The notes under the pieces: generated by a model
What the model was told of the DNA's origin: nothing
Seen by the model: the letters and a program-made list of their open reading frames with translations, nothing else
The model's database searches: none
In this document: positions 1 through 64,000 of the stretch, piece after piece
Layout: each line of letters begins with the position of its first letter
How positions within the stretch are numbered: the stretch's first letter is position 1
Translations under genes and position numbers: made by a program
Assembly: GCF_017115105.1 (NCBI RefSeq)
Contig: NZ_JABXKH010000052.1
Coordinates: forward strand, 1 to 64,000
DNA length: 64,000 nucleotides
Direction: 5' to 3'
DNA from: Nostoc sp. NMS2
GTDB taxonomy: Bacteria > Cyanobacteriota > Cyanobacteriia > Cyanobacteriales > Nostocaceae

Positions 1-135
1 TGGGCGTTAGGAACTAGCGCTTCTGCCCTTGGAGGGGATGTAAGACCAAAGTCTTCAGGACGTAAAAAATCCATGAAGTCCGAGGCAATCCCCGTTGAAT
101 TGGGAAGCCTACACTGTACCGTAAGGTCAGTGTAG
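1..135 (+). CDS. tnpB: C-terminal end of a TnpB-type (IS200/IS605, IS1341-group) transposon-encoded protein, 5' truncated by the window
   Basis: Frame 1 is open from the first base and stops with TAG at 133-135, giving 44 residues that end in LGSLHCTVRSV. The stretch rich in G, K and S followed by a short EAIPVELGSLH-like tail is how many cyanobacterial TnpB proteins end, after the zinc ribbon and the last RuvC motif, both of which lie outside the window. TnpB is an RNA-guided DNA nuclease accompanying IS200/IS605-type elements. The last codons coincide with a strong hairpin (108-136), as expected because the omega RNA scaffold is transcribed from the 3' end of tnpB. Only the tail is visible, so whether the protein is intact cannot be told. 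Confidence 0.72.
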   Translation, partial: WALGTSASALGGDVRPKSSGRKKSMKSEAIPVELGSLHCTVRSV

Positions 136-144
136 GTAGTTCAC
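108..144 (+). ncRNA. Right-end hairpin of the TnpB element, likely 3' part of the omega RNA scaffold
   Basis: CCTACACTG (108-116) pairs perfectly with CAGTGTAGG (128-136). ACC/GGT inside extends the stem around a GTAA tetraloop with one bulged T. It is followed by TTCAC (140-144), a plausible transposon end. In known TnpB systems the RNA scaffold ends at the transposon right end and the flanking host DNA provides the guide; here that guide would start near 145, in the tail of the DUF202 gene. The hairpin is seen directly; the omega RNA role is inferred from the family. Confidence 0.55.
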
Positions 145-581
145 TAATGCAAATTTCGGGACTGTGGTTGAATAGGAAAAGGAGAGCGAGAAGGTACTTT
201 ATCGCGCCTCAAGAGCAAAGGAATGCTGAAAAATCCTAAAATAATTACGACTCCAGTCATGATCCAAACCATTAACCTATTTGGTCTATAGTCGCCTTGT
301 TCAATTTGCCAGAAAACCTGGTTGTATCGCCATGCAGCTAACCCAATAGTCGAAATTCCAAAAATTACCAAAGCAACACCCAAATTTTCCGAGTTGGATA
401 AGGGATTTACCGGAGGTTCTTGTTGAGTAATAGCAATATTCAACTGGCGCAAAAATATACCAAATCGCGCGATCGCAAAACCAAAGCCAATCAATGCAAT
501 TGAAGTGCGTAGCCAAGCCAGAAATGTACGTTCATTCGCTTGATGCTCCCTTTGACGGTCAATTTTTGGTATTTTATCCAT
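144..581 (-). CDS. DUF202 family (YidH-like) inner-membrane protein
   Basis: The 145-residue protein begins MDKIPKIDRQREHQANERTF. The motif NERTFLAWLRTSIALIGFGFA is the signature of DUF202: a short basic N-terminus, then three hydrophobic segments (about residues 24-45, 68-88 and 105-125). I chose the ATG at 581 because the longer frame starts with TTG at 596 and adds only five residues. Function in the family is unknown; bacterial YidH/YidG are small plasma-membrane proteins. The TAG stop lies exactly at the right end of the TnpB element (TTCAC at 140-144), so the last codons may have been shaped by that insertion. There is no obvious operon partner; msrA is divergent. Confidence 0.8.
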   Translation of the reverse strand: MDKIPKIDRQREHQANERTFLAWLRTSIALIGFGFAIARFGIFLRQLNIAITQQEPPVNPLSNSENLGVALVIFGISTIGLAAWRYNQVFWQIEQGDYRPNRLMVWIMTGVVIILGFFSIPLLLRRDKVPSRSPFPIQPQSRNLH

Positions 582-751
582 GAGTACTTTTAACAACTGT
601 TTACCCTTGAAAAGTATTCATAACGATGAATAGCATGAACTAGCGCCACAAGCTCAACACAATCCGGTGAGGATTTTGAGAAAACCCCAAGCGATCGCCA
701 GAATCTTTACAATAGAAAATAAGGTAAAGATATATATCAGAGTCAAAATCA

Positions 752-1420
752 ATGGCACTATTCGGATTTGGCAAAAAGTCAGTTATGCCCACACCTGAAG
801 AAGCTTTGTCAGGAAGGGCACAATCTATGTCAGTACCCGCCGCTCATTATGTCAACAAGAATCCCTTACAACCTCCTTATCCTGATGGATTAGAGAAGGC
901 AATTTTTGGCTTGGGCTGTTTTTGGGGTGCAGAACGCAAATTTTGGCAACTTAAAGGAGTTTACACCACCGCAGTGGGTTACGCTGCTGGGTTAACACCC
1001 AACCCCACCTACGAAGAGGTATGTAGTGGACGAACCGGTCACAATGAAGTGGTGCTGGTTGTGTTTGATCCCAAAGTAATTAGTTATTCAGAATTGCTCA
1101 AAGTCTTTTGGGAAAGCCACAATCCTACCCAAGGGATGCGCCAAGGTAATGATGCTGGCACTCAATACCGTTCGGGAATTTATGTATATTCCGAAAACCA
1201 AAAGCAACTAGCAGAAGCATCGCGGGAAGCTTATCAGCAAGCCCTCAACGATGCAGGTTATGGCAAAATAACCACCGAAATCTTGGATGCACCGGAATTC
1301 TATTACGCAGAAGCCTACCATCAGCAATACCTGGCTAAAAATCCTAATGGGTATTGTGGTTTAGGAGGGACAAATGTTTCTTGTCCCGTGGGTGTAGTTG
1401 AATCGCAAGTTAGCGGTTAG
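752..1420 (+). CDS. msrA: Peptide methionine sulfoxide reductase A
   Basis: MsrA reduces methionine-S-sulfoxide in proteins or free amino acid, using thioredoxin, and repairs oxidised methionines in the cytoplasm. The 222-residue protein has the catalytic motif GCFWGAER, with the nucleophilic Cys at residue 56, then the family blocks [37 protein letters not shown] and EDAxx-like [24 protein letters not shown]...CPVG segment near the C-terminus supplies resolving cysteines. About 40 residues precede the catalytic domain, typical of cyanobacterial and plant MsrA. The gene stands alone: the divergent DUF202 gene lies upstream and a 13-bp hairpin (1482-1510) follows 60 bp downstream. No strong ribosome binding site is visible before the ATG. 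Confidence 0.95.
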
Positions 1421-1481
1421 AAATGGAGTTGGTGGGGTAGTCAACGACGAATATCTCCCTGCCTTAAACTTTAGTTCAAGT

Positions 1482-1510
1482 CTGTCCCTCTCCGACTCGG
1501 AGAGGGACAG
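1482..1510 (+). terminator. Perfect 13-bp hairpin downstream of msrA
   Basis: CTGTCCCTCTCCG (1482-1494) and CGGAGAGGGACAG (1498-1510) form a perfect stem with a 3-nt loop. There is no T-run, so termination would be imperfect. A diverged copy of the same sequence occurs at about 56067-56095, so it is also a dispersed repeat. Confidence 0.5.
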
Positions 1511-1607
1511 TCTACCACTTCTTCTAAGATACAAGGTTGGGTTTCACTGCCGTTAAACCCAACCTACATTGATAGATTTTATGATAAGTAATTACCCGAA
1601 CTTGATT

Positions 1608-1943
1608 TCAGACGTTGTTGGAAAGGCTAGGGCTGTTACTGTAACGTCTTTGATAAAGAATTGCTCCCAAATTAGTGACCAAACACGTGATTGCTAGCCA
1701 CAGCAAGATATAAGTAGGAGCCATCACCACGCCAATCATGAACCAAGTATATACGTGCAGAATCATTACAGAAGCAAAAAAGCTAGCAATTCCAGCAGAT
1801 TGCCACACTTGATGTGATGGGCGACGTAAGGCTACCAGACCTATTGTTAAAATTGTTACAAGCAGGTTCGCTGGTACGAGAAATGCACAAATACCTATGC
1901 AGTTGCCACGAGAGAACTCTACTAAGGTGTTAAAATCGAGCAT
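1608..1943 (-). CDS. Small three-to-four-segment membrane protein, unknown function
   Basis: 111 residues starting MLDFNTLVEFSRGNCIGIC. Hydrophobic stretches at about residues 17-37, 48-68 and 72-94 predict three membrane segments, and a basic Ser-rich tail (RRYSNSPSLSNN) is probably cytoplasmic. I recognise the general look of a conserved cyanobacterial hypothetical but no named domain. It stands alone, convergent with msrA, followed upstream by about 200 bp of AT-rich DNA. Coding potential is supported by the clean membrane pattern and ATG start; function is unknown. Confidence 0.65.
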   Translation of the reverse strand: MLDFNTLVEFSRGNCIGICAFLVPANLLVTILTIGLVALRRPSHQVWQSAGIASFFASVMILHVYTWFMIGVVMAPTYILLWLAITCLVTNLGAILYQRRYSNSPSLSNNV

Positions 1944-2146
1944 TAATTTTGTTGGGACAGATGTTAGCTTTTTAAGAACTTAATTTATTTTAAAATAACT
2001 AAATTTACATTAACAGATGAGTGATTAATCACTATTGCAAACATAACATAAATTAAAATATTAAGTTGCGTTTTGATACTACTCAATAGTTAGATAATTA
2101 TAAAGATTTTGGATAACTAGGGTGGAAAACACCCACCCTAGCTGAA

Positions 2147-2554
2147 TTAACCCGGTAAAATCACTGTATCGATAACGTGTACCACGCCATTATCAGCTTC
2201 GATATCTGCTGCTAAAACTGTGGCATTTTTAACTTCAAAACCATCTGAAGAATCAATTTTAATGGGTGAACCTTCCACAGAATTAACCGTGCCGAGTTCT
2301 GCCAAATCAGCCTGTAGCAGCTTTCCGGGAACGACATGATACTTTAAAATCCGTGTTAGCTGGGGAATATTCTGCAACAGAGTTTGGATAGTTCCCGGTG
2401 GTAATTTGGCAAAAGCATCGTCATTTGGCGCAAAGACAGTGAACGGGCCAGGACTTTTTAATGTTTCTACTAAACCAGCAGCTTGTACAGCCGCCACTAG
2501 TGTTTTGAAAGACTCAGCCGTAACAGCAATATCAACAATATCAGCCATATACAT
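2147..2554 (-). CDS. Single-domain fasciclin (FAS1) protein, cytosolic form
   Basis: 135 residues, almost entirely one FAS1 domain: the H1 block ([20 protein letters not shown]), the YH motif in [14 protein letters not shown] and the H2 block [17 protein letters not shown]1 domains mediate protein-protein adhesion and are common in cyanobacteria as short proteins. There is no signal peptide, so export, if any, would be unconventional. Two ATGs are possible (2554 or 2548; the second gives [10 protein letters not shown]). A related FAS1 domain occurs within the large SLH protein at 22892-24610. The gene stands alone, with a repeat-rich spacer upstream. Confidence 0.88.
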
Positions 2555-2616
2555 TACCTAAATTTTTGCAAAAGATTTTAAAAAATAATAAACCTATTTG
2601 AAGTTTTATTAAATAG

Positions 2617-2797
2617 AGAGCAGGGAAAAGAGGCAGGGGAGCAGGGGGAGATGTGGTTCGACTTCGCTCACCAACCGGGAGATGTGGTTCGACTTCGCTC
2701 ACCAACCGGGAGATGGGGAACTCTTAGCAGGGAGCAAGGGAGAAGAGTTTTCCCCCCGCCCCCCGCCCCTCTGCCTCTTTTCCATGCCCAATGCCCA
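2617..2797. repeat. Nostoc-type low-complexity intergenic repeat with a 31-bp tandem duplication
   Basis: Between the fasciclin and trmFO genes lies a GC-skewed run of GGGGAGCAGGGGG-like units. A 31-bp unit containing GTGGTTCGACTTCGCTCACC is present twice in tandem (2649-2679 and 2680-2710). It is followed by CCCCCGCCCC-type sequence and ATGCCCAATGCCC. The inverse complement of the same assemblage is found at 8195-8345. No coding potential is visible. Confidence 0.75.
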
Positions 2798-4114
2798 TTA
2801 ATTCTGATTAGCTTTCCAGCTTGCTAGATCGGTTAAAGAGCGATCGCGGTAACGTCCATAACGCTCTGGTTTACTTTTGATTTTCATTCCTAAATCGGGA
2901 AAAATCCCAAAATTAGGCGGCATTGGTTGGAAATGTTTCGGCGAAGCGGAACTAATAAATTCTAATAACGCACCCATCATTGTTGTTGCTGGCAAAACTA
3001 AAGGTTCTTTACCCAAAGCTAGCCGTGCTGCATTAATTCCCGCCAAGCAGCCACCCGCAGCCGCAGCAGTGTAGCCTTCAGTACCAATTAACTGTCCAGC
3101 AGCTAACAATGTTGGACGCTCTTTAAATTGCAGAGTTGGATACATTAGCTGGGGAGCATTAATAAAAGTGTTGCGGTGCATCACTCCCAACCGCACAAAC
3201 TCCGCCTTTTCCAAACTGGGAATTAGCTGAAATATACGCTTTTGCTCACCCCAACGCAGATTAGTTTGGAATCCTACCATGTTCCACAGTTGACCGGCTT
3301 TGTCTTCTTGTCGCAACTGCACCACGGCATAAAGACGTTCTCCTGTGCGAGTATCTGACAATCCTACTGGCTTTAGGGGGCCGTAGCGCATGGTATCTTC
3401 CCCACGCTGTGCTAGTTCTTCAATGGGTAAACAGGCTTCAAAAAATTTCGCCGTTTCCCGTTCAAAACCCTTGAGTTCTGTTTGTTCCGCTTTGCAAAGT
3501 TCTTCTCTAAAGTGCAAATACTGCTCTTTATTCATTGGGCAGTTGAGATAAGCGGCTTCACCTTTGTCATAACGTGATGCCATAAAAGCAACGTCACGGT
3601 TAATCGATTCTCCGACAATTATTGGACTAGCGGCATCGAAAAAGCTGAGGTATTCCATCCCCGTAAAGCGTTGCAAATCTTCGGCTAAGTCGGGACTGGT
3701 TAAAGGCCCAGTTGCCAAAACCACAATTCCTTCAGGAATCGCAGACACTTCACCCCGGCGAAATTCAATTAAAGGATGATGTGCTAAAGTTTCAGTCAAG
3801 TCTTGGCCAAATTGTCCCCTGTCTACCGCTAGCGCCCCACCCGCAGGTACAGCGTGTTCATCAGCTTTGGAGATGACAATAGAACCAAGTTGACGTAATT
3901 CTTCGTGCAATAAACCCGCCGCGCGATCGCTTGCCATTGCGCCAAAGGAATTACTACACACTAATTCTGCCAAATGTTCTGTATGATGAGCAGGGCTGAA
4001 GCGTTTTGGACGCATTTCATGGAGAATTACCGGCACTCCAGCTTGGGCTATTTGCCATGCTGCCTCAGTTCCAGCTAATCCACCTCCAATTACTTGTATC
4101 GGTTGTATTTCCAT
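2798..4114 (-). CDS. trmFO: Methylenetetrahydrofolate-tRNA-(uracil-5-)-methyltransferase TrmFO
   Basis: TrmFO is a folate- and FAD-dependent enzyme that makes 5-methyluridine at position 54 of the tRNA T-loop. The 438-residue product begins [20 protein letters not shown], with the dinucleotide-binding glycine motif at residues 10-15. Further hallmarks are [61 protein letters not shown] and [13 protein letters not shown] chose the ATG at 4114 because residues upstream of it (to 4135) are not part of the conserved fold. Length fits the family. It is transcribed alone; the Uma2 gene lies about 120 bp upstream on the same strand. Confidence 0.95.
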
Positions 4115-4237
4115 AGTTAAATTTTTAATTCCCATATCATTAAGTATCCACCAGCATCAGCACTAGGACGCATCAACAAGTAGGGTATTTTAGACATAAC
4201 CAGTAGCGACAGCATAACGCTCCATAAACAGCAGCAA

Positions 4238-5059
4238 TTACAAATTATCTGTGTCAATTCCCTGTTCTTGGAGTTTAGCTAACAATTCTTGATAGCGATC
4301 GCGCTCTTTTTCTAATTCTTGTAAAGCTGCTTCTTTTGCTTGACATTCTTGCTCTGCACGTTGACATTCCTGCTCTGCACGTTGACATTCCTGCTCTGCA
4401 CGTTGACATTCCTGCTCTGCACGTTGACGTTCCTGCTCTGCACGTTGACGTTCCTGCTCTGCACGTTGACGTTCTTGTTCACGTAACTGGTCAATTTCTA
4501 CCGTGGTCAAAAACTTTTGTCCAGAAGGGGAAAAAATTTCCAGGGTATCAGATGTTAGTTGAAAACGGATTCCCAAACGCGGACTTACCCAGCCATTCAT
4601 CTCTTCAATGACTTCAAAACTATCCTCAGAACGGAGCAAGCCATTTAAATCGTTCTTATCAGGATCATAAATATAATATTCTTCCACACCGTAACGCTGG
4701 TAAAACTGCAATTTTTTGGTCATTTCTTTGAGGGTGTTACCTGGTGAGAGAATTTCAAATACTACCTGTGGGGGTATATTATCTTCATTCCACTGTAAAT
4801 AAGAACCTCGTTTTCCTTTTGGTCTGCCAAAGACTACCAGCGTATCGGGCGCTTGTTTAATATTAGGATTTCCTTTAACTGGATACCAAAATAAATCGCC
4901 GGCGATAAATACATCCTCTGGCAATGGAAATAAGATTTCTAAATTTTCTTTAATTTTGACAATCCATGCAAATTGTTCTGTATTATCCGCCATTGGCTGT
5001 CCATCGCTTTCCGGGTAGATGACTTCGATTGTGGTTTCTGGTGTGACTTGTTGTACCAT
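4238..5059 (-). CDS. Uma2 family (DUF820) PD-(D/E)XK endonuclease-like protein with a C-terminal heptad coiled coil
   Basis: Residues 20-195 match the Uma2/DUF820 fold, a restriction-endonuclease-like family greatly expanded in cyanobacteria. PDTLVVFGRPKG carries the first acidic residue, VFEILSPGNTLKEMTKKL the second acidic motif, and YYIYDPDKNDLNG the usual end. Residues 200-245 are seven EQERQRA-type heptads encoded by a 21-bp tandem repeat (4347-4473), then an E/K-rich coiled coil to the end. A GGAGG site seven bases before the ATG supports the start. The role of Uma2 proteins in cyanobacteria is not established. The DUF2887 gene is upstream in the same direction (about 100 bp gap), so the two could be co-transcribed. 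Confidence 0.85.
   Translation of the reverse strand: MVQQVTPETTIEVIYPESDGQPMADNTEQFAWIVKIKENLEILFPLPEDVFIAGDLFWYPVKGNPNIKQAPDTLVVFGRPKGKRGSYLQWNEDNIPPQVVFEILSPGNTLKEMTKKLQFYQRYGVEEYYIYDPDKNDLNGLLRSEDSFEVIEEMNGWVSPRLGIRFQLTSDTLEIFSPSGQKFLTTVEIDQLREQERQRAEQERQRAEQERQRAEQECQRAEQECQRAEQECQRAEQECQAKEAALQELEKERDRYQELLAKLQEQGIDTDNL
4347..4473. repeat. 21-bp coding tandem repeat in the Uma2 gene tail
   Basis: Units reading CTGCTCTGCACGTTGAC plus CATTC or GTTC repeat about six times with few mismatches, each encoding one heptad (EQERQRA or EQECQRA on the minus strand). Three units have GACATT (Cys codon) and three GACGTT (Arg codon), so the array looks like a recent expansion and is likely variable in length between strains. 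Confidence 0.85.
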
Positions 5060-5163
5060 TGCTGCACCTCCAAGTATGGGGTTTTTAGCTAATATTTCTA
5101 GTTTAGATAAGGTTGGATGCGTAGATGCAAAGCAGCTTGTCGCCAGACATTGCTTCTCTGAAC

Positions 5164-5991
5164 TTATTCATTTAGAGGCGTTTCCTGTACTGCTTGCTGG
5201 ACTTGTGCAATATCCAAATCTAACGCCTGTGCTATCTGTTCCACACTTAAACCCAGTGCTAGCAGTTTAGGTACAGCTTCTAATTTTGCCTCAAAACGAC
5301 CTTCTTCTTTACCTTCTTTTTTACCTTCTTCTTTACCTTCTTGTTTAGCTTCTTGATAAACCCGTGTTTGCTTCAACTCACTTAACCCAAACATCGCCTC
5401 TATCTCCTTTCGACTTAAGTTAGGCAATTTATAAACCAGAATTGTCTCTATTAATTCTAGTAATTGTTTTTGTGGCAGTTGCAAATTTACCGCTTGTTTT
5501 GTATGGTTAATTAATTCTCTGGCAGTGAGAATAGTTGTATCCTCATTTTCAATTACTAATTTGATGGTAGCAATACCTATTGGTAGTGATGCAGCTTCGC
5601 CTAGTTCATCTAAGTAAATTATCCTAATGCGATTGCTGTTGAAGAATTCGTGGCAATCTTGTCGTTCACCAGTATCTATATTCCTTCTGGGATAAATCAC
5701 CACTCCTCGCCAAGAATTTTTAGATTTATTTTGCCGCAAATAGAGAAATGCTTCCGAAACTAGGCGCAAATAAATATCTGAGTCTGGTTGAAATTGAACT
5801 TCAACGAAATAAATCGGATTTTCTTCGTCTTGAGTGGGAAGAAAGACACCATCTATTCTAAAGGCAGTTTGTTTGATTTCAACTGAAGAAAATTGATAGG
5901 TATTTGCAGTTTCGGGAGGATTGCCAATCAGTTCAAAGAAGATACTGGGGAATTCTTGAAATAAGCGATAAAATATACTGTCAGTTTTCAC
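5164..5991 (-). CDS. DUF2887 / Rpn-like PD-(D/E)XK nuclease family protein
   Basis: 275 residues beginning MKTDSIFYRLFQEFPSIFFE. The N-terminal two thirds matches the DUF2887 group, related to Rpn (recombination-promoting nuclease) and transposase_31-like PD-(D/E)XK proteins: RIDGVFLP (acidic residue) and YFVEVQFQ (E-x-Q variant of the E-x-K motif). The C-terminal part has a low-complexity EGKEEGKKEGKEEGR stretch and a helix-turn-helix-like tail LGLSVEQIAQALDLDIAQVQ. The start codon is GTG (no ATG precedes it). A paralogue of the same layout is at 48908-49708, whose start is TTG. Function of the family in cyanobacteria is unknown. Confidence 0.82.
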   Translation of the reverse strand: MKTDSIFYRLFQEFPSIFFELIGNPPETANTYQFSSVEIKQTAFRIDGVFLPTQDEENPIYFVEVQFQPDSDIYLRLVSEAFLYLRQNKSKNSWRGVVIYPRRNIDTGERQDCHEFFNSNRIRIIYLDELGEAASLPIGIATIKLVIENEDTTILTARELINHTKQAVNLQLPQKQLLELIETILVYKLPNLSRKEIEAMFGLSELKQTRVYQEAKQEGKEEGKKEGKEEGRFEAKLEAVPKLLALGLSVEQIAQALDLDIAQVQQAVQETPLNE

Positions 5992-6122
5992 TCTGAATGT
6001 TGTAGCACAGTTTTGAACTTTAGCAATTTTATAATGTGCTGCTCTCTGATTGCATAAATTATGCCAGATGGAAAACTAGCTATTTGGCAGCTTCTTGTAT
6101 TTTTTGATCATAAATTCCATGT

Positions 6123-6893
6123 TTATGGAAATTTCCGATCGCGCACTTCTAAAGCATAATCTTGCACAGCCTTGGTAATCGTCTCTCGCAAGTTGGTGTA
6201 AACCTTGGCAAATGGTGGATGCTTCTCGGCAAGTCCGATTACATCTGAGGTAACTAAAACCTGTCCATCACAATGAGTTCCTGCACCGATACCGATTGTC
6301 GGAATGCTAAGTTTTTGTGTAATCTGCATTGCCAAATCTGCGGGTATATGCTCTAAAACTAGAGAAAATACACCTGCTTGTTCGAGAGCGATCGCTTCAA
6401 GTAAAATTCTCTCACTGGCTTCTTGGGTTTTTCCTTGTTGTCGCAAACCCAGTTGATGTATAGATTGCGGTGTCAAACCTACATGACCCATTACCGGAAT
6501 TCCGGCTTCTACCAAACGAGCAATAGTTTCTGCGATCGCTGGATAGCCACCTTCCAATTTTACCGCTTGAGCGCCCGTTTCTTTCAGTATCCGTCCAGCT
6601 GAGTGCATTGCTTGTTGGAGACTTTCTTGATACGTCAAAAATGGTAAATCTACAACTACTAATGCCCGTTTAACCCCACGGCGCACAGATTTGGCATGAT
6701 ATATCATCTCATCCAAAGTTATGGGCAGTGTTGTTTCATACCCTAGAACTACTGCCATAGAGTCACCCACGAGGATTAAGTCTACACCAGCTGCATCGAT
6801 GAGTTGAGCGATCGCATAATCCCAGGCGGTCAACGCCACAATTGCACGTCCCTGTTGTTTCCATTGAATTAATTGCTGGGTAGTGATTGCCAT
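6123..6893 (-). CDS. panB: 3-methyl-2-oxobutanoate hydroxymethyltransferase (ketopantoate hydroxymethyltransferase)
   Basis: PanB transfers a hydroxymethyl group from methylenetetrahydrofolate to 2-oxoisovalerate, the first committed step of pantothenate and coenzyme A synthesis. The 256-residue protein shows the family blocks [31 protein letters not shown] (Mg-binding Asp), [16 protein letters not shown] and [16 protein letters not shown] take the ATG at 6893 ([11 protein letters not shown]) rather than the TTG two codons upstream. The promoter region contains ATTTTGG heptamers. panC is not adjacent. Confidence 0.95.
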
Positions 6894-6899
6894 TGCCAA

Positions 6900-6994
6900 T
6901 TTTAGATTTTGGATTTTGGATTTTGGATTTTTTGTCCTTTGTCATTAGTCATTAGTCATTTGCTAAGGACAGAAAACAAAGGACAAATGACTAA
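6900..6994. repeat. Short tandemly repeated heptamers (STRR) upstream of panB
   Basis: The 95-bp spacer is nearly all heptameric repetition: GGATTTT about four times (6905-6931), then CATTAGT/CATTTGC-type units, and AAAGGACAAATGAC. These STRRs are typical of heterocystous cyanobacteria and are presumably non-coding. Similar arrays recur at 10440-10525, 43517-43552, 46393-46440 and 56924-56990. Confidence 0.8.
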
Positions 6995-8107
6995 TCATTT
7001 AACAGCGCGACTGAAAGCAATATGAGTTTTTGCACTATCCGTTTTGGGCATTAACCAAGCCAGACCTTCACTAGTACCAATCCATAATTTATTGCTGATA
7101 TCAGGTACAAGGGCAAGAACCCGACTAGAAGGAAGTCCAGCAACTTCTGCATCTAACACAGCGCCTGTATTTGGATTTAATCGTAACAAACCATTGCTAG
7201 TCCCAACCCAGACACTACCATCTTTCGCAAAACGTACCGCCGTCACATCACGCCCACGCAGGCGAGTTACAGACCGCAATACTGCACCAGTTTTTGGGTT
7301 AATGACTAGTAAATTATTCGGCATTCCCGCCCAAATTAATCCTTCTGGACTGATAGCTAAAGCTTGAACAGTCGTCCCTGGTAAATCGGCAATCCGCTTC
7401 ATAATCGCAGCGCTAGCGGTATTTACCCGCACTAATCCATCAAGAGTGCCAACCCACAGTTGACCTTCAGCATCTAAAGTTAGAGTGTTGGCGCTGACAC
7501 CAGGCAGATTTTTTACTGTTGTCATAATCAAACCTTGGTCAGGACTAATTAGGGCTAAACCACTATCAGTTCCAGTCCACAAATAACCCCGTTTGTCAAG
7601 TAACAGTGACAAAACCCGTTTAGAAGGCAAAAATAAATTCTGCGCGGTGATTTCATTAGTGCGGGGGTCTACTCGAACTAGTCCGCCATAACTTCCCACC
7701 CACAAACGTCCTACTTTGTCTTGGGCTAAAGCACCAATAGCAACATTCGGTAAGCTAACACGAGAAATAATCTTGCCAGTTTTAGGATCAATCCGCGATA
7801 ATCCCCGCCAAGAACCTACCCAAAGATTGCCTGTAACATCTGGCAGTAAGTTACCAACGCGATAATCAGTTTCTGGCGAATTTTCTTGCACTCCGCGCTC
7901 ATCAGGCAAGGATTCTACTCGCGGTGGCGGTGCAGAAGGTGGGTAAGCAGGGGTTAAATCAGATGATTTAATGTCAGGGGTTTTTTGTGCCCATCCCATA
8001 CTGGGCACAGCTATCAACCCAAACAAGATAGAAGTAATCAATAAACTAGTACGCTTGCAAAACAATACCACGGTGACATTTCCTTTGGAGACAGTACCCA
8101 TAGTCAT
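6995..8107 (-). CDS. Exported seven-bladed beta-propeller protein (two-component-regulator propeller repeats)
   Basis: 370 residues. The N-terminus is basic, then hydrophobic (LLITSILFGLIAVPSMGWAQ), a signal peptide likely cleaved after WAQ, followed by a Pro-rich linker. Seven repeats of the form LWVGTxxGLxRxNPxTG run from about residue 80 to 355, spaced about 40 residues; each resembles the reg_prop repeat found in periplasmic sensor domains of hybrid histidine kinases. Here there is no kinase domain, so it is probably a free-standing periplasmic or surface propeller. It could bind a ligand or protein partner; nothing in the context says which. The gene is alone on its strand, with a repeat upstream. 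Confidence 0.82.
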   Translation of the reverse strand: MTMGTVSKGNVTVVLFCKRTSLLITSILFGLIAVPSMGWAQKTPDIKSSDLTPAYPPSAPPPRVESLPDERGVQENSPETDYRVGNLLPDVTGNLWVGSWRGLSRIDPKTGKIISRVSLPNVAIGALAQDKVGRLWVGSYGGLVRVDPRTNEITAQNLFLPSKRVLSLLLDKRGYLWTGTDSGLALISPDQGLIMTTVKNLPGVSANTLTLDAEGQLWVGTLDGLVRVNTASAAIMKRIADLPGTTVQALAISPEGLIWAGMPNNLLVINPKTGAVLRSVTRLRGRDVTAVRFAKDGSVWVGTSNGLLRLNPNTGAVLDAEVAGLPSSRVLALVPDISNKLWIGTSEGLAWLMPKTDSAKTHIAFSRAVK

Positions 8108-8194
8108 TACCTAAACTGGCTTTGGGTTAATTTCAGTGTTCCCCTACCTGGTATTTTTTAAACGTCATCTGCAATTTTTCTCAAATTTTATAGG

Positions 8195-8345
8195 GATTGG
8201 GCATGGAAAAGAGGCAGAGGGGCGGGGGGCAGGGGGCAGGGGGAAAACTCTTCTCCCTTGCTCCCTGCTCCCTGCTCCCCATCTCCCTCATCTCCCGGTT
8301 GGTGAGCGAAGTCGAACCACATCTCCCTCATCTCCCCCAGTCCCC
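8195..8345. repeat. Inverse copy of the 2617-2797 low-complexity repeat
   Basis: Contains GGCATGGAAAAGAGGCAGAG, runs of GGGGGCAGGGGGCAGGGGG, CTCCCTGCTCC units and GGTTGGTGAGCGAAGTCGAA, i.e. the reverse complement of the elements at 2617-2797. Short open frames across it are repeat-encoded and not credible genes. Confidence 0.75.
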
Positions 8346-9005
8346 AGAACCTTCCCTACGGTTATTTATGACACGTTGTAAAGCATCTGTAATAAAATGT
8401 TAAATCTTTATGTAATAACAAAATTAAATATATAAGTTAAAAACTTTGAAAGAATAACTTATCGAATTCTTGATATATTGTGAAATAAGTTACAAATTAC
8501 GTGGTGTGCAATTTTTATCTTTAAGCTCACCACTCTGCTAAATCTCTGTCAAGTAAATTCTTTTATGGTATCTTTTCCATCAACGGAGAAGATATAGGGA
8601 GTATAAAGGCAAGAATGTGTGCTAGTCAGCCCAATCCCCTGAATACCCCGATTTGTAGGGAAATTATCTAAATGCTACCCGCGAAAAGCGGAAGTTTTGG
8701 TGAAATTGAGAAGGTTTAGTTGGGTGCGAAGAAGAGGTAAAAAAGAATTTTGATTCGTAGCAAGAGGGAACAGTAGAAGCGCTAGGTCGTGTACCCCTAG
8801 AAGGGGATAACACTGGTGAGGAGGGCTACCACTGCTACCAAAGTGTCCGCCGCAAAAAAACTGCTAACTTTTGTCAAAGACAACCCCTAACAAAAATTGT
8901 TCCTGAATCTTCCTCTCGCTCAAGGGGGGAAACATCTGGGTGAGGGGAAGTTGCACAAAACGTGATTTGATAATTAACAAGAGTGATTTCAGGGAAGGAT
9001 AAAAT
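8346..9005 (+). promoter_or_regulatory. Long rbcL upstream region / leader with NtcA-type palindrome
   Basis: About 660 bp without a gene separates the repeat from rbcL. At 8479-8494 there is TGT-N10-ACA (TGTGAAATAAGTTACA), the sequence class recognised by the nitrogen regulator NtcA. In Anabaena the main rbcL transcription start lies roughly half a kilobase upstream of the gene and NtcA (BifA) has been reported to bind there, which fits this position (about 510 bp before the ATG). The rest, with GC-rich segments at 8780-8840 and 8915-8945, would then be a long untranslated leader. No ORF is apparent. Confidence 0.5.
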
Positions 9006-10436
9006 ATGTCTTACGCTCAAACGAAGACTCAGAGCAAGTCTGGGTATCAAGCCGGGGTTAAAGATTACAGACTAACTTATTACACACCCGATTACACACC
9101 AAAAGATACCGATCTTCTAGCTGCGTTCCGCATGACACCCCAGCCTGGTGTTCCTCCCGAAGAAGCAGGTGCGGCTGTAGCGGCTGAGTCTTCTACAGGT
9201 ACTTGGACAACTGTGTGGACAGACTTGCTCACCGACCTCGATCGCTACAAGGGTCGTTGTTATGACATCGAACCAGTTCCCGGTGAAGACAACCAGTACA
9301 TCTGCTACGTTGCCTATCCTTTGGACTTGTTTGAAGAAGGTTCTGTAACCAACGTATTAACCTCAATTGTAGGTAACGTATTTGGTTTCAAAGCTCTGCG
9401 GGCACTACGTCTAGAAGATATCCGCTTTCCAGTAGCTTATATCAAGACCTTCCAAGGGCCTCCTCATGGTATCCAAGTTGAGCGCGATAAGTTAAACAAA
9501 TACGGTCGTCCTTTGTTGGGTTGTACCATTAAGCCCAAATTGGGTCTTTCCGCTAAGAACTACGGACGCGCTGTATACGAGTGCTTACGCGGTGGTTTGG
9601 ACTTCACCAAAGACGACGAAAACATCAACTCCGCACCATTCCAAAGATGGCGCGATCGCTTTTTGTTCGTTGCTGAAGCTATCAGCAAAGCCCAAGCTGA
9701 AACCGGTGAAATCAAAGGTCACTACCTCAACGTCACCGCCCCCACCTGTGAACAAATGTTGCAACGGGCTGAGTACGCTAAAGAACTCAAACAGCCCATC
9801 ATCATGCACGACTACCTCACCGCAGGTTTCACCGCCAACACCACATTGGCTCGTTGGTGTCGTGATAACGGTATCTTGCTACACATTCACCGTGCTATGC
9901 ACGCCGTAATTGACCGTCAAAAGAACCACGGTATCCACTTCCGTGTATTGGCTAAAGCCCTACGTTTGTCTGGTGGCGATCACATCCACACCGGTACAGT
10001 AGTTGGTAAGTTGGAAGGTGAGCGCGGCATCACAATGGGCTTCGTTGACCTGTTGCGTGAAAACTACATTGAGCAAGACAAGTCTCGTGGTATTTACTTT
10101 ACCCAAGACTGGGCTTCTCTACCTGGTGTAATGGCAGTTGCTTCTGGTGGTATCCACGTATGGCACATGCCTGCGCTGGTAGAGATCTTTGGTGATGACT
10201 CCGTACTGCAATTCGGTGGTGGTACTCTGGGACACCCTTGGGGTAACGCTCCTGGTGCAACCGCTAACCGCGTCGCCTTGGAAGCCGTTGTTCAAGCTCG
10301 TAATGAAGGCCGTAACTTGGCTCGTGAAGGTAACGACATCATCCGTGAAGCTGCTAAGTGGTCTCCTGAACTAGCTGTTGCTTGCGAACTGTGGAAAGAA
10401 ATCAAGTTCGAGTTTGAAGCAATGGATACCGTCTGA
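9006..10436 (+). CDS. rbcL: RuBisCO large subunit, form IB
   Basis: RbcL carboxylates ribulose-1,5-bisphosphate in the Calvin-Benson cycle, acting as an L8S8 enzyme inside carboxysomes. The 476-residue protein has the carbamylation motif [13 protein letters not shown] with Lys202 as the activator site, the TIKPKLGLS block, the loop-6 sequence [12 protein letters not shown] and [15 protein letters not shown]. Length and sequence match cyanobacterial form IB. It heads the operon rbcL-rbcX-rbcS; a 102-bp spacer with a possible hairpin separates it from rbcX. Codon use is biased towards C-ending codons compared with neighbouring genes, as in highly expressed genes. Confidence 0.99.
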
Positions 10437-10439
10437 TCC

Positions 10440-10525
10440 TCAAGTTAAAAGTTAAAAGGTAAAAGGTAAAAGAAAATAGTTGTTTCCTCTTTTTACTTTT
10501 TACTTTTTACTTTTTACTTTTTTAG
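10440..10525 (+). repeat. Complementary heptamer repeats forming a hairpin between rbcL and rbcX
   Basis: GTTAAAAGGTAAAAGGTAAA (10445 onward) is followed by CTTTTTACTTTTTACTTTTT (10490 onward). The two heptamer arrays are largely complementary, so the transcript can form an AU-rich stem-loop between rbcL and rbcX. It may attenuate or protect the rbcL part of the mRNA, and would explain differing RNA levels along the operon; that effect is inference. Confidence 0.65.
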
Positions 10526-10538
10526 GCTGGGGTCAAGC

Positions 10539-10946
10539 ATGAATCTTAAGCAAATTGCGAAAGACACAGCCAAGACTCTCCAAAGTTACCTGACTTATCA
10601 GGCGCTAAAGACAGTATTGGCACAGCTAGGCGAAACGAATCCTCCATTAGAACTTTGGTTGCATAACTTTTCGTCTGGGAAAATTCAGAATGGTGAGTCA
10701 TACATCGAGCAACTGTTGCAAGAAAAACCAGATTTGGCATTGCGAATCATGACTGTCAGAGAACACATTGCCGAAGAAATCACAGAATTTTTACCGGAAA
10801 TGGTTTGCACTGGCATTCAGCAAGCCAACATGGAACAGCGCCGCCAGCATCTAGAACGCATAACACGAATAGACACATCTAACCCCAGTCTGCAACCAGA
10901 ACAGCAAGCAACTTTAGATCAGAATTTGGATAACTTATCCAGTTAG
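10539..10946 (+). CDS. rbcX: RuBisCO assembly chaperone RbcX
   Basis: RbcX is a small all-helical homodimer that clamps the C-terminal tail of newly folded RbcL and promotes L8 core formation before RbcS displaces it. The 135-residue protein starts MNLKQIAKDTAKTLQSYLTY; TYQALKTVLAQLGETNPP and ENPP-like residues form the RbcL-binding groove region. Position between rbcL and rbcS is the standard order in heterocystous cyanobacteria. The C-terminal about 25 residues are Gln/Asn-rich and probably disordered. The rbcS ATG follows 45 bp downstream. Confidence 0.97.
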   Translation: MNLKQIAKDTAKTLQSYLTYQALKTVLAQLGETNPPLELWLHNFSSGKIQNGESYIEQLLQEKPDLALRIMTVREHIAEEITEFLPEMVCTGIQQANMEQRRQHLERITRIDTSNPSLQPEQQATLDQNLDNLSS

Positions 10947-10991
10947 TTTGCTCAACCTAGTAGTAAAAATCGCAACCCATAATCAAAAGCT

Positions 10992-11330
10992 ATGCAAACT
11001 TTACCAAAAGAGCGTCGTTACGAAACCCTTTCTTATCTGCCCCCTTTGACTGACGCTCAAATTGCCAAGCAAATCCAGTACATTTTAAATCAAGGTTACA
11101 TTCCAGCGATCGAGTTTAACGAAACTTCTGAGCCAACAGAATTGTATTGGACAATGTGGAAGCTGCCTTTATTCGGTGCTAAATCCACTCAAGAAGTATT
11201 GAGCGAAGTTCAAGCGTGCCGTTCTCAATTCAACACCAGCTATATCCGTGTTGTGGGTTTTGACAACATTAAACAGTGCCAAATTCTCAGCTTTCTTGTT
11301 CACAAACCCAACAAAGCCAACAGATACTAA
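10992..11330 (+). CDS. rbcS: RuBisCO small subunit
   Basis: 112 residues starting [20 protein letters not shown], the conserved RbcS opening, then [20 protein letters not shown] and the [11 protein letters not shown] end. Lacks the long beta A-B insertion of plant small subunits, as expected for form IB cyanobacterial RbcS. It caps the octameric large-subunit core and completes the L8S8 enzyme. It is last in the rbcLXS operon; a strong hairpin (11364-11395) follows 34 bp after the stop. Confidence 0.98.
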
Positions 11331-11363
11331 AGCTAGCAAGCTTTAAATAATTAGTTTATCCCC

Positions 11364-11395
11364 ATAGGAGAGGTAGAATTATCTGCCTCTCCTAT
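11364..11395 (+). terminator. Rho-independent-type terminator of rbcLXS
   Basis: ATAGGAGAGG (11364-11373) pairs with CCTCTCCTAT (11386-11395). Inner AGA/TCT pairs lengthen the stem, leaving a small AT loop. It is followed by TTACTAGATTTTTTTT-like sequence with a T-run at about 11403-11410. Position directly after rbcS fits operon termination. Confidence 0.8.
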
Positions 11396-11410
11396 TTACT
11401 AGATTTTTTT

Positions 11411-11500
11411 TGAAACGCAAAGGGGCGCAGAGGTTTACGCAAAGGGGCGCGGAGTTATTCTCTGCGTTACTCTGCGCTTTCCTTAGCGTTTTTTAAGAGA
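11411..11500. repeat. Dispersed repeat: AACGCAAAGGGGCGCAGAGG-type inverted repeat
   Basis: AAACGCAAAGGGGCGCAGAG is present twice in direct orientation (11413 and 11440 region). It is followed by the near complement CTCTGCGTTACTCTGCGC and TTAGCGTTTTTTAAGAG. This is a common intergenic repeat of Nostoc genomes; a fragment with GGCGCAGAGTCCGCAGAGAG occurs at 15955-15985. It may provide a second stem-loop after rbcS. Confidence 0.6.
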
Positions 11501-11531
11501 TTAATAAATAAAATTAAAGCATCTACCAGAA

Positions 11532-12134
11532 ATGAGAATTTGTTTTGTTGGTGACTCTTTTGTTAACGGCACTGGCGATCTAGAATGTCTTGGTTGGACA
11601 GGGAGAGTATGTGTTAATGCTAATAAAAAAGGTTTTGACATTACTTACTATAATTTAGGAATTAGGCGTGATACGAGTAGTGATATAGCAAAGCGTTGGT
11701 TACAGGAAGTATCACTGCGATTACCCAAAGAATATGATGGCAGAATTGTGTTTTCTTTTGGATTAAATGATACAACACTAGAAAATGGTAAAACTCGCGT
11801 GGATTTGGCAGATTCTATCAAAAATGCCCGTGAAATTTTAAGTGAAGCTCAAAAGTTATATCCTGTTTTGATGGTTGGCCCCGCACCATACGCAGAACAA
11901 GAAGATCCTCAAAGAAAGCAGAGAACTATAGATTTATCTAACCAATATGCTTTGATTTGTAAAGAATTAAATGTACCTTATTTAGACGTTTTTTCGATAT
12001 TAGAAAAATCAAACATCTGGATTAATGAAGCAAGAGCTAATGATGGTGTTCATCCTCAAGCAGGTGGTTATGCGGAATTTGCCCAAATAGTAGAAAATTG
12101 GGAAGCTTGGTTAAATTGGTTTCCTCTGATTTAA
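11532..12134 (+). CDS. SGNH/GDSL-family hydrolase
   Basis: 200 residues with the SGNH blocks: FVGDSF (nucleophile Ser9), an oxyanion Gly region near residue 43 (NLGIRRDTS), SFGLND (Asn79) and NDGVHPQ with Asp171 and His174 completing the catalytic triad. No signal peptide, so it is probably a cytoplasmic esterase or acyl-hydrolase of the lysophospholipase L1-like group; substrate is unknown. It lies between rbcS and the toxin-antitoxin pair. Its AT-rich codon use contrasts with the rbc genes. Confidence is high for the fold, low for the substrate. Confidence 0.85.
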   Translation: MRICFVGDSFVNGTGDLECLGWTGRVCVNANKKGFDITYYNLGIRRDTSSDIAKRWLQEVSLRLPKEYDGRIVFSFGLNDTTLENGKTRVDLADSIKNAREILSEAQKLYPVLMVGPAPYAEQEDPQRKQRTIDLSNQYALICKELNVPYLDVFSILEKSNIWINEARANDGVHPQAGGYAEFAQIVENWEAWLNWFPLI

Positions 12135-12194
12135 TCGAGTATTCAAAGTTAGGATAGTGGTAGCACCTAATTTTTATATCTAAAGGTGGTAACT

Positions 12195-12419
12195 ATGCAA
12201 CAAATTACTCTAGCTGAAGCATCTCAAAACTTACCTGACTTAATTGAAGCAGCACTCGGTGGTGAAGAAATTATCATTATCAAAGATAATCAACCTTTGG
12301 TTAAATTAACTCCTGTGTCGCCACTTAAACACCGTCCTAAGTATGGTAGTGCCAAGGGACTTGTGACAATATCTGATGACTTTGATGAACCACTGGAAGA
12401 TTTTAAGAAATATATGTAA
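12195..12419 (+). CDS. Phd/YefM-family antitoxin
   Basis: 74 residues, MQQITLAEASQNLPDLIEAA, which is the Phd/YefM DNA-binding opening, followed by GEEIIIIKDNQPLVKLTPV and a short acidic tail. The antitoxin would bind and neutralise the PIN toxin and repress their shared promoter. The ATG at 12195 is preferred: AAAGGTGG lies five bases upstream, while a GTG three codons earlier overlaps that site. The TAA stop shares one base with the toxin ATG (overlap at 12419), the classic arrangement of a type II toxin-antitoxin operon. Confidence 0.9.
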   Translation: MQQITLAEASQNLPDLIEAALGGEEIIIIKDNQPLVKLTPVSPLKHRPKYGSAKGLVTISDDFDEPLEDFKKYM

Positions 12420-12799
12420 TGAGGCAGCTACTGGACACTCATATTTTTATTTGGTTTGTGATGGGTGATCCAAGAATCAGCATTACCTTGCGATCGCAAA
12501 TTGAAAATAATGAGAATCTACTGAGTATTGCTAGTGTTTGGGAAATGGCAATCAAGCACAGCATTCGTAAACTCAACTTTGGTCTGGCTTTTGACGAGTT
12601 TATCGAACAGCAAATAATTAGAAATGGTATTGAATTACTGCCAATCACCATAGATCATATTACTGTTGTTGCTACACTACCTTTACATCACCGCGATCCA
12701 TTCGACCGAATTTTAATTGCACAATCGATAGTGGAAGATATACCTTTACTGAGTGCCGATAAAATTTTTGATGCTTATCCAATTGAGCGTTTGTGGTAA
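12419..12799 (+). CDS. PIN-domain ribonuclease toxin (VapC-like)
   Basis: 126 residues with the PIN active-site acids in order: Asp6 (LLDTHIFIW), Glu42 (VWEMAIK), Asp93 and Asp96 (HRDPFDRILIAQ) and Asp114 (LLSADKIFD). PIN toxins cleave RNA, in many VapC proteins a specific tRNA or rRNA loop. It belongs to the subgroup paired with Phd/YefM-like antitoxins, common in cyanobacteria (type II toxin VapC family). Translation is coupled to the antitoxin through the one-base overlap. The locus sits between rbcS/GDSL and rca. All catalytic residues are present, so the toxin appears intact. Confidence 0.92.
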   Translation: MRQLLDTHIFIWFVMGDPRISITLRSQIENNENLLSIASVWEMAIKHSIRKLNFGLAFDEFIEQQIIRNGIELLPITIDHITVVATLPLHHRDPFDRILIAQSIVEDIPLLSADKIFDAYPIERLW

Positions 12800-12890
12800 G
12801 TAGCGCTCCGTTTCTACCAAAAGATAAATAAACAGTTATCACCAAAAAAACTTAACATTACTTTAAGCAGTGCTAGGCAAAGATAATTTT

Positions 12891-14162
12891 ATGGGTTATT
12901 ACATCGCTCCCCGCTTTTTGGACAAACTGGCTGTCCACATCACTAAAAACTTTCTAAAGCTTCCTGGCGTGCGAGTTCCCGTGATTTTAGGTATTCACGG
13001 ACGCAAAGGAGAAGGCAAAACATTTCAATGTCAATTAGTCTTCGAGAAAATGGGTATCGAGGTAACTCATGTATCTGGCGGCGAATTAGAAAGTCCAGAT
13101 GCAGGAGATCCAGCGCGGTTGATTCGGCTGCGCTATCGGGAGACAGCAGAACTGATCAAAGTACGCGGCAAAATGTGTGTACTGATGATTAACGATTTAG
13201 ATGCGGGGGCTGGACGCTTTGATGAAGGCACTCAATATACTGTAAATACGCAGTTGGTGAATGCCACACTGATGAATATTGCTGATAATCCCACAGATGT
13301 ACAGTTGCCTGGAAGTTATGATTCCACGCCTTTACATCGTGTACCGATTATTGTCACAGGTAATGATTTCTCTACTCTCTATGCACCGTTAATTCGGGAT
13401 GGACGGATGGAGAAATTCTACTGGGAACCAGACAGAGACGACAAAGTGGGAATTGTTAAGGGGATTTTTGAACCGGATGGACTCTCACAAAAGGAAGTTG
13501 AACAGTTAGTTGATACTTTTGTCAATCAGTCCATTGACTTTTTTAGCGCTTTGCGATCGCGCATTTATGACGAACAAATCCGCAACTACATTCATAAAGT
13601 AGGTTTTGAGCAAGTATCCTTGAGTGTGGTTAACAGCACTGAAGGGCCACCAGAATTCAAAAAGCCAGATTTCAGGCTGTCTCATTTAATCGAGTCTGGT
13701 AACTTCCTCGTTGGCGAACAAAAACGGGTGGAAAATTCCCATTTGGTTGATGATTACAATCGACTCAATCGAGGTAGAAATTCTCAATCTGCACCACCTG
13801 CTGCGATACCAATTAATCAGCCGTCAAAGAATGGTGCAACTCAAGAAGCAAAAACTAATGGATTCCAAAAACAGGAAGTAGCGAGTCCATATTTGAGCAT
13901 AGATACACAAGCTCAAATTAGGCAACTATTGTCTCAAGGTTACAAAATCAGCATTGAACACGTAGATGAGCGCCGCTTCCGCACAGGTTCATGGCAAACT
14001 TGTGTTCATAGCCATATTGATGCAGAGTCTGATGCAATATCAAACTTAGAAGCAACTCTGGCAGAATATAGCGGTGAGTACGTGCGCTTAGTAGGTATCG
14101 ATCCGAAAGCCAAGCGGCGGGTAGTGGAGACGATTATTCAGCGTCCAGATGGGAAAAATTAG
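12891..14162 (+). CDS. rca: RuBisCO activase with C-terminal small-subunit-like domain
   Basis: Rca is an AAA+ ATPase that removes inhibitory sugar phosphates from RuBisCO. The 423-residue protein starts MGYYIAPRFLDKLAVHITKN. Walker A is GRKGEGKT (37-44), Walker B is CVLMINDLD (96-104), followed by sensor regions and the DGRMEKFYWEP block. After a Pro/Asn-rich linker (about 295-330), residues about 330-415 (SPYLSIDTQAQIRQLLSQGY... to VETIIQ) resemble RbcS, as in CcmM. In heterocystous cyanobacteria this small-subunit-like domain is known to bind RuBisCO and direct activase to carboxysomes. The frame extends to a GTG at 12870, but the ATG matches the conserved start. Located downstream of rbcLXS, as in Anabaena. 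Confidence 0.97.
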   Translation: MGYYIAPRFLDKLAVHITKNFLKLPGVRVPVILGIHGRKGEGKTFQCQLVFEKMGIEVTHVSGGELESPDAGDPARLIRLRYRETAELIKVRGKMCVLMINDLDAGAGRFDEGTQYTVNTQLVNATLMNIADNPTDVQLPGSYDSTPLHRVPIIVTGNDFSTLYAPLIRDGRMEKFYWEPDRDDKVGIVKGIFEPDGLSQKEVEQLVDTFVNQSIDFFSALRSRIYDEQIRNYIHKVGFEQVSLSVVNSTEGPPEFKKPDFRLSHLIESGNFLVGEQKRVENSHLVDDYNRLNRGRNSQSAPPAAIPINQPSKNGATQEAKTNGFQKQEVASPYLSIDTQAQIRQLLSQGYKISIEHVDERRFRTGSWQTCVHSHIDAESDAISNLEATLAEYSGEYVRLVGIDPKAKRRVVETIIQRPDGKN

Positions 14163-14290
14163 GAATAGATAATTGAGAAAGATAAGAAAGAGCGATGTCT
14201 ACGACGGTCACTGAGCGAAGTCGAAGTGCGGGCTACGCCTACGCTTTTGTCAATCTCAAACAACTGGAAAAAATATGCTTCCTCAATTTC

Positions 14291-14348
14291 AGGACTTACG
14301 CAAAAAATAGCCCAAACCTTGATTTACCAGTAGTTTTACGTAAGTCCT
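14291..14348. repeat. Miniature inverted-repeat element, AGGACTTACG family
   Basis: AGGACTTACGCAAAA (14291-14305) is mirrored by TTTTACGTAAGTCCT (14334-14348), one mismatch in 15, with 28 bp between. A diverged, longer relative is at 25332-25422. It is non-coding, located between rca and the convergent secreted-protein gene, and could act as a bidirectional hairpin terminator. Confidence 0.75.
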
Positions 14349-14374
14349 AAATTTGATAGCTGAATCCTTATACC

Positions 14375-15127
14375 TTAACTACAGGTAGCAGCTGAAGCCG
14401 AGTTAACCCTTGTTAAATCGCCAGTGAATACTGCTGTATATATATAAGGTGATGCACCAGAGCAAGTCATGGAGTTGGTATTAGTGCGGCGGGGAGTCCA
14501 CCATGACTTTGCTTGCACAGTTAAATTTGTGCCATCCCATGATAGGCTTCTGACAACTAAAGAGTTTGTATTTCCATTATCCGCCTTTTTAGCAGTTAAA
14601 AATGTAGCATAGTAAACCTCGCCATTGGCTGGATTAATCCGGGCTATAACTGCGACTTTTGGCCCGCCTCCACTACCATAGCTAGACAACCAACGCCCAG
14701 TTGCAAAGCGGCGAAAATCACTACCGGTCTGACTGCCAGTGGCAGAGTAAACGCCATATAAAACATTCCCCCCACTCCAATACAATCCGTAGCCTGTACC
14801 GTCGTCATTTGTTGTTTCGTAATCAGTCCTACACCATGTTTTAATCCCATTATTAAAACGGATAGTTATAGGATTTTTGTTATTAGATGAGACTTGCTGA
14901 TAACCAATGTAAAAGGCTGAACTTCCATTAACTACTCTGGGGCCATTTTTAGCTTTGATTGTCGCTTCACTATCATTACAACTGAATGTTACAGCACTAC
15001 CGATAGATGAATTTACCGTTTCGGCAAAAGCTGGAGGGACTTTTTGGGTGATGACTAAATCAGCTACTAGTAATGCAGATAAAGATAAACCTGCCAAATA
15101 CTTCTGCAATTTTTGAGAATAAATCAT
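14375..15127 (-). CDS. Exported protein of unknown function (Gly/Ser/Asn-rich)
   Basis: From the ATG at 15127 the protein has 250 residues. Residues 1-36 form a signal peptide (MIYSQKLQKYLAGLSLSALL..., cleavage expected after AFA). The mature part is rich in Ser, Thr, Asn, Gly and Tyr, with four cysteines (FSCND, TWCRTD, MTCSG, ATCS) that could form two disulfides, and aromatic turns such as YGLYWSGGNVLYGVYSATGS. I do not recognise a domain; the pattern suggests a beta-rich extracellular protein. An in-frame extension upstream to 15199 exists but would hide the signal peptide. It stands alone and is flanked by long non-coding DNA on the 5' side. Confidence 0.7.
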   Translation of the reverse strand: MIYSQKLQKYLAGLSLSALLVADLVITQKVPPAFAETVNSSIGSAVTFSCNDSEATIKAKNGPRVVNGSSAFYIGYQQVSSNNKNPITIRFNNGIKTWCRTDYETTNDDGTGYGLYWSGGNVLYGVYSATGSQTGSDFRRFATGRWLSSYGSGGGPKVAVIARINPANGEVYYATFLTAKKADNGNTNSLVVRSLSWDGTNLTVQAKSWWTPRRTNTNSMTCSGASPYIYTAVFTGDLTRVNSASAATCS

Positions 15128-15329
15128 GATATAAATCTGCCGAGAAATTGTAAGGGAAAAACACCGTATTACTATAAACTCTAATGAGAGTTTAGACAAG
15201 TAAAATTGTTGAAAGTCGCAGATAGCAGCATTTTCAGCATGACAAAAAATGATGCTAGACTACAAAATGCATAACATAATATGCATTAAATTGCATGGTA
15301 TTAACTGTATATAAACCTTTCTTATCGAA

Positions 15330-15377
15330 AGAGCATCATTGAATAGATTGATTCTGAATTCAGAATCTAGATGCTCT
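15330..15377. repeat. Hairpin with 18-bp perfect palindrome upstream of the exported protein
   Basis: AGAGCATC (15330-15337) and GATGCTCT (15370-15377) enclose GATTCTGAATTCAGAATC (15350-15367), a perfect 18-bp palindrome. The GAATTCAGAATC core also begins the 270-bp repeats at 29330 and 54571. It could be the footprint of such an element or an operator for the divergent genes; neither is shown. Confidence 0.6.
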
Positions 15378-16117
15378 CTTAAAGATTAGTATTTGTTCCT
15401 TTTCCATCTCTCTGATTAGAAGCTTGAATCCATTGCTTTGAGTCGAGCCGATCTCAAGTCAGGTCTTTATAGAATATGTGATGTACGTTTTGGACGGGAC
15501 ATAGATATATTCCTTAAATAGCGTTCTAAAGTTAGTTTGGCTTAGTCAAGCTGTTTTCTGGTTCAGTAAAAATCGTGAATAATTTTATTTCTAATAAAAC
15601 TAATACATTAATCTGGGTAATTTCTCTTAATTCAGATATTGAATCTGGTTTTTTGGGCAATTGCTTATTAGTGATGAATATCACGATATTGGCTCGATTT
15701 CCTCTTATTTTTTCGATGCAGAGCGCGGGAATAACTGATTAGAGGCTCTGCCTCAAGCGATACATTGAGGCATCAACCTATATGAATGCATTCCCATACG
15801 GAGTATGGGAACGAGCAAAACAGCAAAACTTCATCAAGCTAGGTTTTTAGGACTTGTGTATACACCGTAGCCTTCTAAACGCTATGGAACAACTCCAATA
15901 CGGTTCAGTTAAGGCTAAAACTCTGCGATCGAAGTCAATTTTTTAACGAACCGCCAAGGCGCAGAGTCCGCAGAGAGAAAAAAGAAATGCTTAACCCAAG
16001 CGGATTGGGAACAACTCTACAAAACTTGTGTGTACACCTTAGTTGACAAGGAGAGGGTGCGCGACAGCACGGGTGGGGTATTTTCGGCTATTCTGTATTG
16101 GACTCAACCCAGAAGCG
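15378..16117. other. Gene-free spacer with repeat fragments
   Basis: No credible ORF. It holds CCCATACGGAGTATGGGA (palindrome, about 15792-15810), ACTTGTGTATACACCGTAG (15852-15870), a half element CCAATACGGTTCAGTTAAGG (15894 onward), a GGCGCAGAGTCCGCAGAGAG fragment (15955-15985), a second ACTTGTGTGTACACC (16026 onward), and the right end of a TATAGCGG-type element (TATTGGACTCAACC...AGCGCTAGAA, 16093-16124). It appears to be a graveyard of small mobile repeats. Confidence 0.6.
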
Positions 16118-16489
16118 CTAGAAATGCTGCTTCACCACGTCTAAGGGTGAACAATTCCAATAATCGATATGGGAGACAATCAAACCATCAGAGTTGAGAC
16201 CTAATTCACTCCAACCAGGAATAGAAATCCGTGGCTTCCAGGGGAGAGGAGTATTCCAACTGAGTGTCCACTCAGTTTTGATTGTGTCTCCTAAACGTTG
16301 AATATTATGTAAGTCCATCTTGGGATCTAAAAACCAAGTTTGGATAAAATTAATCATTTTTTGATAACGTTTAACACCACGAAATTTATTCAGTGGGTCT
16401 TGAAAATAAACGTCTGGAGCGTAAATGCTGTAAGTTTGATTGACTGGGAATCTTTGATAGTCTTCTTTGAGGATTTCAATGATATCCAT
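16118..16489 (-). CDS. DUF2358 family protein
   Basis: 123 residues beginning MDIIEILKEDYQRFPVNQTY. The blocks YAPDVYFQDPLNKFRGVKRY, PKMDLHNIQRLGDTIKTEW and the end HIDYWNCSPLDVVKQHF match DUF2358, a family of cyanobacteria and chloroplasts with an NTF2/SnoaL-like alpha+beta barrel. No enzyme activity is established. It is a cytosolic single-domain protein. Alone on its strand, with an inverted-repeat element immediately upstream (16524-16676), which may carry or interfere with its promoter. Confidence 0.85.
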   Translation of the reverse strand: MDIIEILKEDYQRFPVNQTYSIYAPDVYFQDPLNKFRGVKRYQKMINFIQTWFLDPKMDLHNIQRLGDTIKTEWTLSWNTPLPWKPRISIPGWSELGLNSDGLIVSHIDYWNCSPLDVVKQHF

Positions 16490-16523
16490 AATAATCGCTT
16501 TATATTCGATGTCCTGGCTGATA

Positions 16524-16676
16524 CAATAGGGTTCGGTTAAGGTTTTTTGATGAAAATTCTAGATCGCATCTTTGCGATAAATCATCACAAAGACGCGATA
16601 AATCGCCGTCTCTACAATAATCAGTCTTTCGTCTTGACGGCGATTTATCGCGTCTCTTGCTTTAACTATACGAACA
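16524..16676. mobile_element. MITE, CAATACGG family, copy A (right end degenerate)
   Basis: The left end CAATAGGGTTCGGTTAAGG and the downstream TTTTTTGATGAAAATTCTAG match copies at 21675-21809 and 51507-51640. The interior has the family's complementary arms GCGATAAATCGCCGTC (16593 onward) and GACGGCGATTTATCGC (16636 onward). The right terminal repeat is eroded to CTTTAACTATACGAAC. No transposase is encoded, so the element is non-autonomous. Confidence 0.72.
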
Positions 16677-16774
16677 AAACCCGCCTGCGCGGGTTAAAAA
16701 ACCTTAATTTCCTCTAGTCTGCGGAGGCGGACTTTGTTTCTGTAACTGTAAATTTCGTTCGCTTGGGCTTTTTG

Positions 16775-18016
16775 TTAACGCCAATGTTGGGGTATGTTCA
16801 GATTTTCCGGTAAGATTGTTGTGCGATCGCCAAATGCCTGTTCAATCTGCTGTAATTCTAGGTTCTCACATCCGCTCAAGTTTGCCCTAAAGAGATTAGT
16901 TTCTTGGAGGTTGGCATCTTGCAGATTAGCTGTACTCAGTAACACGCCTTCTAAGTTGGCTCCAGCAAGTTTTGCGTTTTGCAGGTTACTGCCAATCAGG
17001 TTTGCATCTTGGAGGTTGCTACCCTCGAAGTTGACTTCAAAGAGGTTGGCATCACAAAGAATTGCTCCTTCCAAGTTGGCATCACAAAGAGTTGCCCCTT
17101 CCAAGTTGGCATCACAAAGAATTGTCCCTTCCAAGTTGGCATCATAAAGAATTGCCTTTGATAGATTTGCTTTTCTGAGAATTACGCCTTGCAAATTGGC
17201 TTCTGAAAGGGTTGCCTTAGAGAGATTTGCTTCATAGAAGACTGACCCACAAAGATTGGTTACTGATAGGTCTGCCTCCGAGAGATTTGCTTGTGTAAAA
17301 TTCACCCATTGTAAGTTGGCTCCTACGAAAATCGCCCTAGAGAGGTTAGCTTCGGTTAAGTCTGCATTACTGAGGTCTGTATTACGTAAATCTAGTTTTT
17401 GATTTACCGGATCTTTATGTGAATCGCGTCGCCCAATGACAGTTATCGCTGTTTGAATATCTGTAGGAAGTTTTGATGATACCTGTGACTCGTCCTCATA
17501 TTTTTGATTTACCGGAGCATTTTCGCGGATAAAAGCAGCGAGAATTTCCATAATTGTCCAATGGTCTTTCGGAGAATCTTTGGCAATTCGTTCTAAAGCA
17601 TAAATTGCGGCAAACCGCGTTTCAATTTTTTCATTTCCTAGTTGTTCGATTGCTTTAGAAAAGCGTTCGGGAACAATTTCTTGTGGAGTTGGTTGCTTGT
17701 AATTGATACTAGTTACTATGTTGTTATCCCAAGCTAGTGTCCCAGCAAGGATTTGCGTTAACAGGCTCTGATTCTCATCCAAAGATAGTCTGGATGTATA
17801 GTAAGCATTAATAATTAATGCTAGTCCTCCAATAATTATCGCAATAGTTGTTAAAGCTTGAGTGATATATTCTATTTTTTCATTATTTGAAAATCCTTGA
17901 ATATTTTCAAATAATGAAAAAATTAGAGTTAAGGAAAAAATAAATATAACTGAGATAAATACCAACAAAATCGTGAGTCCATTTGTCTTTATGAAAGACA
18001 TGTTATAAGTCTTCAT
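16775..18016 (-). CDS. Membrane-anchored pentapeptide-repeat protein
   Basis: 413 residues. Two N-terminal hydrophobic segments (about 11-35 and 52-72, the latter GLALIINAYYTSR) anchor the protein. Residues 110-190 are a helical block typical of cyanobacterial pentapeptide proteins (ERFSKAIEQLGNEKIETRFAA, IYALERIAKDS). Residues about 205-395 are A(D/N)LxX pentapeptides such as TDLSNADLTEANLSRAIFVG and form a right-handed quadrilateral beta helix. AAGGAG six bases before the ATG fixes the start. Function of such proteins is mostly unknown; roles in protein-protein docking have been proposed. It follows the two paralogous membrane-protein genes on the same strand after a 277-bp gap containing a repeat. 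Confidence 0.9.
   Translation of the reverse strand: MKTYNMSFIKTNGLTILLVFISVIFIFSLTLIFSLFENIQGFSNNEKIEYITQALTTIAIIIGGLALIINAYYTSRLSLDENQSLLTQILAGTLAWDNNIVTSINYKQPTPQEIVPERFSKAIEQLGNEKIETRFAAIYALERIAKDSPKDHWTIMEILAAFIRENAPVNQKYEDESQVSSKLPTDIQTAITVIGRRDSHKDPVNQKLDLRNTDLSNADLTEANLSRAIFVGANLQWVNFTQANLSEADLSVTNLCGSVFYEANLSKATLSEANLQGVILRKANLSKAILYDANLEGTILCDANLEGATLCDANLEGAILCDANLFEVNFEGSNLQDANLIGSNLQNAKLAGANLEGVLLSTANLQDANLQETNLFRANLSGCENLELQQIEQAFGDRTTILPENLNIPQHWR
17040..17160. repeat. 30-bp coding tandem repeat in the pentapeptide gene
   Basis: Four consecutive 30-bp units of the type TTGGCATCACAAAGAATTGC plus CCTTCCAAG each encode two pentapeptides (CDANL EGTIL-like). Units differ at only one to three bases, much less than the rest of the repeat domain, indicating recent expansion of the helix by whole coils. 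Confidence 0.8.
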
Positions 18017-18198
18017 ATTTGACTCCTTACGGAAATAAATTTAGGTTGATTTTAAGAGCATCCGTAAATATCTGATAGCGTACAAACACGGAACTACTTA
18101 ACATATCCTTAAATGTACTCCATAGAAATTATCTATAAAATCTCTGATAACTTATTTTGCAAACATCCTCTGAACTGCGGGGCTTTTTTGGCTTGTTT

Positions 18199-18276
18199 GC
18201 GATCGCAAAGACGCGATAAATCGCCGTCAAGACAAAAGACTGATTATTGTAAAGACGGCGATTTATCGCGTTTTCC
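18199..18276. repeat. MITE, CAATACGG family, copy B (core only)
   Basis: The arms CGCGATAAATCGCCGTC (18213 onward) and GACGGCGATTTATCGCG (18254 onward), with the AAGACTGATTATTGTAAAG loop, match the interior of the family. The outer CAATACGG repeats are missing or badly decayed (CTTAATTCCGCAATATG may be the right remnant). It lies in the spacer between the pentapeptide gene and its upstream neighbour and can form a strong hairpin, so it may end or weaken read-through. Confidence 0.65.
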
Positions 18277-18293
18277 CTTAATTCCGCAATATG

Positions 18294-19001
18294 TTAACGC
18301 AAACCTAAAATTTCGGAAATCGCCGCTACAATATCTAGATAAAAGTTGCCTTTTACAGCGCGAAATAACTCAAATTTAGAGTCAGGGGCACCAAAAAACG
18401 GTCTGAGAAACCATCCTAACTGCATACCAACAAAGGCATATAGCAATAACCAGGATCTTAAAATAGTGGTGCGCGTTTTTTTGCCGACTTCATCTTGTTG
18501 AGAAAGTAATTGCATTCCTTCATACAGGAATTTCACACCAAAGATGCCTGTAATACCAAAAATTAATACATTCAACAGTTTGAAAAATTGATAAGAATCG
18601 GGTGTAGTGATCAGAAAAAATAGCGTAACTGGTGCCAAGCTAAATAAAAGTACGCTAATCACTGATACAGATGTGAGTAATACAACGAAATGCTGTAAAA
18701 TACTGCTCCGAGAACCAAACAAAACATTAAAAAAGAACAACGTCGGGAAACAAATAATCAGTGTGATTAAATAGAATACCGGAAGTTTAATAGCACCGGA
18801 TAATGCCTGTGCCCAACTGTGGGATGCACCGATAATTGCTCCATAAAGAGCAAAGAAGATAGAACTAGATACAAACAAAGAACTGATTTTATTTTGTAAT
18901 CTTATTCCCATCCGAATCTCTTCCAAGAAAGACTGGCGATCGCGCAATAAATTAACCAAAACACCAAATTGTTGAATTCCGCGATTTTTCTTATCAAGCA
19001 T
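18294..19001 (-). CDS. Multi-pass membrane protein, second of a tandem paralogous pair
   Basis: 235 residues starting MLDKKNRGIQQFGVLVNLLR. Five to six hydrophobic segments follow a basic, amphipathic N-terminus; characteristic blocks are IIGASHSWAQALSGAIKLP, YLITLIICFPTLFFFNVLFGS, LFSLAPVTLFFLIT and YAFVGMQLGWFLRPFFGAP. It is about half identical by eye to the neighbouring product at 19119-19826. The layout resembles Yip1-like or inner-membrane scaffold families, but I cannot assign one. The unbroken pattern of gene duplication beside the FAD oxidoreductase suggests the three act together. 117 bp separate it from its paralogue. Confidence 0.78.
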   Translation of the reverse strand: MLDKKNRGIQQFGVLVNLLRDRQSFLEEIRMGIRLQNKISSLFVSSSIFFALYGAIIGASHSWAQALSGAIKLPVFYLITLIICFPTLFFFNVLFGSRSSILQHFVVLLTSVSVISVLLFSLAPVTLFFLITTPDSYQFFKLLNVLIFGITGIFGVKFLYEGMQLLSQQDEVGKKTRTTILRSWLLLYAFVGMQLGWFLRPFFGAPDSKFELFRAVKGNFYLDIVAAISEILGLR

Positions 19002-19118
19002 AAATTTGTATGTTCTATATTTTGCTGAATTACTAATGACTAATTATTCATTGATGGTACATAGCAAGCAGATTTATCCGTGGGCTAAATCCAAAATCCA
19101 AAATCCAAAATTATCTGA

Positions 19119-19826
19119 CTAATTACGGATTCCAAAAAGATAGCCAATAGCTTGAATAACGCTCAAATAGAAATTACCTTCTCTTTCGCGGAATAGCTCA
19201 AAGGTAGAACCCGGTGTGCCAAAAAACGGTCTGAGAGTCCATCCTAACTGACTACCTACGAAAGCGTAAAGAAATAGCCAAAATTGTAAAATTTTCTGGC
19301 GTGTCTTGCTACCTTCATTATCTTGTTCTAAAACTAAACTCGTGGCCTGATATAAAGACGAAACACCAATAAATCCAGTTAATGCGAATATGAATACATT
19401 TAACAGAATTAAAAATTGGTAATTATTCGTGGTAATCAAGAAAAACAGTGTAATTGGTGCAAAGCTAAATAAAAGTACGCTTGTGACTGAAACCGCAGTC
19501 AATACTAATGCTAAATGCTGTCCAAAAGTCCGCTTGGAACCAAAAATAATATTAGCAAAAAACAACGTTGGGATACAAATTAGGAGTGTGATTAAATAAA
19601 GGGCTGGGAGTTTAATGGCGGAAGACAAAGCTTGCATCCAGCTATGGTATGCACCAATGATTCCGCCATACGCGGCGAGAAATAAGGAACTGCAAACCAG
19701 CAGAGAAATGATTTTAGTTGGTAATCTCGTACCTTGGCGAACTTCCTCTAGAAAACCTGGGCGATCGCGCAGGAATCCAATCAGCACTGCAAAGTATTTG
19801 ATTCCTAATGATTTCCGTTCAATCAT
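19119..19826 (-). CDS. Multi-pass membrane protein, first of a tandem paralogous pair
   Basis: 235 residues from the ATG at 19826 (MIERKSLGIKYFAVLIGFLR), preceded by GAGGATAAC; a TTG 15 bases earlier is less likely. Blocks IIGAYHSWMQALSSAIKLPA, YLITLLICIPTLFFANIIFG, LFSFAPITLFFLIT and YAFVGSQLGWTLRPFFGTPG parallel the paralogue exactly, and both products are the same length. Predicted five to six membrane segments, no catalytic motif seen. The start lies 23 bases after the stop of the FAD oxidoreductase gene, so the two are almost certainly co-transcribed. Function unknown. Confidence 0.8.
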   Translation of the reverse strand: MIERKSLGIKYFAVLIGFLRDRPGFLEEVRQGTRLPTKIISLLVCSSLFLAAYGGIIGAYHSWMQALSSAIKLPALYLITLLICIPTLFFANIIFGSKRTFGQHLALVLTAVSVTSVLLFSFAPITLFFLITTNNYQFLILLNVFIFALTGFIGVSSLYQATSLVLEQDNEGSKTRQKILQFWLFLYAFVGSQLGWTLRPFFGTPGSTFELFREREGNFYLSVIQAIGYLFGIRN

Positions 19827-19849
19827 GTTATCCTCACACAAGTAAAATT

Positions 19850-21397
19850 CTAAGTTTCATCTGAGTAATCACCGCCAGAACCATACTTCCAGGCATCAAC
19901 CAAACGATGCCAATAATATTGTTGTTCATTTGGTTGATTCTTAATCCATGTTTCTAACATTGGATTTAGCCAAAACAAGGCAGTATATACACCTAAATTA
20001 CCGTAATGCACCATCCAATCTAACAAACTTCCTAAACCTACTTGCGGAATGATCTTGGCAACTATTCCCGGATGAGATAAACCAGTTTTTAACAGTGTTT
20101 GTGTTAGTGCTGAAAACTGCACTATATCCTGTAAAAATGGCTTTAACACTGGTGTACCCAACTGTTGCATTTCCTGAAATACCGCCGAGAGGAGTTGGTT
20201 AATTTGATCTGAGGCAATTTTTTGATTTATACCAACACTCATCGCCCTTTGAAACAACCAAGTAACACTTAGACTCGGCTGATAGGGTTGCAGCAGCGCT
20301 AAAGCTTTTGCAGATAATTGTTCTGTTTCTAGCGCTTCGTAAATGCCATAAGTTAAACGCTTCAGGTGACGCACCATTGCCCAAAAACCACCAAAACTCA
20401 AGGGAGACTGACTACCACTGCTGTCTCCGGCTGGTAGAATGCGATTCCAAGGGGTTTTGAGAGGACTTTGACGATAGGTAGGAAAAAAGCCAAATAACGC
20501 CCGTTGAAATTTTAGTTTGCTCAATTCCACTCCCTGATATTCTGGTAGGAGACGCAGATATTCTTCAAATAGAGCTTCTAAACTCAAACGTTGGGGATGT
20601 GCATCCATGTAGGTAAACAAGTAAGTAGTTCTGCCATCCCTGGCTGGGAAGGCTTCCCAGAAGTACTGACATTGATTTTGCAAAGGTGTAAATGATAATA
20701 ACAAGTCGCCTGAGCTATTTTCCGCAAAACCTTGGGCACAACTTCCCACAACCAAGCACAGCGCGTCTGGTTTTTTGCCTTGGCGTGCTTGTTGGGTGAT
20801 GGGTGAAAGATGTCCCATCGCGTCAATTAATAACCGAGTTTTGAATTGGTTATTTACCATCACCCCATCTGGATGAACCACCGCTTCAGTAAAGGGTGTA
20901 TTTTCTAACAACTTTCCACCCAATGCGAGAAATCGCGTTTTCAAGGTAGCCAGTAGATAAACTGGATCTACGCCGATATTCAAGACATCTTCTACCCAAA
21001 CTTCTGTACCGCCATCAAAACTAACTCGCGCCGGGTTATATTGAGTTGCGATCGCAGTTTCTAATTCATCCTCAGTCAGCAAGTTTAATTCCACAAATAC
21101 ATCTAATTCTTTCCGAGAGATATTCCACTCTTGTTCCCTCCCCCGTAAAATACCCCGTTCCATCAATGCTACCCGCAGTCCTTTCACCGCCAAGGCGCAA
21201 CCAATTAAAATACCTAAAGTGCCACCACAGATCAGCACATCGAAATCGACAACGCCTAAAGGCTGTTGACTTTCTTTAACTAACGTTGGCACAGGTGCGG
21301 TGTTTTCTCTCAAAGATGTGAGGATGCGATCGCCTTGACGCAACCCTCCTAAAACATCACCTGGTAATTGGGAAAGAATTTCTTCAGTTAAAGACAT
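19850..21397 (-). CDS. FAD-dependent oxidoreductase of the lycopene-cyclase/halogenase-like superfamily, role unknown
   Basis: 515 residues from the ATG at 21397 (MSLTEEILSQLPGDVLGGLR); 18 bases more are open upstream. About 40 residues precede the FAD-binding motif DVLICGGTLGILIGCALAVK (near residue 53). LIDAMGHLSPI and RILPAGDSSGSQSPLSFGGF (second FAD-binding GD motif, near residue 325) complete the flavin fold seen in geranylgeranyl reductases, lycopene cyclases and flavin halogenases. The halogenase WxWxIP motif is absent. The C-terminal 150 residues are helical. Similar proteins occur in cyanobacteria and plants without a proven function. It heads an apparent operon with two paralogous membrane proteins, suggesting a membrane-associated (perhaps lipid- or pigment-related) reaction; that is inference. 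Confidence 0.82.
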   Translation of the reverse strand: MSLTEEILSQLPGDVLGGLRQGDRILTSLRENTAPVPTLVKESQQPLGVVDFDVLICGGTLGILIGCALAVKGLRVALMERGILRGREQEWNISRKELDVFVELNLLTEDELETAIATQYNPARVSFDGGTEVWVEDVLNIGVDPVYLLATLKTRFLALGGKLLENTPFTEAVVHPDGVMVNNQFKTRLLIDAMGHLSPITQQARQGKKPDALCLVVGSCAQGFAENSSGDLLLSFTPLQNQCQYFWEAFPARDGRTTYLFTYMDAHPQRLSLEALFEEYLRLLPEYQGVELSKLKFQRALFGFFPTYRQSPLKTPWNRILPAGDSSGSQSPLSFGGFWAMVRHLKRLTYGIYEALETEQLSAKALALLQPYQPSLSVTWLFQRAMSVGINQKIASDQINQLLSAVFQEMQQLGTPVLKPFLQDIVQFSALTQTLLKTGLSHPGIVAKIIPQVGLGSLLDWMVHYGNLGVYTALFWLNPMLETWIKNQPNEQQYYWHRLVDAWKYGSGGDYSDET

Positions 21398-21615
21398 CGG
21401 GTTTGATTCCAGCAAAGTTACTAGTATTGATCGTATCTTTGCTGGAGCAACGCCTTATCCCAAACCGAATAATTTTGCGATCGCAGGCAATAATTTATTA
21501 CCAGCTTCAACCAGCGATGCGATCGCAGGTAAGCCTGTAAATATCCCTTTCAACATGGTGATAGCTGTCTTCGCCGTCTTTTGCTTAGTCGATTCTTGGG
21601 GGTTTTTTTAACCTT

Positions 21616-21924
21616 AGTGGTTGTTTGAAAAGTATTTCGCTGTGACTATAAACACTTTTAGCTCCCCCCTAACCCAATACGGTTCGGATAAGGTTTTTTG
21701 ATGACACGCCCTAGATCGCAAAGACGCGATAAATCGCCATCTTTACAATAATCAATCCTTTGTCTTGACGGCGATTTATCGCGTTTCTTGCCTTAACCGA
21801 ACCGTATTGTCCCCTAACCTCCCTTAAAAAGATAGGAATCGGAATCAAAGTCCCCCTTTTTAAGAGAAATTTAGAGGGATCTAAAACTTTTGATACTGAC
21901 AAGAAGACCTTTCAAGCATCCTCT
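21616..21924. mobile_element. MITE, TGTTTGAAAAGT family, interrupted copy
   Basis: Left end AGTGGTTGTTTGAAAAGT (21616-21633) and right end ACCTTTCAAGCATCCTCT (21907-21924) are diverged inverted repeats of the family best preserved at 49722-50042. The interior has the CCCCCTAACC...TTAAAAAG...CCCCCTTTTTAAG module. It is split by the complete CAATACGG element at 21675-21809. Confidence 0.7.
21675..21809. mobile_element. MITE, CAATACGG family, copy C (complete, nested)
   Basis: 135 bp bounded by CAATACGGTTCGGATAAGG and CCTTAACCGAACCGTATTG, almost perfect inverted repeats. The interior arms GCGATAAATCGCCATC and GACGGCGATTTATCGC make the whole element a long hairpin. The 10 bp on each side, CCCCCTAACC (21665-21674) and TCCCCTAACC (21810-21819), match in nine positions and look like a target duplication. 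It is inserted in another MITE. No coding capacity. Confidence 0.85.
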
Positions 21925-22289
21925 AAATTTGACTATGCCCTTACCAAGGTATTTGTATCATTATGACAGTGAAACTGTATTAGCAAATTCCATAAGACTC
22001 TTGCTTAATAAATAGGGGGTAAAACCCCTCAAGCCTTAACTTTTTACCTCTGCTAAAGCAAAAAAATACCCAAATTAGAAAATTTAAAAACCTGCCAAAA
22101 TGGCAACCACATTGTGATTACCCAAGTTAAATTGTACAAAGATAAACGACTTCAAGGGTTTTTTATCAGGGACTACCATACAAGCAAATCCATTTTGTAA
22201 AATACTATTTATTTACTAAGTGATTTACAAAAAACTATCTCTACTAAATTATTTGCAGAGTATTTTTATCAGCAGATAAATATCAATAA

Positions 22290-22468
22290 TCAGGTTTGGC
22301 ATTTGCTGCAACAGGAATATTAAATACGTATGGACGTTGTTGTTGAGATACGCATTAGCCCCTAAATAACGGGCAACGTCTGTATACATTCCTGTTCACT
22401 TCAGCAGCAAATGGCAGAGTGGGAGTTTGAAAGCTAACTGATATGCTTCCTCCCACTCTCTTTTTATT
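22290..22468 (+). ncRNA. Candidate structured non-coding RNA with rod-shaped fold and its own terminator
   Basis: CATTTGCTGC (22300-22309) pairs with GCAGCAAATG (22404-22413). The adjoining AACAGGAAT (22310-22318) pairs perfectly with ATTCCTGTT (22388-22396), leaving a 7-nt bulge on the 3' side. GACGTTG (22333-22339) pairs with CAACGTC (22374-22380), and CCC/GGG (22359-22361/22371-22373) closes the tip. Immediately after comes a terminator, AGAGTGGGAG (22416-22425) with CTCCCACTCT (22450-22459), then CTTTTTATTT. Only the plus strand has the T-run. AATAAT at 22285-22290 could be a -10 box. The long bulged rod plus terminator is reminiscent of 6S RNA but identity is unproven. No ORF lies inside. 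Confidence 0.62.
22416..22467 (+). terminator. Rho-independent terminator of the candidate ncRNA
   Basis: A perfect 10-bp stem, AGAGTGGGAG with CTCCCACTCT, encloses a 24-nt loop and is followed by CTTTTTATTTA. It is one of the best intrinsic terminators in the window, yet no protein gene precedes it on the plus strand for more than 8 kb, which is the main argument for an RNA gene here. Confidence 0.78.
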
Positions 22469-22525
22469 TATAGGAGTAGGGCGTGTTTTTAAAGTCTTAA
22501 ATACCCCCAACCCCTTTTTTTAAGC

Positions 22526-22757
22526 TACGGTGTACACACAAGTTTTTGAGAGTTGCCTCACAGCGTTTAGATCCCCCCTAACCCACGCCAGTCGCTCCAC
22601 TACAGCGCTTCGCGCATCCTGCGGCGGGGGAGACCCCAAGACCGCGCTGGCTCCCCTTAAAAAAGGGGGGAATAGGAGTCAAAGTCCTCCAATTTATCGG
22701 AGGATTTAGGAGGATCTATAACATTTTGGTTTTGTAGAGAGATGTGTGTACACCGTA
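22526..22757. mobile_element. MITE-like element with TACGGTGTACACAC ends
   Basis: TACGGTGTACACAC (22526-22539) and GTGTGTACACCGTA (22744-22757) are perfect 14-bp inverted repeats 232 bp apart. The interior carries GATCCCCCCTAACCC, the GC-rich palindromic CGCGCATCCTGCGGCGGGGG block and TTAAAAAAGGGGGG. The same end sequence occurs singly at 15852-15870, 16026 and 39339-39357. No coding capacity. Confidence 0.7.
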
Positions 22758-22891
22758 CCCTTTTTAAGGACGGACAAAAACCCCTCATCCCCCTTTTTAA
22801 GGGGGATTGAGGGGGATCTAATTTAGGGACAAAAACCTCTCAAAGTCCCCCTTTTTAAGGGGAATTTAGGGGGATCTAATTCTATGTTTAC
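22758..22891. repeat. Two copies of a CCCCCTTTTTAAGGGG repeat after the SLH-fasciclin gene
   Basis: GGACAAAAACCCCTCATCC... and GGGACAAAAACCTCTCAAAG each precede CCCCCTTTTTAAGGGG and end with GGGGGATCTAAT. They are tandem, about 65 bp apart, and each forms a strong hairpin; together they may terminate transcription of the minus-strand gene that ends at 22892. Confidence 0.6.
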
Positions 22892-24610
22892 TTAGAAGTT
22901 GTAGCCAAGTCCTAATAGTAGCCCTACGTCAGTTTGATCCATAAAAGCAGCGTTTACAGAACCCGTCACCGTAAATCGAGAACCGAGAGGAACGTCTACA
23001 CCACCAGTTAGCAGTAATCCAAAATCAGTATCGTTATTAACTTCAATGGCTACACCAGCACCGATAAAAGGAGATATAGAGAAGGTTTCGCTACCTACCT
23101 CACCGGCTGCGCGAGGTCTAAAATCCAAAGTCAAGGGAACCAGAAACTCTGTATTGTCCCCAAACAGCACTGATGGTCGGACTGAGATATTGCGTGTCAG
23201 ACCAATTTTACTGATTACTGCAAAGTTACCATCGCTCAACGCTGTATCGTTGCCGCTCAAACCAATGTTACCAGCAACCCCTATATAGCTAGGGCCACCA
23301 AGAGTAGTTCTACCTGGTGTAACAGCAGGCGTTGTCCCATCTGCATTTCCTGTTGGTGGTTGATTTAACTGACTGATATTAACATCAGGTGGGACAAGGA
23401 CTTGGTTAATTGCATGGATAACCCCATTGCTAGCTTTAACATCCGCCTGGATAACTCTGGCATTATTCACCGAGATTTGATTGCTAGCGCGATCGATCTG
23501 AATATTTACAGGTTTTTCTTCAGCAGTTTTCAATTCCCCAGCCGTGAGTTGACTAGAAGTGACTGCACCAGGAACGACATGGTATGTCAAAATCTTAATC
23601 AATGCTTGTCTGTTTTCTGGTTGCTGTAACTGCTGTAAGGTAGCAGCAGGTAAAGCAGCAAATGCTTGATCGGTGGGAGCGAAGACTGTATAAGGGCCTG
23701 GCTGTTGAAGAACATCTGTTAAGCCAGCTGTCTTTAATAAAGAAGTCAGAGTTGTTAGAGAACTACTGGATGAAGCAAGAGTCACAATATCGCTACCGGT
23801 TTGAGTTCCACCGACAACATACTGACTAGCTGGAAGATTGCTAGCAATGGGTTGCACTCGTCCCTGTTTAGCCAAAGCTTGATATAAGAGTGCCGCAGCT
23901 TCAGCACGAGTTAGAGGTTGTTGGGGATTGAGTTGTTTTACATCTGGATAATTAACAACAATATTGGATTGGGTTGCACTAGTAACACTAGCAACCGCAT
24001 ACTGCGGAATACTTGAAGCGTCGGTGTAGTAGGTGTTGAGGTCAGTACTGGTTCCAGTGCTGCTAGCAGTTAAGCCCAAACCACTCGTTAAAGCAACGAG
24101 CGCCTGTACCTTGGGTATTTGTTGATTTGGCGAAAACACGTTCCCAGGATAGCCTGCCAAAAATCCAGTTTCGTAGGCGTACTGAATTACAGAAGATGCC
24201 CAATAGCCAGCAGGAACATCACGAAATCCACCTGCGCTTAATTGCCGAATTCGGTTTTGGTTAGGGAAAGCTTTTTGAATCAGGGCGGCAAATTCAGCAC
24301 GAGTAACGGCTTGATTTGGTCTGAAGCTGCCATCAGGAAAGCCAGCAATCACGTTATTGTCAGCTAGGGCTTGAATGAAGGGACGCGCCCAATAATCTGA
24401 GGAAACATCAGATAAGTTAACTGTTGAAGTTGGTGATGGTGTTGCAGATGGTGTTGCAGGAGATGGTGTTGCAGGGGATGGTGTGTCAGATGGAACGGTA
24501 CTTTGAGATGAAGCTGGGGTAGAAATTACGATGGGAGTTATTGTAGCAGCTGTCATTCCCACAACTAGTAAAGCAACCCTTGCTGATGGCCAACGAAAAA
24601 AACTAAACAT
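22892..24610 (-). CDS. SLH - fasciclin - outer-membrane beta-barrel fusion protein
   Basis: 572 residues. Residues 1-36 are a signal peptide (ending ASSQS), then a Pro/Ser/Thr linker. Three SLH-type repeats occupy about 65-245 (DYWARPFIQALADNNVIAGF, GYWASSVIQYAYETGFLAGY, and TRAEAAALLYQAL), which in cyanobacteria bind the peptidoglycan-linked polymer. A FAS1 domain follows at about 275-405 (GPYTVFAPTDQAFAALPAAT, YHVVPGAVT, NGVIHAINQVLVP). The last 130 residues alternate hydrophobic and polar residues and end in GLGYNF, with the terminal Phe typical of outer-membrane barrels. The combination would bridge wall and outer membrane and display an adhesion domain. GAGGATATTTCC precedes the ATG. It stands alone. 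Confidence 0.88.
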   Translation of the reverse strand: MFSFFRWPSARVALLVVGMTAATITPIVISTPASSQSTVPSDTPSPATPSPATPSATPSPTSTVNLSDVSSDYWARPFIQALADNNVIAGFPDGSFRPNQAVTRAEFAALIQKAFPNQNRIRQLSAGGFRDVPAGYWASSVIQYAYETGFLAGYPGNVFSPNQQIPKVQALVALTSGLGLTASSTGTSTDLNTYYTDASSIPQYAVASVTSATQSNIVVNYPDVKQLNPQQPLTRAEAAALLYQALAKQGRVQPIASNLPASQYVVGGTQTGSDIVTLASSSSSLTTLTSLLKTAGLTDVLQQPGPYTVFAPTDQAFAALPAATLQQLQQPENRQALIKILTYHVVPGAVTSSQLTAGELKTAEEKPVNIQIDRASNQISVNNARVIQADVKASNGVIHAINQVLVPPDVNISQLNQPPTGNADGTTPAVTPGRTTLGGPSYIGVAGNIGLSGNDTALSDGNFAVISKIGLTRNISVRPSVLFGDNTEFLVPLTLDFRPRAAGEVGSETFSISPFIGAGVAIEVNNDTDFGLLLTGGVDVPLGSRFTVTGSVNAAFMDQTDVGLLLGLGYNF

Positions 24611-25331
24611 GGAAATATCCTCTTTTGAAATTCTTGGATTGACTATTGGAAAATACTGGATGCAAGGTTAAGTTAATACAAATATCCAGATGATTGCTTA
24701 GTTTACATCGCTATGGATGGGAACCACAAATACAACCGTTAACTCTGGAAAATCCAAATGTTGGACATTATGAGTAGCTGCTCTGACATCTCATCACATT
24801 TATCCAAATGTTCACCACAAATAGTATTATATTCCTATTTGATTTTTAAAGAACCGCAGATAACACTAATAATGATAAGCAGTGATTCTGTGGTAATATA
24901 CTAAGTTGCAACAATAAAGATAATTAGTGCGAGTAGGCGATTTTATCACTTCTAAAATCGCAGTCAAGCAGTAAGAAAGTTGGCTTTTAATAGCCGTTTC
25001 TTTATAATTGCCGACGAGGGTCAATACCGTCAAGCTCAATGCATCACGATCTTTAACAAGATTTAAGAAATAGCAATGGGTGTTGGCGATATGATGTATT
25101 ATTAGTCTTTTATCGTAATTATACAACTAACTAATGGCTGGATTCTGATAAAAAACTTTCACTCTTTAGATAGTTGTCGTTGAGAGAAAAAATTCCAATA
25201 CTAGACTGAAAATTAGCGATCGCAATCCCAAATTTGGGGCATGATTGCGCCAAGATTTTTACCTCGGAATTATTCTTTTACAAAAGACAATTTTATGAAA
25301 ATCAATCCAAGGATAAACTAGGATTTTTGAT
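24611..25331. other. Gene-free spacer between the SLH-fasciclin gene and the hybrid kinase
   Basis: AT-rich, no convincing ORF on either strand (a possible 86-residue minus-strand frame at 24866-25126 has no start signal, odd composition and no family resemblance). GCGATTTTATCACTTCTAAAATCGC (24938-24962, given here as GCGATTTTA/TAAAATCGC arms) is a stem-loop. One HIP1 site is at about 25215. It presumably contains the promoter of the SLH-fasciclin gene. Confidence 0.5.
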
Positions 25332-25422
25332 AGGACTCATGCAAACCTACACGCAGTAGGGCAATTGATGAATTGCTCCTACCTGAAAATAAAGGTTTTG
25401 GCTAAAGTTTTGCGTAAGTCCT
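25332..25422. repeat. Diverged AGGACTTACG-family inverted-repeat element
   Basis: AGGACTCATGCAAAC (25332-25346) is opposite TTTTGCGTAAGTCCT (25408-25422), three mismatches in 15. The interior contains GCAGTAGGGCAATTGATG and AATTGCTCCTAC, itself an inverted repeat. It is related to the 58-bp element at 14291-14348 and sits about 60 bp after the stop of the hybrid kinase gene. Confidence 0.65.
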
Positions 25423-25481
25423 GTTGGAATTTCATAGAAGTGCAACGTCTCTTCGCATTTTGAGCCAGTCAGAAGCGTTAC

Positions 25482-28400
25482 TTATCTTTGCCCTAGCAAA
25501 TCTGCAATTGAGGTTATTAATTCAGTTGGTTGTACTGGTTTGGCAAGATGTTTCTGAAAACCAGCTGCTAAAACTCGATCGCGATCGCTTTCTCCCGCAT
25601 AAGCCGTAAGAGCGATCGCCGGAATTTCCCCTCCCTCTTTCTTTGGCATAGCCCTCAGCAGCCTAATCAGGCTGTAGCCATCCATCTCTGGCATTCCTAA
25701 ATCACTGATTAATACATCAGGTATGGTCTTGACTATGACAGCCAGCGCCTCAGTTACCGATGCTGCAACAGTTGTTATTGCCCCATTCTGTTGTAGCAAA
25801 AAGTGCAAAAACTCCCGTGTGTCAGCATCATCATCAACAATCAATATCCGTAGTCCGGCGATCGCTAACGAGTTAAATTTTTGCCCGCCTCCCCCAGTTT
25901 CCTCATCTCCCCTACTCTCTTTCATCACAGGCAGTCTCACAGTAAAAATTGCTCCCTGTCCTTCTCCTGGACTAGCTGCTGTTATAGTTCCACCATGCAA
26001 CTCTACCAGGTGGCGAACTATTGCCAATCCCAATCCCAGCCCACCAAATTTTTTGGTTGTACTGCTATCGGCTTGACGAAAATATTCAAATACGTGGGGT
26101 AAGAATTCAGGGGAAATCCCTTGTCCAGTGTCTTTAACTTGAATCAGTGCTGAGTGAGAAGTCAATTCCCCACTTGATGAGAGGCTGACTTCCACAGATC
26201 CATGAGAGGGAGTGAACTTGACAGCGTTCGAGAGTAAATTTCCTACAACTTGCTGTAAGCGATAATAATCGCCTGACACTTTACCAACATTAGGGTCAAG
26301 CTGTATTTTTATCTGGATGGATTTGCTTTCTGCTATTAACCGGACTGTTTCTAATGCAGCATCAATTACAGATGCTAGGTTAACAGTGGCAAAAGTCAGG
26401 TTCAACTTACCGCGAATAATTCGGGATACATCCAGCAACTCATCAATTAATTGAATCTGCAATTGAGTATTTCTTTCGATGGTTTCTAAGGCGCGATTGG
26501 TAGTAGCTTCATCAAATTTGCGGCTTTTGAGTAGCGATGACCAACCTAAAATGGGGTTGAGTGGCGATCGCAATTCGTGGGAGAGAATGGCGAGAAACTC
26601 ATCTTTGTTTCGGTTTGCCTGTTTGAGTTCCTCTGCTTGTTGTCTAAGTGTCTTTTCTAATTGCTTCCTTGGGGTTAAGTCCAGAATAAAACAGATCCAA
26701 GATGGCGGATTTTTCTCTACCAAAGCACCACCAATTAGTATAGGAATGCGCGAACCATCTTTGCGGATGTATTCTTTTTCAAAAGGATTACATACTCCAA
26801 CCGTTAAAAGTTGCTCTATCCCCTGCCGATCAAGAGCGTGATATTCCGGTGGAGTCATCTGTTTTCTGCGTACTTTACCTGCTAATAGTTCCTCTCGCGT
26901 ATAACCCACCATTTCTAAAAAAGCCTCGTTCGCCTCAGTAATATAGTCAGGTGTGGCGAACATAATGCCAATAATATTGGAATCAACTAAGCGCCTTAAT
27001 TGAGTTTCACGCTGGCGCAAATTATTTTCTATCTCTTTGCGCCCAGTAATATCCTGAGAAGTACCCATCATCCGAACTGGCTGATCGTCGGCATTGTAAA
27101 AAACACGACCTTTAGCAGCAATCCAATGAATGCTACCATCAGACCAAAGGCTGCGGTATTCAATGTCATACTCAACCTTTTCCTGAAAACAGCGAGCGAT
27201 CGCTTCATTCAGGCCTTGACGATCTTCTGGATGTATGCAGTTGAGGAAAAGCTCATAGTCCATTTCGACTTCTGGGGCTAGTCCAAATAGCTCCTTACAT
27301 TTCTCTGTCCAAACTAACTCGTTGGTGGTAATATCCCAAAACCACATACCCAGTTCCGCAGCAGTAGTGGCTAACCGAATCCGTTCTTCACTCTCGCGCA
27401 GGTTTGTTTCAATTTGCTGGCGTTCGCGTAGCGCAGCTTGCTGTTTGGTAATATCAGTACTAGCACCAACTACCCTAACTACCTGACCATTTGCATCCCG
27501 AACAGCAAACCCCTGGTCTTGCACCCATAAATAGCGGCCATCTTTGTGACGGATTCGATACTCAATGCTATAACGGTTGCCATTGGCCATATTAGCCATG
27601 AACTGGTCGTTAACTCTTTGTTGGTCATCGGGGTGGATGAGTTGTTGCCACCACTCGAAGGTAGGTTCAGCTTCTTGTTGTGTGTAGCCAAAAACCTGAG
27701 TTAAACCCTGAGTTCTTTCCACACTACTTCTGTGAATTTCCCAGTCATAGATTAGACAATTAACCGCCGCAGCTACTAGCTCAAACCTTTCGTTACTTTG
27801 CCGCAGCGAAATTTCTATGTGTCGTCGCTCTGTAATATCAAAAGCAATGCCTAAAAGATATTTTGGGAATCCCTCAACAGTTCTGCTATATACAGTGTCA
27901 TAGCTACAAAACCAACGCCACTCTCCATTAGCGTGTCGAATTCGGTACTCAAAGCTGAAGACTTCGCCCTGACGGGCAGAATTAAATCTTTCAAAATAAG
28001 CAGGGAGTTGAGCCAAATCTTCAGGGTGTAGAAGTTGGGTAAATAAATCCTTTCCCATTGCCTGGATTTCTGCTGGTGTGTAGCCCCAACCTTGAGCAAT
28101 TTCGTAATTAACATAAGAATTTCGCTGCTCAATGAGGTCATATATGTAAAGTATCCCCGGAAGAGTACCAGCAATTTGTTGGAACAAACGTTGACTATCC
28201 CACAGTATCTGAGATTCATTTGCATCAACTTGTTGAGTATCTTCATCAAGTTGTGCCTGCTTAAATTCTGTAATCTCCGAAAAAGTTGTGACGATCGCAA
28301 AGGGAGTGTTTACTCCCGCTTGGAACAGAGGTTGTGAAGATAATAATAGCCAGACTAGCTCACCATTTGGCTTATAAAAGCCACACACCACATTTAAACA

Positions 28401-28700
28401 AGGTTTACCTGTTTTCTGAGCAGCGATCGCTGGGTGAGTTTCATTAGCTAAAGGAGAGCCATCTTCATGAAGAAATTGCCACTTGGGATCTAGCAAATTT
28501 TGCCCTACCAGATGTTCTGCGGTTAATCCCAAAATGCGATCGCAAGCTGCATTGCAAGCCTGGATAGTACCATCCGCCAACTGAAGCAACATTCCCTCTT
28601 CTCCACTGGCTAAGAGCGAATAATTTGCTTTTTTACTAACTTGCCGATGCAGCAGCTTTTCATTAGCCAGCTGGTTTCGGGACTTTTCCGCGTCTGGCAT
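25482..28700 (-). CDS. Soluble hybrid histidine kinase with five PAS domains and a C-terminal receiver
   Basis: 1072 residues, no membrane segment. PAS domains cover roughly 25-150, 170-295, 298-425, 430-560 and 565-685; several end in PAC motifs such as YLLGIAFDITERR and VVGASTDITKQ. The HisKA domain has LAILSHELRSPLNP with phospho-acceptor His708, then a HATPase with NLLSNAVKFTP (N box), DTGQGISPEF (G1) and GGLGLGLAIVRHLVELHGG (G2). The receiver domain (about 945-1070) has Asp1000 in DVLISDLGMPEMDG and Lys in the KPVQP loop. It senses an unknown, probably cytoplasmic cue, through PAS-bound ligand or redox state. No response regulator or output protein is adjacent, so it is an orphan kinase. 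Confidence 0.95.
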   Translation of the reverse strand: MPDAEKSRNQLANEKLLHRQVSKKANYSLLASGEEGMLLQLADGTIQACNAACDRILGLTAEHLVGQNLLDPKWQFLHEDGSPLANETHPAIAAQKTGKPCLNVVCGFYKPNGELVWLLLSSQPLFQAGVNTPFAIVTTFSEITEFKQAQLDEDTQQVDANESQILWDSQRLFQQIAGTLPGILYIYDLIEQRNSYVNYEIAQGWGYTPAEIQAMGKDLFTQLLHPEDLAQLPAYFERFNSARQGEVFSFEYRIRHANGEWRWFCSYDTVYSRTVEGFPKYLLGIAFDITERRHIEISLRQSNERFELVAAAVNCLIYDWEIHRSSVERTQGLTQVFGYTQQEAEPTFEWWQQLIHPDDQQRVNDQFMANMANGNRYSIEYRIRHKDGRYLWVQDQGFAVRDANGQVVRVVGASTDITKQQAALRERQQIETNLRESEERIRLATTAAELGMWFWDITTNELVWTEKCKELFGLAPEVEMDYELFLNCIHPEDRQGLNEAIARCFQEKVEYDIEYRSLWSDGSIHWIAAKGRVFYNADDQPVRMMGTSQDITGRKEIENNLRQRETQLRRLVDSNIIGIMFATPDYITEANEAFLEMVGYTREELLAGKVRRKQMTPPEYHALDRQGIEQLLTVGVCNPFEKEYIRKDGSRIPILIGGALVEKNPPSWICFILDLTPRKQLEKTLRQQAEELKQANRNKDEFLAILSHELRSPLNPILGWSSLLKSRKFDEATTNRALETIERNTQLQIQLIDELLDVSRIIRGKLNLTFATVNLASVIDAALETVRLIAESKSIQIKIQLDPNVGKVSGDYYRLQQVVGNLLSNAVKFTPSHGSVEVSLSSSGELTSHSALIQVKDTGQGISPEFLPHVFEYFRQADSSTTKKFGGLGLGLAIVRHLVELHGGTITAASPGEGQGAIFTVRLPVMKESRGDEETGGGGQKFNSLAIAGLRILIVDDDADTREFLHFLLQQNGAITTVAASVTEALAVIVKTIPDVLISDLGMPEMDGYSLIRLLRAMPKKEGGEIPAIALTAYAGESDRDRVLAAGFQKHLAKPVQPTELITSIADLLGQR

Positions 28701-28929
28701 TCTGTAAAGTTAAATAAATTTAAAGTTAATTTAAGATTCAGAGGCTTATACTCACATAGATTTTAGCCCTATTTCTTCCATTTTTAGGCAAAAATATTAC
28801 TATCTAGTCGGCTTTCGCATTTGCCGATAAGTCTAATTTAGTTAAACTTAAATTTTTTGTGATATATTTCTGTAATCTACAATACCCGTGATGTAGATAA
28901 TATTGTCGTAGATTTTAAAATTTAATATT

Positions 28930-29046
28930 ATGTCTAGTCAAGAGCCAAAGTCTAATCAAGCATTTCAGCAAACCCAGGCTACCGGAACAAAGAAGAAGAA
29001 ACTACAACCTCCCCCAGACATCAAAAAACCAAAGAAAACCGAATAA
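28930..29046 (+). CDS. Candidate 38-residue Lys/Pro/Gln-rich small protein
   Basis: An ATG at 28930 opens a 38-codon frame, MSSQEPKSNQAFQQTQATGT, then KKKKLQPPPDIKKPKKTE and TAA. It is hydrophilic, strongly basic at the end and free of hydrophobic segments. A hint of coding is the consistent composition and an isolated position with AT-rich promoter-like DNA upstream (ATTTTAAAATTTAATATTATG). No RBS is clear and I recognise no family. It may be a genuine small protein or chance. Confidence 0.35.
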   Translation: MSSQEPKSNQAFQQTQATGTKKKKLQPPPDIKKPKKTE

Positions 29047-29084
29047 AAATATATTTCCTAATCATACAAAATACATCATAGTCC

Positions 29085-29265
29085 CCTCCTCGCTTGAGGG
29101 GAGTAGGGTGTTTCATAGAGAAAAACTAAAACTGGGTTTCAAAGCCTCTCTCCGCTTCGGGGAGAGGTTTGGAGAGGGGTAAAAAGCTATGCCACAAAAC
29201 GAGAAATCAAGACTTATGTCTTTTTCTTTTTCTTTTTTTGTATGAAACTACCCTGTTTCCCCGAA
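29085..29265. repeat. Inverted-repeat element with GGGTGTTTCATA ends
   Basis: GTAGGGTGTTTCATA (29105-29119) faces TATGAAACTACCCTG (29241-29255). The interior contains AAGCCTCTCTCC and GGGGAGAGGTTTGG, the same gene-prediction-poor module seen in the TATAGCGG elements. GAGAACCGCTATAAAG at 29269-29284 is the end of a TATAGCGG-type element. Non-coding. Confidence 0.5.
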
Positions 29266-29324
29266 GCGAGAACCGCTATAAAGATTTAAATTAAGTCTCT
29301 ACAATTGTCATAAAATCGAAGAAG

Positions 29325-29575
29325 AATTCTGAATTCAGAATCAATACTTCGGCTTACCTCGACTCCGCTCGGCACGAGTCGCTCAGTAGCCATCAGTCAG
29401 GGATTCAGCTCCGCGACTGAATTGTTGTACCACCAAATTTTCTTGTTTGGTAGGGGTGGAAAAACGCCTATTATTCATCCGCCAGTCGTACAAAATATTC
29501 AACTGAATTCTGTTCGCGGAGCGTGCCGGAGGCATTATTCTGACTCCTGACTCCTGACTCCTGAATTCTGTTCGA
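29325..29575. repeat. About 250-270 bp dispersed repeat, copy 1
   Basis: Starts with GAATTCTGAATTCAGAATC and ends with CTCCTGACTCCTGAATTCTG. Shared landmarks with the copy at 54569-54830 are GGGATTCAG, CACCAAATTTTC/CACCAAATTGA, TTATTCA, TCCGCCAGTCG, ACAAAAT and ACTGAATTCTG. A 77-residue minus-strand frame across it is repeat sequence, not a gene. The ends are palindromic GAATTC-containing sequences. Confidence 0.65.
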
Positions 29576-29628
29576 TAAAACAAGGAGCTTAAGCCCCTTG
29601 CTCTATGCAACCTCAAAAATAATCGATA

Positions 29629-30708
29629 TTATTTATTTTTCGCTTGAGTCTTTGCCTGTTCTAAAGCTATTTCTTTAATAGCCTGATATGAATTAACATT
29701 TGAACTACCTTCAATAGCTTTAACTGCCAAATCCTGAACTTGCTTGAGAGCAGATTCAAGTTGTTTAGAAAGATTTTGAATCCGCGTCTCTTGATTATTA
29801 ATAGTTTGTTCTAGAGATTGCAGTCTTTGTTCATAAAAACGCTTTTGCCCTTCCACTTCCTTAGAATATAAATCTGATTTTACTTTCGCCTGGTAGTGGG
29901 CGATGCCTTTGCCTTCTTCTATAGCTTTTTTGATAGCTGCTTCTTTATCTTTCGGGAAAGCCTCTACCTTAGCTTTTAATTCTTCAAATTGTTTCTCTCT
30001 TTCAGAAATTGCTTTCTCTCGTTCAGCCCACTGTTTCTCTGTCTCTTGTAATAATTCTTCTAGTTGTTTATATAGTGCTTTCTGCTCTTGTTCGTATTCG
30101 TCACTTTGCAGTTGTCGTTGGAGTTCTAAATTATACTTATACTCTGATGCATCGCGTTGCCGAGTTTTATTCAAGTTTTCATTTCGTTCTTTTATCGCCT
30201 GTTGCTGTTCCTCCTGTTCTTTTCCCCAAGTATTTCTTTGCTCTAGTATTTCTTGGAATAACACTTCATAACGCTGGCTATATTCTTCCTGATAAGCTTT
30301 CGTATTATCTTCATAAGCTTGGATGAGAGTATCCAAGATATCATCAGAAATTTCTAAATTGTGCAGCTGTGTTAATTGTTGGATTTCTTCTTCTAAATTT
30401 CGCCTGATTTCTTCCAACTTAGAGGCTTTTGTGGTTAGCTGTTCCGATAATTCATTAGCAGCACTGCCAAAACCTAATTGAATCTTTGCCAAGCTTTCAA
30501 TTGTATTGTTCATCTTCTGTTGGACACTAGAAAGCTGATTCATAGCTGTTTTTTGTTCTAATTTAGGCTGTTCTTTAGTTCCAGATTGGTTTTCTTTAGC
30601 AACTTTTTCAAGTTCCGATTTCAGTGCTGCTTTTTCTTTAACTAACTCCTCATACGCCTGAAGAATTTCTACTTTAGTATTCTTATCAGTCGGCTTTTTC
30701 ACCACCAC
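29629..30708 (-). CDS. Coiled-coil-rich protein, second of a tandem pair
   Basis: 359 residues, almost entirely alpha-helical coiled coil from residue 15 to 345, very rich in Glu, Gln and Lys, with no membrane segment or signal peptide. It starts with GTG; AGGAGG six bases upstream makes the start certain. Blocks shared with the upstream neighbour include a central EEEQQQ-rich segment, KAISEREKQFEELKAKVEAF/EKIFAERQPLFADYEQKVTTF-like region and the ending LESALKQVQDLAVKAIEGSS. Long E/K/Q coiled-coil proteins of heterocystous cyanobacteria include filament-forming cytoskeletal proteins; an adjacent pair that co-polymerises (LfiA/LfiB) is known in Anabaena. Identity with those is not established here. 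Confidence 0.82.
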   Translation of the reverse strand: MVVKKPTDKNTKVEILQAYEELVKEKAALKSELEKVAKENQSGTKEQPKLEQKTAMNQLSSVQQKMNNTIESLAKIQLGFGSAANELSEQLTTKASKLEEIRRNLEEEIQQLTQLHNLEISDDILDTLIQAYEDNTKAYQEEYSQRYEVLFQEILEQRNTWGKEQEEQQQAIKERNENLNKTRQRDASEYKYNLELQRQLQSDEYEQEQKALYKQLEELLQETEKQWAEREKAISEREKQFEELKAKVEAFPKDKEAAIKKAIEEGKGIAHYQAKVKSDLYSKEVEGQKRFYEQRLQSLEQTINNQETRIQNLSKQLESALKQVQDLAVKAIEGSSNVNSYQAIKEIALEQAKTQAKNK

Positions 30709-30761
30709 GACAAACCTCCTCTTCAGGAATTAAAAATGGTTAAGATGCTACAGACTCGTAA

Positions 30762-31745
30762 CTATTTAGGGTTAGAACTACCAAAAGCCCTCATAGCTAA
30801 GTCTTGTGCTTGTTTTAATGCAGTTTGCAATTGAGCAGAGATACCTTCTATTTGCTCAGACTGTTTCTTAATTGTTTCTTCCAGAGATTGAATTTTTTGT
30901 TCATAACTCTGTTTGTTAGATTCCCATTCTCTCTCAAATAAATCAGCCTCAATTTTAGCTTTTTGGCTTGTTTCTTTAATTGCTTCTTCTCTAGCTTTCT
31001 TAACGGCTTCTTCCAGTTCGTTAGGAAATGTAGTTACCTTTTGTTCATAGTCTGCAAACAAGGGTTGGCGTTCAGCAAATATCTTTTCTCGTTGTGCCCA
31101 ATCTTTCTCTTTCTTTTGAGAATTCTCTTGTATTTCTCTTTGCTGTTGGCGCTTTATTGCTTCGTAGCTATCGGTATTGAGTTTACGAGTAGTTTCTAAC
31201 TTATACTGAGATTCTTCTTGTTCTTGCTGACGATCCTTGGCTAATAAATCGTTATATTCTTGGAGTTTTTCTTCATACTCACCTTGCTCTTTTTGCCATT
31301 CTTTTCGCCTAATTGTAATTTCTTTTTCTAGTGCTTCCCTTTTGCTGATAGTATCTTGTTCTAGGGTTTTTAATTTTTCTTGGTGTTCTTGACTTAAAAT
31401 GTCTAGAGTATCCGCTACAACTCTGATTTGTTGAAGTTCTTGTAAACGTTGAGTTTCAATTTCTATAGCTCGGTTTAATTCATCTAACTTAGAATTTTCC
31501 TGAGCTAGTTTTTCAGATAATGCATTGAGAATACTGCCAAACTCCAATTGTAAATCAGCTAAACCTTTGACAATACTATCAACGGTATATGCAGAAGCTG
31601 CTTGCAGAATTTCTTGACTTTTTGCCTTGTCTGCTTCCTCTTGTTTGGTTGCTATTTTAGATTCCAGCTTTTTTCTTTGGATAATAATTTGTTGAAATGC
31701 TTGCATTAGTTGTTGTTTGCTGTCCTTGACTCCAACTGTAGTCAT
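30762..31745 (-). CDS. Coiled-coil-rich protein, first of a tandem pair
   Basis: 327 residues from the ATG at 31745 (MTTVGVKDSKQQLMQAFQQI), which follows a GGGAG/GGAAG site; 48 more bases are open upstream. Continuous coiled coil with blocks such as LADLQLEFGSILNALSEKLA, ELEEAVKKAREEAIKETSQK and the C-terminal SAQLQTALKQAQDLAMRAFG, all mirrored in the downstream paralogue. The 53-bp gap to the next gene and its strong ribosome site indicate one transcript. Likely a cytoplasmic structural or polymer-forming protein; no motif for ATP binding (which argues against SMC-like function). Divergent from sphR across 466 bp. Confidence 0.82.
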   Translation of the reverse strand: MTTVGVKDSKQQLMQAFQQIIIQRKKLESKIATKQEEADKAKSQEILQAASAYTVDSIVKGLADLQLEFGSILNALSEKLAQENSKLDELNRAIEIETQRLQELQQIRVVADTLDILSQEHQEKLKTLEQDTISKREALEKEITIRRKEWQKEQGEYEEKLQEYNDLLAKDRQQEQEESQYKLETTRKLNTDSYEAIKRQQQREIQENSQKKEKDWAQREKIFAERQPLFADYEQKVTTFPNELEEAVKKAREEAIKETSQKAKIEADLFEREWESNKQSYEQKIQSLEETIKKQSEQIEGISAQLQTALKQAQDLAMRAFGSSNPK

Positions 31746-32211
31746 CTTCCAACTCCCTTCAATAGGCAAATGATTTATTGGGTAGCAAGCCATACCAATG
31801 ACTACCCTATGCAGACATCAGAGTAGCCTTTAAATCAACATTTTTAACGCAGTGGAAATACTGAAATCATCGATATAGGATACTTAAGTGGTACGAATTT
31901 TCCACAGATATGTCCTTCTATTTTTCAGGTATAGTTTTCCCTTTGAGACTTTATAGTAATTTTGTACTACAATAAATATACCTAACCTCATCTCTTCTTG
32001 TCAAGATAATGCTTTATATAATTACGCCACACAACAAAGCATTAAAAGCTGGCAGTCACAGTGATTTAGAAGGGTGATGTGATGTGTGTTACTTTTTGTA
32101 AAGAAAATCTAAAAGAATTAACCCTAGCAGAAGTGCCGTTGCACTAAGGCGAGATAATAGGTTTAATCATGCTAATTGATACAGCCACAGTCCCAGACTT
32201 TTGTGATATCA
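31746..32211. other. Spacer between divergent coiled-coil genes and sphR
   Basis: AT-rich and non-coding. It must hold the promoters of both transcription units. CTAACCT at about 31983 and TTAACCCT at about 32117 resemble single Pho-box half sites (CTTAACCT) but no tandem array is present. TGTGATGTGATGTGTGTTAC (32077 onward) is a small direct repeat. Confidence 0.45.
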
Positions 32212-32964
32212 ATGTATACCACTGAATCGACCAAATATTCTGCCAGAACGGACATTGGACAAACCAGCCGTATTCTAGTAGTAGAAGATGAAGAATTAAT
32301 CCAGGAAATGCTAGCTGTAGCCCTGGAAGAGGAAGGTTACGGGGTGATAACTGCACGCGATGGCCGATCTGCTGTAGAATATCTCAAAAGTTTTGAAACA
32401 AACTCAGGGGAAGTTCCCTTTGATTTGATCATTCTTGATTTGATGCTGCCGCAAATCAATGGGCTAGATATATGCCGTTTGCTGCGTCATCAAGGAAACC
32501 CAGTACCGATTTTAATGCTCAGTGCTAAAGGTAGTGAAACTGACCGCGTTTTGGGGTTGGAGGTGGGAGCAGATGACTACCTAACCAAACCTTTTAGTAT
32601 GCGTGAGTTAGTAGCTCGTTGTCGCGCTTTACTCCGCCGCCAACGTCTAAGTAATTTACCACAACTACCAGTATTAAAATTCAAGGATGTCAGCTTGAAC
32701 CCTCAAGAATGTCGGGTGCTGGTTCGTGGGCAAGAGGTGAGTCTTTCACCTAAAGAGTTCCGCTTGCTGGAATTGTTTATGAGTTATGCCCGGAGGGTAT
32801 GGTCGCGGGAACAATTATTAGATCAGGTTTGGGGGCCGGATTTCGTTGGTGATAGTAAAACCGTAGACGTTCATATTCGGTGGTTGCGCGAAAAATTAGA
32901 GCAAGACCCCAGTCATCCCGAATATATTGTGACTGTACGAGGTTTTGGCTATAGGTTTGGATAA
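32212..32964 (+). CDS. sphR: OmpR/PhoB-type response regulator, SphR homologue
   Basis: 250 residues from the ATG at 32212 (MYTTESTKYSARTDIG); a TTG 36 bases upstream is less likely. The receiver domain (about 20-140) has the acidic pair VVEDEE, phospho-acceptor Asp76 in DLIILDLMLPQING, LSAKG and KPFSMRELVAR. The winged-helix output domain (about 150-248) ends with HIRWLREKLEQDPSHPEYIV and TVRGFGYRFG. The following PAS-histidine kinase and phoU make this the cyanobacterial phosphate regulator SphR (PhoB equivalent), which activates phosphatase and phosphate-uptake genes when phosphate is scarce. Gene order sphR-sphS-phoU with short gaps indicates one operon. Confidence 0.88.
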   Translation: MYTTESTKYSARTDIGQTSRILVVEDEELIQEMLAVALEEEGYGVITARDGRSAVEYLKSFETNSGEVPFDLIILDLMLPQINGLDICRLLRHQGNPVPILMLSAKGSETDRVLGLEVGADDYLTKPFSMRELVARCRALLRRQRLSNLPQLPVLKFKDVSLNPQECRVLVRGQEVSLSPKEFRLLELFMSYARRVWSREQLLDQVWGPDFVGDSKTVDVHIRWLREKLEQDPSHPEYIVTVRGFGYRFG

Positions 32965-33017
32965 TTAGTTTAGATAGTTGTTAGTTTTTAGTAGTCACCA
33001 ACAAACTAACAACTCAA

Positions 33018-34337
33018 ATGCTTTTATTGGGATTTTTTCTGGGTTTAGCGGTAGGCATTGGGTTTTGGATTTGGCAACAGGTTCGACTTAACCGCTACCT
33101 GGGGCGCTTATTCCGACCGTTAACCTCGCATTCTGACAAGATGGGACTGCTGCTGATTCCTGGGTTATGGCAGGAAATAGCAATGGTGAAACAGCAACGG
33201 CAAGATTTGCAGCAGTCATTGCAAACTTACCAAGACTTGCTAGATTTTGCACCAGTAGGATATTTGCAGGTAGATGAGGAAAATCAGCTGCTGTGGTGTA
33301 ATCGGCAGGCGCAGGAAATTTTGTATCTGCAAAGGTGGCAACCAGAAGAAATACGCTTACTACTAGAGTTAGTACGGTCTTACGAACTTGACCATTTAAT
33401 TGAGCAAACTCGCGATCGCCAAAAACCACAGATGGGAGAATGGATATTTCATCCATCTTGTGATGATGCAGCAGAGATGCCAACAATAAAATCTCTGGCT
33501 TTGCGGGCATCTAGTTTGCCTTTACCCAATGGACAAGTAGGAGTATTTTTAGAAAATCGTCAACCCCTATTAGACATAAATCAAATACGCGATCGCTCTT
33601 TTTCTGATTTAGCCCACGAACTCAGAACGCCCTTGACCTCGATTCGCTTGGTTGTGGAAACTTTACAAATCCGCTTGGAACCACCTCTAAATCGCTGGGT
33701 TAACCGTTTAATGCAGGAAGTTGATCGGCTGATTAACTTAGTGCAAAGCTGGTTAGACCTGACCCAAATGGAAGCAAACCCAACCATGCAATTGCAAGCC
33801 AAAGCTGTAGAATTGCGATCGCTAATTACATCTGTTTGGGAAACACTAGAACCGCTAGCACAGCGCCAACATCTATCTCTTTCTTATTCTGGCCCAGAAA
33901 ATCTCTGGATTAAAGCAGATCAAGCCCGGATTTTCCAAGTTTTTCTCAACTTGCTAGACAACAGTATTAAATACAGTCCTCCTTCTACAAATATTCGCGT
34001 TGAAGCGAAAATCTTATCAACAAAAGATAATGATGCTACTTCTCCAATTTTGGAAATAAATCTTATTGATTCTGGAGTTGGGTTTTCTGAGGCAGATTTA
34101 CCCCACGTTTTTGAGCGATTTTATCGAGGAGATAAGGCGCGAACCCATTCCCCACAAGATAGTAACTCCATTGGGGCGATCGTTGGCAATGGATTAGGAT
34201 TAGCGATCGTTGAGCAAATTCTAATCGCCCACGGTGGCTCAATCAAAGCAATGAACCATCCAGAAAGCGGTGGTGCGTGGATGCAACTTCAATTTCCTGA
34301 AGTTATGGCAAACTCTTTAAGCCAAGACTATAGTTAG
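33018..34337 (+). CDS. sphS: Phosphate-sensing histidine kinase, SphS homologue
   Basis: 439 residues. An N-terminal hydrophobic segment (MLLLGFFLGLAVGIGFWIWQ) anchors the protein; no periplasmic domain follows. A PAS domain at about 75-190 begins LDFAPVGYLQVDEENQLLWC. HisKA has DLAHELRTPLTS with His200, then N box NLLDNSIKYSP, G1 DSGVGFSEADL and G2 GNGLGLAIVEQILIAHGG. The architecture (N-terminal hydrophobic region, PAS, kinase) is that of SphS, the PhoR-equivalent in cyanobacteria, whose activity is held off by PhoU under phosphate sufficiency. Gap to sphR is 53 bp and to phoU 28 bp. Confidence 0.9.
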   Translation: MLLLGFFLGLAVGIGFWIWQQVRLNRYLGRLFRPLTSHSDKMGLLLIPGLWQEIAMVKQQRQDLQQSLQTYQDLLDFAPVGYLQVDEENQLLWCNRQAQEILYLQRWQPEEIRLLLELVRSYELDHLIEQTRDRQKPQMGEWIFHPSCDDAAEMPTIKSLALRASSLPLPNGQVGVFLENRQPLLDINQIRDRSFSDLAHELRTPLTSIRLVVETLQIRLEPPLNRWVNRLMQEVDRLINLVQSWLDLTQMEANPTMQLQAKAVELRSLITSVWETLEPLAQRQHLSLSYSGPENLWIKADQARIFQVFLNLLDNSIKYSPPSTNIRVEAKILSTKDNDATSPILEINLIDSGVGFSEADLPHVFERFYRGDKARTHSPQDSNSIGAIVGNGLGLAIVEQILIAHGGSIKAMNHPESGGAWMQLQFPEVMANSLSQDYS

Positions 34338-34365
34338 TAATATCTTCACCTTTAAGACAACAAGT

Positions 34366-35034
34366 GTGAAAGCTGTCCATTATGGTTCCAATCCTCAAAG
34401 ACCCGAACTCGCACGCGCCATTAGGCGCTTAGAACGGGACGTATTACGCATGGGTGCTTTGGTAGAACAATCATTTCGCCTCAGCCACCAAGCGTTATTT
34501 GCTCGTAACTTAACAGCAGCTGAGGAACTTCCTCTATTAGATAAAAAAATTGATCGCTTTTATCGGCAAATCGAATCAGACTGTACGGCGATTATGACGC
34601 TGCAAGCGCCTACAGCTCAAGATTTGCGCTGCTTGAGTGCCTTTATGCAACTGGTGCGAGATTTAGAGCGCATTGGCGATTATGCTGAGGATTTAGCTGA
34701 AATTGCGATTAAAATTTTTCCTTATGCGCCTCATCCGTGTTTATCTGAAATTGAAGCCATGTCCCTTCACGCGCAGGCGATGCTAGCAACTAGCTTGAAA
34801 GCTTTGGGAGATTTCGATGAAGGCGGTGGTCGCCGTTTAAAGCGCCTAGATGATACTGTAGATGATGCTTATGATCGCGTTTATCAAACTTTAGCCCAAC
34901 AACGGGATGTCCCTGGTGTAGTCGAGCCAATTGTGCTGCTAGCACTGGCAATTCGTTGTCTGGAACGGATGGCAGATCATGCAACTAATATCGGCCAGAG
35001 GGTAGCATATATTGTCACCGGTCAACGCTCTTAA
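34366..35034 (+). CDS. phoU: Phosphate signalling complex protein PhoU
   Basis: 222 residues with two PhoU three-helix repeats: first ERDVLRMGALVEQSFRLSHQ...LMQLVRDLERIGDYAEDLAEI, second YDRVYQTLAQ...LLALAIRCLERMADHATNIGQR. The E-R-I/M-G-D-x-A/T-x-N/D metal-binding motif is present in both (LERIGDYAED and LERMADHATN). PhoU represses the SphS kinase when phosphate is plentiful. The start is GTG at 34366 (no ATG in frame nearby). It lies in the sphR-sphS-phoU operon; no pstSCAB genes are visible. Confidence 0.94.
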   Translation: MKAVHYGSNPQRPELARAIRRLERDVLRMGALVEQSFRLSHQALFARNLTAAEELPLLDKKIDRFYRQIESDCTAIMTLQAPTAQDLRCLSAFMQLVRDLERIGDYAEDLAEIAIKIFPYAPHPCLSEIEAMSLHAQAMLATSLKALGDFDEGGGRRLKRLDDTVDDAYDRVYQTLAQQRDVPGVVEPIVLLALAIRCLERMADHATNIGQRVAYIVTGQRS

Positions 35035-35076
35035 TTGACGGTTCATCAGTCCACAGGCTAAAGCCACTACCTCTAG

Positions 35077-35557
35077 GGACTGACAAATAAAAAAACATCC
35101 CAAATTTTCTTGTGGGATGGGTATCCGCACTACGTGCCGCTACGCGAACACCCGTCCTATATTTAGGGCGGCACGATGCCATTGGTGTCAACTTAACCTG
35201 AAACCCTCGCAATGACGTTATATTAAACCTACTCAATTACCAATTAAGTCGTCGGAACCCCACCCCGCTTTTGTCTAGCGACAAAATCTCCCCTCCCCGT
35301 GAACGGGGAGGGGATTAAGGGGAGCCAGTGCGGGAACAGGGGTTTCCCCCGCCGCAGGATGCGCGTAAAGCCTTCTCTACGAGACGCTGCGCGAACGGCA
35401 TAGCTTCGCTTAACGCAAAGCGTCTCCAAGAGTTGCGCTGTAGTGGAGCATCTGGCGTGTGGGGTAAAATGACCGTGGAATAAGCTTTCTGACTTAAGTT
35501 GACACCAATGGCTTTTCGGCCCACCCCACAAGATGGATAATTTATTTCTTGTCAGTC
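35077..35557. mobile_element. MITE with GACTGACAAATAAA ends, interrupted by another element
   Basis: GGGACTGACAAATAAAAAAA (left) and TTTATTTCTTGTCAGTC (right) are inverted ends. The inner GGGATGGGTATCCGC, GTGCCGCTACGCGAACACCC and GGCCCACCCCACAAGATGG parts align with the reverse complement of the uninterrupted copy at 39155-39293. Between CACGATGCC and the CCCACCCC motif lies a different element (35179-35511), so this copy was hit by a later insertion. Confidence 0.7.
35179..35511. mobile_element. MITE with CCATTGGTGTCAACTTAA ends, nested
   Basis: CCATTGGTGTCAACTTAA (35179-35196) and TTAAGTTGACACCAATGG (35494-35511) are perfect 18-bp inverted repeats 333 bp apart. The interior has GAAACCCTCGCAATGACG and a GC-rich block (CTCCCCTCCCCGTGAACGGG, TGCGGGAACAGGGGTTTCCC, CTACGAGACGCTGCGCGAAC) that resembles the blocks at 22570-22650 and 49780-49930. 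The 95-residue frame crossing it is not credible. Confidence 0.75.
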
Positions 35558-35640
35558 TCCTAGCTCAGAAGAATCATAAATCTATATGAGCAGGTAGAAA
35601 AACTATTTACTGTTTAATTATAAAAATAGTAGCTTTTGAT

Positions 35641-37080
35641 TCAGTTTTGCCGCGACTTTTTTAGAGCTTGGATATCACTTGCAAGCCAAAATATAATTAG
35701 TGCTAAGGTTGGTACAACCGTTAAAAAATCGCACAGTCGGATACCTCGTAGTAGATAGTTAAAAACAGTACTGCTAGTACAGAAGACTATGCTAGTAATC
35801 ACGAATCTTTTTGAATTAGAATCTATGTTTAAAGCTACGACTGCCAGCAGCACAGAGGAATACCAAGAGCAATACCAAGGAGCAGCAAACAAAAATAATA
35901 TTAAGGTAATCCATCCTATATTTATACTAAAAGTAGTTGTAGAATATGTTTTTTTCAAATATGGTTTTACCAGAATAATCAAATAAGAAACTACAAATAT
36001 AGAAAAGATTATAGGTTTAGATATTGAGACTACAGTTTCTTGGAAAATTACAGGAAGGTGTAGAATTTTTATACTCAGTACATTCTTAATCAAAGAATAT
36101 AATGAACCGCCTACTCTTTCTTTAACGCCAGGATTGAAAAGGCTTATCCAAGCATCGACTGAAGGTAAAGCTATCAGATAAGTTGCAAAAATTATAGCTA
36201 CAGAGATACAAATAGCACTAAATAAAATTTTCCAACGTTGTTGTTTAATCAAATAAACAAAAATTAAGGGCAACCAAACAATTGGTAATGTTTTAATTAG
36301 AAAACCAATCCAAGCTGTAACAATCGCAGCTAGATAATTATAGTTTTTCAGGCATATTATTAAAATAATTAAAATGGTAGAAATTAAGACATCTATATGG
36401 GCATTTGTAACCTGCTCATACAGAAGCAATGGGCTAACTAAATATGCAGTTGTTACATTAATTTTATGAGGAGAGTTTTTTAAATGTCCCCAAATTAAGT
36501 AACTATTTAATATATGGAATAAAAGACATATTAATTTAAATGCATAAATTCCTAAACTAGGAATAATTGCAACGAAAAGAGCGGAAAACATAAAAAAGAG
36601 TTGAGATATAGGCCCATAAGTAGAAGTCTGTTTCCAAACCAGAAATGGAGACAATTCTGAGGTAAATGTGCTTGCAGGATTAATAAAAGGGTTAATTCCA
36701 TTTAAATACATTAAACCATAATGGATGTACAAATTGATATCAGTAGTTATGGGATAAGCTATGAAGGAAATTAATAGAAAAAACGAACTATTTCTTAATA
36801 TTTTTATAAAGGTTACATCTGTTTTTTTATTCTTGTTTATTATTAGCCACAGAACATATATGATATTTAAACAAAGGTATTCTATACCTGTTCTTATTTG
36901 GTCAAAATGTTTAGGAAAATCAGGTAAATATCGACCTGTAGAATTACCTAAAGCATCAAGATAAAAAGAATAAGCTCTAATTGCTAATTCTCCACATAAT
37001 ATTAATGAGAAAAATATGGCTAACCCTAACAATATTTGGTTCTTTTTACTGTTAGATATGTTTGCGTTTAGCATAAGCAT
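35641..37080 (-). CDS. Multi-pass glycosyltransferase-like membrane protein (GT-C/GT87 type)
   Basis: 479 residues with about 11-12 membrane segments. The first begins ILLGLAIFFSLILCGELAIR. The loop IHYGLMYLNGINPFINPAST, with the downstream YGPISQLFFMF, resembles the GT87/DUF2029 and PMT-like loops of polyprenol-phosphate-mannose-dependent mannosyltransferases (Y...G.NPY...YPP), and the acidic N-terminal loop would carry the catalytic Asp. The nearest enzyme gene, a polyprenyl-phosphate sugar transferase with GtrA domain (37823-39070), could make the lipid-linked donor. The sequence is markedly AT-rich (many AAT, ATT, TTA codons) compared with neighbours, suggesting transfer. Exact sugar and acceptor are unknown. 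Confidence 0.75.
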   Translation of the reverse strand: MLMLNANISNSKKNQILLGLAIFFSLILCGELAIRAYSFYLDALGNSTGRYLPDFPKHFDQIRTGIEYLCLNIIYVLWLIINKNKKTDVTFIKILRNSSFFLLISFIAYPITTDINLYIHYGLMYLNGINPFINPASTFTSELSPFLVWKQTSTYGPISQLFFMFSALFVAIIPSLGIYAFKLICLLFHILNSYLIWGHLKNSPHKINVTTAYLVSPLLLYEQVTNAHIDVLISTILIILIICLKNYNYLAAIVTAWIGFLIKTLPIVWLPLIFVYLIKQQRWKILFSAICISVAIIFATYLIALPSVDAWISLFNPGVKERVGGSLYSLIKNVLSIKILHLPVIFQETVVSISKPIIFSIFVVSYLIILVKPYLKKTYSTTTFSINIGWITLILFLFAAPWYCSWYSSVLLAVVALNIDSNSKRFVITSIVFCTSSTVFNYLLRGIRLCDFLTVVPTLALIIFWLASDIQALKKSRQN

Positions 37081-37167
37081 AAAAATTAAATCCCAACTTA
37101 AACTGATAGCTATATGTTGAGCTTGCAGGTCTGAAATACCTCAATTTACCATCAAATTTTCACTTGT

Positions 37168-37191
37168 ATTATCATTATCCATAATGATAAT
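37168..37191. promoter_or_regulatory. Fur-box-like inverted repeat upstream of the GT-C gene
   Basis: ATTATCATTAT (37168-37178), CC, ATAATGATAAT (37181-37191) is a perfect 11-bp inverted repeat made of the ATAAT/ATTAT hexamers that build Fur operators (consensus GATAATGATAATCATTATC). It lies about 90-110 bp before the start of the minus-strand glycosyltransferase. AT-rich context makes chance occurrence possible. Confidence 0.45.
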
Positions 37192-37331
37192 TATTCGCCA
37201 TTGAAGAATCTTACACGATTAAATACATCCCAATCAATAGTACTATAAAGTTACGTAGCAAAACTGAACATCTTTAATGATTACTCGCAAAACTCAAAAA
37301 AATAATATGGTAATCTTAAATCATTCGTGAG

Positions 37332-37652
37332 ATGTATAGCAATTTTAGACCATTTCTGATAAGATACAATACTGAAAAAGCATTAAAGTTATGTTTGCGA
37401 CTAAGTACAAGTTGTATCATGTGGATAGAATCAATAACAAAGTTTATTGAAAACAGCCAATATAATGGTGAAATTAAACGCGCAAATGCAGTTAATATAC
37501 TGCTCTTGGTATACAACCATGAGGCAACAATGCCAACACTGGGTGTTTCGAGTTATTTCATCAGTAAATGGAAAAAATCATTTTTTCAAAGGGGAACTGA
37601 AGGTTTAAAGCTTGCTGCACATAAAGGAAGTTATGGACTTCTGAATATATAA
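37332..37652 (+). pseudogene. Degenerate transposase N-terminal fragment (IS630-like helix-turn-helix)
   Basis: The frame gives 106 residues; the part from MWIESITKFIENSQYNGEIK to GLKLAAHKGSYGLL resembles the N-terminal HTH region of IS630-type transposases: EIKRANAVNILLLVYNHE, then VSSYFISKWKKSFFQRGTEG and GLKLxxKGSxGxL. The true family protein would continue with a DDE domain; here a stop follows at once and the next 150 bp (37653-37800) contain no matching domain. The upstream residues are probably not part of it. It marks an old insertion between the two glycosyltransferase genes. Confidence 0.55.
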
Positions 37653-37822
37653 AACGCGCAGAGATAATAGACAAGGGTTTTAAACCCACCTCCGTTCAGA
37701 AGGCAGCAGGCAGATGTCAAACTTTTCAGAACATCTAACTGTAACAATAACCAGGTTCAGTCAATAAAGTGCGCAGATGTTCAAATCTATTTCCTTTAGT
37801 CTTTACAGATAAATGTGAAATT

Positions 37823-39070
37823 ATGAATAAAAACTCATCCAACTCGCTGTTACCAGTACCAACAGGCCCACTAAAGATTTCAGAGTTACCCCCTCATAGT
37901 GTGGGTATAAATGGTGAATCTATCCATCTATCTCTAGTAATTCCTACTTATAAAGAGCGTGACAACATCCAAAATGTGGTCAGTATATTGAGTCGGTTGC
38001 TCGATGAATCAATTCCAGGAAACTATGAACTAATTGTGGTAGACGATAATAGCCCAGACCGAACTTGGGAGATAGCACAATCCCTGACAACAGAATACCC
38101 TCAGCTGCGGGTGATGCGACGCGAACAAGAACGGGGGCTGTCTTCGGCAGTGATTCGTGGGTGGCAAGCAGCAACGGGAAGTGTGTTAGGGGTGATTGAT
38201 GGAGATTTGCAGCATCCGCCAGAGGTGCTGATGCAACTGTTGCGTAATGTTGAGCAGGGGGCGGATTTGGCAGTAGCTAGTCGTCATGTCGATGGAGGCG
38301 GTGTTAGTAGCTGGAGTGTTATCAGGCGTTTATTGTCTCGTGGCGCTCAATTATTAGGCTTGGTTATTTTACCGGGAGTATTGGGCAGAGTTTCCGATCC
38401 CATGAGTGGTTATTTTATGGTGCGCCGAAGTGCGATCGCTAATGCAACACTCAATCCGGTAGGATACAAAATTCTCTTAGAAGTAATCGGACGGGGACAG
38501 GTAGATGAAGTTGCCGAAGTTGGATATGTATTTTGTGAGCGCAAAGAGGGTGAAAGCAAAGTTACATGGAAACAATACATAGATTACATTCACCACTTAG
38601 TAAGGTTACGGCTATCGGGAGGTAATAAAAAACAAAAACTCACTCAACAAACGGGTTTCCCCATTGGTCGATTTCTCCGCTTTGGCTTAGTAGGACTGAG
38701 TGGGGTATTTGTGGATATGACAATTCTTTATTTACTCAGCGATCCCACTACCTTGGCTTGGCCCCTGACACGTAGTAAAATTATCGCTGGTGAAATTGCG
38801 ATTTTAAATAATTTCTTCTGGAATGACGCTTGGACATTTGCTGATATCAGCGCCAGACAGCAAGAATGGCATCAACGCCTGAAGCGGTTTTTGAAGTTCA
38901 ACGCTATTTGCCTTGCTGGATTGGTATTGAATGTACTGGTATTAAATTTGGTATTCAATTTTCTTATTCATAACCGTTATATTGCCAACTTTATTGCGAT
39001 CGCAGTTGCTACTATCTGGAATTTCTGGATTAATTTGAAACTTAGCTGGCGCGTCACCGAAGTAAAATAA
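37823..39070 (+). CDS. Polyprenyl-phosphate glycosyltransferase (DPM1-like GT2) fused to a GtrA-like domain
   Basis: 415 residues from the ATG at 37823; an upstream in-frame extension of 18 residues is unlikely. Residues 35-270 form a GT2 domain: LSLVIPTYKERDNIQNVV, VVDDNSPDRTWEIA and IDGDLQHPPE (DXD metal motif), then GYKILLEVIGRG. Residues about 290-412 hold four membrane segments of the GtrA family (FLRFGLVGLSGVFVDMTILY, NFFWNDAWTFAD, FNAICLAGLVLNVLVL, IATIWNFWINLKLSWR). Dolichol/undecaprenyl-phosphate mannose or glucose synthases make the lipid donor and GtrA helps flip it. The GT-C gene on the other strand could use that product. Confidence 0.9.
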   Translation: MNKNSSNSLLPVPTGPLKISELPPHSVGINGESIHLSLVIPTYKERDNIQNVVSILSRLLDESIPGNYELIVVDDNSPDRTWEIAQSLTTEYPQLRVMRREQERGLSSAVIRGWQAATGSVLGVIDGDLQHPPEVLMQLLRNVEQGADLAVASRHVDGGGVSSWSVIRRLLSRGAQLLGLVILPGVLGRVSDPMSGYFMVRRSAIANATLNPVGYKILLEVIGRGQVDEVAEVGYVFCERKEGESKVTWKQYIDYIHHLVRLRLSGGNKKQKLTQQTGFPIGRFLRFGLVGLSGVFVDMTILYLLSDPTTLAWPLTRSKIIAGEIAILNNFFWNDAWTFADISARQQEWHQRLKRFLKFNAICLAGLVLNVLVLNLVFNFLIHNRYIANFIAIAVATIWNFWINLKLSWRVTEVK

Positions 39071-39154
39071 TCACAACGAGATTTTGATTTTTGCCTTTAG
39101 AACGAACTTAAATCTCAGCATAGCCTCAACTCAAGCGTATTAGCTTATAGGCAT

Positions 39155-39293
39155 TGACAAGAAATAAATTATCGATCTTGTGGGGTGGGCATCCTGCCCG
39201 CCCTGAATATGGGACGGGTATTCGCGTAGCGGCACTTAGTGCAGACAACTATCCTACAAGAAAATTGGGAATGTTTTTTTATTTGTCAGTCCC
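39155..39293. mobile_element. MITE with TGACAAATAAA ends, uninterrupted copy
   Basis: TTGACAAGAAATAAATTATC at the left and TTTTTATTTGTCAGTCCC at the right are inverted repeats. The interior (TGTGGGGTGGGCATCCTGCC, GGGACGGGTATTCGCGTAGC, GGCACTTAGTGC) matches the split copy at 35077-35557 in reverse orientation. A GGGCGGGCAGGATGCCCACC fragment also lies inside the element at 52930-53044. Confidence 0.7.
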
Positions 39294-39732
39294 ATAAAAG
39301 GGGGAAATCAGAAATCTCTTTCCCTCCCCAGTACATACCTACGGTGTACACACAAGTCTTAAATGCCTAGCTCGATCAGGCTTTGCTTGTTCCCGCACGG
39401 AGTATGGAAACGAGAGAAACCCACCTTTTTGGTTGAAAACTTGCTCAATAAAAATAAGTTAACTAAATATTTTACTAAAAGCTTACCTGTTCTTAAACTT
39501 GCACAATTAAAGTAACAGATAAACAAACGAAAAGAATTAGGATCTACTTAACTCATAGATACCTAAAGCTAGAAGTTGTTATCAATAAAAAAGATTTTGG
39601 GCTAGTCTGTAGCTCTCATTGGGAAGAATACACCTATTAAATACACAGATAGATTTTGATTAATACAAATTATTAGAGTTTCTTAAGCATTTTAAATATC
39701 AAGATTCCCTGATAATTATGTAGTTACGGTTA
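39294..39732. other. Spacer upstream of the Crp-family regulator
   Basis: Non-coding. 39339-39357 is CTACGGTGTACACACAAGT, a single end of the family at 22526-22757. CCCGCACGGAGTATGGAAAC (39393 onward) resembles the palindrome at 15792. The remaining 320 bp are AT-rich without ORFs and presumably contain the promoter of the regulator. Confidence 0.45.
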
Positions 39733-40362
39733 ATGATATATTCCACAACTCCTACTTCAAACTCTTCTGCTGTATTAAATAACTCTGCTTTAAGCGGACA
39801 ATTACCCCAGCAGATATTTACCCGTAGGGAAGTAATTCCACTTCAAAATGACGTACTTTGGCGTATTGAATACGGTGCAGTTCGTACCTTAACGTGGGGT
39901 GAAGACGGAACATTCATCACTCTCGGTTATTGGGGATTAGGGGATCTGATTGGCTATCCTTTATCTAGAGTCAAGCCCTACCAAATTGAATGTCTCACAG
40001 GCGTAGAAGTAAGCATTGTACCGCCTCATTTATGGCATCAGGATATTAATGCTTTGTTGTCCCATATTCAACAGGCAGAGGATCTATTAAGTATTGTGCA
40101 TCGAAAACCAATTTCGCTACGCTTATGGCAATTTTTGGTGTGGTTAAGTGAAAAATTTGGACGTGATGTAGATAAGGGCAAGCTAATTGATTTAAATGTT
40201 ACCCATCAAGATATTGCTGAAGTATTAAATACCACGCGAGTAACAGTTACCCGGCTCTTACAGCAATTGGAGGAAGAAGGAACAGTTTTACGTCACAAAC
40301 GCCGCATTATTTTGCGTTTACCAAATAAACTAATTAAAAATTATGGTTCAGCAGTATGTTAG
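39733..40362 (+). CDS. Crp/Fnr-family transcriptional regulator
   Basis: 209 residues. The N-terminal part (about 20-125) is a shortened cupin-like effector domain; WRIEYGAVRTLTWGEDGTFI and GYWGLGDLIGYPLS replace the usual cAMP-binding cassette, and the RxE...RS residues that contact cyclic AMP are not apparent, so the ligand is unlikely to be cAMP. The C-terminal winged helix has NVTHQDIAEVLNTTRVTVTR (recognition helix TRVTVTRLLQQLEEEG), typical of NtcA/Crp-like regulators. A promoter and a porin gene follow 110 bp downstream in the same direction, a possible target. Confidence 0.88.
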   Translation: MIYSTTPTSNSSAVLNNSALSGQLPQQIFTRREVIPLQNDVLWRIEYGAVRTLTWGEDGTFITLGYWGLGDLIGYPLSRVKPYQIECLTGVEVSIVPPHLWHQDINALLSHIQQAEDLLSIVHRKPISLRLWQFLVWLSEKFGRDVDKGKLIDLNVTHQDIAEVLNTTRVTVTRLLQQLEEEGTVLRHKRRIILRLPNKLIKNYGSAVC

Positions 40363-40371
40363 CTGAATTGC

Positions 40372-40400
40372 TTGTAAAATTCACAGAATGTAATGTATAA
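40372..40400 (+). promoter_or_regulatory. Sigma-70-type promoter for the OprB porin
   Basis: TTGTAA (40372-40377) and TATAAT (40395-40400) are spaced 17 bases apart, close to the consensus; the start site would be near 40407, leaving an approximately 90-base leader before the ATG at 40495. TGTCTGTGATTATGTGTA immediately downstream has the look of an imperfect operator. Confidence 0.6.
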
Positions 40401-40494
40401 TCGTGTCTGTGATTATGTGTAGAATCCCCGAAAGTAAAGTGTTATAAGCGTTTTACAGTGGTCGGGTTATTTAGGTGTGAGTGAGAGTAAAAAC

Positions 40495-42147
40495 ATGGCA
40501 AAACGATTCTGGAATCTTTTTAAGGTTAGTCCATTTGTTGTAGCAGCAACATTTTTGGTTGCTAATAGCGCTCTAGCTGCTGAAGTAAACGAACAAGTAA
40601 CAAATGTTGGCCAGTTATCTGAAGCTCAAGACTCTAATGAGATGAGTCAGGTAACATCAGTTTCGCAATTTTCAGATGTGCAACCCACAGATTGGGCATT
40701 CCAAGCTTTACAATCCTTAGTTGAGCGCTACGGCTGTATTGCAGGTTATCCCAACAGTACCTATCGTGGGAACCGTGCTTTGACCCGTTATGAATTTGCC
40801 GCAGGTTTGAATGCCTGTTTAGATCGGGTTAACGAACTGATTGCCACAGCTACTGCCGATTTGGTCAGCAAACAAGATTTAGCTACTTTACAGCGCTTAC
40901 AAGAAGAATATTCTGCTGAACTAGCAACTCTGCGCGGTCGTGTGGATGGATTAGAAGCCCGCACTTCTGAACTTGAAGCCAATCAGTTCTCCACTACCAC
41001 CAAATTGGTTGGGGAAGCAATTTTCAACGTGTCTGATGTTTTTGGTGGAAATAGGGCTGATACGGATGCCAACCCTAATAATAATCCCGACTTAAACAGC
41101 AACACTGTTTTCTCTGACCGGGTGCGTTTGAACTTGTACAGCAGTTTCACTGGTAAAGACCAACTGCAAATCCGGTTGACTGCTGGAAATATCGTCAATA
41201 ATAGTGGTGTGACCGGTACTAACATGACCCGCTTGGGCTATGATGTGGGTACTGCGGACAACAGCGTTAGCATAGATAAAATCAACTATGCTTTCAACTT
41301 TACTGACGCAGTGCGTGTCAAAATTGACGCTAGTGGAGGTGAGTTATGGGAGAACGTCAACGCCTTCAACCCCGACTTTAGCAGTTCTGGTAAGGGCGCT
41401 CTCTCTCGTTATGGACGTTTCAGCCCCATCTACCGTCAAGGTCAAAATGGTGCTGGCTTGACTGTTACTTTCAATCCTAACGAAGCTATTAGCTTGACTG
41501 GTGCTTATTTAGCACCTTCAACTGGTAATGGTGTTTTTGGTGCTAATAATCCCGGCCTTAGCAACGGTCTGTTTGATGGTGATAATACCATCTTCGGTCA
41601 ATTGACTTTCAAACCCACCAAAGCCTTCAATATTGGTCTGACCTACGCCCGTAGTTACTTCGCAGGCAATGCTGCCAACAGCCTCTTCCAAGGTACAGGT
41701 AGCGCCTTTGCCAATAATCCCTTTGGGACTGGTACTCGGACTGAATCTAACAACTACGGTGTAGAAGCGACATTCCAACTTGGCTCTAAGTTGGCTATTA
41801 GTGGTTGGGGAGGTTACACAACTGCTGATGCTAGAAGTGGTGCTAATATTGGTAGAGATGCAGACCTTTGGTACTGGGCTGGAGCGCTAGCTCTGAAAGA
41901 TTTCGGTGGAGAAGGCAACGTCTTAGGTGTTATCTTTGGTCAACCACCTAAAGTTACTGGTGGCAGCATCAAAACAGTTAATAACTTAGACACCGATACC
42001 TCTTATCACTTAGAGGGGCTTTACAAGTTCAAGGTTTCCGATAATATTCAGGTCACGCCTGGCTTGTTGGTAATCTTCAATCCTGAACACAACGACGCTA
42101 ACGATACCATCTATGTAGGTACTCTGCGTACTACCTTCACCTTCTAA
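40495..42147 (+). CDS. SLH-domain carbohydrate-selective porin (OprB family)
   Basis: 550 residues from the ATG at 40495; an in-frame GTG 18 bases upstream is possible. The signal peptide (residues 1-28) ends ANSALAA. One SLH domain (about 55-120: TDWAFQALQSLVERYGCIAG, YRGNRALTRYEFAAGLNACL) is followed by a coiled coil (LRGRVDGLEARTSELEANQF) and a 16-strand-type OprB barrel from about 170 to the end, closing with TLRTTFTF (terminal Phe). This is the major outer-membrane porin type of cyanobacteria: the SLH domain holds the pore to peptidoglycan. A GC-rich terminator follows at 42186-42211. The preceding Crp-like gene may regulate it. Confidence 0.95.
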   Translation: MAKRFWNLFKVSPFVVAATFLVANSALAAEVNEQVTNVGQLSEAQDSNEMSQVTSVSQFSDVQPTDWAFQALQSLVERYGCIAGYPNSTYRGNRALTRYEFAAGLNACLDRVNELIATATADLVSKQDLATLQRLQEEYSAELATLRGRVDGLEARTSELEANQFSTTTKLVGEAIFNVSDVFGGNRADTDANPNNNPDLNSNTVFSDRVRLNLYSSFTGKDQLQIRLTAGNIVNNSGVTGTNMTRLGYDVGTADNSVSIDKINYAFNFTDAVRVKIDASGGELWENVNAFNPDFSSSGKGALSRYGRFSPIYRQGQNGAGLTVTFNPNEAISLTGAYLAPSTGNGVFGANNPGLSNGLFDGDNTIFGQLTFKPTKAFNIGLTYARSYFAGNAANSLFQGTGSAFANNPFGTGTRTESNNYGVEATFQLGSKLAISGWGGYTTADARSGANIGRDADLWYWAGALALKDFGGEGNVLGVIFGQPPKVTGGSIKTVNNLDTDTSYHLEGLYKFKVSDNIQVTPGLLVIFNPEHNDANDTIYVGTLRTTFTF

Positions 42148-42185
42148 AATTGGCGATCGCAAATAAAGCTCAGAATTAGATAAAT

Positions 42186-42211
42186 AAAAGCCCGCCTTGA
42201 GGTGGGCTTTT
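42186..42211 (+). terminator. Terminator of the porin gene
   Basis: AAAAGCCCGCC (42186-42196) and GGTGGGCTTTT (42201-42211) pair through 11 positions with one G-T wobble around a TTGA loop. The T-run is part of the stem, as in bidirectional terminators. It lies between the porin gene and the convergent zinc-ribbon gene and can serve both. Confidence 0.85.
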
Positions 42212-42229
42212 GTTCAGGAAAAAAATCAG

Positions 42230-42496
42230 CTATGTAGGATTATAATCTGGCTGATTGGATATATCTTTATCTTTAGGGGGGCGATCGCTACTCCAAGCCC
42301 ACCACACAGTACCACAGTGGCAATAATAGAACTCTTGCCACTTGCGACGACGGTCTTCTGTAAGTACAGGCGATCGCCGATTTAGCCAAACTTTTTCAGC
42401 TTCTCGGCTAGTTGAGTGACAATTAGGACAGCAAAATTCATAAGCGTGTATTGCCTGATTCGTCCATTCAGGCGGGAGGATAGCAAAAGCGTCCAT
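42230..42496 (-). CDS. Small zinc-ribbon-like conserved hypothetical protein
   Basis: 88 residues, MDAFAILPPEWTNQAIHAYE, then FCCPNCHSTSREAEKVWLNR and FYYCHCGTVWWAWSSDRPP. The CPNC and CHCG pairs, 29 residues apart, suggest a zinc ribbon; Trp-rich segments flank it. Composition and isolated position are credible for a real gene conserved in cyanobacteria; I know no function. It converges with the porin gene on the shared terminator. Confidence 0.7.
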   Translation of the reverse strand: MDAFAILPPEWTNQAIHAYEFCCPNCHSTSREAEKVWLNRRSPVLTEDRRRKWQEFYYCHCGTVWWAWSSDRPPKDKDISNQPDYNPT

Positions 42497-42764
42497 GTGG
42501 TTACAGTAATATCAATGGTTATCCAAAACTTTGAGGTTTTGAACTTGGGGGCAAACGGATACTATAAAATCCCGCCACACTATCGAACTGCTTAATCAAT
42601 ATTCTTATGGCTTTGTCTGAACTATTTATAAATAGCCATTTACAGATATTTTCATTAATAGAATAACCATTTAGAAAGACTGGGATAGCATCTCACAAAT
42701 CAAAGGTTAACACAAATGGTAACTAAAATAATTACTATGCACATTATGGCTAATAATTAAATTT

Positions 42765-43370
42765 ATGGAGCCAAATGTTGAAATTCGCCGTTTATTAGAT
42801 GTAATGCCTGCTTCTGGTCGGATGACGACAAAAATCGTTAGCAAACCGGAACAGGCAAAAGTGATTGATGCGTCCTTTCCCCAACCCTGGAATCAGACGC
42901 GACCGATATATATTAATTTCGATTTGTGGCATCGCCTAGCAAAGCCGCAACGAGACTTACTGATGTTACAGATGGTTAGCTGGTTGACGGGGGTGAAGTG
43001 GTTTAAACCCGATATTTATCAAGGCGTGGTGCTGGTGGGGATGTTAGGCGGCTTATTAGAAGCATCGCAGTCAGATGTGGTAGGTGTAGCCATAGCTGGG
43101 GGATTAAGTGCGATCGCTGCTTTTCGGATCTGGCGCACTAATAAATCTCAAGAGTCAGAGTTAAATGCCGATGCAGCAGCAATTCGCATCGCACAACGGC
43201 GCGGTTATTCAGAATCTGAAGCAGCGCAGCACCTGTTATCTGCCATTGAAGGGGTAGCAAAAATTGAAGGGGGTTCTGGTTTAAATTTTACTGAGTTGAT
43301 TCGTTGCCAAAATCTCAGAGTGATCGCAGGTTTATCACCAGTGGGTATACCAGAAAGCTATGATAAGTAG
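42765..43370 (+). CDS. DUF3318 family membrane protein
   Basis: 201 residues. The N-terminal 90 residues (MEPNVEIRRLLDVMPASGRM...LMLQMVSWLTGVKW) and the hydrophobic middle (VVLVGMLGGLLEAS, VAIAGGLSAIAAFRIW) match DUF3318, a family found almost only in cyanobacteria, with two membrane segments and a soluble C-terminal part carrying ELNADAAAIRIAQRRGYSES, which has the look of a degraded M48-peptidase helix. Function unknown. Alone; convergent partners absent. Confidence 0.85.
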   Translation: MEPNVEIRRLLDVMPASGRMTTKIVSKPEQAKVIDASFPQPWNQTRPIYINFDLWHRLAKPQRDLLMLQMVSWLTGVKWFKPDIYQGVVLVGMLGGLLEASQSDVVGVAIAGGLSAIAAFRIWRTNKSQESELNADAAAIRIAQRRGYSESEAAQHLLSAIEGVAKIEGGSGLNFTELIRCQNLRVIAGLSPVGIPESYDK

Positions 43371-43516
43371 AATAAATGTCTCTGCTACCCATTTGTAGCA
43401 ATATATGGGTTTTTGACCGCGATCGCTCCCACAACATCTAAAATTAGATGAGATTTTGGTCTTATCTAAGCTTAATTTATACTTTTTTATCAAGTGCTTA
43501 CCTAGTACCGCTTCGC

Positions 43517-43552
43517 GTAATTCGTAATTCGTAATTCGTAATTCGTAATTAC
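43517..43552. repeat. STRR array of GTAATTC heptamers
   Basis: AATTCGT/GTAATTC is repeated about four times in a row. It is a heptameric short tandem repeat as found throughout heterocystous cyanobacterial genomes and would be expected to vary in copy number. Confidence 0.8.
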
Positions 43553-43663
43553 CGTTGCGTAAGGGTTTTAGACATTTCAAATGGTCTGTTTATTTCCGCC
43601 GTACTGTACTAGTGTGGTAAAACTTAACTTAAATTCTGTCAGTTACTAACGGAGTTGATAGGA

Positions 43664-43855
43664 ATGGGTACTTTAATTGTTATTGGCTTGATAGGGGTTT
43701 ACGGAGGTGGCGTTTGGAAGTTTTGGAATGGGTTTGGACGGACTAATTTTAATCCAACTTTGACCAATCGCATTGGTTTATCTTTGCTATGGCCAGCTTT
43801 GTTTATTACGAATCAATCCTATCGTCGAAACTTTAGAAAAGCGTTGAAGGGTTAG
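43664..43855 (+). CDS. Small single-span membrane protein, conserved hypothetical
   Basis: 63 residues from the ATG at 43664 (MGTLIVIGLIGVYGGGVWKF), preceded by GGAG and AGGA. One hydrophobic N-terminal helix with glycine spacing is followed by the basic, aromatic tail WNGFGRTNFNPTLTNRIGLS...SYRRNFRKALKG. Pattern and conserved-looking W/F/N residues suggest a genuine small cyanobacterial membrane protein; I know no function. A perfect 13-bp hairpin terminates the transcript at 43925-43957. Confidence 0.7.
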   Translation: MGTLIVIGLIGVYGGGVWKFWNGFGRTNFNPTLTNRIGLSLLWPALFITNQSYRRNFRKALKG

Positions 43856-43924
43856 AGTTCACTATTAAGTCTAACGTTATCTAAATCTGACGGTGGCATA
43901 TATCCAATATAAATCTAACCCACC

Positions 43925-43957
43925 AACCCCCTTTCCCTAGAGTGGGGAAAGGGGGTT
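43925..43957 (+). terminator. Perfect 13-bp hairpin after the small membrane protein gene
   Basis: AACCCCCTTTCCC (43925-43937) and GGGAAAGGGGGTT (43945-43957) around a 7-nt loop; GTATTTGC follows. It can act for the plus-strand gene at 43664-43855 and, in the opposite sense, for the gene ending at 44067. Confidence 0.7.
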
Positions 43958-44066
43958 GTATTTGCTCATCCTGAAAAAATAGGAATTAGGGGAGGAATAA
44001 TTTCGTAGTGTTTACAAGTGAAACCTGTTAACAATTGGAAAGTATCTTCGCTGATGAATTTGCGAA

Positions 44067-44471
44067 TTATTTGCCATTGGTGAGTAGATGGATTGCTGCA
44101 CCTACAGCTGCACCATCAACAGCATTCCCAAGAGTATCTCTACTATCGCCAGTCACTACGCCAGTCACTGCGCTAGCACCTGCACCGACTCCGACATCTT
44201 GACCAATGTTCCGGTGACGGCGATTGCGAGTCTTTCTCAGACCATTTGCCCCATTGACGGCTGCACCGGTGACACCACCTTTGACAGCATTGCCTAATAC
44301 ACTACCATTTCCCCTAACGGCTCCGGTGACGACGTTGGTGACAGCACCAATACCTGCATCTCTTAGTACTTGGTCATCAGCAGCAGCCGGTTTAGCAGGA
44401 ACCAAAGTTACACCAGCTAAACTTGCAGCCATGAGGCTGGGTAGAAGTGTGCGTTTTAGGATTTTATTCAT
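44067..44471 (-). CDS. Exported glycine-rich (glycine-zipper-like) protein
   Basis: 134 residues. A signal peptide (residues 1-31, MNKILKRTLLPSLMAASLAG..., ending KPAAA) precedes a low-complexity body with GxxxG-like repeats: GIGAVTNVVTGAVRGNGSVL, GNAVKGGVTGAAVNGANG, then RKTRNRRHRN and GVGAGASAVTGVVTGDSRD. The repeats look like glycine-zipper outer-membrane or periplasmic proteins. No enzymatic motif. Alone, 130 bp from the convergent terminator. Function unknown. Confidence 0.75.
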   Translation of the reverse strand: MNKILKRTLLPSLMAASLAGVTLVPAKPAAADDQVLRDAGIGAVTNVVTGAVRGNGSVLGNAVKGGVTGAAVNGANGLRKTRNRRHRNIGQDVGVGAGASAVTGVVTGDSRDTLGNAVDGAAVGAAIHLLTNGK

Positions 44472-44897
44472 TGTGTTACCTTCTCAAAACATCAAACAAT
44501 CAATTGGCTAAAAACCAAAGTTACTAGTGGAGGATAAAATCAGATTTTTTATCTTAACAACACAGCAACTATTTATTGTTCGAGAACATATATATAGTCG
44601 CATTTATCAAGTCATAACTGCATCTACTGAAAGCATGAATATATACTAAGCCCTGAGAGGGTCTTGCTAATTTATTAGCTGATACTAGAGATTACACATT
44701 GACAAAATTAATCAAAGATGTATTTCAGATTTTTTGGATGTAAAGTTTTATTTTTCCATTACTAGCAAGTGATTTTTGACGAGCAGCCGCATAGGGTTTA
44801 CCCTATCTATCTAAAGGTAGTTGCCAAAATAATCAAACTAATTCGTCGGGGTTAATATTTAATTCTCTCAGTTTAGTAGCCAAGTGTTGCGATCGCA
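44472..44897. other. Gene-free spacer
   Basis: AT-rich, with no ORF, repeat family or clear hairpin that I can see. It contains the promoter of the glycine-rich protein gene and the 3' flank of crtH; one HIP1 site lies at about 44889. Confidence 0.5.
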
Positions 44898-46391
44898 CTA
44901 AAATCCTAAATCTACAGCAATCCGGTGGGCGCAAGCAAACCCAGAGAAAGCTACTGCATTCAATCCCTGACCAGGAAAGGTACTATCCCCAACACAATAA
45001 AGTCCTGGAATGGCTGTGCGATTAAAGGGCATCTTCAATAACCCCCGCAACTTACGCCGAGGAATTGGCCCATAAGTGCCATCCTGACGACCCAAAAAGC
45101 GGCGATGGGTGCGGGGTGTGCCTACCTCTAGATAATCTAACCCGGCATCTAAACCTGGAAAAATCTTCTCTAGGCGATCAATAATTCGCCCAGCCGCCTC
45201 TTCTTTCTTCGCTTCGTACTCACTCGGAGAAAGTTCTTGCCAATCATCAATCCAATGAGGCGTGAAGGCATGAATGATGTGATATCCACTTGGTGCTAAA
45301 TCTGGGTCAAGCAATGTGGGAATCGAAACAAAAATTGTCCCTTCTGCTGCTGTCATCTTTTCCCAACCTTCCAGCAAAATATGGTGGCACTCTGTCCCCG
45401 CAGGTAAAACTGACTCTTTTACCCCTATATGTAAACTCAAGAAGCTTGGAGATTTTTGATAATTTTGTTGCCAATTTTTCTCATTAAGTGGCATTTCTTC
45501 TGCTGGTAGTAGTTGCTCGAACGTATCCCAGCGTGTGGCATTAGAAACTATGCGTTTACCCCGATATACTTTACCATTAGCCAGTTGCACACCTACCGCT
45601 TTTCCCTTTTCTGTGAGGATTTTCGTGACTCTAGCTTGGTACTGAATCTTACCCCCAGCTTTCTCTAGACCTTCTACCAGTTTTTGGGCAATTTGTCCCA
45701 CTCCACCTTTTGGATAGTTAACTCCGCCATAATGCCTGTCAGAAAAGACCATCCCAGCATTAATCATTGGTGTCATGTCTGACGGAACCACCGACCAGCA
45801 ATAACATTCCATATCGATAAATTTCAATAGTTCGGAATCTTTGATGTAGCGTCTGGCAAAATCCCCGGCATTTTGGGGCAGATACTTAACTAAACCGAGA
45901 CACGCCAAAGGACGCTGGAAAAATACCCGCAGTAAATACCGAGGTTCTTCCAGCGACAGTAAATCCATGCTGTTAAGACACTTAAATACTTTTTGGCATT
46001 CGTCATAAAAGCGACGAATCCCTTTTTCTTCATGGGGAAAATGAGCAATAAGATTTTGCAAAAATTTTTCATAAACCCGGTCAACCTTCAGGTCTAAGCC
46101 TTGGGGTAGATGATAGTGAATCTGTACTGGATCTGCGATCGCATTTTGGCTAACATTCACAGCTGCCAAAGCGCGGGTGAGTAAGTTTGTAGTGCCGTTT
46201 TGTCCCAGCCCAAAAATCATCGATGCGCCAACATCAAATCGATAGCCTTGGCGTTCAAAATAACCAGCGCTGCCACCTGGAATCAAATAACGTTCCAGCA
46301 CCAGCACTTTCGCTCCCTTCGCCGCTAGTTGGGTCGCTGTTACTAACCCGCCAATACCAGATCCAATCACGATCGCATCAATATCTTCCAT
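44898..46391 (-). CDS. crtH: Carotenoid isomerase (prolycopene isomerase) CrtH/CrtISO
   Basis: CrtH converts tetra-cis-lycopene (prolycopene) to all-trans-lycopene, needed for carotenoids in light-independent growth. The 497-residue FAD protein begins [20 protein letters not shown] (FAD-binding) and has [60 protein letters not shown] and the C-terminal [20 protein letters not shown] block of the CRTI/CRTISO superfamily. Length and the CYCW segment fit CrtH rather than phytoene desaturase. STRR heptamers (TTTGTCC) lie directly upstream. Alone on its strand. Confidence 0.92.
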
Positions 46392-46392
46392 T

Positions 46393-46440
46393 TTTGTCCT
46401 TTGTCATTTGTCCCTTGTCATTTGTCCCTTGTTCTTTGCC
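46393..46440. repeat. STRR array TTTGTCC/TTTGTCA upstream of crtH
   Basis: About six heptamer-like units of TTTGTCC, TTTGTCA and TTGTTCT follow one another directly before the crtH start codon (on the minus strand this is GGACAAA repetition). It must lie within the crtH leader or promoter. Confidence 0.7.
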
Positions 46441-46461
46441 TAGAGTCAATCAATATTTAAC

Positions 46462-46593
46462 GCGGTGTGCAACTTTCTCTCAAACCTAACCCCCAACCCC
46501 AACCCTTGTAGCGTTGGGGAGCAAGACTTAAAGCCTCTCCCCGAAGCGGAGAGAGGAATGGAAGCGGGGTTTTAAGAATAAGTTGCACATCGC
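46462..46593. mobile_element. MITE with GCGGTGTGCAACTT ends
   Basis: GCGGTGTGCAACTT (46462-46475) and AAGTTGCACATCGC (46580-46593) are 13 of 14 inverted repeats. The 132-bp element contains the shared CTAACCCCCAACCCC and CTCTCCCCGAAGCGGAGAG (hairpin) modules. Non-coding. Confidence 0.7.
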
Positions 46594-47003
46594 ATTATTT
46601 ACCAATGACCAATACTTCGACTTACCTCGACTTCGCTCGGCACAAGTCGCTCAGTACAAGTGACCAATGACCAATACTTCGACTACGCTCAGTACAAGTG
46701 ACCAATCAAAAAAAAGAGGGACGAGCCTGCTACTGCTGACTAATCCCGTCTGCCGATCCTTAAAAGAGAGGAGAACACTGGATAATAATATAGCCTTGAT
46801 TGAGAATAGATGTCAACTACTAATGAAAAACTTTATCAATAAATTTGAGAGGATTAATTTTAGCTGTCAACGAAGAGGAAAAAGGGCAGGAAGCTTTCTA
46901 GCAAGGGGGAGAACCTCATTAATAAGTTTAGGGTCTTGAAATCAGGACGTATAAACCCCGTGCGTTGCGTCTGGTAGACGCGTAGCGGCTTCTCGGAGAG
47001 TAA
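46594..47003. other. Repeat-rich non-coding stretch
   Basis: ACCAATACTTCGACT occurs three times (46605-46700), with TACCTCGACTTCGCTCGGCA and AGTCGCTCAGTACAAGTGAC as in 29345-29390. A 90-residue plus-strand frame (46667-46939) crosses the repeats and is not convincing. GCGTCTGGTAGACGC (46967 onward) forms a small hairpin. Confidence 0.5.
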
Positions 47004-47153
47004 TATAGCGGTTCTCGTTTGTATGCAATACACTTTGACCTCTCTCCAAACCTCTCTCCTAAAAGGAGAGAGGCTTTGAATCTTACTCCCCTTCCCTACA
47101 AGGGAAGGGGCTGGGGGTTAGGTCTGTATTGGACTCAACTGAGAAGCGCTATA
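47004..47153. mobile_element. MITE, TATAGCGG family, copy 1 (150 bp)
   Basis: Begins TATAGCGGTTCTCGTTTGTA and ends ACTGAGAAGCGCTATA, inverted repeats with one mismatch. The interior has a long hairpin, CCTCTCTCCTAAAAGGAGAGAG, given as CTCTCTCC/GGAGAGAG arms, and GGGGCTGGGGGTTAGG. It is the same length as, and about 90 per cent identical by eye to, the copy at 55913-56062. Confidence 0.82.
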
Positions 47154-47335
47154 AATGTTTGTGTTTTGAGCATAAATAAATTTAGAGGATTGAAACCCTT
47201 GATTGCTGGGGAATTCCAGACTTTTTCCCCCCTGCCCCCTGCCCCCTGCTCCCCTGCCTTTTGGTCAGCCGGATGCAGGAAAGAGTATTATGGTGTTTCA
47301 GTTCTTGTACAATAAAAAGTCGCCTATTTCTGGCT

Positions 47336-47986
47336 ATGACGCTACAATTGCGCGTTTATGTTCCACCCCATCCCCTGATCAAACACTGGCTGGCAGTCGC
47401 CCGTGATGCAGGCACGCCTTCAGTATTATTTCGCAGCGCCATGACTGAGTTGGGAAGATGGCTGACTTATGAAGCTGCGCGAGACTGGTTGCCGACCCAA
47501 GAAACAGCAGTGCAGACTCCTTTGGATACCTGTCAAGCAACTGTGATCGATCCGCAAATACCAGTAGCAGTAGTACCGATTCTGCGGGCTGGACTAGGAT
47601 TACTTGAAGGAGCGCAGACTTTATTACCTTTGGCATCGATTTACCATCTTGGCTTGGCGCGAGATGAAGAAACACTGCAACCTCATTGTTATCTGAACAA
47701 GTTGCCAGAAAAATTTGCCCCTCAAACACGAGTGTTAATTACCGATCCCATGTTGGCAACAGGAGGGTCGATTATGGCTACAATGGCAGAATTAACACAA
47801 CGGGGCGCTGACCCGTCCCTGACCCGGATTGTTTGCGTAGTGGCGGCTCCACCAGCTTTGCAAAAATTGAGTGAAGCTTATCCAGGTTTAATAGTTTACA
47901 CCGCTACTATTGACGAAAAACTGGACAGTAAGGGGTTTATTGTACCGGGATTAGGAGATGCAGGCGATCGCACATTTGGGACTTAA
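47336..47986 (+). CDS. upp: Uracil phosphoribosyltransferase
   Basis: Upp converts uracil and PRPP to UMP in pyrimidine salvage. From the ATG at 47336 (MTLQLRVYVPPHPLIKHWLA) the product has 216 residues. RDAGTPSVLFRSAMTELGRW is the conserved start of the family, PILRAGLGLLEGAQTLLP the substrate loop, VLITDPMLATGGSIMATM the PRPP-binding motif, and the end GFIVPGLGDAGDRTFGT the uracil-binding segment. The frame is open 75 bases upstream but the extra residues are not family-like. It is preceded by a repeat-rich stretch and followed by a possible operon of two small membrane proteins. Confidence 0.95.
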   Translation: MTLQLRVYVPPHPLIKHWLAVARDAGTPSVLFRSAMTELGRWLTYEAARDWLPTQETAVQTPLDTCQATVIDPQIPVAVVPILRAGLGLLEGAQTLLPLASIYHLGLARDEETLQPHCYLNKLPEKFAPQTRVLITDPMLATGGSIMATMAELTQRGADPSLTRIVCVVAAPPALQKLSEAYPGLIVYTATIDEKLDSKGFIVPGLGDAGDRTFGT

Positions 47987-48063
47987 GCTAGTATGCAGCT
48001 AGGGCGGATGAAGATAGCATAACTACTGTAAAAGTTGCAAGGTTTGTTGAAGGCGGTAAAGAT

Positions 48064-48414
48064 ATGAGTCAACGAGATGGTTTTAGCAGTGGTTTTTTAG
48101 CAGGGGCCTTTGTCGGTGGCGTATTTGGCGGTGTTATCGGCGCACTAATTGCTTCTCGACGCAATTCCGAATTGGTAGCAGACGACGAGGTAGAACTGAC
48201 AGATAGCCAAGTCGAAGCTAGGAAAATAGCAGCAAAGCGCCGTCAGATGAAAGCCTCAGAGAGTGACAGCATCGGCATAGAAACGGCTAGGCGATCGCTA
48301 GAAGATAAAATTGCCCAGCTAAATGCCACAATTGATGATGTGCGAAAGCAACTCGGAAATGTTAGCGATTCACCCCAAGCAACCAATGACCGCGCCCTGA
48401 CTAAAGATTCGTGA
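48064..48414 (+). CDS. Glycine-zipper membrane protein with coiled-coil tail (YtxH-like)
   Basis: 116 residues. MSQRDGFSSGFLAGAFVGGV then FGGVIGALIASRR is a glycine-rich membrane helix; the remainder is hydrophilic and helical (ARKIAAKRRQMKASESDSIG, ETARRSLEDKIAQLNATIDD). Similar small proteins are conserved across cyanobacteria and called YtxH-like; function unknown. It is followed after 128 bp by the YggT gene. Confidence 0.78.
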   Translation: MSQRDGFSSGFLAGAFVGGVFGGVIGALIASRRNSELVADDEVELTDSQVEARKIAAKRRQMKASESDSIGIETARRSLEDKIAQLNATIDDVRKQLGNVSDSPQATNDRALTKDS

Positions 48415-48542
48415 GGTTTGTTCAGGCGTGGTGAAAGTGTCAAGTGTGGTAAATGTGAAATACGCAAACACTTTTGACTTTGGACTAAATTAAAATTAAA
48501 AGATAGACCGCGTTTGACACTTAGTAGGAAACCAACAAATCC

Positions 48543-48794
48543 ATGTACCTTCTGATTAACACTCTGGCCAGTTTCATCCAGATTTATACCGTTTTGCTAA
48601 TTATTCGGGTTTTATTGACCTGGTTCCCCAATATCAACTGGTACAACCAACCCTTTACCACTTTGAGCCAGATAACCGATCCTTATCTTAATCTGTTCCG
48701 CTCAATCATTCCCCCTTTAGGCGGTATGGATTTTTCCGCAATGCTAGCGATCATACTGCTTCAAGTAGTAGGTGGTGGTCTGCAATCCATCTGA
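48543..48794 (+). CDS. YggT family membrane protein
   Basis: 83 residues matching YggT: two membrane helices with the family blocks LLIIRVLLTWFPNINW, QITDPYLNLFRSIIPPLGGM and SAMLAIILLQVV. In cyanobacteria and plastids YggT-family proteins (Ycf19, CCB3) act in thylakoid membrane organisation or c-type cytochrome assembly; the role of this member is not established. Confidence 0.9.
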   Translation: MYLLINTLASFIQIYTVLLIIRVLLTWFPNINWYNQPFTTLSQITDPYLNLFRSIIPPLGGMDFSAMLAIILLQVVGGGLQSI

Positions 48795-48907
48795 TAACAC
48801 AGAATTTGCAGTTTGCTCCATGTTTAACTAATGAATTTTAGGTCTGGGCTAACCAGCTCAGACTTATATAAAGTCAAGGCTAATAAGGATAATCATGGAT
48901 GCGATAA

Positions 48908-49708
48908 TTGAAAACTGACGCTATATTCTACGATATATTTCAAGAATTTCCTAGTATTTTATTTGATCTTATTGGTCAATCTAATACTAATACCAATGCT
49001 TATAAGTTTATTGCACCAGAAATTAAACAACGTTCTTTTCGTTTAGATGGAGTATTTTCTCCTCTAGAAGGATTTGGTAATGAACCGCTTTATTTTGTAG
49101 AAGTTCAATTTTACAAAGATGAAGAATTTTATGACCGTCTATTTACAAGTATTTTCCTTTACTTTTCTCAATATAAACCAGTCACTTCTGAGTGGTATGC
49201 AATAGTTATTTATGATAAGCACAGTAATGAAATATCCTGTCCTTTGCGTTATCACGCCTTGTTAGAGCCTCATTTACGCTGCTTTTATTTGGATGAACTT
49301 GAGGTAGTAGCCGAAGAATCTCTGGGTGTAGGAATTGTACGATTGGTTGTAGAAACTAACAATAAAGCCCCAGAACTTGCTAAACAGTTAATTGACAAAG
49401 CTAGATTGGAATTAGCCGATGTTCTCACCCAAAGAAAAGTTTTAGAATTTATAGAAGAGATTATTGTTTACAAGTTTCCCAATTCTAACAGAGAGGAGAT
49501 AGAAACTATGCTGAATTTAAATTTGCTAAAACAAACCAGAGTTTATCAAGAAGCAAAAGAAGAAGCAAAAGAAGAAGTAAAACAAGAAGCAAAAGAAGAA
49601 GTAAAGCTAGAGCTAGTAACTAAATTAGTACAAAAAGGGCTAAGTATTCAGGAAATAGCAGAATTATTAGAATTAGACGTTGAAATCATCAGGAAATCTC
49701 TTAATTAG
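48908..49708 (+). CDS. DUF2887 / Rpn-like PD-(D/E)XK nuclease family protein, second copy
   Basis: 266 residues, paralogue of the 5164-5991 product: opening TDAIFYDIFQEFPSILFDLI, FRLDGVFSP and YFVEVQFYKDEEF, then RPxxN-like YKFPNSNREEIETML and QTRVYQEAKEEAKEEVKQEA with a C-terminal QEIAELLELDVEIIRKSLN. The start is TTG at 48908 because a stop (TAA) directly precedes it and there is no ATG in frame; an ATG at 48896 is out of frame. Low-complexity KEEVKQEAKEEVK differs in length from the paralogue. Family function in cyanobacteria is unknown; Rpn relatives cut DNA. Confidence 0.82.
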   Translation: MKTDAIFYDIFQEFPSILFDLIGQSNTNTNAYKFIAPEIKQRSFRLDGVFSPLEGFGNEPLYFVEVQFYKDEEFYDRLFTSIFLYFSQYKPVTSEWYAIVIYDKHSNEISCPLRYHALLEPHLRCFYLDELEVVAEESLGVGIVRLVVETNNKAPELAKQLIDKARLELADVLTQRKVLEFIEEIIVYKFPNSNREEIETMLNLNLLKQTRVYQEAKEEAKEEVKQEAKEEVKLELVTKLVQKGLSIQEIAELLELDVEIIRKSLN

Positions 49709-49721
49709 AGAACTTCTCCTA

Positions 49722-50042
49722 AGAGGATGTTTGAAAAGTCTTTTTCTCGGTAGCAAATACTTTGAGATCCCCCTAAATCCACGCCACTTGCTTCACTACA
49801 GCGCAACTCTTGGAGACGCTTTGCGTTAAGCGAATCTATGCCGTACCACTTCGTGGAAGCAAGCTAGCAAGAGCGTCTCTAAGAGTTGGCTTTACGCGCA
49901 TCCTGCGGCGGGGGAGACCCCTGTTCCCGCAGTGGCTCCCCTTAAAGAAGGGGGACTTTGACTCTTCCCCCTTTCTTAAGGGGGGCTAGGGGGGATCAAT
50001 AAGTGCCTAAAATCACAGCCAACCACTTTTCAAACAACCTCT
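49722..50042. mobile_element. MITE, TGTTTGAAAAGT family, intact copy (321 bp)
   Basis: AGAGGATGTTTGAAAAGT (49722-49739) and ACTTTTCAAACAACCTCT (50025-50042) are inverted repeats with one mismatch in 18. The interior holds GATCCCCCTAAATCC, a GC-rich palindromic block (CTTGGAGACGCTTTGCGTTA, GCGCATCCTGCGGCGGGGG) and GGGGGGATCAATAAG. The relative at 21616-21924 lacks the GC-rich block. Non-coding. Confidence 0.8.
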
Positions 50043-50182
50043 AAAGTAGTATTTTACTAATGGAAGGAGCATCGCTACACACTACATTCTGTGAAGGGAC
50101 TATTTTTATTTGTCCACTATTCATCCCGACACTGAATCTTTGGATAAAGTGCGGAACTTATAGAGGGAAAAGTTAAAGTTTA

Positions 50183-50614
50183 TTACCTACGCACTTGACC
50201 ACTAAAACCAGCAGCCTTAAACTGCTTCAGCTTCAACGGAGTAGGTTGATTTGCAGGTACAGTAATTCTCAGTTCAAAATCGCTAATACCTGTTGGTACT
50301 TCAGGAATAGAACCTAAGCGAGTCCGGTTTTGCATCACTGAGTCATTGTTGGCATCGTAGATACGTCCAAAAATATCTGCGTCGTAGACTGTTTTATTAG
50401 TGCTATTTTCTGCTTTGCCAATGACCATAAAACAATTAGCAGCCGCACTACCACTACTGATAACAGCCCCTTGTGCAAGTTCTGGTGGACAATCTTTATA
50501 AGAAACATCAAATAATCTAATCTGTGTCAACGCTATAGCAGGGGGAGTAATCACCCACGATAGAAAGGCGATGAGACAGGAAATAAAAACGACCGTGAGT
50601 GACCGCAACCGCAT
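50183..50614 (-). CDS. Exported beta-rich protein, conserved hypothetical
   Basis: 143 residues. Signal peptide residues 1-29 (MRLRSLTVVFISCLIAFLSW..., cleavage near AIA). The mature part, about 110 residues, has TQIRLFDVSYKDCPPELAQG, FMVIGKAENSTNKTVYDADI and FGRIYDANNDSVMQNR, reminiscent of FxLYD-like domains (transmembrane-associated beta sandwiches); two Cys may pair. The function is not known. Alone on its strand. Confidence 0.75.
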   Translation of the reverse strand: MRLRSLTVVFISCLIAFLSWVITPPAIALTQIRLFDVSYKDCPPELAQGAVISSGSAAANCFMVIGKAENSTNKTVYDADIFGRIYDANNDSVMQNRTRLGSIPEVPTGISDFELRITVPANQPTPLKLKQFKAAGFSGQVRR

Positions 50615-50805
50615 ACAATACCCCGTGACTTAATCCAAAAATATGTAACTTATAACCTCAGCTTACCTGAATTTAACTACAACGAGATTGAAGACTTTAG
50701 AAGAGGTAGAATTCATGGGATATCCGCAGAGGAATCGTCAAAACTCCCCTACCCACTCTAGAAAGGTAATAATTAGGGAAATAAACCCTCAATTGCGATT
50801 AACTT

Positions 50806-51417
50806 ATGACTCCAGATGAGATTGAAGCATCTATGCTCGCAGCCTTTAATGATTGTGATGCAGCAAGCTGTCCTCTCACTGACACGCAGAAAAAGATATT
50901 ACTGCAAGTGGTCGAGCAAATTCAGGGAAATTCTACCTCTAGGGCATCAGATATTGCTAATCCTTTAGACGAACTTACACCAGAGGAGTTAGAAGCATTT
51001 TTACAGTTTGTTAAGGATGAAGAACAACGCAACCGCACTTGGAAAGTACAATTGCTCAACGACTGGCTGCGAGAAAATGACTCTGGAACAGTACAATTTA
51101 TCCGAGAACGCTATGGTTTACAGTGGTTGAATCGTGTTGAGTCATGCCATTTTGATAAGTATTCTTATTTTGAGGATGCACTAAAGTTAAGAGTAGGCGA
51201 TCGCATTGAAGTTTCCAATGCACTATGGGAATGGGTGCAAAAAGATGGGCCTTGTAAGCGCGAATGGTTTCCTTGTATGGTGATTAAGGTCGAGGAAATT
51301 AGCAACGGTGATGATTCCTCTACTAACTGCGTCGTCCGCTTCTTTAACGGCGCTGAGTATGAAATTCAAGGAATCTACGAATGGAATCGCTATAACTGGC
51401 GTTGGCCGCAGAAATAG
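50806..51417 (+). CDS. Conserved hypothetical protein with SH3-like C-terminal half
   Basis: 203 residues. The N-terminal half is helical and acidic (MTPDEIEASMLAAFNDCDAA, ELTPEELEAFLQFVKDEEQR), the middle has WKVQLLNDWLRENDSGTVQF and the C-terminal 90 residues contain LKVGDRIEVSNALWEWVQK-type strands, CKREWFPCMVIKVEE and CVVRFFNGAEYEIQGIYEWN, compatible with a small beta barrel (SH3/Tudor-like). I do not recognise a named family; it resembles a conserved cyanobacterial protein. Its downstream neighbour is the MITE at 51507. Confidence 0.65.
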   Translation: MTPDEIEASMLAAFNDCDAASCPLTDTQKKILLQVVEQIQGNSTSRASDIANPLDELTPEELEAFLQFVKDEEQRNRTWKVQLLNDWLRENDSGTVQFIRERYGLQWLNRVESCHFDKYSYFEDALKLRVGDRIEVSNALWEWVQKDGPCKREWFPCMVIKVEEISNGDDSSTNCVVRFFNGAEYEIQGIYEWNRYNWRWPQK

Positions 51418-51506
51418 TGAGAGTTTGGAGAAACGCGATTAATCGCGTCTGTACAGGAGTTGGGAATAAATCTAATTGAGCCTTTATGCTCTGATTGCTG
51501 CTATAT

Positions 51507-51640
51507 CAATACGGTTCGGTTAAGCCAAGAGATGCGATAAATCGCCGTCAAGACGAAGGATTGATTATTGTAGAGACGGCGATTTATCGCGTCTTTGTGA
51601 TTTAGAATTTTCATCAAAAAACCCTAACCGAACCCTATTG
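51507..51640. mobile_element. MITE, CAATACGG family, copy D (complete)
   Basis: 134 bp, opposite orientation to copy C. It begins CAATACGGTTCGGTTAAG and ends CCCTAACCGAACCCTATTG. Flanking 10-mers GCTGCTATAT (51497-51506) and GCTGCTGTAT (51641-51650) match in nine positions, a second case of a 10-bp target duplication. The interior carries the CGATAAATCGCCGTC/GACGGCGATTTATCG arms. Located 90 bp after the hypothetical gene. Confidence 0.85.
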
Positions 51641-51660
51641 GCTGCTGTATGTTGATGAAA

Positions 51661-52863
51661 TTATTGCTTAAACAACGCCCAAGCCAAAAACCTCTCGGTA
51701 TGATACAACGCTAATTGATTGCTCACACCATTGAAAACTGCATCAAAAGCGTGTTCTGCCCAAGGAATTTGTAAAAAAACCGCAGTATTACCAGAGTTAT
51801 GTAAACTTTCGTACATCTGTCTGCCAAATCGCGCTTCCACCAAATGGTCACGACTGCCGTAAATTAATAAAGTTGGTGGTAAAGGGTGCGTTAAATAATT
51901 TATCGGTGAAGCAATTTGATACTGATTAGGCAATTCTTGTAATGAACCACCGAGAAATGCTTTTAAAACAGCGCGGGTGTTGATAGGATCGGGAATTGGT
52001 GGCGTTTTGTATCCCTCAGTCAAGTTAACAGGCCCGTAATAGTTAATTACAGCCCGAATGGGCGGTGCATCTGGTTGATAAACCGCTAGCATTGCTAGAT
52101 GCGCTCCCGCAGAACGTCCTATAATTACCATGCGTTCTGGATCGGCTTCATAAGTTGCTGCATTTTTGCGAATAAAATTTAAGGCTGTACGCACGTCATC
52201 TAACTGAGTTGGAAACTGATATTTAGGTGCGTGTCGATAGTCGATGGAAAATACCGTATATCCCTGATGAGCGATATATTGATTAAACTCAGAATTGGCA
52301 TGAGGGTTTCCATATTGCCAAGCTCCACCATAAATTATTACCACTGCTGGATATTTCCCTACCTGTGGGGGTTGGTAAACTTCCATTTTTAAAGGCACTC
52401 CCGCAGGAGAAGCAAAAAGAATATCTTTTTGATAACGGGTTTTACCTAATGCAATACCCCGAAAGAAATTAACTAAATCAAAGGGATGGGTTTGCATTTT
52501 AGCCCTTACTTGGACTGGAATTTGCTCTAGATAGTCTGTTCCCAAACCTTGCTTCATTGCTTTATCCATCTGCATTTGAGTTAATGGGATATTCGTTAGC
52601 ACCCATGCACAAAGTAGCAATCCTATTGAACTGAAAATGGAAGATAAACGCCGTATTTTATAGCGACGGATGCAGAAAAAAGAAAGCAATAAAGAGAGTG
52701 AATTTAATAACAATAACCAAGGACTGACTTCTGGCGCTCCCACTGCTAGGGTGAGTAAAGACATATTTGGAGCCGGAAGAATAATCCAAGAACTAAGAAA
52801 TAGACTTGCAAAACTTAGTAATAATACAAACCATGAAAAAACTATTTTGGGTTTGGGAAACAT
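51661..52863 (-). CDS. Membrane-anchored alpha/beta hydrolase (acetyl-esterase/lipase, BD-FAE-like)
   Basis: 400 residues. Three N-terminal hydrophobic segments (about 8-28, 35-60, 70-92) anchor the protein. The catalytic domain (about 145-398) has the oxyanion-hole motif VVIIYGGAWQYGNP, nucleophile GRSAGAHLAM (Ser near residue 249), Asp in LLIYGSRDHLVEA and His in WAEHAFD. This is a hormone-sensitive-lipase/esterase-like family with the YGG variant of HGG. Substrate unknown; membrane anchorage suggests a lipid or cell-envelope ester. It stands alone. Confidence 0.85.
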   Translation of the reverse strand: MFPKPKIVFSWFVLLLSFASLFLSSWIILPAPNMSLLTLAVGAPEVSPWLLLLNSLSLLLSFFCIRRYKIRRLSSIFSSIGLLLCAWVLTNIPLTQMQMDKAMKQGLGTDYLEQIPVQVRAKMQTHPFDLVNFFRGIALGKTRYQKDILFASPAGVPLKMEVYQPPQVGKYPAVVIIYGGAWQYGNPHANSEFNQYIAHQGYTVFSIDYRHAPKYQFPTQLDDVRTALNFIRKNAATYEADPERMVIIGRSAGAHLAMLAVYQPDAPPIRAVINYYGPVNLTEGYKTPPIPDPINTRAVLKAFLGGSLQELPNQYQIASPINYLTHPLPPTLLIYGSRDHLVEARFGRQMYESLHNSGNTAVFLQIPWAEHAFDAVFNGVSNQLALYHTERFLAWALFKQ

Positions 52864-52929
52864 AAATCAAAATGCTATCAATAAAGACAATCTCAGTAAG
52901 TCGGTACTAATATTTTCAGCTATGTTAAG

Positions 52930-53044
52930 AAATTTGGCGTTGCATATTTGCGGGATAGGCAACATGAGCGTCCCTTGTATTTCCGGGCGGGCAGGATGCC
53001 CACCCCACAAGAATCATCCCTTAATTCAGCAACGCCAAAAATTT
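52930..53044. mobile_element. MITE with TTTGGCGTTGC ends
   Basis: AAATTTGGCGTTGC (52930-52943) and GCAACGCCAAAAATTT (53029-53044) are inverted repeats differing by a 2-nt indel. The interior includes CGGGCGGGCAGGATGCCCAC, also found in the 39155 element, and CAAGAATCATCCCTTAATTC. It abuts the next MITE (53049). Confidence 0.7.
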
Positions 53045-53048
53045 AAAT

Positions 53049-53123
53049 GTAGGGTGTGTTGTCGCCAAGCGCCGCACCGCCAGTAATCTAAGGTGCGTTA
53101 ACCTACGGCATAACACACCCTAC
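53049..53123. mobile_element. MITE with GTAGGGTGTGTT ends
   Basis: GTAGGGTGTGTT (53049-53060) and AACACACCCTAC (53112-53123) are perfect 12-bp inverted repeats only 75 bp apart; the interior GCGCCGCACCGCC...AGGTGCG adds a second stem. The two adjacent MITEs fill most of the gap between the esterase and aroE genes and leave little room for a promoter. Confidence 0.8.
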
Positions 53124-53196
53124 AGCTAATTTATATTTCTTCATCTATATTGAATTTTCTCGCCGACTTACTTAGCTCAAGGTAATTATTTTTCTA

Positions 53197-54102
53197 TCAA
53201 CTTAAACCCAAATGCTTTTGCAAAGCTTGGCGCATCACTTCTACAGGTATATTTTCCTGCTGTAACCAAATTTTTAATGCTGCTACCCCTTGTTGGACTA
53301 GCATTTCTAAGCCATCGATCGCAATTGCACCTTGTTTTTGAGCTTGCTCTAGAAATTGCGTCGGTTTAGGTATATATATTAAATCGTAAGCGATCGCACC
53401 TGTTGGTAAATTCGCTATTTCCTCTCCACTCAAAGGCGACTCATCAACCTTGGGATACATCCCTATGGGGGTTGTGTTTACCAGTAGATTAGCTTGGGGA
53501 ATTAGCTTTGAAAGTTCCTCCCATTGATGAACTTGCAAATTTTCAGCTATGGGTGAATTGCTCCAACTATCGCGGAATTCTTGTAATCTCTGCACATTCC
53601 GCCCAACAACATGAATTTTCGCAAAACCTAGTTGGTGACAACCTACTACAACTGCCCTAGCTGCGCCACCATTGCCTAAAATTACTGCTACCTTCTGACT
53701 CCAATCTTGCTTATAGGTTGTCTGCAATGGGGCGATAAATCCTTCTATATCTGTGTTTGTCCCCACCCATTGATTATTTTGGCGGCTAACTGTATTGACT
53801 GCCCCTATAGTTTGAGCAAGAGGGGTAATTTCTGAGAGCAGGGGCATGATTGCCTGTTTGTGGGGGATTGTAACATTAAAGCCGACAACACCAATAGCGG
53901 CAAAGCCTGCGATCGCTACTTCTAAATTCTCTGGTGCGATGGGAAAGGGAAGATAAACATAATCTAATCCTAAATTCGCGATGTCTACGACGAGTTGCGC
54001 TAACGCAGCATTATGCATTGCTGGCGACAGCGAATGTTCCACCGGATGTCCAATTACCCCTAGCAGTTTGGTTTTACCCGTAATCAATTTGTCATTTGCC
54101 AT
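53197..54102 (-). CDS. aroE: Shikimate dehydrogenase
   Basis: AroE reduces 3-dehydroshikimate to shikimate with NADPH in the aromatic amino-acid pathway. The 301-residue protein has GVIGHPVEHSLSPAMHNAAL (substrate loop), NVTIPHK with the catalytic Lys82, GAVNTV, TNTDIEGF with Asp118 that binds substrate, and the NADP motif VILGNGGAARAVVVG. It ends in KHLGLS. Alone on its strand. Confidence 0.95.
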   Translation of the reverse strand: MANDKLITGKTKLLGVIGHPVEHSLSPAMHNAALAQLVVDIANLGLDYVYLPFPIAPENLEVAIAGFAAIGVVGFNVTIPHKQAIMPLLSEITPLAQTIGAVNTVSRQNNQWVGTNTDIEGFIAPLQTTYKQDWSQKVAVILGNGGAARAVVVGCHQLGFAKIHVVGRNVQRLQEFRDSWSNSPIAENLQVHQWEELSKLIPQANLLVNTTPIGMYPKVDESPLSGEEIANLPTGAIAYDLIYIPKPTQFLEQAQKQGAIAIDGLEMLVQQGVAALKIWLQQENIPVEVMRQALQKHLGLS

Positions 54103-54192
54103 TTGTCAATAAATCAGTAGTGATTTTTCCCTGCTCAATTCTTCTAAAGCAAGGATTCCAGTTTTTATTATCACTACATATTTACCCAATTC

Positions 54193-54345
54193 TCACACAT
54201 CACGGGCTTTGAAAAAATTGTAAATGGCAAGTGCAATAGCTATAAGTAATACTGCATGAATTAAATTTCCAGCAATATGAAGTACTAATCCTAATGCCCA
54301 AAAAGCAACCAGTACAACAACAATACCCCAAAGTATACCTAACAT
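54193..54345 (-). CDS. lmo0937-family small membrane protein
   Basis: A 50-residue frame, MLGILWGIVVVLVAFWALGL then VLHIAGNLIHAVLLIAIALA and IYNFFKARDV, has two hydrophobic helices joined by a short HIAGNLIH loop. The pattern is that of the lmo0937 family of short membrane proteins, which share W at position 6, the G-x-x-x-H-x-G-G/N-x-I-H core and a basic end. These proteins are often stress-associated and have no known activity. The gene is too short for typical gene finders but the fit to the family is close. It lies upstream of aroE on the same strand and is separately transcribed, probably. Confidence 0.82.
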   Translation of the reverse strand: MLGILWGIVVVLVAFWALGLVLHIAGNLIHAVLLIAIALAIYNFFKARDV

Positions 54346-54568
54346 ATATTTACTTTTAGTAAGGTGATTTTTATTTGTTCAGATATTATATCGTCTAACT
54401 TGAGTTTTATCCTATTTGCCTTAAGATAGATTCGGAAATTTAAATCATCTTTCTTAAGAAGTAATTTGAAAGCATTTATTATTTTTGAATAGCTAGATTT
54501 ATATACTTATGCCATACAGGAGCAGCACTTTCAAAATTCAAACTTCAAAATTACAATCCCCTTGAACA

Positions 54569-54830
54569 AGAATTCAGAAGTCAGAATTCACCAATCTTTT
54601 AGTGGGGGATTCAGACCCGCCACTTTCTTGTTGACCACCAAATTGAAAATTTGGTTGGGGTCTTAAACCCGTTTATTCAGACGCTCTCTACGAGACGCTA
54701 AAAGCGAACGAATACTCGCTCTAAGCGAAGCCATGCCGTTGGCGCAGCCTCTCGAAGAGAAGGCTTTACGCTACGCTATCCGCCAGTCGCACAAAATTCA
54801 TACTGAATTCTGACTCCTGAATTCTGTTTA
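54569..54830. repeat. About 250-270 bp dispersed repeat, copy 2
   Basis: AGAATTCAGAAGTCAGAATTC at the left (given as GAATTCAGAAG/TCAGAATTC) and ACTGAATTCTGACTCCTGAA at the right frame a segment collinear with 29325-29575 (GGGATTCAG, CCACCAAATT, CCCGTTTATTCA, TCCGCCAGTCGCACAAAATT). A GC-rich block with CTCTACGAGACGC and ATGCCGTTGGCGCAGCCTCT is inserted here but not in copy 1. Confidence 0.65.
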
Positions 54831-54945
54831 ATAAATAATTTTAGAGGCTTGTATCCTTTTCTTCTCAGGTCAAGGCTCAAGGGTCAAAAGCTAACCCTCT
54901 GCTCTACACTACAATTATTAAAGCTACTTAACAATTCTTTGAATC

Positions 54946-55884
54946 ATGCAGGCAACTACAGCCCCCTCTACAACCACAATTCCTGGTAAATATTGGCAGT
55001 GGCGCGGGCACAACGTTTACTATGTGCGTGCGGGAAACAAGCAATCGCAACGTCCGCCGTTGCTTTTGGTACATGGATTTGGTGCTTCCACAGACCACTG
55101 GCGCAAGAATATCACAGGATTGTGTCAAGATTTTGAAGTATTTGCGATCGATCTTTTGGGATTTGGGCGATCGGCAAAACCAAAATTGCAGTACAGTGGC
55201 GACTTGTGGCGCGACCAACTCCATGATTTTATTAGTGAAGTAATTGGTCAAAAAGCAGTATTAGCGGGTAATTCTCTTGGTGGTTACGCTGGCTTGTGTG
55301 TTGCAGCACAACGTCCTGACAGTGCGGCTGGTTTAGTCTTACTCAATAGTGCTGGGCCTTTTAGCGAAAGCCAGCCGACATCTGAGCCTGAAGCTTTACA
55401 ATCAGAAATTCAGGCTCCAAAACAAACGGCTACTTTGCAAAAACTTCTTGGTGATGGCACTAAGTGGATTTTTCAACAACCTTTAGCCCAGTTTTTGTTA
55501 TTTCAGTACGTGCGTCAACGTTGGGTAATTCGCCAAACTCTAGAAAAAGTTTATCTTGATAAGAGTGCTATTACAGACCAATTAATAGAAGAAATTTCTC
55601 GCCCTGCTTACGATCCTGGTGCGTTGGATGTGTTTGTTTCAGTCTTTAGCACTCCTCAAGGGGAAAAAGTTGATGTGCTACTAAAGCAATTAACTTGTCC
55701 TCTATTAATGTTGTGGGGAGAAGCTGACCCTTGGATGAATGCTAGAGAACGTTCCCAAAAATTTCGTCAATATTATCCTGAACTCACAGAACACTTCTTA
55801 ACAGCCGGTCATTGTCCCCATGATGAAGTACCCGATAGAGTAAATCAACTTTTTGGCGATTGGGTTTTGTCTATCAACAATTAA
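54946..55884 (+). CDS. Alpha/beta-fold hydrolase (pheophytinase/haloalkane-dehalogenase-like)
   Basis: 312 residues. Core motifs: LLLVHGFGASTDHW (oxyanion hole), IDLLGFGRSAKP (the lid-linked motif of epoxide hydrolases and dehalogenases), nucleophile AGNSLGGYAG with Ser110, Asp in MLWGEADPWMN and His in TAGHCPHDE. Cyanobacteria and chloroplasts share a group of such proteins related to pheophytin pheophorbide hydrolase; which ester it cleaves is not known. No signal peptide. It lies alone downstream of a long repeat region. Confidence 0.87.
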   Translation: MQATTAPSTTTIPGKYWQWRGHNVYYVRAGNKQSQRPPLLLVHGFGASTDHWRKNITGLCQDFEVFAIDLLGFGRSAKPKLQYSGDLWRDQLHDFISEVIGQKAVLAGNSLGGYAGLCVAAQRPDSAAGLVLLNSAGPFSESQPTSEPEALQSEIQAPKQTATLQKLLGDGTKWIFQQPLAQFLLFQYVRQRWVIRQTLEKVYLDKSAITDQLIEEISRPAYDPGALDVFVSVFSTPQGEKVDVLLKQLTCPLLMLWGEADPWMNARERSQKFRQYYPELTEHFLTAGHCPHDEVPDRVNQLFGDWVLSINN

Positions 55885-55912
55885 TATTAACCTCTCACTG
55901 TCTTGAACTTTA

Positions 55913-56062
55913 TATAGCGGTTTTCGTTTGGATGCAATACAGTTTGACCTCTCTCCAAACCTCTCTCCTAAGAGGAGAGAGGCTTTGAATCTTGCTCCCC
56001 AACGCTAGTAGGGAAGGGGCTGGGGGTTAGGTCTGTATTGCACTCAACTGAGAACCGCTATA
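55913..56062. mobile_element. MITE, TATAGCGG family, copy 2 (150 bp)
   Basis: Begins TATAGCGGTTTTCGTTTGGA and ends TCAACTGAGAACCGCTATA; inverted repeats of at least 11 bp. It is the same length as copy 1 at 47004-47153 and differs in roughly ten positions. Immediately after it come GTCTGTCCCTCTCCGACTTG sequences, a variant of the hairpin at 1482-1510. Confidence 0.82.
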
Positions 56063-56175
56063 AAGGTCTGTCCCTCTCCGACTTGGAGAAGGATAGATTT
56101 TGGATAGTCAAACCAGGGAGAGGTCTTTTTATATTTGGGAAAGTTTGCAACGAAATGGCTGCTTTTCTTCTTTGT

Positions 56176-56826
56176 TTAAAACAATCCCTCCGATTCAGCG
56201 AATTTACGCAGACGCGATATACACTGGCGCTGATAAAAACTGCTTAATGTCGGAATTGACAAGTCAAACTCCTCAGATAATTCTTTCCAGCTAACTTCCG
56301 GGGGTAGGCGTTTAAGAATTAACACCTGACAATTTACATCTGGTCGCCCTTTAATACAAGTACGGCGCAGTTCTCCGTCAGAATCTGTCTTAGCCCATGT
56401 CTCCAATTCTTCTAGAATAGGAGGTGCCTGGGGGCTAGCTGGGAGGTTATCTACAGGATCAATTGTTTCACTTGTTCCACCCGATGTAGACTGACGAACC
56501 CGAAGAGGCATTGTTGTGGCTTGTTCTCGGTTCTGGTTAATGTAAAAGTCTTGTAGTCTCCGTTTTAGGTAAGCATTTAGCCAGGTGATGATGCTCCCAT
56601 AGTTGGGGTCATAGATTTGACCAGTCAAGCCATCACAAACATTGCGGCAGAAATACAACCAAGTTTGTTGTAGTGCATCTTGATAGTAGGGAGTATTTTC
56701 CCTCCAGAGTCTATTTGCTGTCAAGCGAATAATTTGCGTGAGCAGCTTCTGACGCTGAGGACTTCCAAGTGGGTGTCCACAGGCTTCGGTAACTAAGCGG
56801 CGTAGCTGTTCATCGAATTGAACCAT
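56176..56826 (-). CDS. Sigma-70-family (ECF-like, group 3/4) sigma factor, divergent
   Basis: 216 residues. The N-terminal region (residues about 40-110: [40 protein letters not shown]) resembles sigma region 2 with the WLYFCRN core of many cyanobacterial ECF-type factors. A variable linker ([20 protein letters not shown]) is followed by a region-4-like helix-turn-helix, [37 protein letters not shown]. Cyanobacterial genomes encode several such divergent sigma-70-like proteins whose promoters are unknown. No anti-sigma gene is adjacent; the next gene upstream is a DUF2330 protein gene. Confidence 0.75.
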
Positions 56827-56923
56827 GACAATCTTGAGGCAGAAAGCAAGAATATCTTAGTATTGCGTATAACAACGCCACAAAAAATTACCTTTCGTCA
56901 AGATATTGGGAACTGGGGATTGG

Positions 56924-56990
56924 GCATGGGGCATTGGGCATTGGGCATTGGGCATTGGGCATTGGGCATTGGGCATGGGGAATTGGGCTT
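56924..56990. repeat. STRR array of GGGCATT heptamers
   Basis: About seven tandem copies of GGGCATT (with GGGGCAT variants at the ends) form one of the longest perfect heptamer arrays in this window. It is in the spacer between the sigma factor and DUF2330 genes and would be expected to slip during replication, so copy number probably differs between isolates. Confidence 0.88.
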
Positions 56991-57044
56991 CGCGGTTCCT
57001 GAGCGTAGTCGAAGGGCAGTACAAGTGCCCCATGCCCACTTTCC

Positions 57045-58424
57045 TCAATATAATCCGAGCCAAGAAAATAAATTTTCCCACCAGGAATATGTCAGATTGC
57101 CAACGCTCAGTTTCATTTTGTTGCGAATGTCTTGAATCTTCCAGTTAGTGAGTTTAGCCAGAGTTTGCGCCTCTTGTTCAAAACGCTTGGGCAAAGACTG
57201 CTTATATTTTCTACCCGCCTGACATTTTAGTTCTCCTTGGAACGGATGTTGCAAAACATAACGCCCTTGGAAAAATTCACTGTTAGCAGTTTGTTGGAAT
57301 ATCAAGTCTTCAGGAAATTTGTCGCGGGTGTAGCGGACATGCAATCGGGAGATGAAGACGCTATTTCTCGGAAAGGGACGACGAAAGCTTGGAGATACTG
57401 GCACATTACTTTCAGAATTATCATCTAGCCAAAATACGCCTGCTTGCTTAAGCTCATCTGGGGTTAGAGGATCGGCAGAACAGGGATCGCAACTACCCAT
57501 ATTCCAAGCGTATTCTAAAAAACCAACTTTCTTGTCTTCTTTGGTGTAGGCAGTTTGAAACATTGATTTGTAGAAGTCACCAAATTCATCTTTGACAAAC
57601 AAGGGAACGTTTGTGTCGGAGGGGATTTTCACTGTCCGATAGTTAGTGATTTCTGCCTGTCCTTGGGGTGAGAGGATGTAGACAATCAAATCCTGCTCTG
57701 TCGTGGCATTAATCATGCCTAAACGAATTGGCAGCATGAACTTGGGTGACTTATAGGAAATTTGTAGCGGACGAAGGAACTGGTAGCCAGATTTCTCGAA
57801 TTTATCTAAGTTGACTTTGGCAACAAAGAATTTCATTGAGGAGCGGATGTAGGGTTTTAGTAACTGTTTCGCACCTCTGGGGATTTTGTAGCCATTGCGT
57901 TTGAGCCAAGTTTCTAGTCCGCCAGATTCTTTAGCACTAAGGATCAGGATGTCGTATTCGCCGACGTTGAAACGTGCTTCGACTGTTACACCCAAACTAG
58001 CATCGCCCCTTGCTCTCCTCGCCTCACTTATCGCTCCTGCTGGCGCTGGTGCTGCATCCATCTCAGCGCTATTATTTATTGCCAGACAAGGATCTGGATC
58101 AAAATATTCTACCAATCGCGGCGCACTAAAGGCATCTAAGCGTTCAATAATCTTGGTTTCAGTGACGCGGACTTGTTCTTTTTGCAGCACCGTTGGTACT
58201 GGTACTACCATTGCAAAATCTTTGACTTCGCCTTGAAAATCGTTTGCCATTGTTAGGACGGTGCGATCGCTATCTCGCGCTATCACCACCTGAGAAGCTT
58301 TGTTATACAGTTTTGTATCAGCTTTAGCTACATAAAATCCACAAAATGCCCAAGCTGCTGGTGCAAAGCACAAAACAGCTACAATTGCCAACAATAATGG
58401 CGTTAAAAGTCGAAAAAACTTCAT
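57045..58424 (-). CDS. DUF2330 family exported protein
   Basis: 459 residues. Signal peptide residues 1-28 ([20 protein letters not shown]..., ending AWAF). The mature protein starts [20 protein letters not shown], then [26 protein letters not shown] and many Cys-containing segments ([14 protein letters not shown]), matching DUF2330, a family of large secreted proteins of unknown role in cyanobacteria and planctomycetes. A C-terminal hydrophobic run ([14 protein letters not shown]) may anchor it. The downstream gene (58445-59287) on the same strand starts only 20 bp after the end of that neighbour's own frame, so the two form a candidate transcription unit. Confidence 0.82.
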
Positions 58425-58444
58425 TATTTTATACCTCTATTTTT

Positions 58445-59287
58445 TTAGTAATGAGACGCGATTAATCGCGTCTCTACTCCTGCTTCCCCTACTCCCTCAT
58501 CCCCCTCTTGCCAAACAAACCTTGGCGCTAACCAGAAAACATCTATTAGGATGGTCAATGGCGCAAGGGCAAACAGCGCCCAGAAAACTGCTGTGGAAAT
58601 AAAGAAATAATTCCGCAGGATAAAAGTTAATCCGGCGATGCAGATTGCCCAAACTACACGCCCAATTCGAGAATTGGGGATCGATCGCGGATCTGTAATC
58701 ATAAATAGGGCGAACAGCAGCAAAGACCCGCTCATCAATCGATGCCAGTAAACATCCCAAGTCCAACCCAGCCAGAGATTGCGAATCGCCTCTAGCAAGG
58801 AGTAGGAACCTAAAAAAGCTGCTGTGGTGTCCCAGCGACCAACGCGCTGTAAAATCATGCCGCCAGTGCCGGCAAATAATAGCCCATACCACCACTCTTC
58901 ACCCCACTGTCCCGGCGAAACCCAAGCATCGGGGGTCAAAATCAAGGCAGATATGATGCCAAAATTGGTGGGGTTAAAGAAATGCTTATCGCCGACTTGG
59001 AAGATAAATTTGCTTGCGATCGCAATTGCTGCGGCTATTGCCATTGTCGTCCAATGATCAGCCCGCAATAGCAGTCCCAGTCCTAGAGAGGTAATTAAAG
59101 CACTGCGGAGATTTGCCATTTGTTCTTTGCCAGTAACTAATGACAATATCCATTGGGTTGCGAGACTTGTGGCGATCGCTACCCCAATGAACTCTGGTCG
59201 CAGCGTCCAATCTCTTGTACCGATTCCCAATACTAAGAACAAGCCGAGAAATAGAATTTGATAATCTCGTATATCTTTGAGCAACAT
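58445..59287 (-). CDS. NqrB/RnfD-family integral membrane protein
   Basis: 280 residues with eight to nine membrane segments and the family blocks RNLRSALITSLGLGLLLRAD, FNPTNFGIISALILTPDAW and FALFMITDPRSIPNS (SGxxxTDP-like flavin-attachment region). NqrB and RnfD carry a covalent FMN on a Thr in this motif (the Thr of MITDP); here MITDPR is conserved. In enediyne gene clusters a similar protein is UnbU. There are no other Nqr or Rnf subunits nearby. The last nine codons (ETRLIASHY) overlap a dispersed palindrome (58453-58474), so the C-terminus appears to have been extended by a repeat. It precedes the DUF2330 gene. Confidence 0.78.
   Translation of the reverse strand: MLLKDIRDYQILFLGLFLVLGIGTRDWTLRPEFIGVAIATSLATQWILSLVTGKEQMANLRSALITSLGLGLLLRADHWTTMAIAAAIAIASKFIFQVGDKHFFNPTNFGIISALILTPDAWVSPGQWGEEWWYGLLFAGTGGMILQRVGRWDTTAAFLGSYSLLEAIRNLWLGWTWDVYWHRLMSGSLLLFALFMITDPRSIPNSRIGRVVWAICIAGLTFILRNYFFISTAVFWALFALAPLTILIDVFWLAPRFVWQEGDEGVGEAGVETRLIASHY
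58453..58474. repeat. 22-bp perfect palindrome inside the NqrB/RnfD-like gene end
   Basis: GAGACGCGAT and ATCGCGTCTC flank TA to give a 22-bp perfect palindrome at 58453-58474. The same core (ACGCGATTAATCGCGT) is at about 51434-51450. It lies at the codons for the last residues of the RnfD-like protein. Confidence 0.7.
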
Positions 59288-59497
59288 TAATCCTTCAATT
59301 CCGGGATTACCCGTAGATTTCTCATCAATCTAGACGAGTGTTAGCTCAAATAGTAATGCTGTTACAGATTTTGTTACAAAGACTGACTTACCAGATGTAA
59401 ATTACCATTTAAGAACTTATTGTTGATTGCCAGAAGTGCAGATATCGCAGTTTCGCAAGCAAATCTATCAAAAATTGTCAGCAGCAGATAAACGCAA

Positions 59498-60193
59498 ATG
59501 CAGCTAGCTCCTCTGTTCCCAATTTTCTATCGCATTCTCCAACCGAGTTTTCCCAATTGCCTTTGGGGTGGAAATCCCCATACTAAAGCGATCGCACTCA
59601 CCTTTGATGATGGGCCCCATCCTCAATACACACCCGAAGTTTTGGCAGTATTGGATCGCTACAACATTACAGCCAGTTTTTTTTGGTTGGGTGTTTGCGT
59701 TAACCGTTCACCAGCGATCGCCAAAGCTGTTAGCGATCGCGGCCACTGGATCGGATTGCATGGCTACGATCATCGCTCTTTTCCCATGCTTTCCCTCAAT
59801 GAATTGAAGGACAGTTTAGAAAAAACCCAAGTTGCCATCTACAATGCCTGCAACCTACAACCTGAACAAGTGCGGGATGTCCGTCCCCCCAATGGTTTAT
59901 TTACACCTGCTACTTTAAAAATTTTTTCTCAGTGGAATTACCGTTCAGTTATGTGGAGCGTTGTACCAGAAGATTGGGTACGACCAGGTATAACCACTGT
60001 AGTACAGCGAATTATGCAGCAGGTCAAAAATGGTTCACTAATTGTCTTGCATGATGGTGCTTGTGGTGGACAAGATGTTGCTGCCACAATTCAAATTCTC
60101 ATTCCGCAACTGCTACAACAAGGTTATGAGTTTGTGACTGTTGATACTCTGTGGCAGCAAACTAAGACTAACCATTCATTGTTAGACATTTAA
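59498..60193 (+). CDS. NodB-type polysaccharide deacetylase
   Basis: 231 residues. The NodB motifs are present in order: AIALTFDDGPHPQYTPEVLA (metal-binding and catalytic Asp pair, residues about 33-40), GLHGYDHRSF (HxxxH-type metal ligands), RPPNGLFTP, and the C-terminal IVLHDGACG (catalytic His). It would remove N-acetyl groups from a cell-wall or exopolysaccharide, but no signal peptide is obvious, so an unusual N-terminus or an incomplete start is possible. The divergent NqrB/RnfD-like gene is 210 bp away and shares the control region. Confidence 0.9.
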   Translation: MQLAPLFPIFYRILQPSFPNCLWGGNPHTKAIALTFDDGPHPQYTPEVLAVLDRYNITASFFWLGVCVNRSPAIAKAVSDRGHWIGLHGYDHRSFPMLSLNELKDSLEKTQVAIYNACNLQPEQVRDVRPPNGLFTPATLKIFSQWNYRSVMWSVVPEDWVRPGITTVVQRIMQQVKNGSLIVLHDGACGGQDVAATIQILIPQLLQQGYEFVTVDTLWQQTKTNHSLLDI

Positions 60194-60242
60194 GGATAGA
60201 TAAAGTTAATAATTAGCTCTAAATCAGGCTTTTTCATAAATT

Positions 60243-61007
60243 ATGAAAACACTTTTTTTAGCTTGGCAAGATCCTAAAAGTCGGGCTTGGCTTCCCATTG
60301 GTCGCTTAACATTTGACGGTAAAAAATATCAATTTGTGTATACGCATGGTGCTGTAAAAGCTCAAGTTCAGCACAGGTTTCAGCTATTGTATTCTTTCCC
60401 AGACTTGAACAAGGTATACACATCGGTTGAACTTTTCCCTTTATTTTCTAATCGGTTAATGCGACGCTCTCGCCCTGATTACAAAAATTATATTGAATAT
60501 TTAAATATTCCTGAAGGTGAAGACGATCCAGTTACCATCCTTTCTCAGAGTGGTGGACGCAAGGTAACGGATAATTTTGAAGTTTTTCCCTGTCCAGAAC
60601 CAGATGAAAATAGTTTATACCATATCCATTTTTTTGCACACGGAGTGCGACACTTTCCCGCTTGTGCAATAGAACGGATTAGTCAATTACAAATGGGTGA
60701 ACTTTTATATTTAGCTAACGAATTTCAAAATCCCCATGATCCGCGTGCATTGCTTTTATGTACTGAGGATCATCACATCGTAGGTTATTGTCCTCGGTAT
60801 ATTGTGGATGATGTTTTTAAACTCAAGAGCAAAAATCCTGAACTTGTAAAAGTACATGTTGAGCGCGTTAATCCAGCACCGACTCCTCTCCAACTACGTT
60901 TATTGTGCAATATGACCGCAGAATGGCATAATAATTTTCGTCCATTTTCTAGCCCGGAGTATCAGCCTTTAGTAGCTGATATTCCTGCTAGTTATGCTAG
61001 TTCCTAG
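60243..61007 (+). CDS. HIRAN-domain protein (HipA N-terminal-like)
   Basis: 254 residues. The first 90 residues (MKTLFLAWQDPKSRAWLPIG, FPDLNKVYTSVELFPLFSNR) resemble the leading part of HipA-type proteins. Residues about 130-205 form a HIRAN domain: SLYHIHFFAHGVRHFPACAI, ELLYLANEFQNPHDPRALLL and IVGYCPRYIVDD. HIRAN domains bind DNA ends or damaged DNA, and in bacteria often occur as stand-alone domains or next to nucleases. There is no kinase domain. Start codon follows 50 bp after the deacetylase gene, so co-transcription is possible. The stop overlaps the end of the convergent PfkB gene by four bases. Confidence 0.82.
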   Translation: MKTLFLAWQDPKSRAWLPIGRLTFDGKKYQFVYTHGAVKAQVQHRFQLLYSFPDLNKVYTSVELFPLFSNRLMRRSRPDYKNYIEYLNIPEGEDDPVTILSQSGGRKVTDNFEVFPCPEPDENSLYHIHFFAHGVRHFPACAIERISQLQMGELLYLANEFQNPHDPRALLLCTEDHHIVGYCPRYIVDDVFKLKSKNPELVKVHVERVNPAPTPLQLRLLCNMTAEWHNNFRPFSSPEYQPLVADIPASYASS

Positions 61008-61981
61008 AGTTGATGTGAGGCTAGAAAAGCTTCAACTTCAACAGTTGTTGGTTGAGAAGCGATCGCACCTGGTTTAATAGTAGTCAGTGCCCCAACAGCA
61101 CTGGCATAAGTGACGATGCGTTTTGCGGTTTCAGCATCCCGCAAGCTGTGGATGCCGTACTGACTCAACTGGTGGATGAATCCTGCCAAAAAGCTATCCC
61201 CTGCACCAGTGGTATCAACTACCGGGATGGAAAAGGCAGGTAATTTGCCTTCGTTTTCGCCCAGACAGTATGTACAACCGTTTTCGCCATCTGTTACGAG
61301 TACTCCTTCAATTGAAGCCAAGCGGTAAGTAATGGCTCCCGGATCTGCGGTTTCAAATAACCATTCAGCTTCTTCTTTGGAGAGTTTGAGAAAATCGACT
61401 CGCTTAAATAATTCTGGAATTTTTTGATGAGCGATGTTTGGCTCGTCCCAAAATACAGGCCGCCAATTGACATCTAAGACAATCTTCAGATCGTAATGTT
61501 CTGCTAACTCTAGGGCGCGGTAAATTGCCTGTTCACTTTCAGGATAGGCTAATTCCAAAGTACCCAAAACCAGAAAATCTGCCTCTTGAAACAGCGCATC
61601 TGGTAATTGTTTGGCTTGCAGGCGAGTATCGGCAAATTCTGCGGTGTCATACTGACCAAATCCGGCGAAGGTGCGATCGCCAGCCAGATCCCGTGTAACA
61701 TAAACTTGCCGCGTTGGTGCTGTGGGATGGCGTTGTATCCCCGTCGTCTCTACACCTACATCTTGTAATAGCTTGACCAGTGCATTTCCTGCTTCATCTT
61801 CACCAACGGCTCCGATAAATCCTGCTGTCGTCCCCAGCTTCACTAAAGCACAGGCTACGTTAGCCGGTGCCCCTCCTGGGTAGGGAGTCCAGGATTTCAC
61901 TTCTTCCAGCTTTAACCCTAATTGATCGGCTAAACAATCAAACAAAATTTCACCGAGGCACAAAACACGGGAATTGCTCAT
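61004..61981 (-). CDS. PfkB-family sugar kinase (fructokinase-like)
   Basis: 325 residues of the ribokinase/PfkB fold. MSNSRVLCLGEILFDCLADQ, PYPGGAPANVACALVKLG (substrate-binding GG motif), LVLDVNWRPVFW and the catalytic DTTGAGDSFLAGF (base Asp) near residue 266 are seen. The similarity to cyanobacterial and plant fructokinases is strong, so it probably phosphorylates fructose (from sucrose breakdown) with ATP; adenosine kinase or other sugars cannot be excluded. Convergent overlap of four bases with the HIRAN gene. Confidence 0.9.
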   Translation of the reverse strand: MSNSRVLCLGEILFDCLADQLGLKLEEVKSWTPYPGGAPANVACALVKLGTTAGFIGAVGEDEAGNALVKLLQDVGVETTGIQRHPTAPTRQVYVTRDLAGDRTFAGFGQYDTAEFADTRLQAKQLPDALFQEADFLVLGTLELAYPESEQAIYRALELAEHYDLKIVLDVNWRPVFWDEPNIAHQKIPELFKRVDFLKLSKEEAEWLFETADPGAITYRLASIEGVLVTDGENGCTYCLGENEGKLPAFSIPVVDTTGAGDSFLAGFIHQLSQYGIHSLRDAETAKRIVTYASAVGALTTIKPGAIASQPTTVEVEAFLASHQL

Positions 61982-62344
61982 TTCATTTTAGATTTTAGAT
62001 TTCGATTTTGGATTAGGAATTTACAGTATAAAATCTACAACAATTTTTGCTAATTTGTCGCCAGTCCTTCATAGAATTAAATAGCAATTTTTACTACTCC
62101 ATAACATCTATATGCTTCTAATCATCGCCAAAATTATCTAAACATTTATACTAAGTTATAGACAAAAAGAAGTGTTGTATAATACTTATATATTGTCGTG
62201 ATTTATATTATTGCCAACTTGAAATCCAAAGAAAATATTGACAATAGTATTACTGCTAACACTTGAAACCCCTACTAACAAAAGAATCTTCTAGAATTAG
62301 AAAGAGCGATTAAGTACATATACCAAAGGAGGATAGAAATAGTC
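61982..62344. promoter_or_regulatory. Spacer and promoter region of pedR
   Basis: TTTTAGATTTTAGATTTCGA is a short heptamer-like run at 61985. TATAAT (62178-62183) is a good -10 box about 160 bp before the start, with a weak -35. AAAGGAGG (62325-62332) lies 12 bases before the ATG at 62345 and is a little far for a ribosome site. No ORF. Confidence 0.45.
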
Positions 62345-62608
62345 ATGGCTGGTGGCAAGTCTGAGACCCCCGTTAGTCTGTCAGACAGAGAACTGCAAAT
62401 TATCGACCTAGTGGCCGCTGGCTTAACTAACCAAGAGATTGCAGGAAAACTGGAGATTAGCAAACGTACAGTTGATAACCATATCAGTAATATTCTGACC
62501 AAGACCGAGACCGAAAATCGAGTAGCTCTTGTCCGTTGGGCCTTACAGTGGGGCAAAGTCTGTTTAAATGATGTCAATTGCTGTCTTCTGCCTAACCAGA
62601 TCGAATAA
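62345..62608 (+). CDS. pedR: LuxR-type transcriptional regulator, PedR homologue
   Basis: 87 residues consisting of one GerE/LuxR helix-turn-helix: LSDRELQIIDLVAAGLTNQE, IAGKLEISKRTVDNHISNIL and TKTETENRVALVRWALQWGK, then a conserved tail VCLNDVNCCLLPN. A stand-alone LuxR domain of this length with the two tail cysteines is the hallmark of PedR (Ssl0564 in Synechocystis), a regulator whose activity follows the redox state of photosynthetic electron transport through thioredoxin. The cysteines here (CLNDVNCC) are consistent with redox control. Its targets in this organism are not shown. Confidence 0.88.
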   Translation: MAGGKSETPVSLSDRELQIIDLVAAGLTNQEIAGKLEISKRTVDNHISNILTKTETENRVALVRWALQWGKVCLNDVNCCLLPNQIE

Positions 62609-62725
62609 ACAATTTACTAGTAGCAACGTAATTGCTCTGGTCTGGTAAAATTGCAAGCCAATTTTGAGGTTAACTAATTGTTTCCCTCCTCACGCCTAAG
62701 TTTTCAGTGTGAACACTCTACCAAA

Positions 62726-62793
62726 AGTTCCGAGTCCTTCACTCAGCCGGAGTTTATGTTAGTGGAGCCAGCTGACCCTCGGACTCGGAAACT
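62726..62793 (+). ncRNA. Candidate stem-loop element in the pedR downstream region
   Basis: AGTTCCGAGTCC (62726-62737) pairs with GGACTCGGAAACT (62781-62793) with one bulged A. After a 5-by-5 internal loop TCAGC (62743-62747) pairs with GCTGA (62771-62775). The total of 68 bases makes a long irregular hairpin, but no T-run follows and no known family is recognised. It could be a 3' structure of the pedR mRNA or an old palindrome. Confidence 0.4.
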
Positions 62794-62839
62794 ATAACAA
62801 AGAATTCCTTTCCAAATTGACTGGGGATTGGCCAAACAG

Positions 62840-63000
62840 GGCATGAAGAAGAGACAAGGGAGACAAGGAAGAGGGGGGAGACAAGGGAGAGACTTGTTTA
62901 ATAATTCCTCCTTGTCCCCTTGTCCCCCTTGTCCCCCTGCTCCCTCATCTCCCCCCGCCCCTCTGCCTCCCCCATGCCCAATGCCCCATGCCCAAACTCA
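62840..63000. repeat. Low-complexity GGGAGACAAGG / CCCCTTGTCCCCC repeat
   Basis: AAGGGAGACAAGGAAGAGGG is followed by TTGTCCCCTTGTCCCCCTTG and CCCATGCCCAATGCCCCATG. The halves are complementary, so the stretch can form a large hairpin. The 90-residue frame crossing it is repeat sequence, not a gene. It belongs to the same type as 2617-2797 and 8195-8345. Confidence 0.7.
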
Positions 63001-63096
63001 ACAATTAACCACAAAAATTAGCAACAATTCAGTGGTGCAAGCGTTACATTTGAGAGAAATCTATATTGCTCCATCGGCTTGGAGAGTGGTGTTCCA

Positions 63097-63798
63097 ATGA
63101 ATACTTCTGCTTCTTTTCAAGGTGGCTCGTCTCCCTTTGAATTTTTTAACTTTGATCTTACGACACCTGTATCTGAGAAAGTTCCGAACCCAGAATACCG
63201 TCCCCTAGACTTTCCGCAACCCACACAAGATGCTGACCTACTCAGGCAGCTATCATTTATTCCAGGGTTGAAAGAAATTTTGATGATTCGGCAGGTTCAC
63301 GCCTTAGAACACGCTACTGTTTGGGTTCTTAGCGAATCAAAAAGTGGCCATCCTGCTCAAGGAGAAGCTAGTAACGTTCAACTAGATAACGAACTATTAG
63401 GCGGTTTATCTACTGAGCATGGATTTTACCTTTATGGTGAAGTAAATATTAGTGATTTGCGGCGTGCGGTAACACTTGCTCGACATCGCCTTACCAATGG
63501 AGAATGGGATTTAGCTGTACATCCCCGTTGCGGCACAAATTTATCAGTAGCAATGCTCTTAACAGCTGGACTAGCAGTTGGTGTACATCTGTTACTACCA
63601 TTTCGACCAATCGAGCAACTTATTGGTTTGGGGTTAGCAGCGACGACAGCAGCTGAACTCGCACCTGATTTAGGTTCTATGGCCCAGCGTTACCTAACAA
63701 CAGCCATTCCTTTTAACCTAGCAATTGAAAATATTACCCGTACACGCGACGTTTGGGGGCGTGAGGCACATTTTGTTAAAGTGGGCTGGCAAGAGTAA
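63097..63798 (+). CDS. DUF6391 family membrane protein
   Basis: 233 residues from the ATG at 63097; an in-frame TTG 18 bases upstream also exists. The conserved core is IPGLKEILMIRQVHALEHAT, followed by LSTEHGFYLYGEVN and AVHPRCGTNLSVAMLLTAGL; the HALEHAT motif looks like a possible metal-binding or protease-like helix. Hydrophobic segments at about residues 158-180 and 190-205 suggest two membrane helices near the end. DUF6391 is a cyanobacterial family without a known role. The next gene starts 4 bp after its stop, so they form an operon. Confidence 0.8.
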   Translation: MNTSASFQGGSSPFEFFNFDLTTPVSEKVPNPEYRPLDFPQPTQDADLLRQLSFIPGLKEILMIRQVHALEHATVWVLSESKSGHPAQGEASNVQLDNELLGGLSTEHGFYLYGEVNISDLRRAVTLARHRLTNGEWDLAVHPRCGTNLSVAMLLTAGLAVGVHLLLPFRPIEQLIGLGLAATTAAELAPDLGSMAQRYLTTAIPFNLAIENITRTRDVWGREAHFVKVGWQE

Positions 63799-63802
63799 TC
63801 TT

Positions 63803-64000
63803 ATGGAATCAAAACCACGCACCTTCAAAGAAACCGCTAAAGAAACAACTCTACTGTTTGCAGGGGGCGCTGGCGCTGGACTAATCATCTTTGCCCTGTT
63901 CGGCGGCTTATGGCACGTCACTCACTTTTGGTGGGTGATGGCAGCAACTACAATGTTCTGCGGTTTATTAGCCGTAGTATTCCGTCAAAACTTCCAGAAG
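63803..64000 (+). CDS. Membrane protein, 3' end beyond the window
   Basis: An ATG at 63803 opens a frame that runs off the end of the window after 66 codons: MESKPRTFKETAKETTLLFA then GGAGAGLIIFALFGGLWHVT and HFWWVMAATTMFCGLLAVVF. One or two membrane helices follow a hydrophilic N-terminus. It is four bases after the DUF6391 stop, in the same operon. No domain can be named from this part. Confidence 0.65.
   Translation, partial: MESKPRTFKETAKETTLLFAGGAGAGLIIFALFGGLWHVTHFWWVMAATTMFCGLLAVVFRQNFQK

Follow-up and report, generated by a model that had tools for sequence, protein, structure and literature searches.

The DNA analysed here is a 64,000-nucleotide stretch of the Nostoc sp. NMS2 genome (contig NZ_JABXKH010000052.1), which we will call the window. 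At positions 22290–22468, between an FAD-oxidoreductase-like gene that points away and an SLH-fasciclin-like gene that faces it, a first-pass annotation had proposed an orphan, rod-shaped RNA gene with its own intrinsic terminator, starting near 22290 and with no plus-strand protein gene for more than 8 kb before it. This last point stands, as the only plus-strand ORFs of at least 80 aa in 14162–22290 encode 117 aa and 88 aa, the former lying wholly within a 413-aa minus-strand ORF and the latter overlapping the end of a 235-aa minus-strand ORF. No tRNA or tmRNA genes were found in the window. C-/G-rich repeat-like stretches (aagggg-aattta-ggggga-like) adjoin the RNA gene at 22500–22880, and a part of them (ATTTAGGGG) is complementary to the loop core of the RNA, possibly by coincidence. 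The features of the locus are as follows:

22076–22139, plus strand: promoter-like block (A-rich stretch, palindrome, spacer and −10), from the jump in same-genus identity and the position profile
22093–22107, plus strand: palindrome TGCCAAAATGGCA followed by AC, putative activator site at about −41 from the predicted start, from motif counts
22128–22133, plus strand: putative −10 hexamer TAAATT, 35 nt past the start of the palindrome, from counts among the copies
22140–22295, plus strand: predicted 5' leader, its start inferred from the −10; the first ~35 nt are conserved and the rest varies in length between lineages
22285–22294, plus strand: A/T-rich stretch (AATAATCAGG) just before the rod, conserved in the position profile of 136 copies
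22300–22413, plus strand: rod, with helices 22300–22309/22404–22413, 22310–22318/22388–22396 and 22328–22345/22367–22385, from fold z-score and covariation
22358–22369, plus strand: unpaired C-rich apical loop GCCCCUAAAUAA, putative seed, from its conservation
22416–22465, plus strand: intrinsic terminator with a 10-bp stem, an inner stem with a conserved loop (UGAUAUGC) and a U-run, from fold, covariation and loop conservation

The minimum-energy fold of 22290–22468 reaches −62.3 kcal/mol, compared with −40.3 ± 3.9 in 200 shuffled sequences, none of which folds as well (z −5.66). The two outer stems of the rod appear in this fold exactly as first drawn, and the claimed 10-bp terminator stem is likewise present at 22416–22425/22450–22459, directly followed by the T-run CTTTTTATTT. 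A third stem, which had been placed at 22333–22339/22374–22380, does exist, but it was drawn too short and really extends over 22328–22345/22367–22385 with one bulge. The fourth, proposed at 22359–22361/22371–22373, is absent: residues C22359–C22362 are unpaired in the consensus and 96–100% conserved in 54 diverse copies, forming an open apical loop, and two of the three G's assigned to this stem pair with the opposite strand of the rod. Nine of the ten terminator stem pairs were counted in the same 54 copies, with 99.0% of cells paired; a simple terminator pattern scan misses this terminator because it permits only loops of 3–8.

An alignment of orthologues from across the window's family contains the compensatory changes expected of a conserved structure. 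From the hits of a covariance model built from 24 copies (R1) we used 146, leaving out truncated hits, weak reverse-strand hits and the tandem copies at loci L052 and L044; these gave 136 distinct copies and, after thinning at 90% identity, the 54 rows of a MAFFT alignment, which excludes loci fetched later, including those from deeper-branching genomes. The consensus has 43 pairs with 95.7% of cells paired. Double-sided changes occur in 26 of the 43 pairs (13.3 ± 1.9 in shuffles) and in 120 cells (38.6 ± 8.1), and neither value is reached in any of 500 shuffles, although such a test can be inflated by relatedness and by the structure having been derived from the same sequences; pair counts and pair types agree in direction. 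Sliding the partners by 1–3 columns lowers the pairing to 34–57%, and the 24-copy alignment agrees, with 13 of 48 pairs double-changed and one of 500 shuffles as high. Mean conservation in the 54 copies is 0.91 in the loop core (22358–22369) and 0.87 at paired positions, against 0.75 for all unpaired positions and 0.65 in the 5' internal loop, and in the inner loop of the terminator G22440, U22442 and A22443 are invariant. The apical loop and the terminator inner loop are, on this conservation, candidate contact sites.

Almost every sampled genome of the window's family, which we take to be that of the heterocyst formers, carries the RNA, and hardly any beyond it does. With the 179-base query, blastn detects relatives in 170 of its 217 genomes, and R1 matches 202 of the 217, covering 55 of 56 genera; in the window's own genome it matches this locus alone. 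When the 15 negative genomes, of which four have a completeness below 90%, were re-searched in a smaller set, none matched at E 0.001 and two were marginal (E 0.0115 and 0.0483). An order-wide sample of 388 genomes gave 68 with a match, 67 within the family and one marginal outside (E 0.0066), and a class-wide sample of 388 gave 23, with one marginal match outside the family (E 0.0068). Among the matches listed, the named carriers confirmed by R1 are Nostoc, Anabaena, Dolichospermum, Cylindrospermum, Fischerella, Scytonema, Calothrix and Chlorogloeopsis; a further copy lies at 3633242–3633411 of G103:C1. One genus, g7, stands out in that six of its eight genomes (G012–G016 and G019) lack a match despite a listed completeness of 100%, whereas one match each is present in G017 and G018, and this gap may reflect loss or divergence of the RNA. 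To look for an origin in mobile elements or viruses, the 179-base query was run with blastn against 72,556 plasmid and 50,697 phage records, which gave no match, and the terminator pattern had none in IMG/VR. A pattern scan of genome contigs did list at least eight non-cyanobacterial records (Microbacterium, Agrobacterium, a Lachnospiraceae MAG, L163 and others); since none of them matched R1, we read these as chance.

Where does the gene begin? Identity to the window among 30 same-genus copies, taken in 20-nt bins, rises from 0.40 to 0.92 at bin 22076, stays at 0.75–0.99 up to 22455 and falls to 0.70 in bin 22456–22475 and 0.37 beyond. Judged by this profile, the conserved unit is longer than first reported, from about 22076 to about 22465. 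The start originally placed near 22290 is thus probably not the start of transcription, as a conserved promoter-like module lies ~200 nt farther upstream; an additional start, or a 5' end made by processing, may lie near 22296, and the A/T-rich stretch at 22285–22294 could be a second −10 or an RNase processing site. The module is built around the palindrome, present as TGCCA-N3-TGGCA upstream of 129 of 136 copies; six of the remaining seven have less than 250 nt of upstream sequence, and the seventh is L070. L192 and L070 appear to be one contig; at L192 the palindrome and the 5' block are found ~1.2 kb upstream of the rod, with a 311-aa ORF between (L192:313-1501). The looser form TGCC-N3-5-GGCA occurs within 400 nt upstream in 128 of the 129 copies for which 250 nt or more of upstream sequence is available, compared with a background of 35 occurrences in 204,769 bases of 20 loci, which themselves bear the element. 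After the palindrome come AC (128 of 129 copies), the consensus GTTAAATT at +33 and then a conserved AGATAAACGACTTCAAGGGT block; the putative −10 hexamer at +35 from the palindrome fits TAnnnT in 128 of 129 copies and reads TAAATT in 104. If transcription starts ~7 nt after this hexamer, as we assume, the centre of the palindrome falls near −41, where class II activators bind. We therefore read the palindrome and TAnnnT as a putative activator-driven promoter, giving a predicted transcript of about 22140–22464.

In the window's genome the strict pattern TGCCANNNTGGCAAC has a single occurrence, at the RNA gene. A sigma-70 consensus scan of 21500–22900 omits the proposed promoter, which lacks a −35 hexamer, and lists two other sites (3.1 in shuffles), one of them on the plus strand at 22224–22252. 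The distance from palindrome to rod is 190–210 nt in 76 of 129 copies and 127–139 nt in 19 (range 96–347), and the predicted length to the terminator is 310–324 nt in 74 of 125 copies and 242–260 nt in 20 (range 215–461). A hairpin predicted at the 5' end of the leader is not supported: it has no pairs with double changes and does worse than shuffles, as judged on a set of 48 drawn from 69 thinned leader segments, from which the second paralogue class and some close rows were left out. The promoter pattern is found in 116 stretches of IMG/VR, about chance level by a rough estimate, and the full forms of the palindrome, searched as strings, had no occurrences among the best-matching open-licence papers.

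The genes around the RNA vary. Among the 136 copies, many of them with cut flanks and all with neighbours named by eye from sequence, we found alpha/beta-hydrolase-like (53), small membrane-protein-like (49), DUF4112-like (49), ddl-like (45) and YihY-like (36) genes, most commonly in the order ddl and membrane protein, both on the strand of the RNA, then the RNA, then hydrolase, DUF4112 and YihY facing it. Other contexts include rubrerythrin-like (13 copies) and transaldolase-like (9) genes, and an aroC-like gene at L036. Since the RNA persists while its contexts change, it appears to be kept without a fixed partner gene, and since at L036, as in the window, the gene before the RNA is directed away from it, there is no read-through parent at those loci. 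By row count of the R1 search, 152 of the 202 genomes have a single copy and 50 have two to nine. The largest array, at L300:2300-7600 (G193), consists of nine tandem copies at ~570-bp spacing with similar spacers, each with the palindrome, the first copy being degenerate (E 3.2e-7); four copies each are found in G192 and at L052.

The view that this is an orphan RNA gene with its own terminator is therefore borne out by orthologues with compensatory changes throughout the family, in varied neighbourhoods. The suggestion that it could be an undescribed Nostocales RNA also holds up: at gathering score Rfam 15 has no match in the window or at ten related loci, and a permissive scan of 22200–22520 gave five matches at E 2.2–4.3, all far under their cut-offs and none of them to RF00013. 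In the open-licence literature we found no paper tied to the RNA. No ORF in the transcript predicted for the window exceeds 19 aa, so an ordinary-size protein-coding gene is not seen there. ORFs of at least 30 aa occur in 60 of 129 copies, and the 12 longest vary in sequence and place, with a few close relatives alike. The RNA is apparently non-coding but may encode a very short peptide. Taken from sequence comparison, then, this is a real gene for a structured RNA with a conserved promoter-like region and a terminator, new as a family in terms of Rfam 15.

What could the RNA do? Comparison between genomes establishes its structure, terminator, boundaries, conserved upstream module and independence from neighbours, and to these we add an inferred start site, activator and loop pairing. 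We propose, at slightly better than an even chance, a stand-alone gene for a trans-acting sRNA, driven by an activator and pairing through its C-rich loop. A putative dimeric activator would bind the palindrome at 22093–22105, centred about −41, and RNA polymerase would start near 22140 from the TAAATT −10 box, cross the variable leader and the rod and end near 22464, producing an sRNA of ~325 nt, possibly trimmed to ~165 nt. The rod would keep the C-rich loop (CCCCUAAAUAA) open, and this loop would most likely pair with G-rich segments in the mRNAs that it targets. A perfect 12-nt complement to the loop is found nowhere in the genome except at the RNA itself, and with at most one mismatch there are 34 places, the RNA included, compared with 166 for a reversed control, which we guess may be raised by a common repeat-like sequence. 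Two of these places were checked as mRNA targets and rejected as not generally kept: a site near the urtB start codon is retained in one of 13 same-genus relatives and one near the start codon of a kinase gene exactly in two of five, in a search of this one 12-nt stretch with at most one mismatch. A one-mismatch complement (GTTATTTAGGTG) also lies at 40466–40477 of the window (L244), immediately ahead of a 500-aa SLH/porin-like ORF. As no target was found, we hold the trans-acting sRNA with moderate confidence and regard protein binding as its main rival. A structured RNA that is present in 202 of 217 genomes, with its own conserved upstream palindrome, is likely to be important in a lineage noted for its multicellular forms and for fixing nitrogen, and the palindrome offers a handle for finding the regulator.

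A protein-binding role would likewise conserve the loop. An RNA whose rod and loops CCCCUAAAUAA and UGAUAUGC titrate a protein, with tandem copies raising the dose, would account for the conservation of two distinct loops, of which the second sits in the terminator hairpin, for the amplification to as many as nine copies and for the limited target search having given no conserved mRNA. Sponges of the CsrB type carry a repeated binding motif within one RNA, whereas the RNA described here has no such repeat and is single-copy in 152 of 202 genomes, and we consider titration a tentative possibility. Its spread over 55 of 56 genera and its strong structure could also suggest a housekeeping or metabolic structured RNA of the clade, for example a part of a ribonucleoprotein, rather than a gene regulator; however, the promoter with its palindrome looks regulated and some complete genomes have no match, for example those six of genus g7, which makes such a role improbable.

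The remaining two explanations are far less probable. A cis-acting leader or an RNA derived from the 3'-UTR of a neighbouring operon would fit the commonest context, where the RNA follows ddl and the small membrane-protein-like gene on the same strand, but the RNA has its own promoter-like module, its contexts vary, the gene before it is directed away both in the window and at L036, and in the commonest context the downstream gene faces the RNA; we therefore consider this very unlikely. The shape of the rod and a similar length had led to the initial comparison with 6S RNA, and a second, divergent 6S-type RNA would bind RNA polymerase as a mimic of the open promoter. 6S RNA has a symmetric central bubble, while the internal loops here are one-sided. 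Moreover, RF00013 finds the canonical 6S RNA of this genome on a different contig, at C174:60287-60470 with 107 bits, and has no match at our locus up to E 10, so we give this idea hardly any credence.

To return to the activator of the proposed sRNA, a similar promoter in other families may hint at the regulon in which it works. In one genome each of two other families, TGCCANNNTGGCAAC is found at five places (counting one palindrome twice, once in each reading direction; 3 for the reversed control) and at two (1 for the control), so that, with counts near those of the controls, it is not clearly enriched in either genome. Three of the sites (L303, L309 and L312) lie 84–102 nt before short ORFs with GG-leader-like starts, a label given by eye, since three of the peptides searched against Pfam had no family and none of five searched against NCBIfam scored over the cut-off. 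For two of the three, the 3-kb locus also contains HetP-family genes (NF037966, E 5e-30 and 3e-36). Scored with a matrix of 114 Nostocaceae promoters from which the palindrome was excluded, L303 was equalled in none of 20,000 shuffles, followed by L309 (p 0.0029), L312 (0.016) and L310 (0.048, with no clear gene), and five readings of the four remaining sites gave p 0.29–0.95. The Nostocaceae promoters themselves have a mean score of 22.2 and a lowest of −3.0; only L303 (16.0) is comparable, L309 (−1.6) is at the lower edge of their scores, and L312 (−8.6) and L310 (−19.6) are below it.

The minus strand of L303:1973-2428 encodes a HetP-family protein with a double-glycine-like stretch (ADLDYVEVVREKRAGVRGG), which resembles the putative cleavage motif of HetP-like proteins described in PMC3140520. 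At L310:1275-1530 (minus strand, G217) no clear gene comes after the palindrome and a GATAAT at the −10 place; what follows is a hairpin, then a stem resembling a terminator (fold z −1.9, equalled by 8 of 200 shuffles). This palindrome is 393 bp before another such site, itself ahead of a GG-leader-like peptide gene, and the element may be another small RNA that is controlled in the same way. According to the same paper, HetP-like genes often adjoin bacteriocin clusters (PMC3140520), and the double-glycine clusters with HetP-like genes are alike to our case in the similar promoter before GG-leader-like genes at two loci of other families, while differing in that those genes make peptides and not RNA. 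We treat the promoter likeness in these two genomes as a lead only. It would be compatible with the RNA being the non-coding branch of a regulon for peptide signalling or bacteriocins, whose activator serves double-glycine genes near HetP-family genes elsewhere and became devoted to the RNA in the heterocystous clade, which we regard as unlikely. If true, an RNA that is tandem-amplified in some lineages would tie peptide signalling to gene control in multicellular cyanobacteria, and the possible tie to peptide genes beside HetP homologues poses a testable question on the rewiring of such sites.

Among known systems, 6S RNA (RF00013, ssaA) is similar to the new RNA in being a rod with internal loops, and its match in the window's genome spans 184 nt; the new RNA differs in its separate locus, the lack of a model match, its one-sided internal loops and the terminator hairpin directly attached to the rod. 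NsiR1 is shorter and has a different promoter, and the new RNA is set apart from it also by being single-copy in three-quarters of its carriers (152 of 202). What the two have in common is that NsiR1 is a Nostocales sRNA encoded in tandem arrays, as stated in PMC3610870, which also gives start-site data for Nodularia spumigena CCY9414. By description, the new RNA may also be likened to the sRNAs predicted in Nostoc sp. PCC 7120, which in the available portion of Brenes-Alvarez et al. 2016 (PMC4734099, Table 1) have an intergenic start, an intrinsic terminator and homologues in heterocystous genomes only. Entries fitting in size or spread there are 39081f (246 nt, 23/27), 6274486f (169 nt, 26/27) and 4499448r (164 nt, 21/27), and, verified by Northern blot, 2462444f (258 nt, 24/27) and 268249f (340 nt, 18/27). 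That portion describes no structure or family for them, unlike for the RNA reported here, which may already stand as an unnamed line in a published table.
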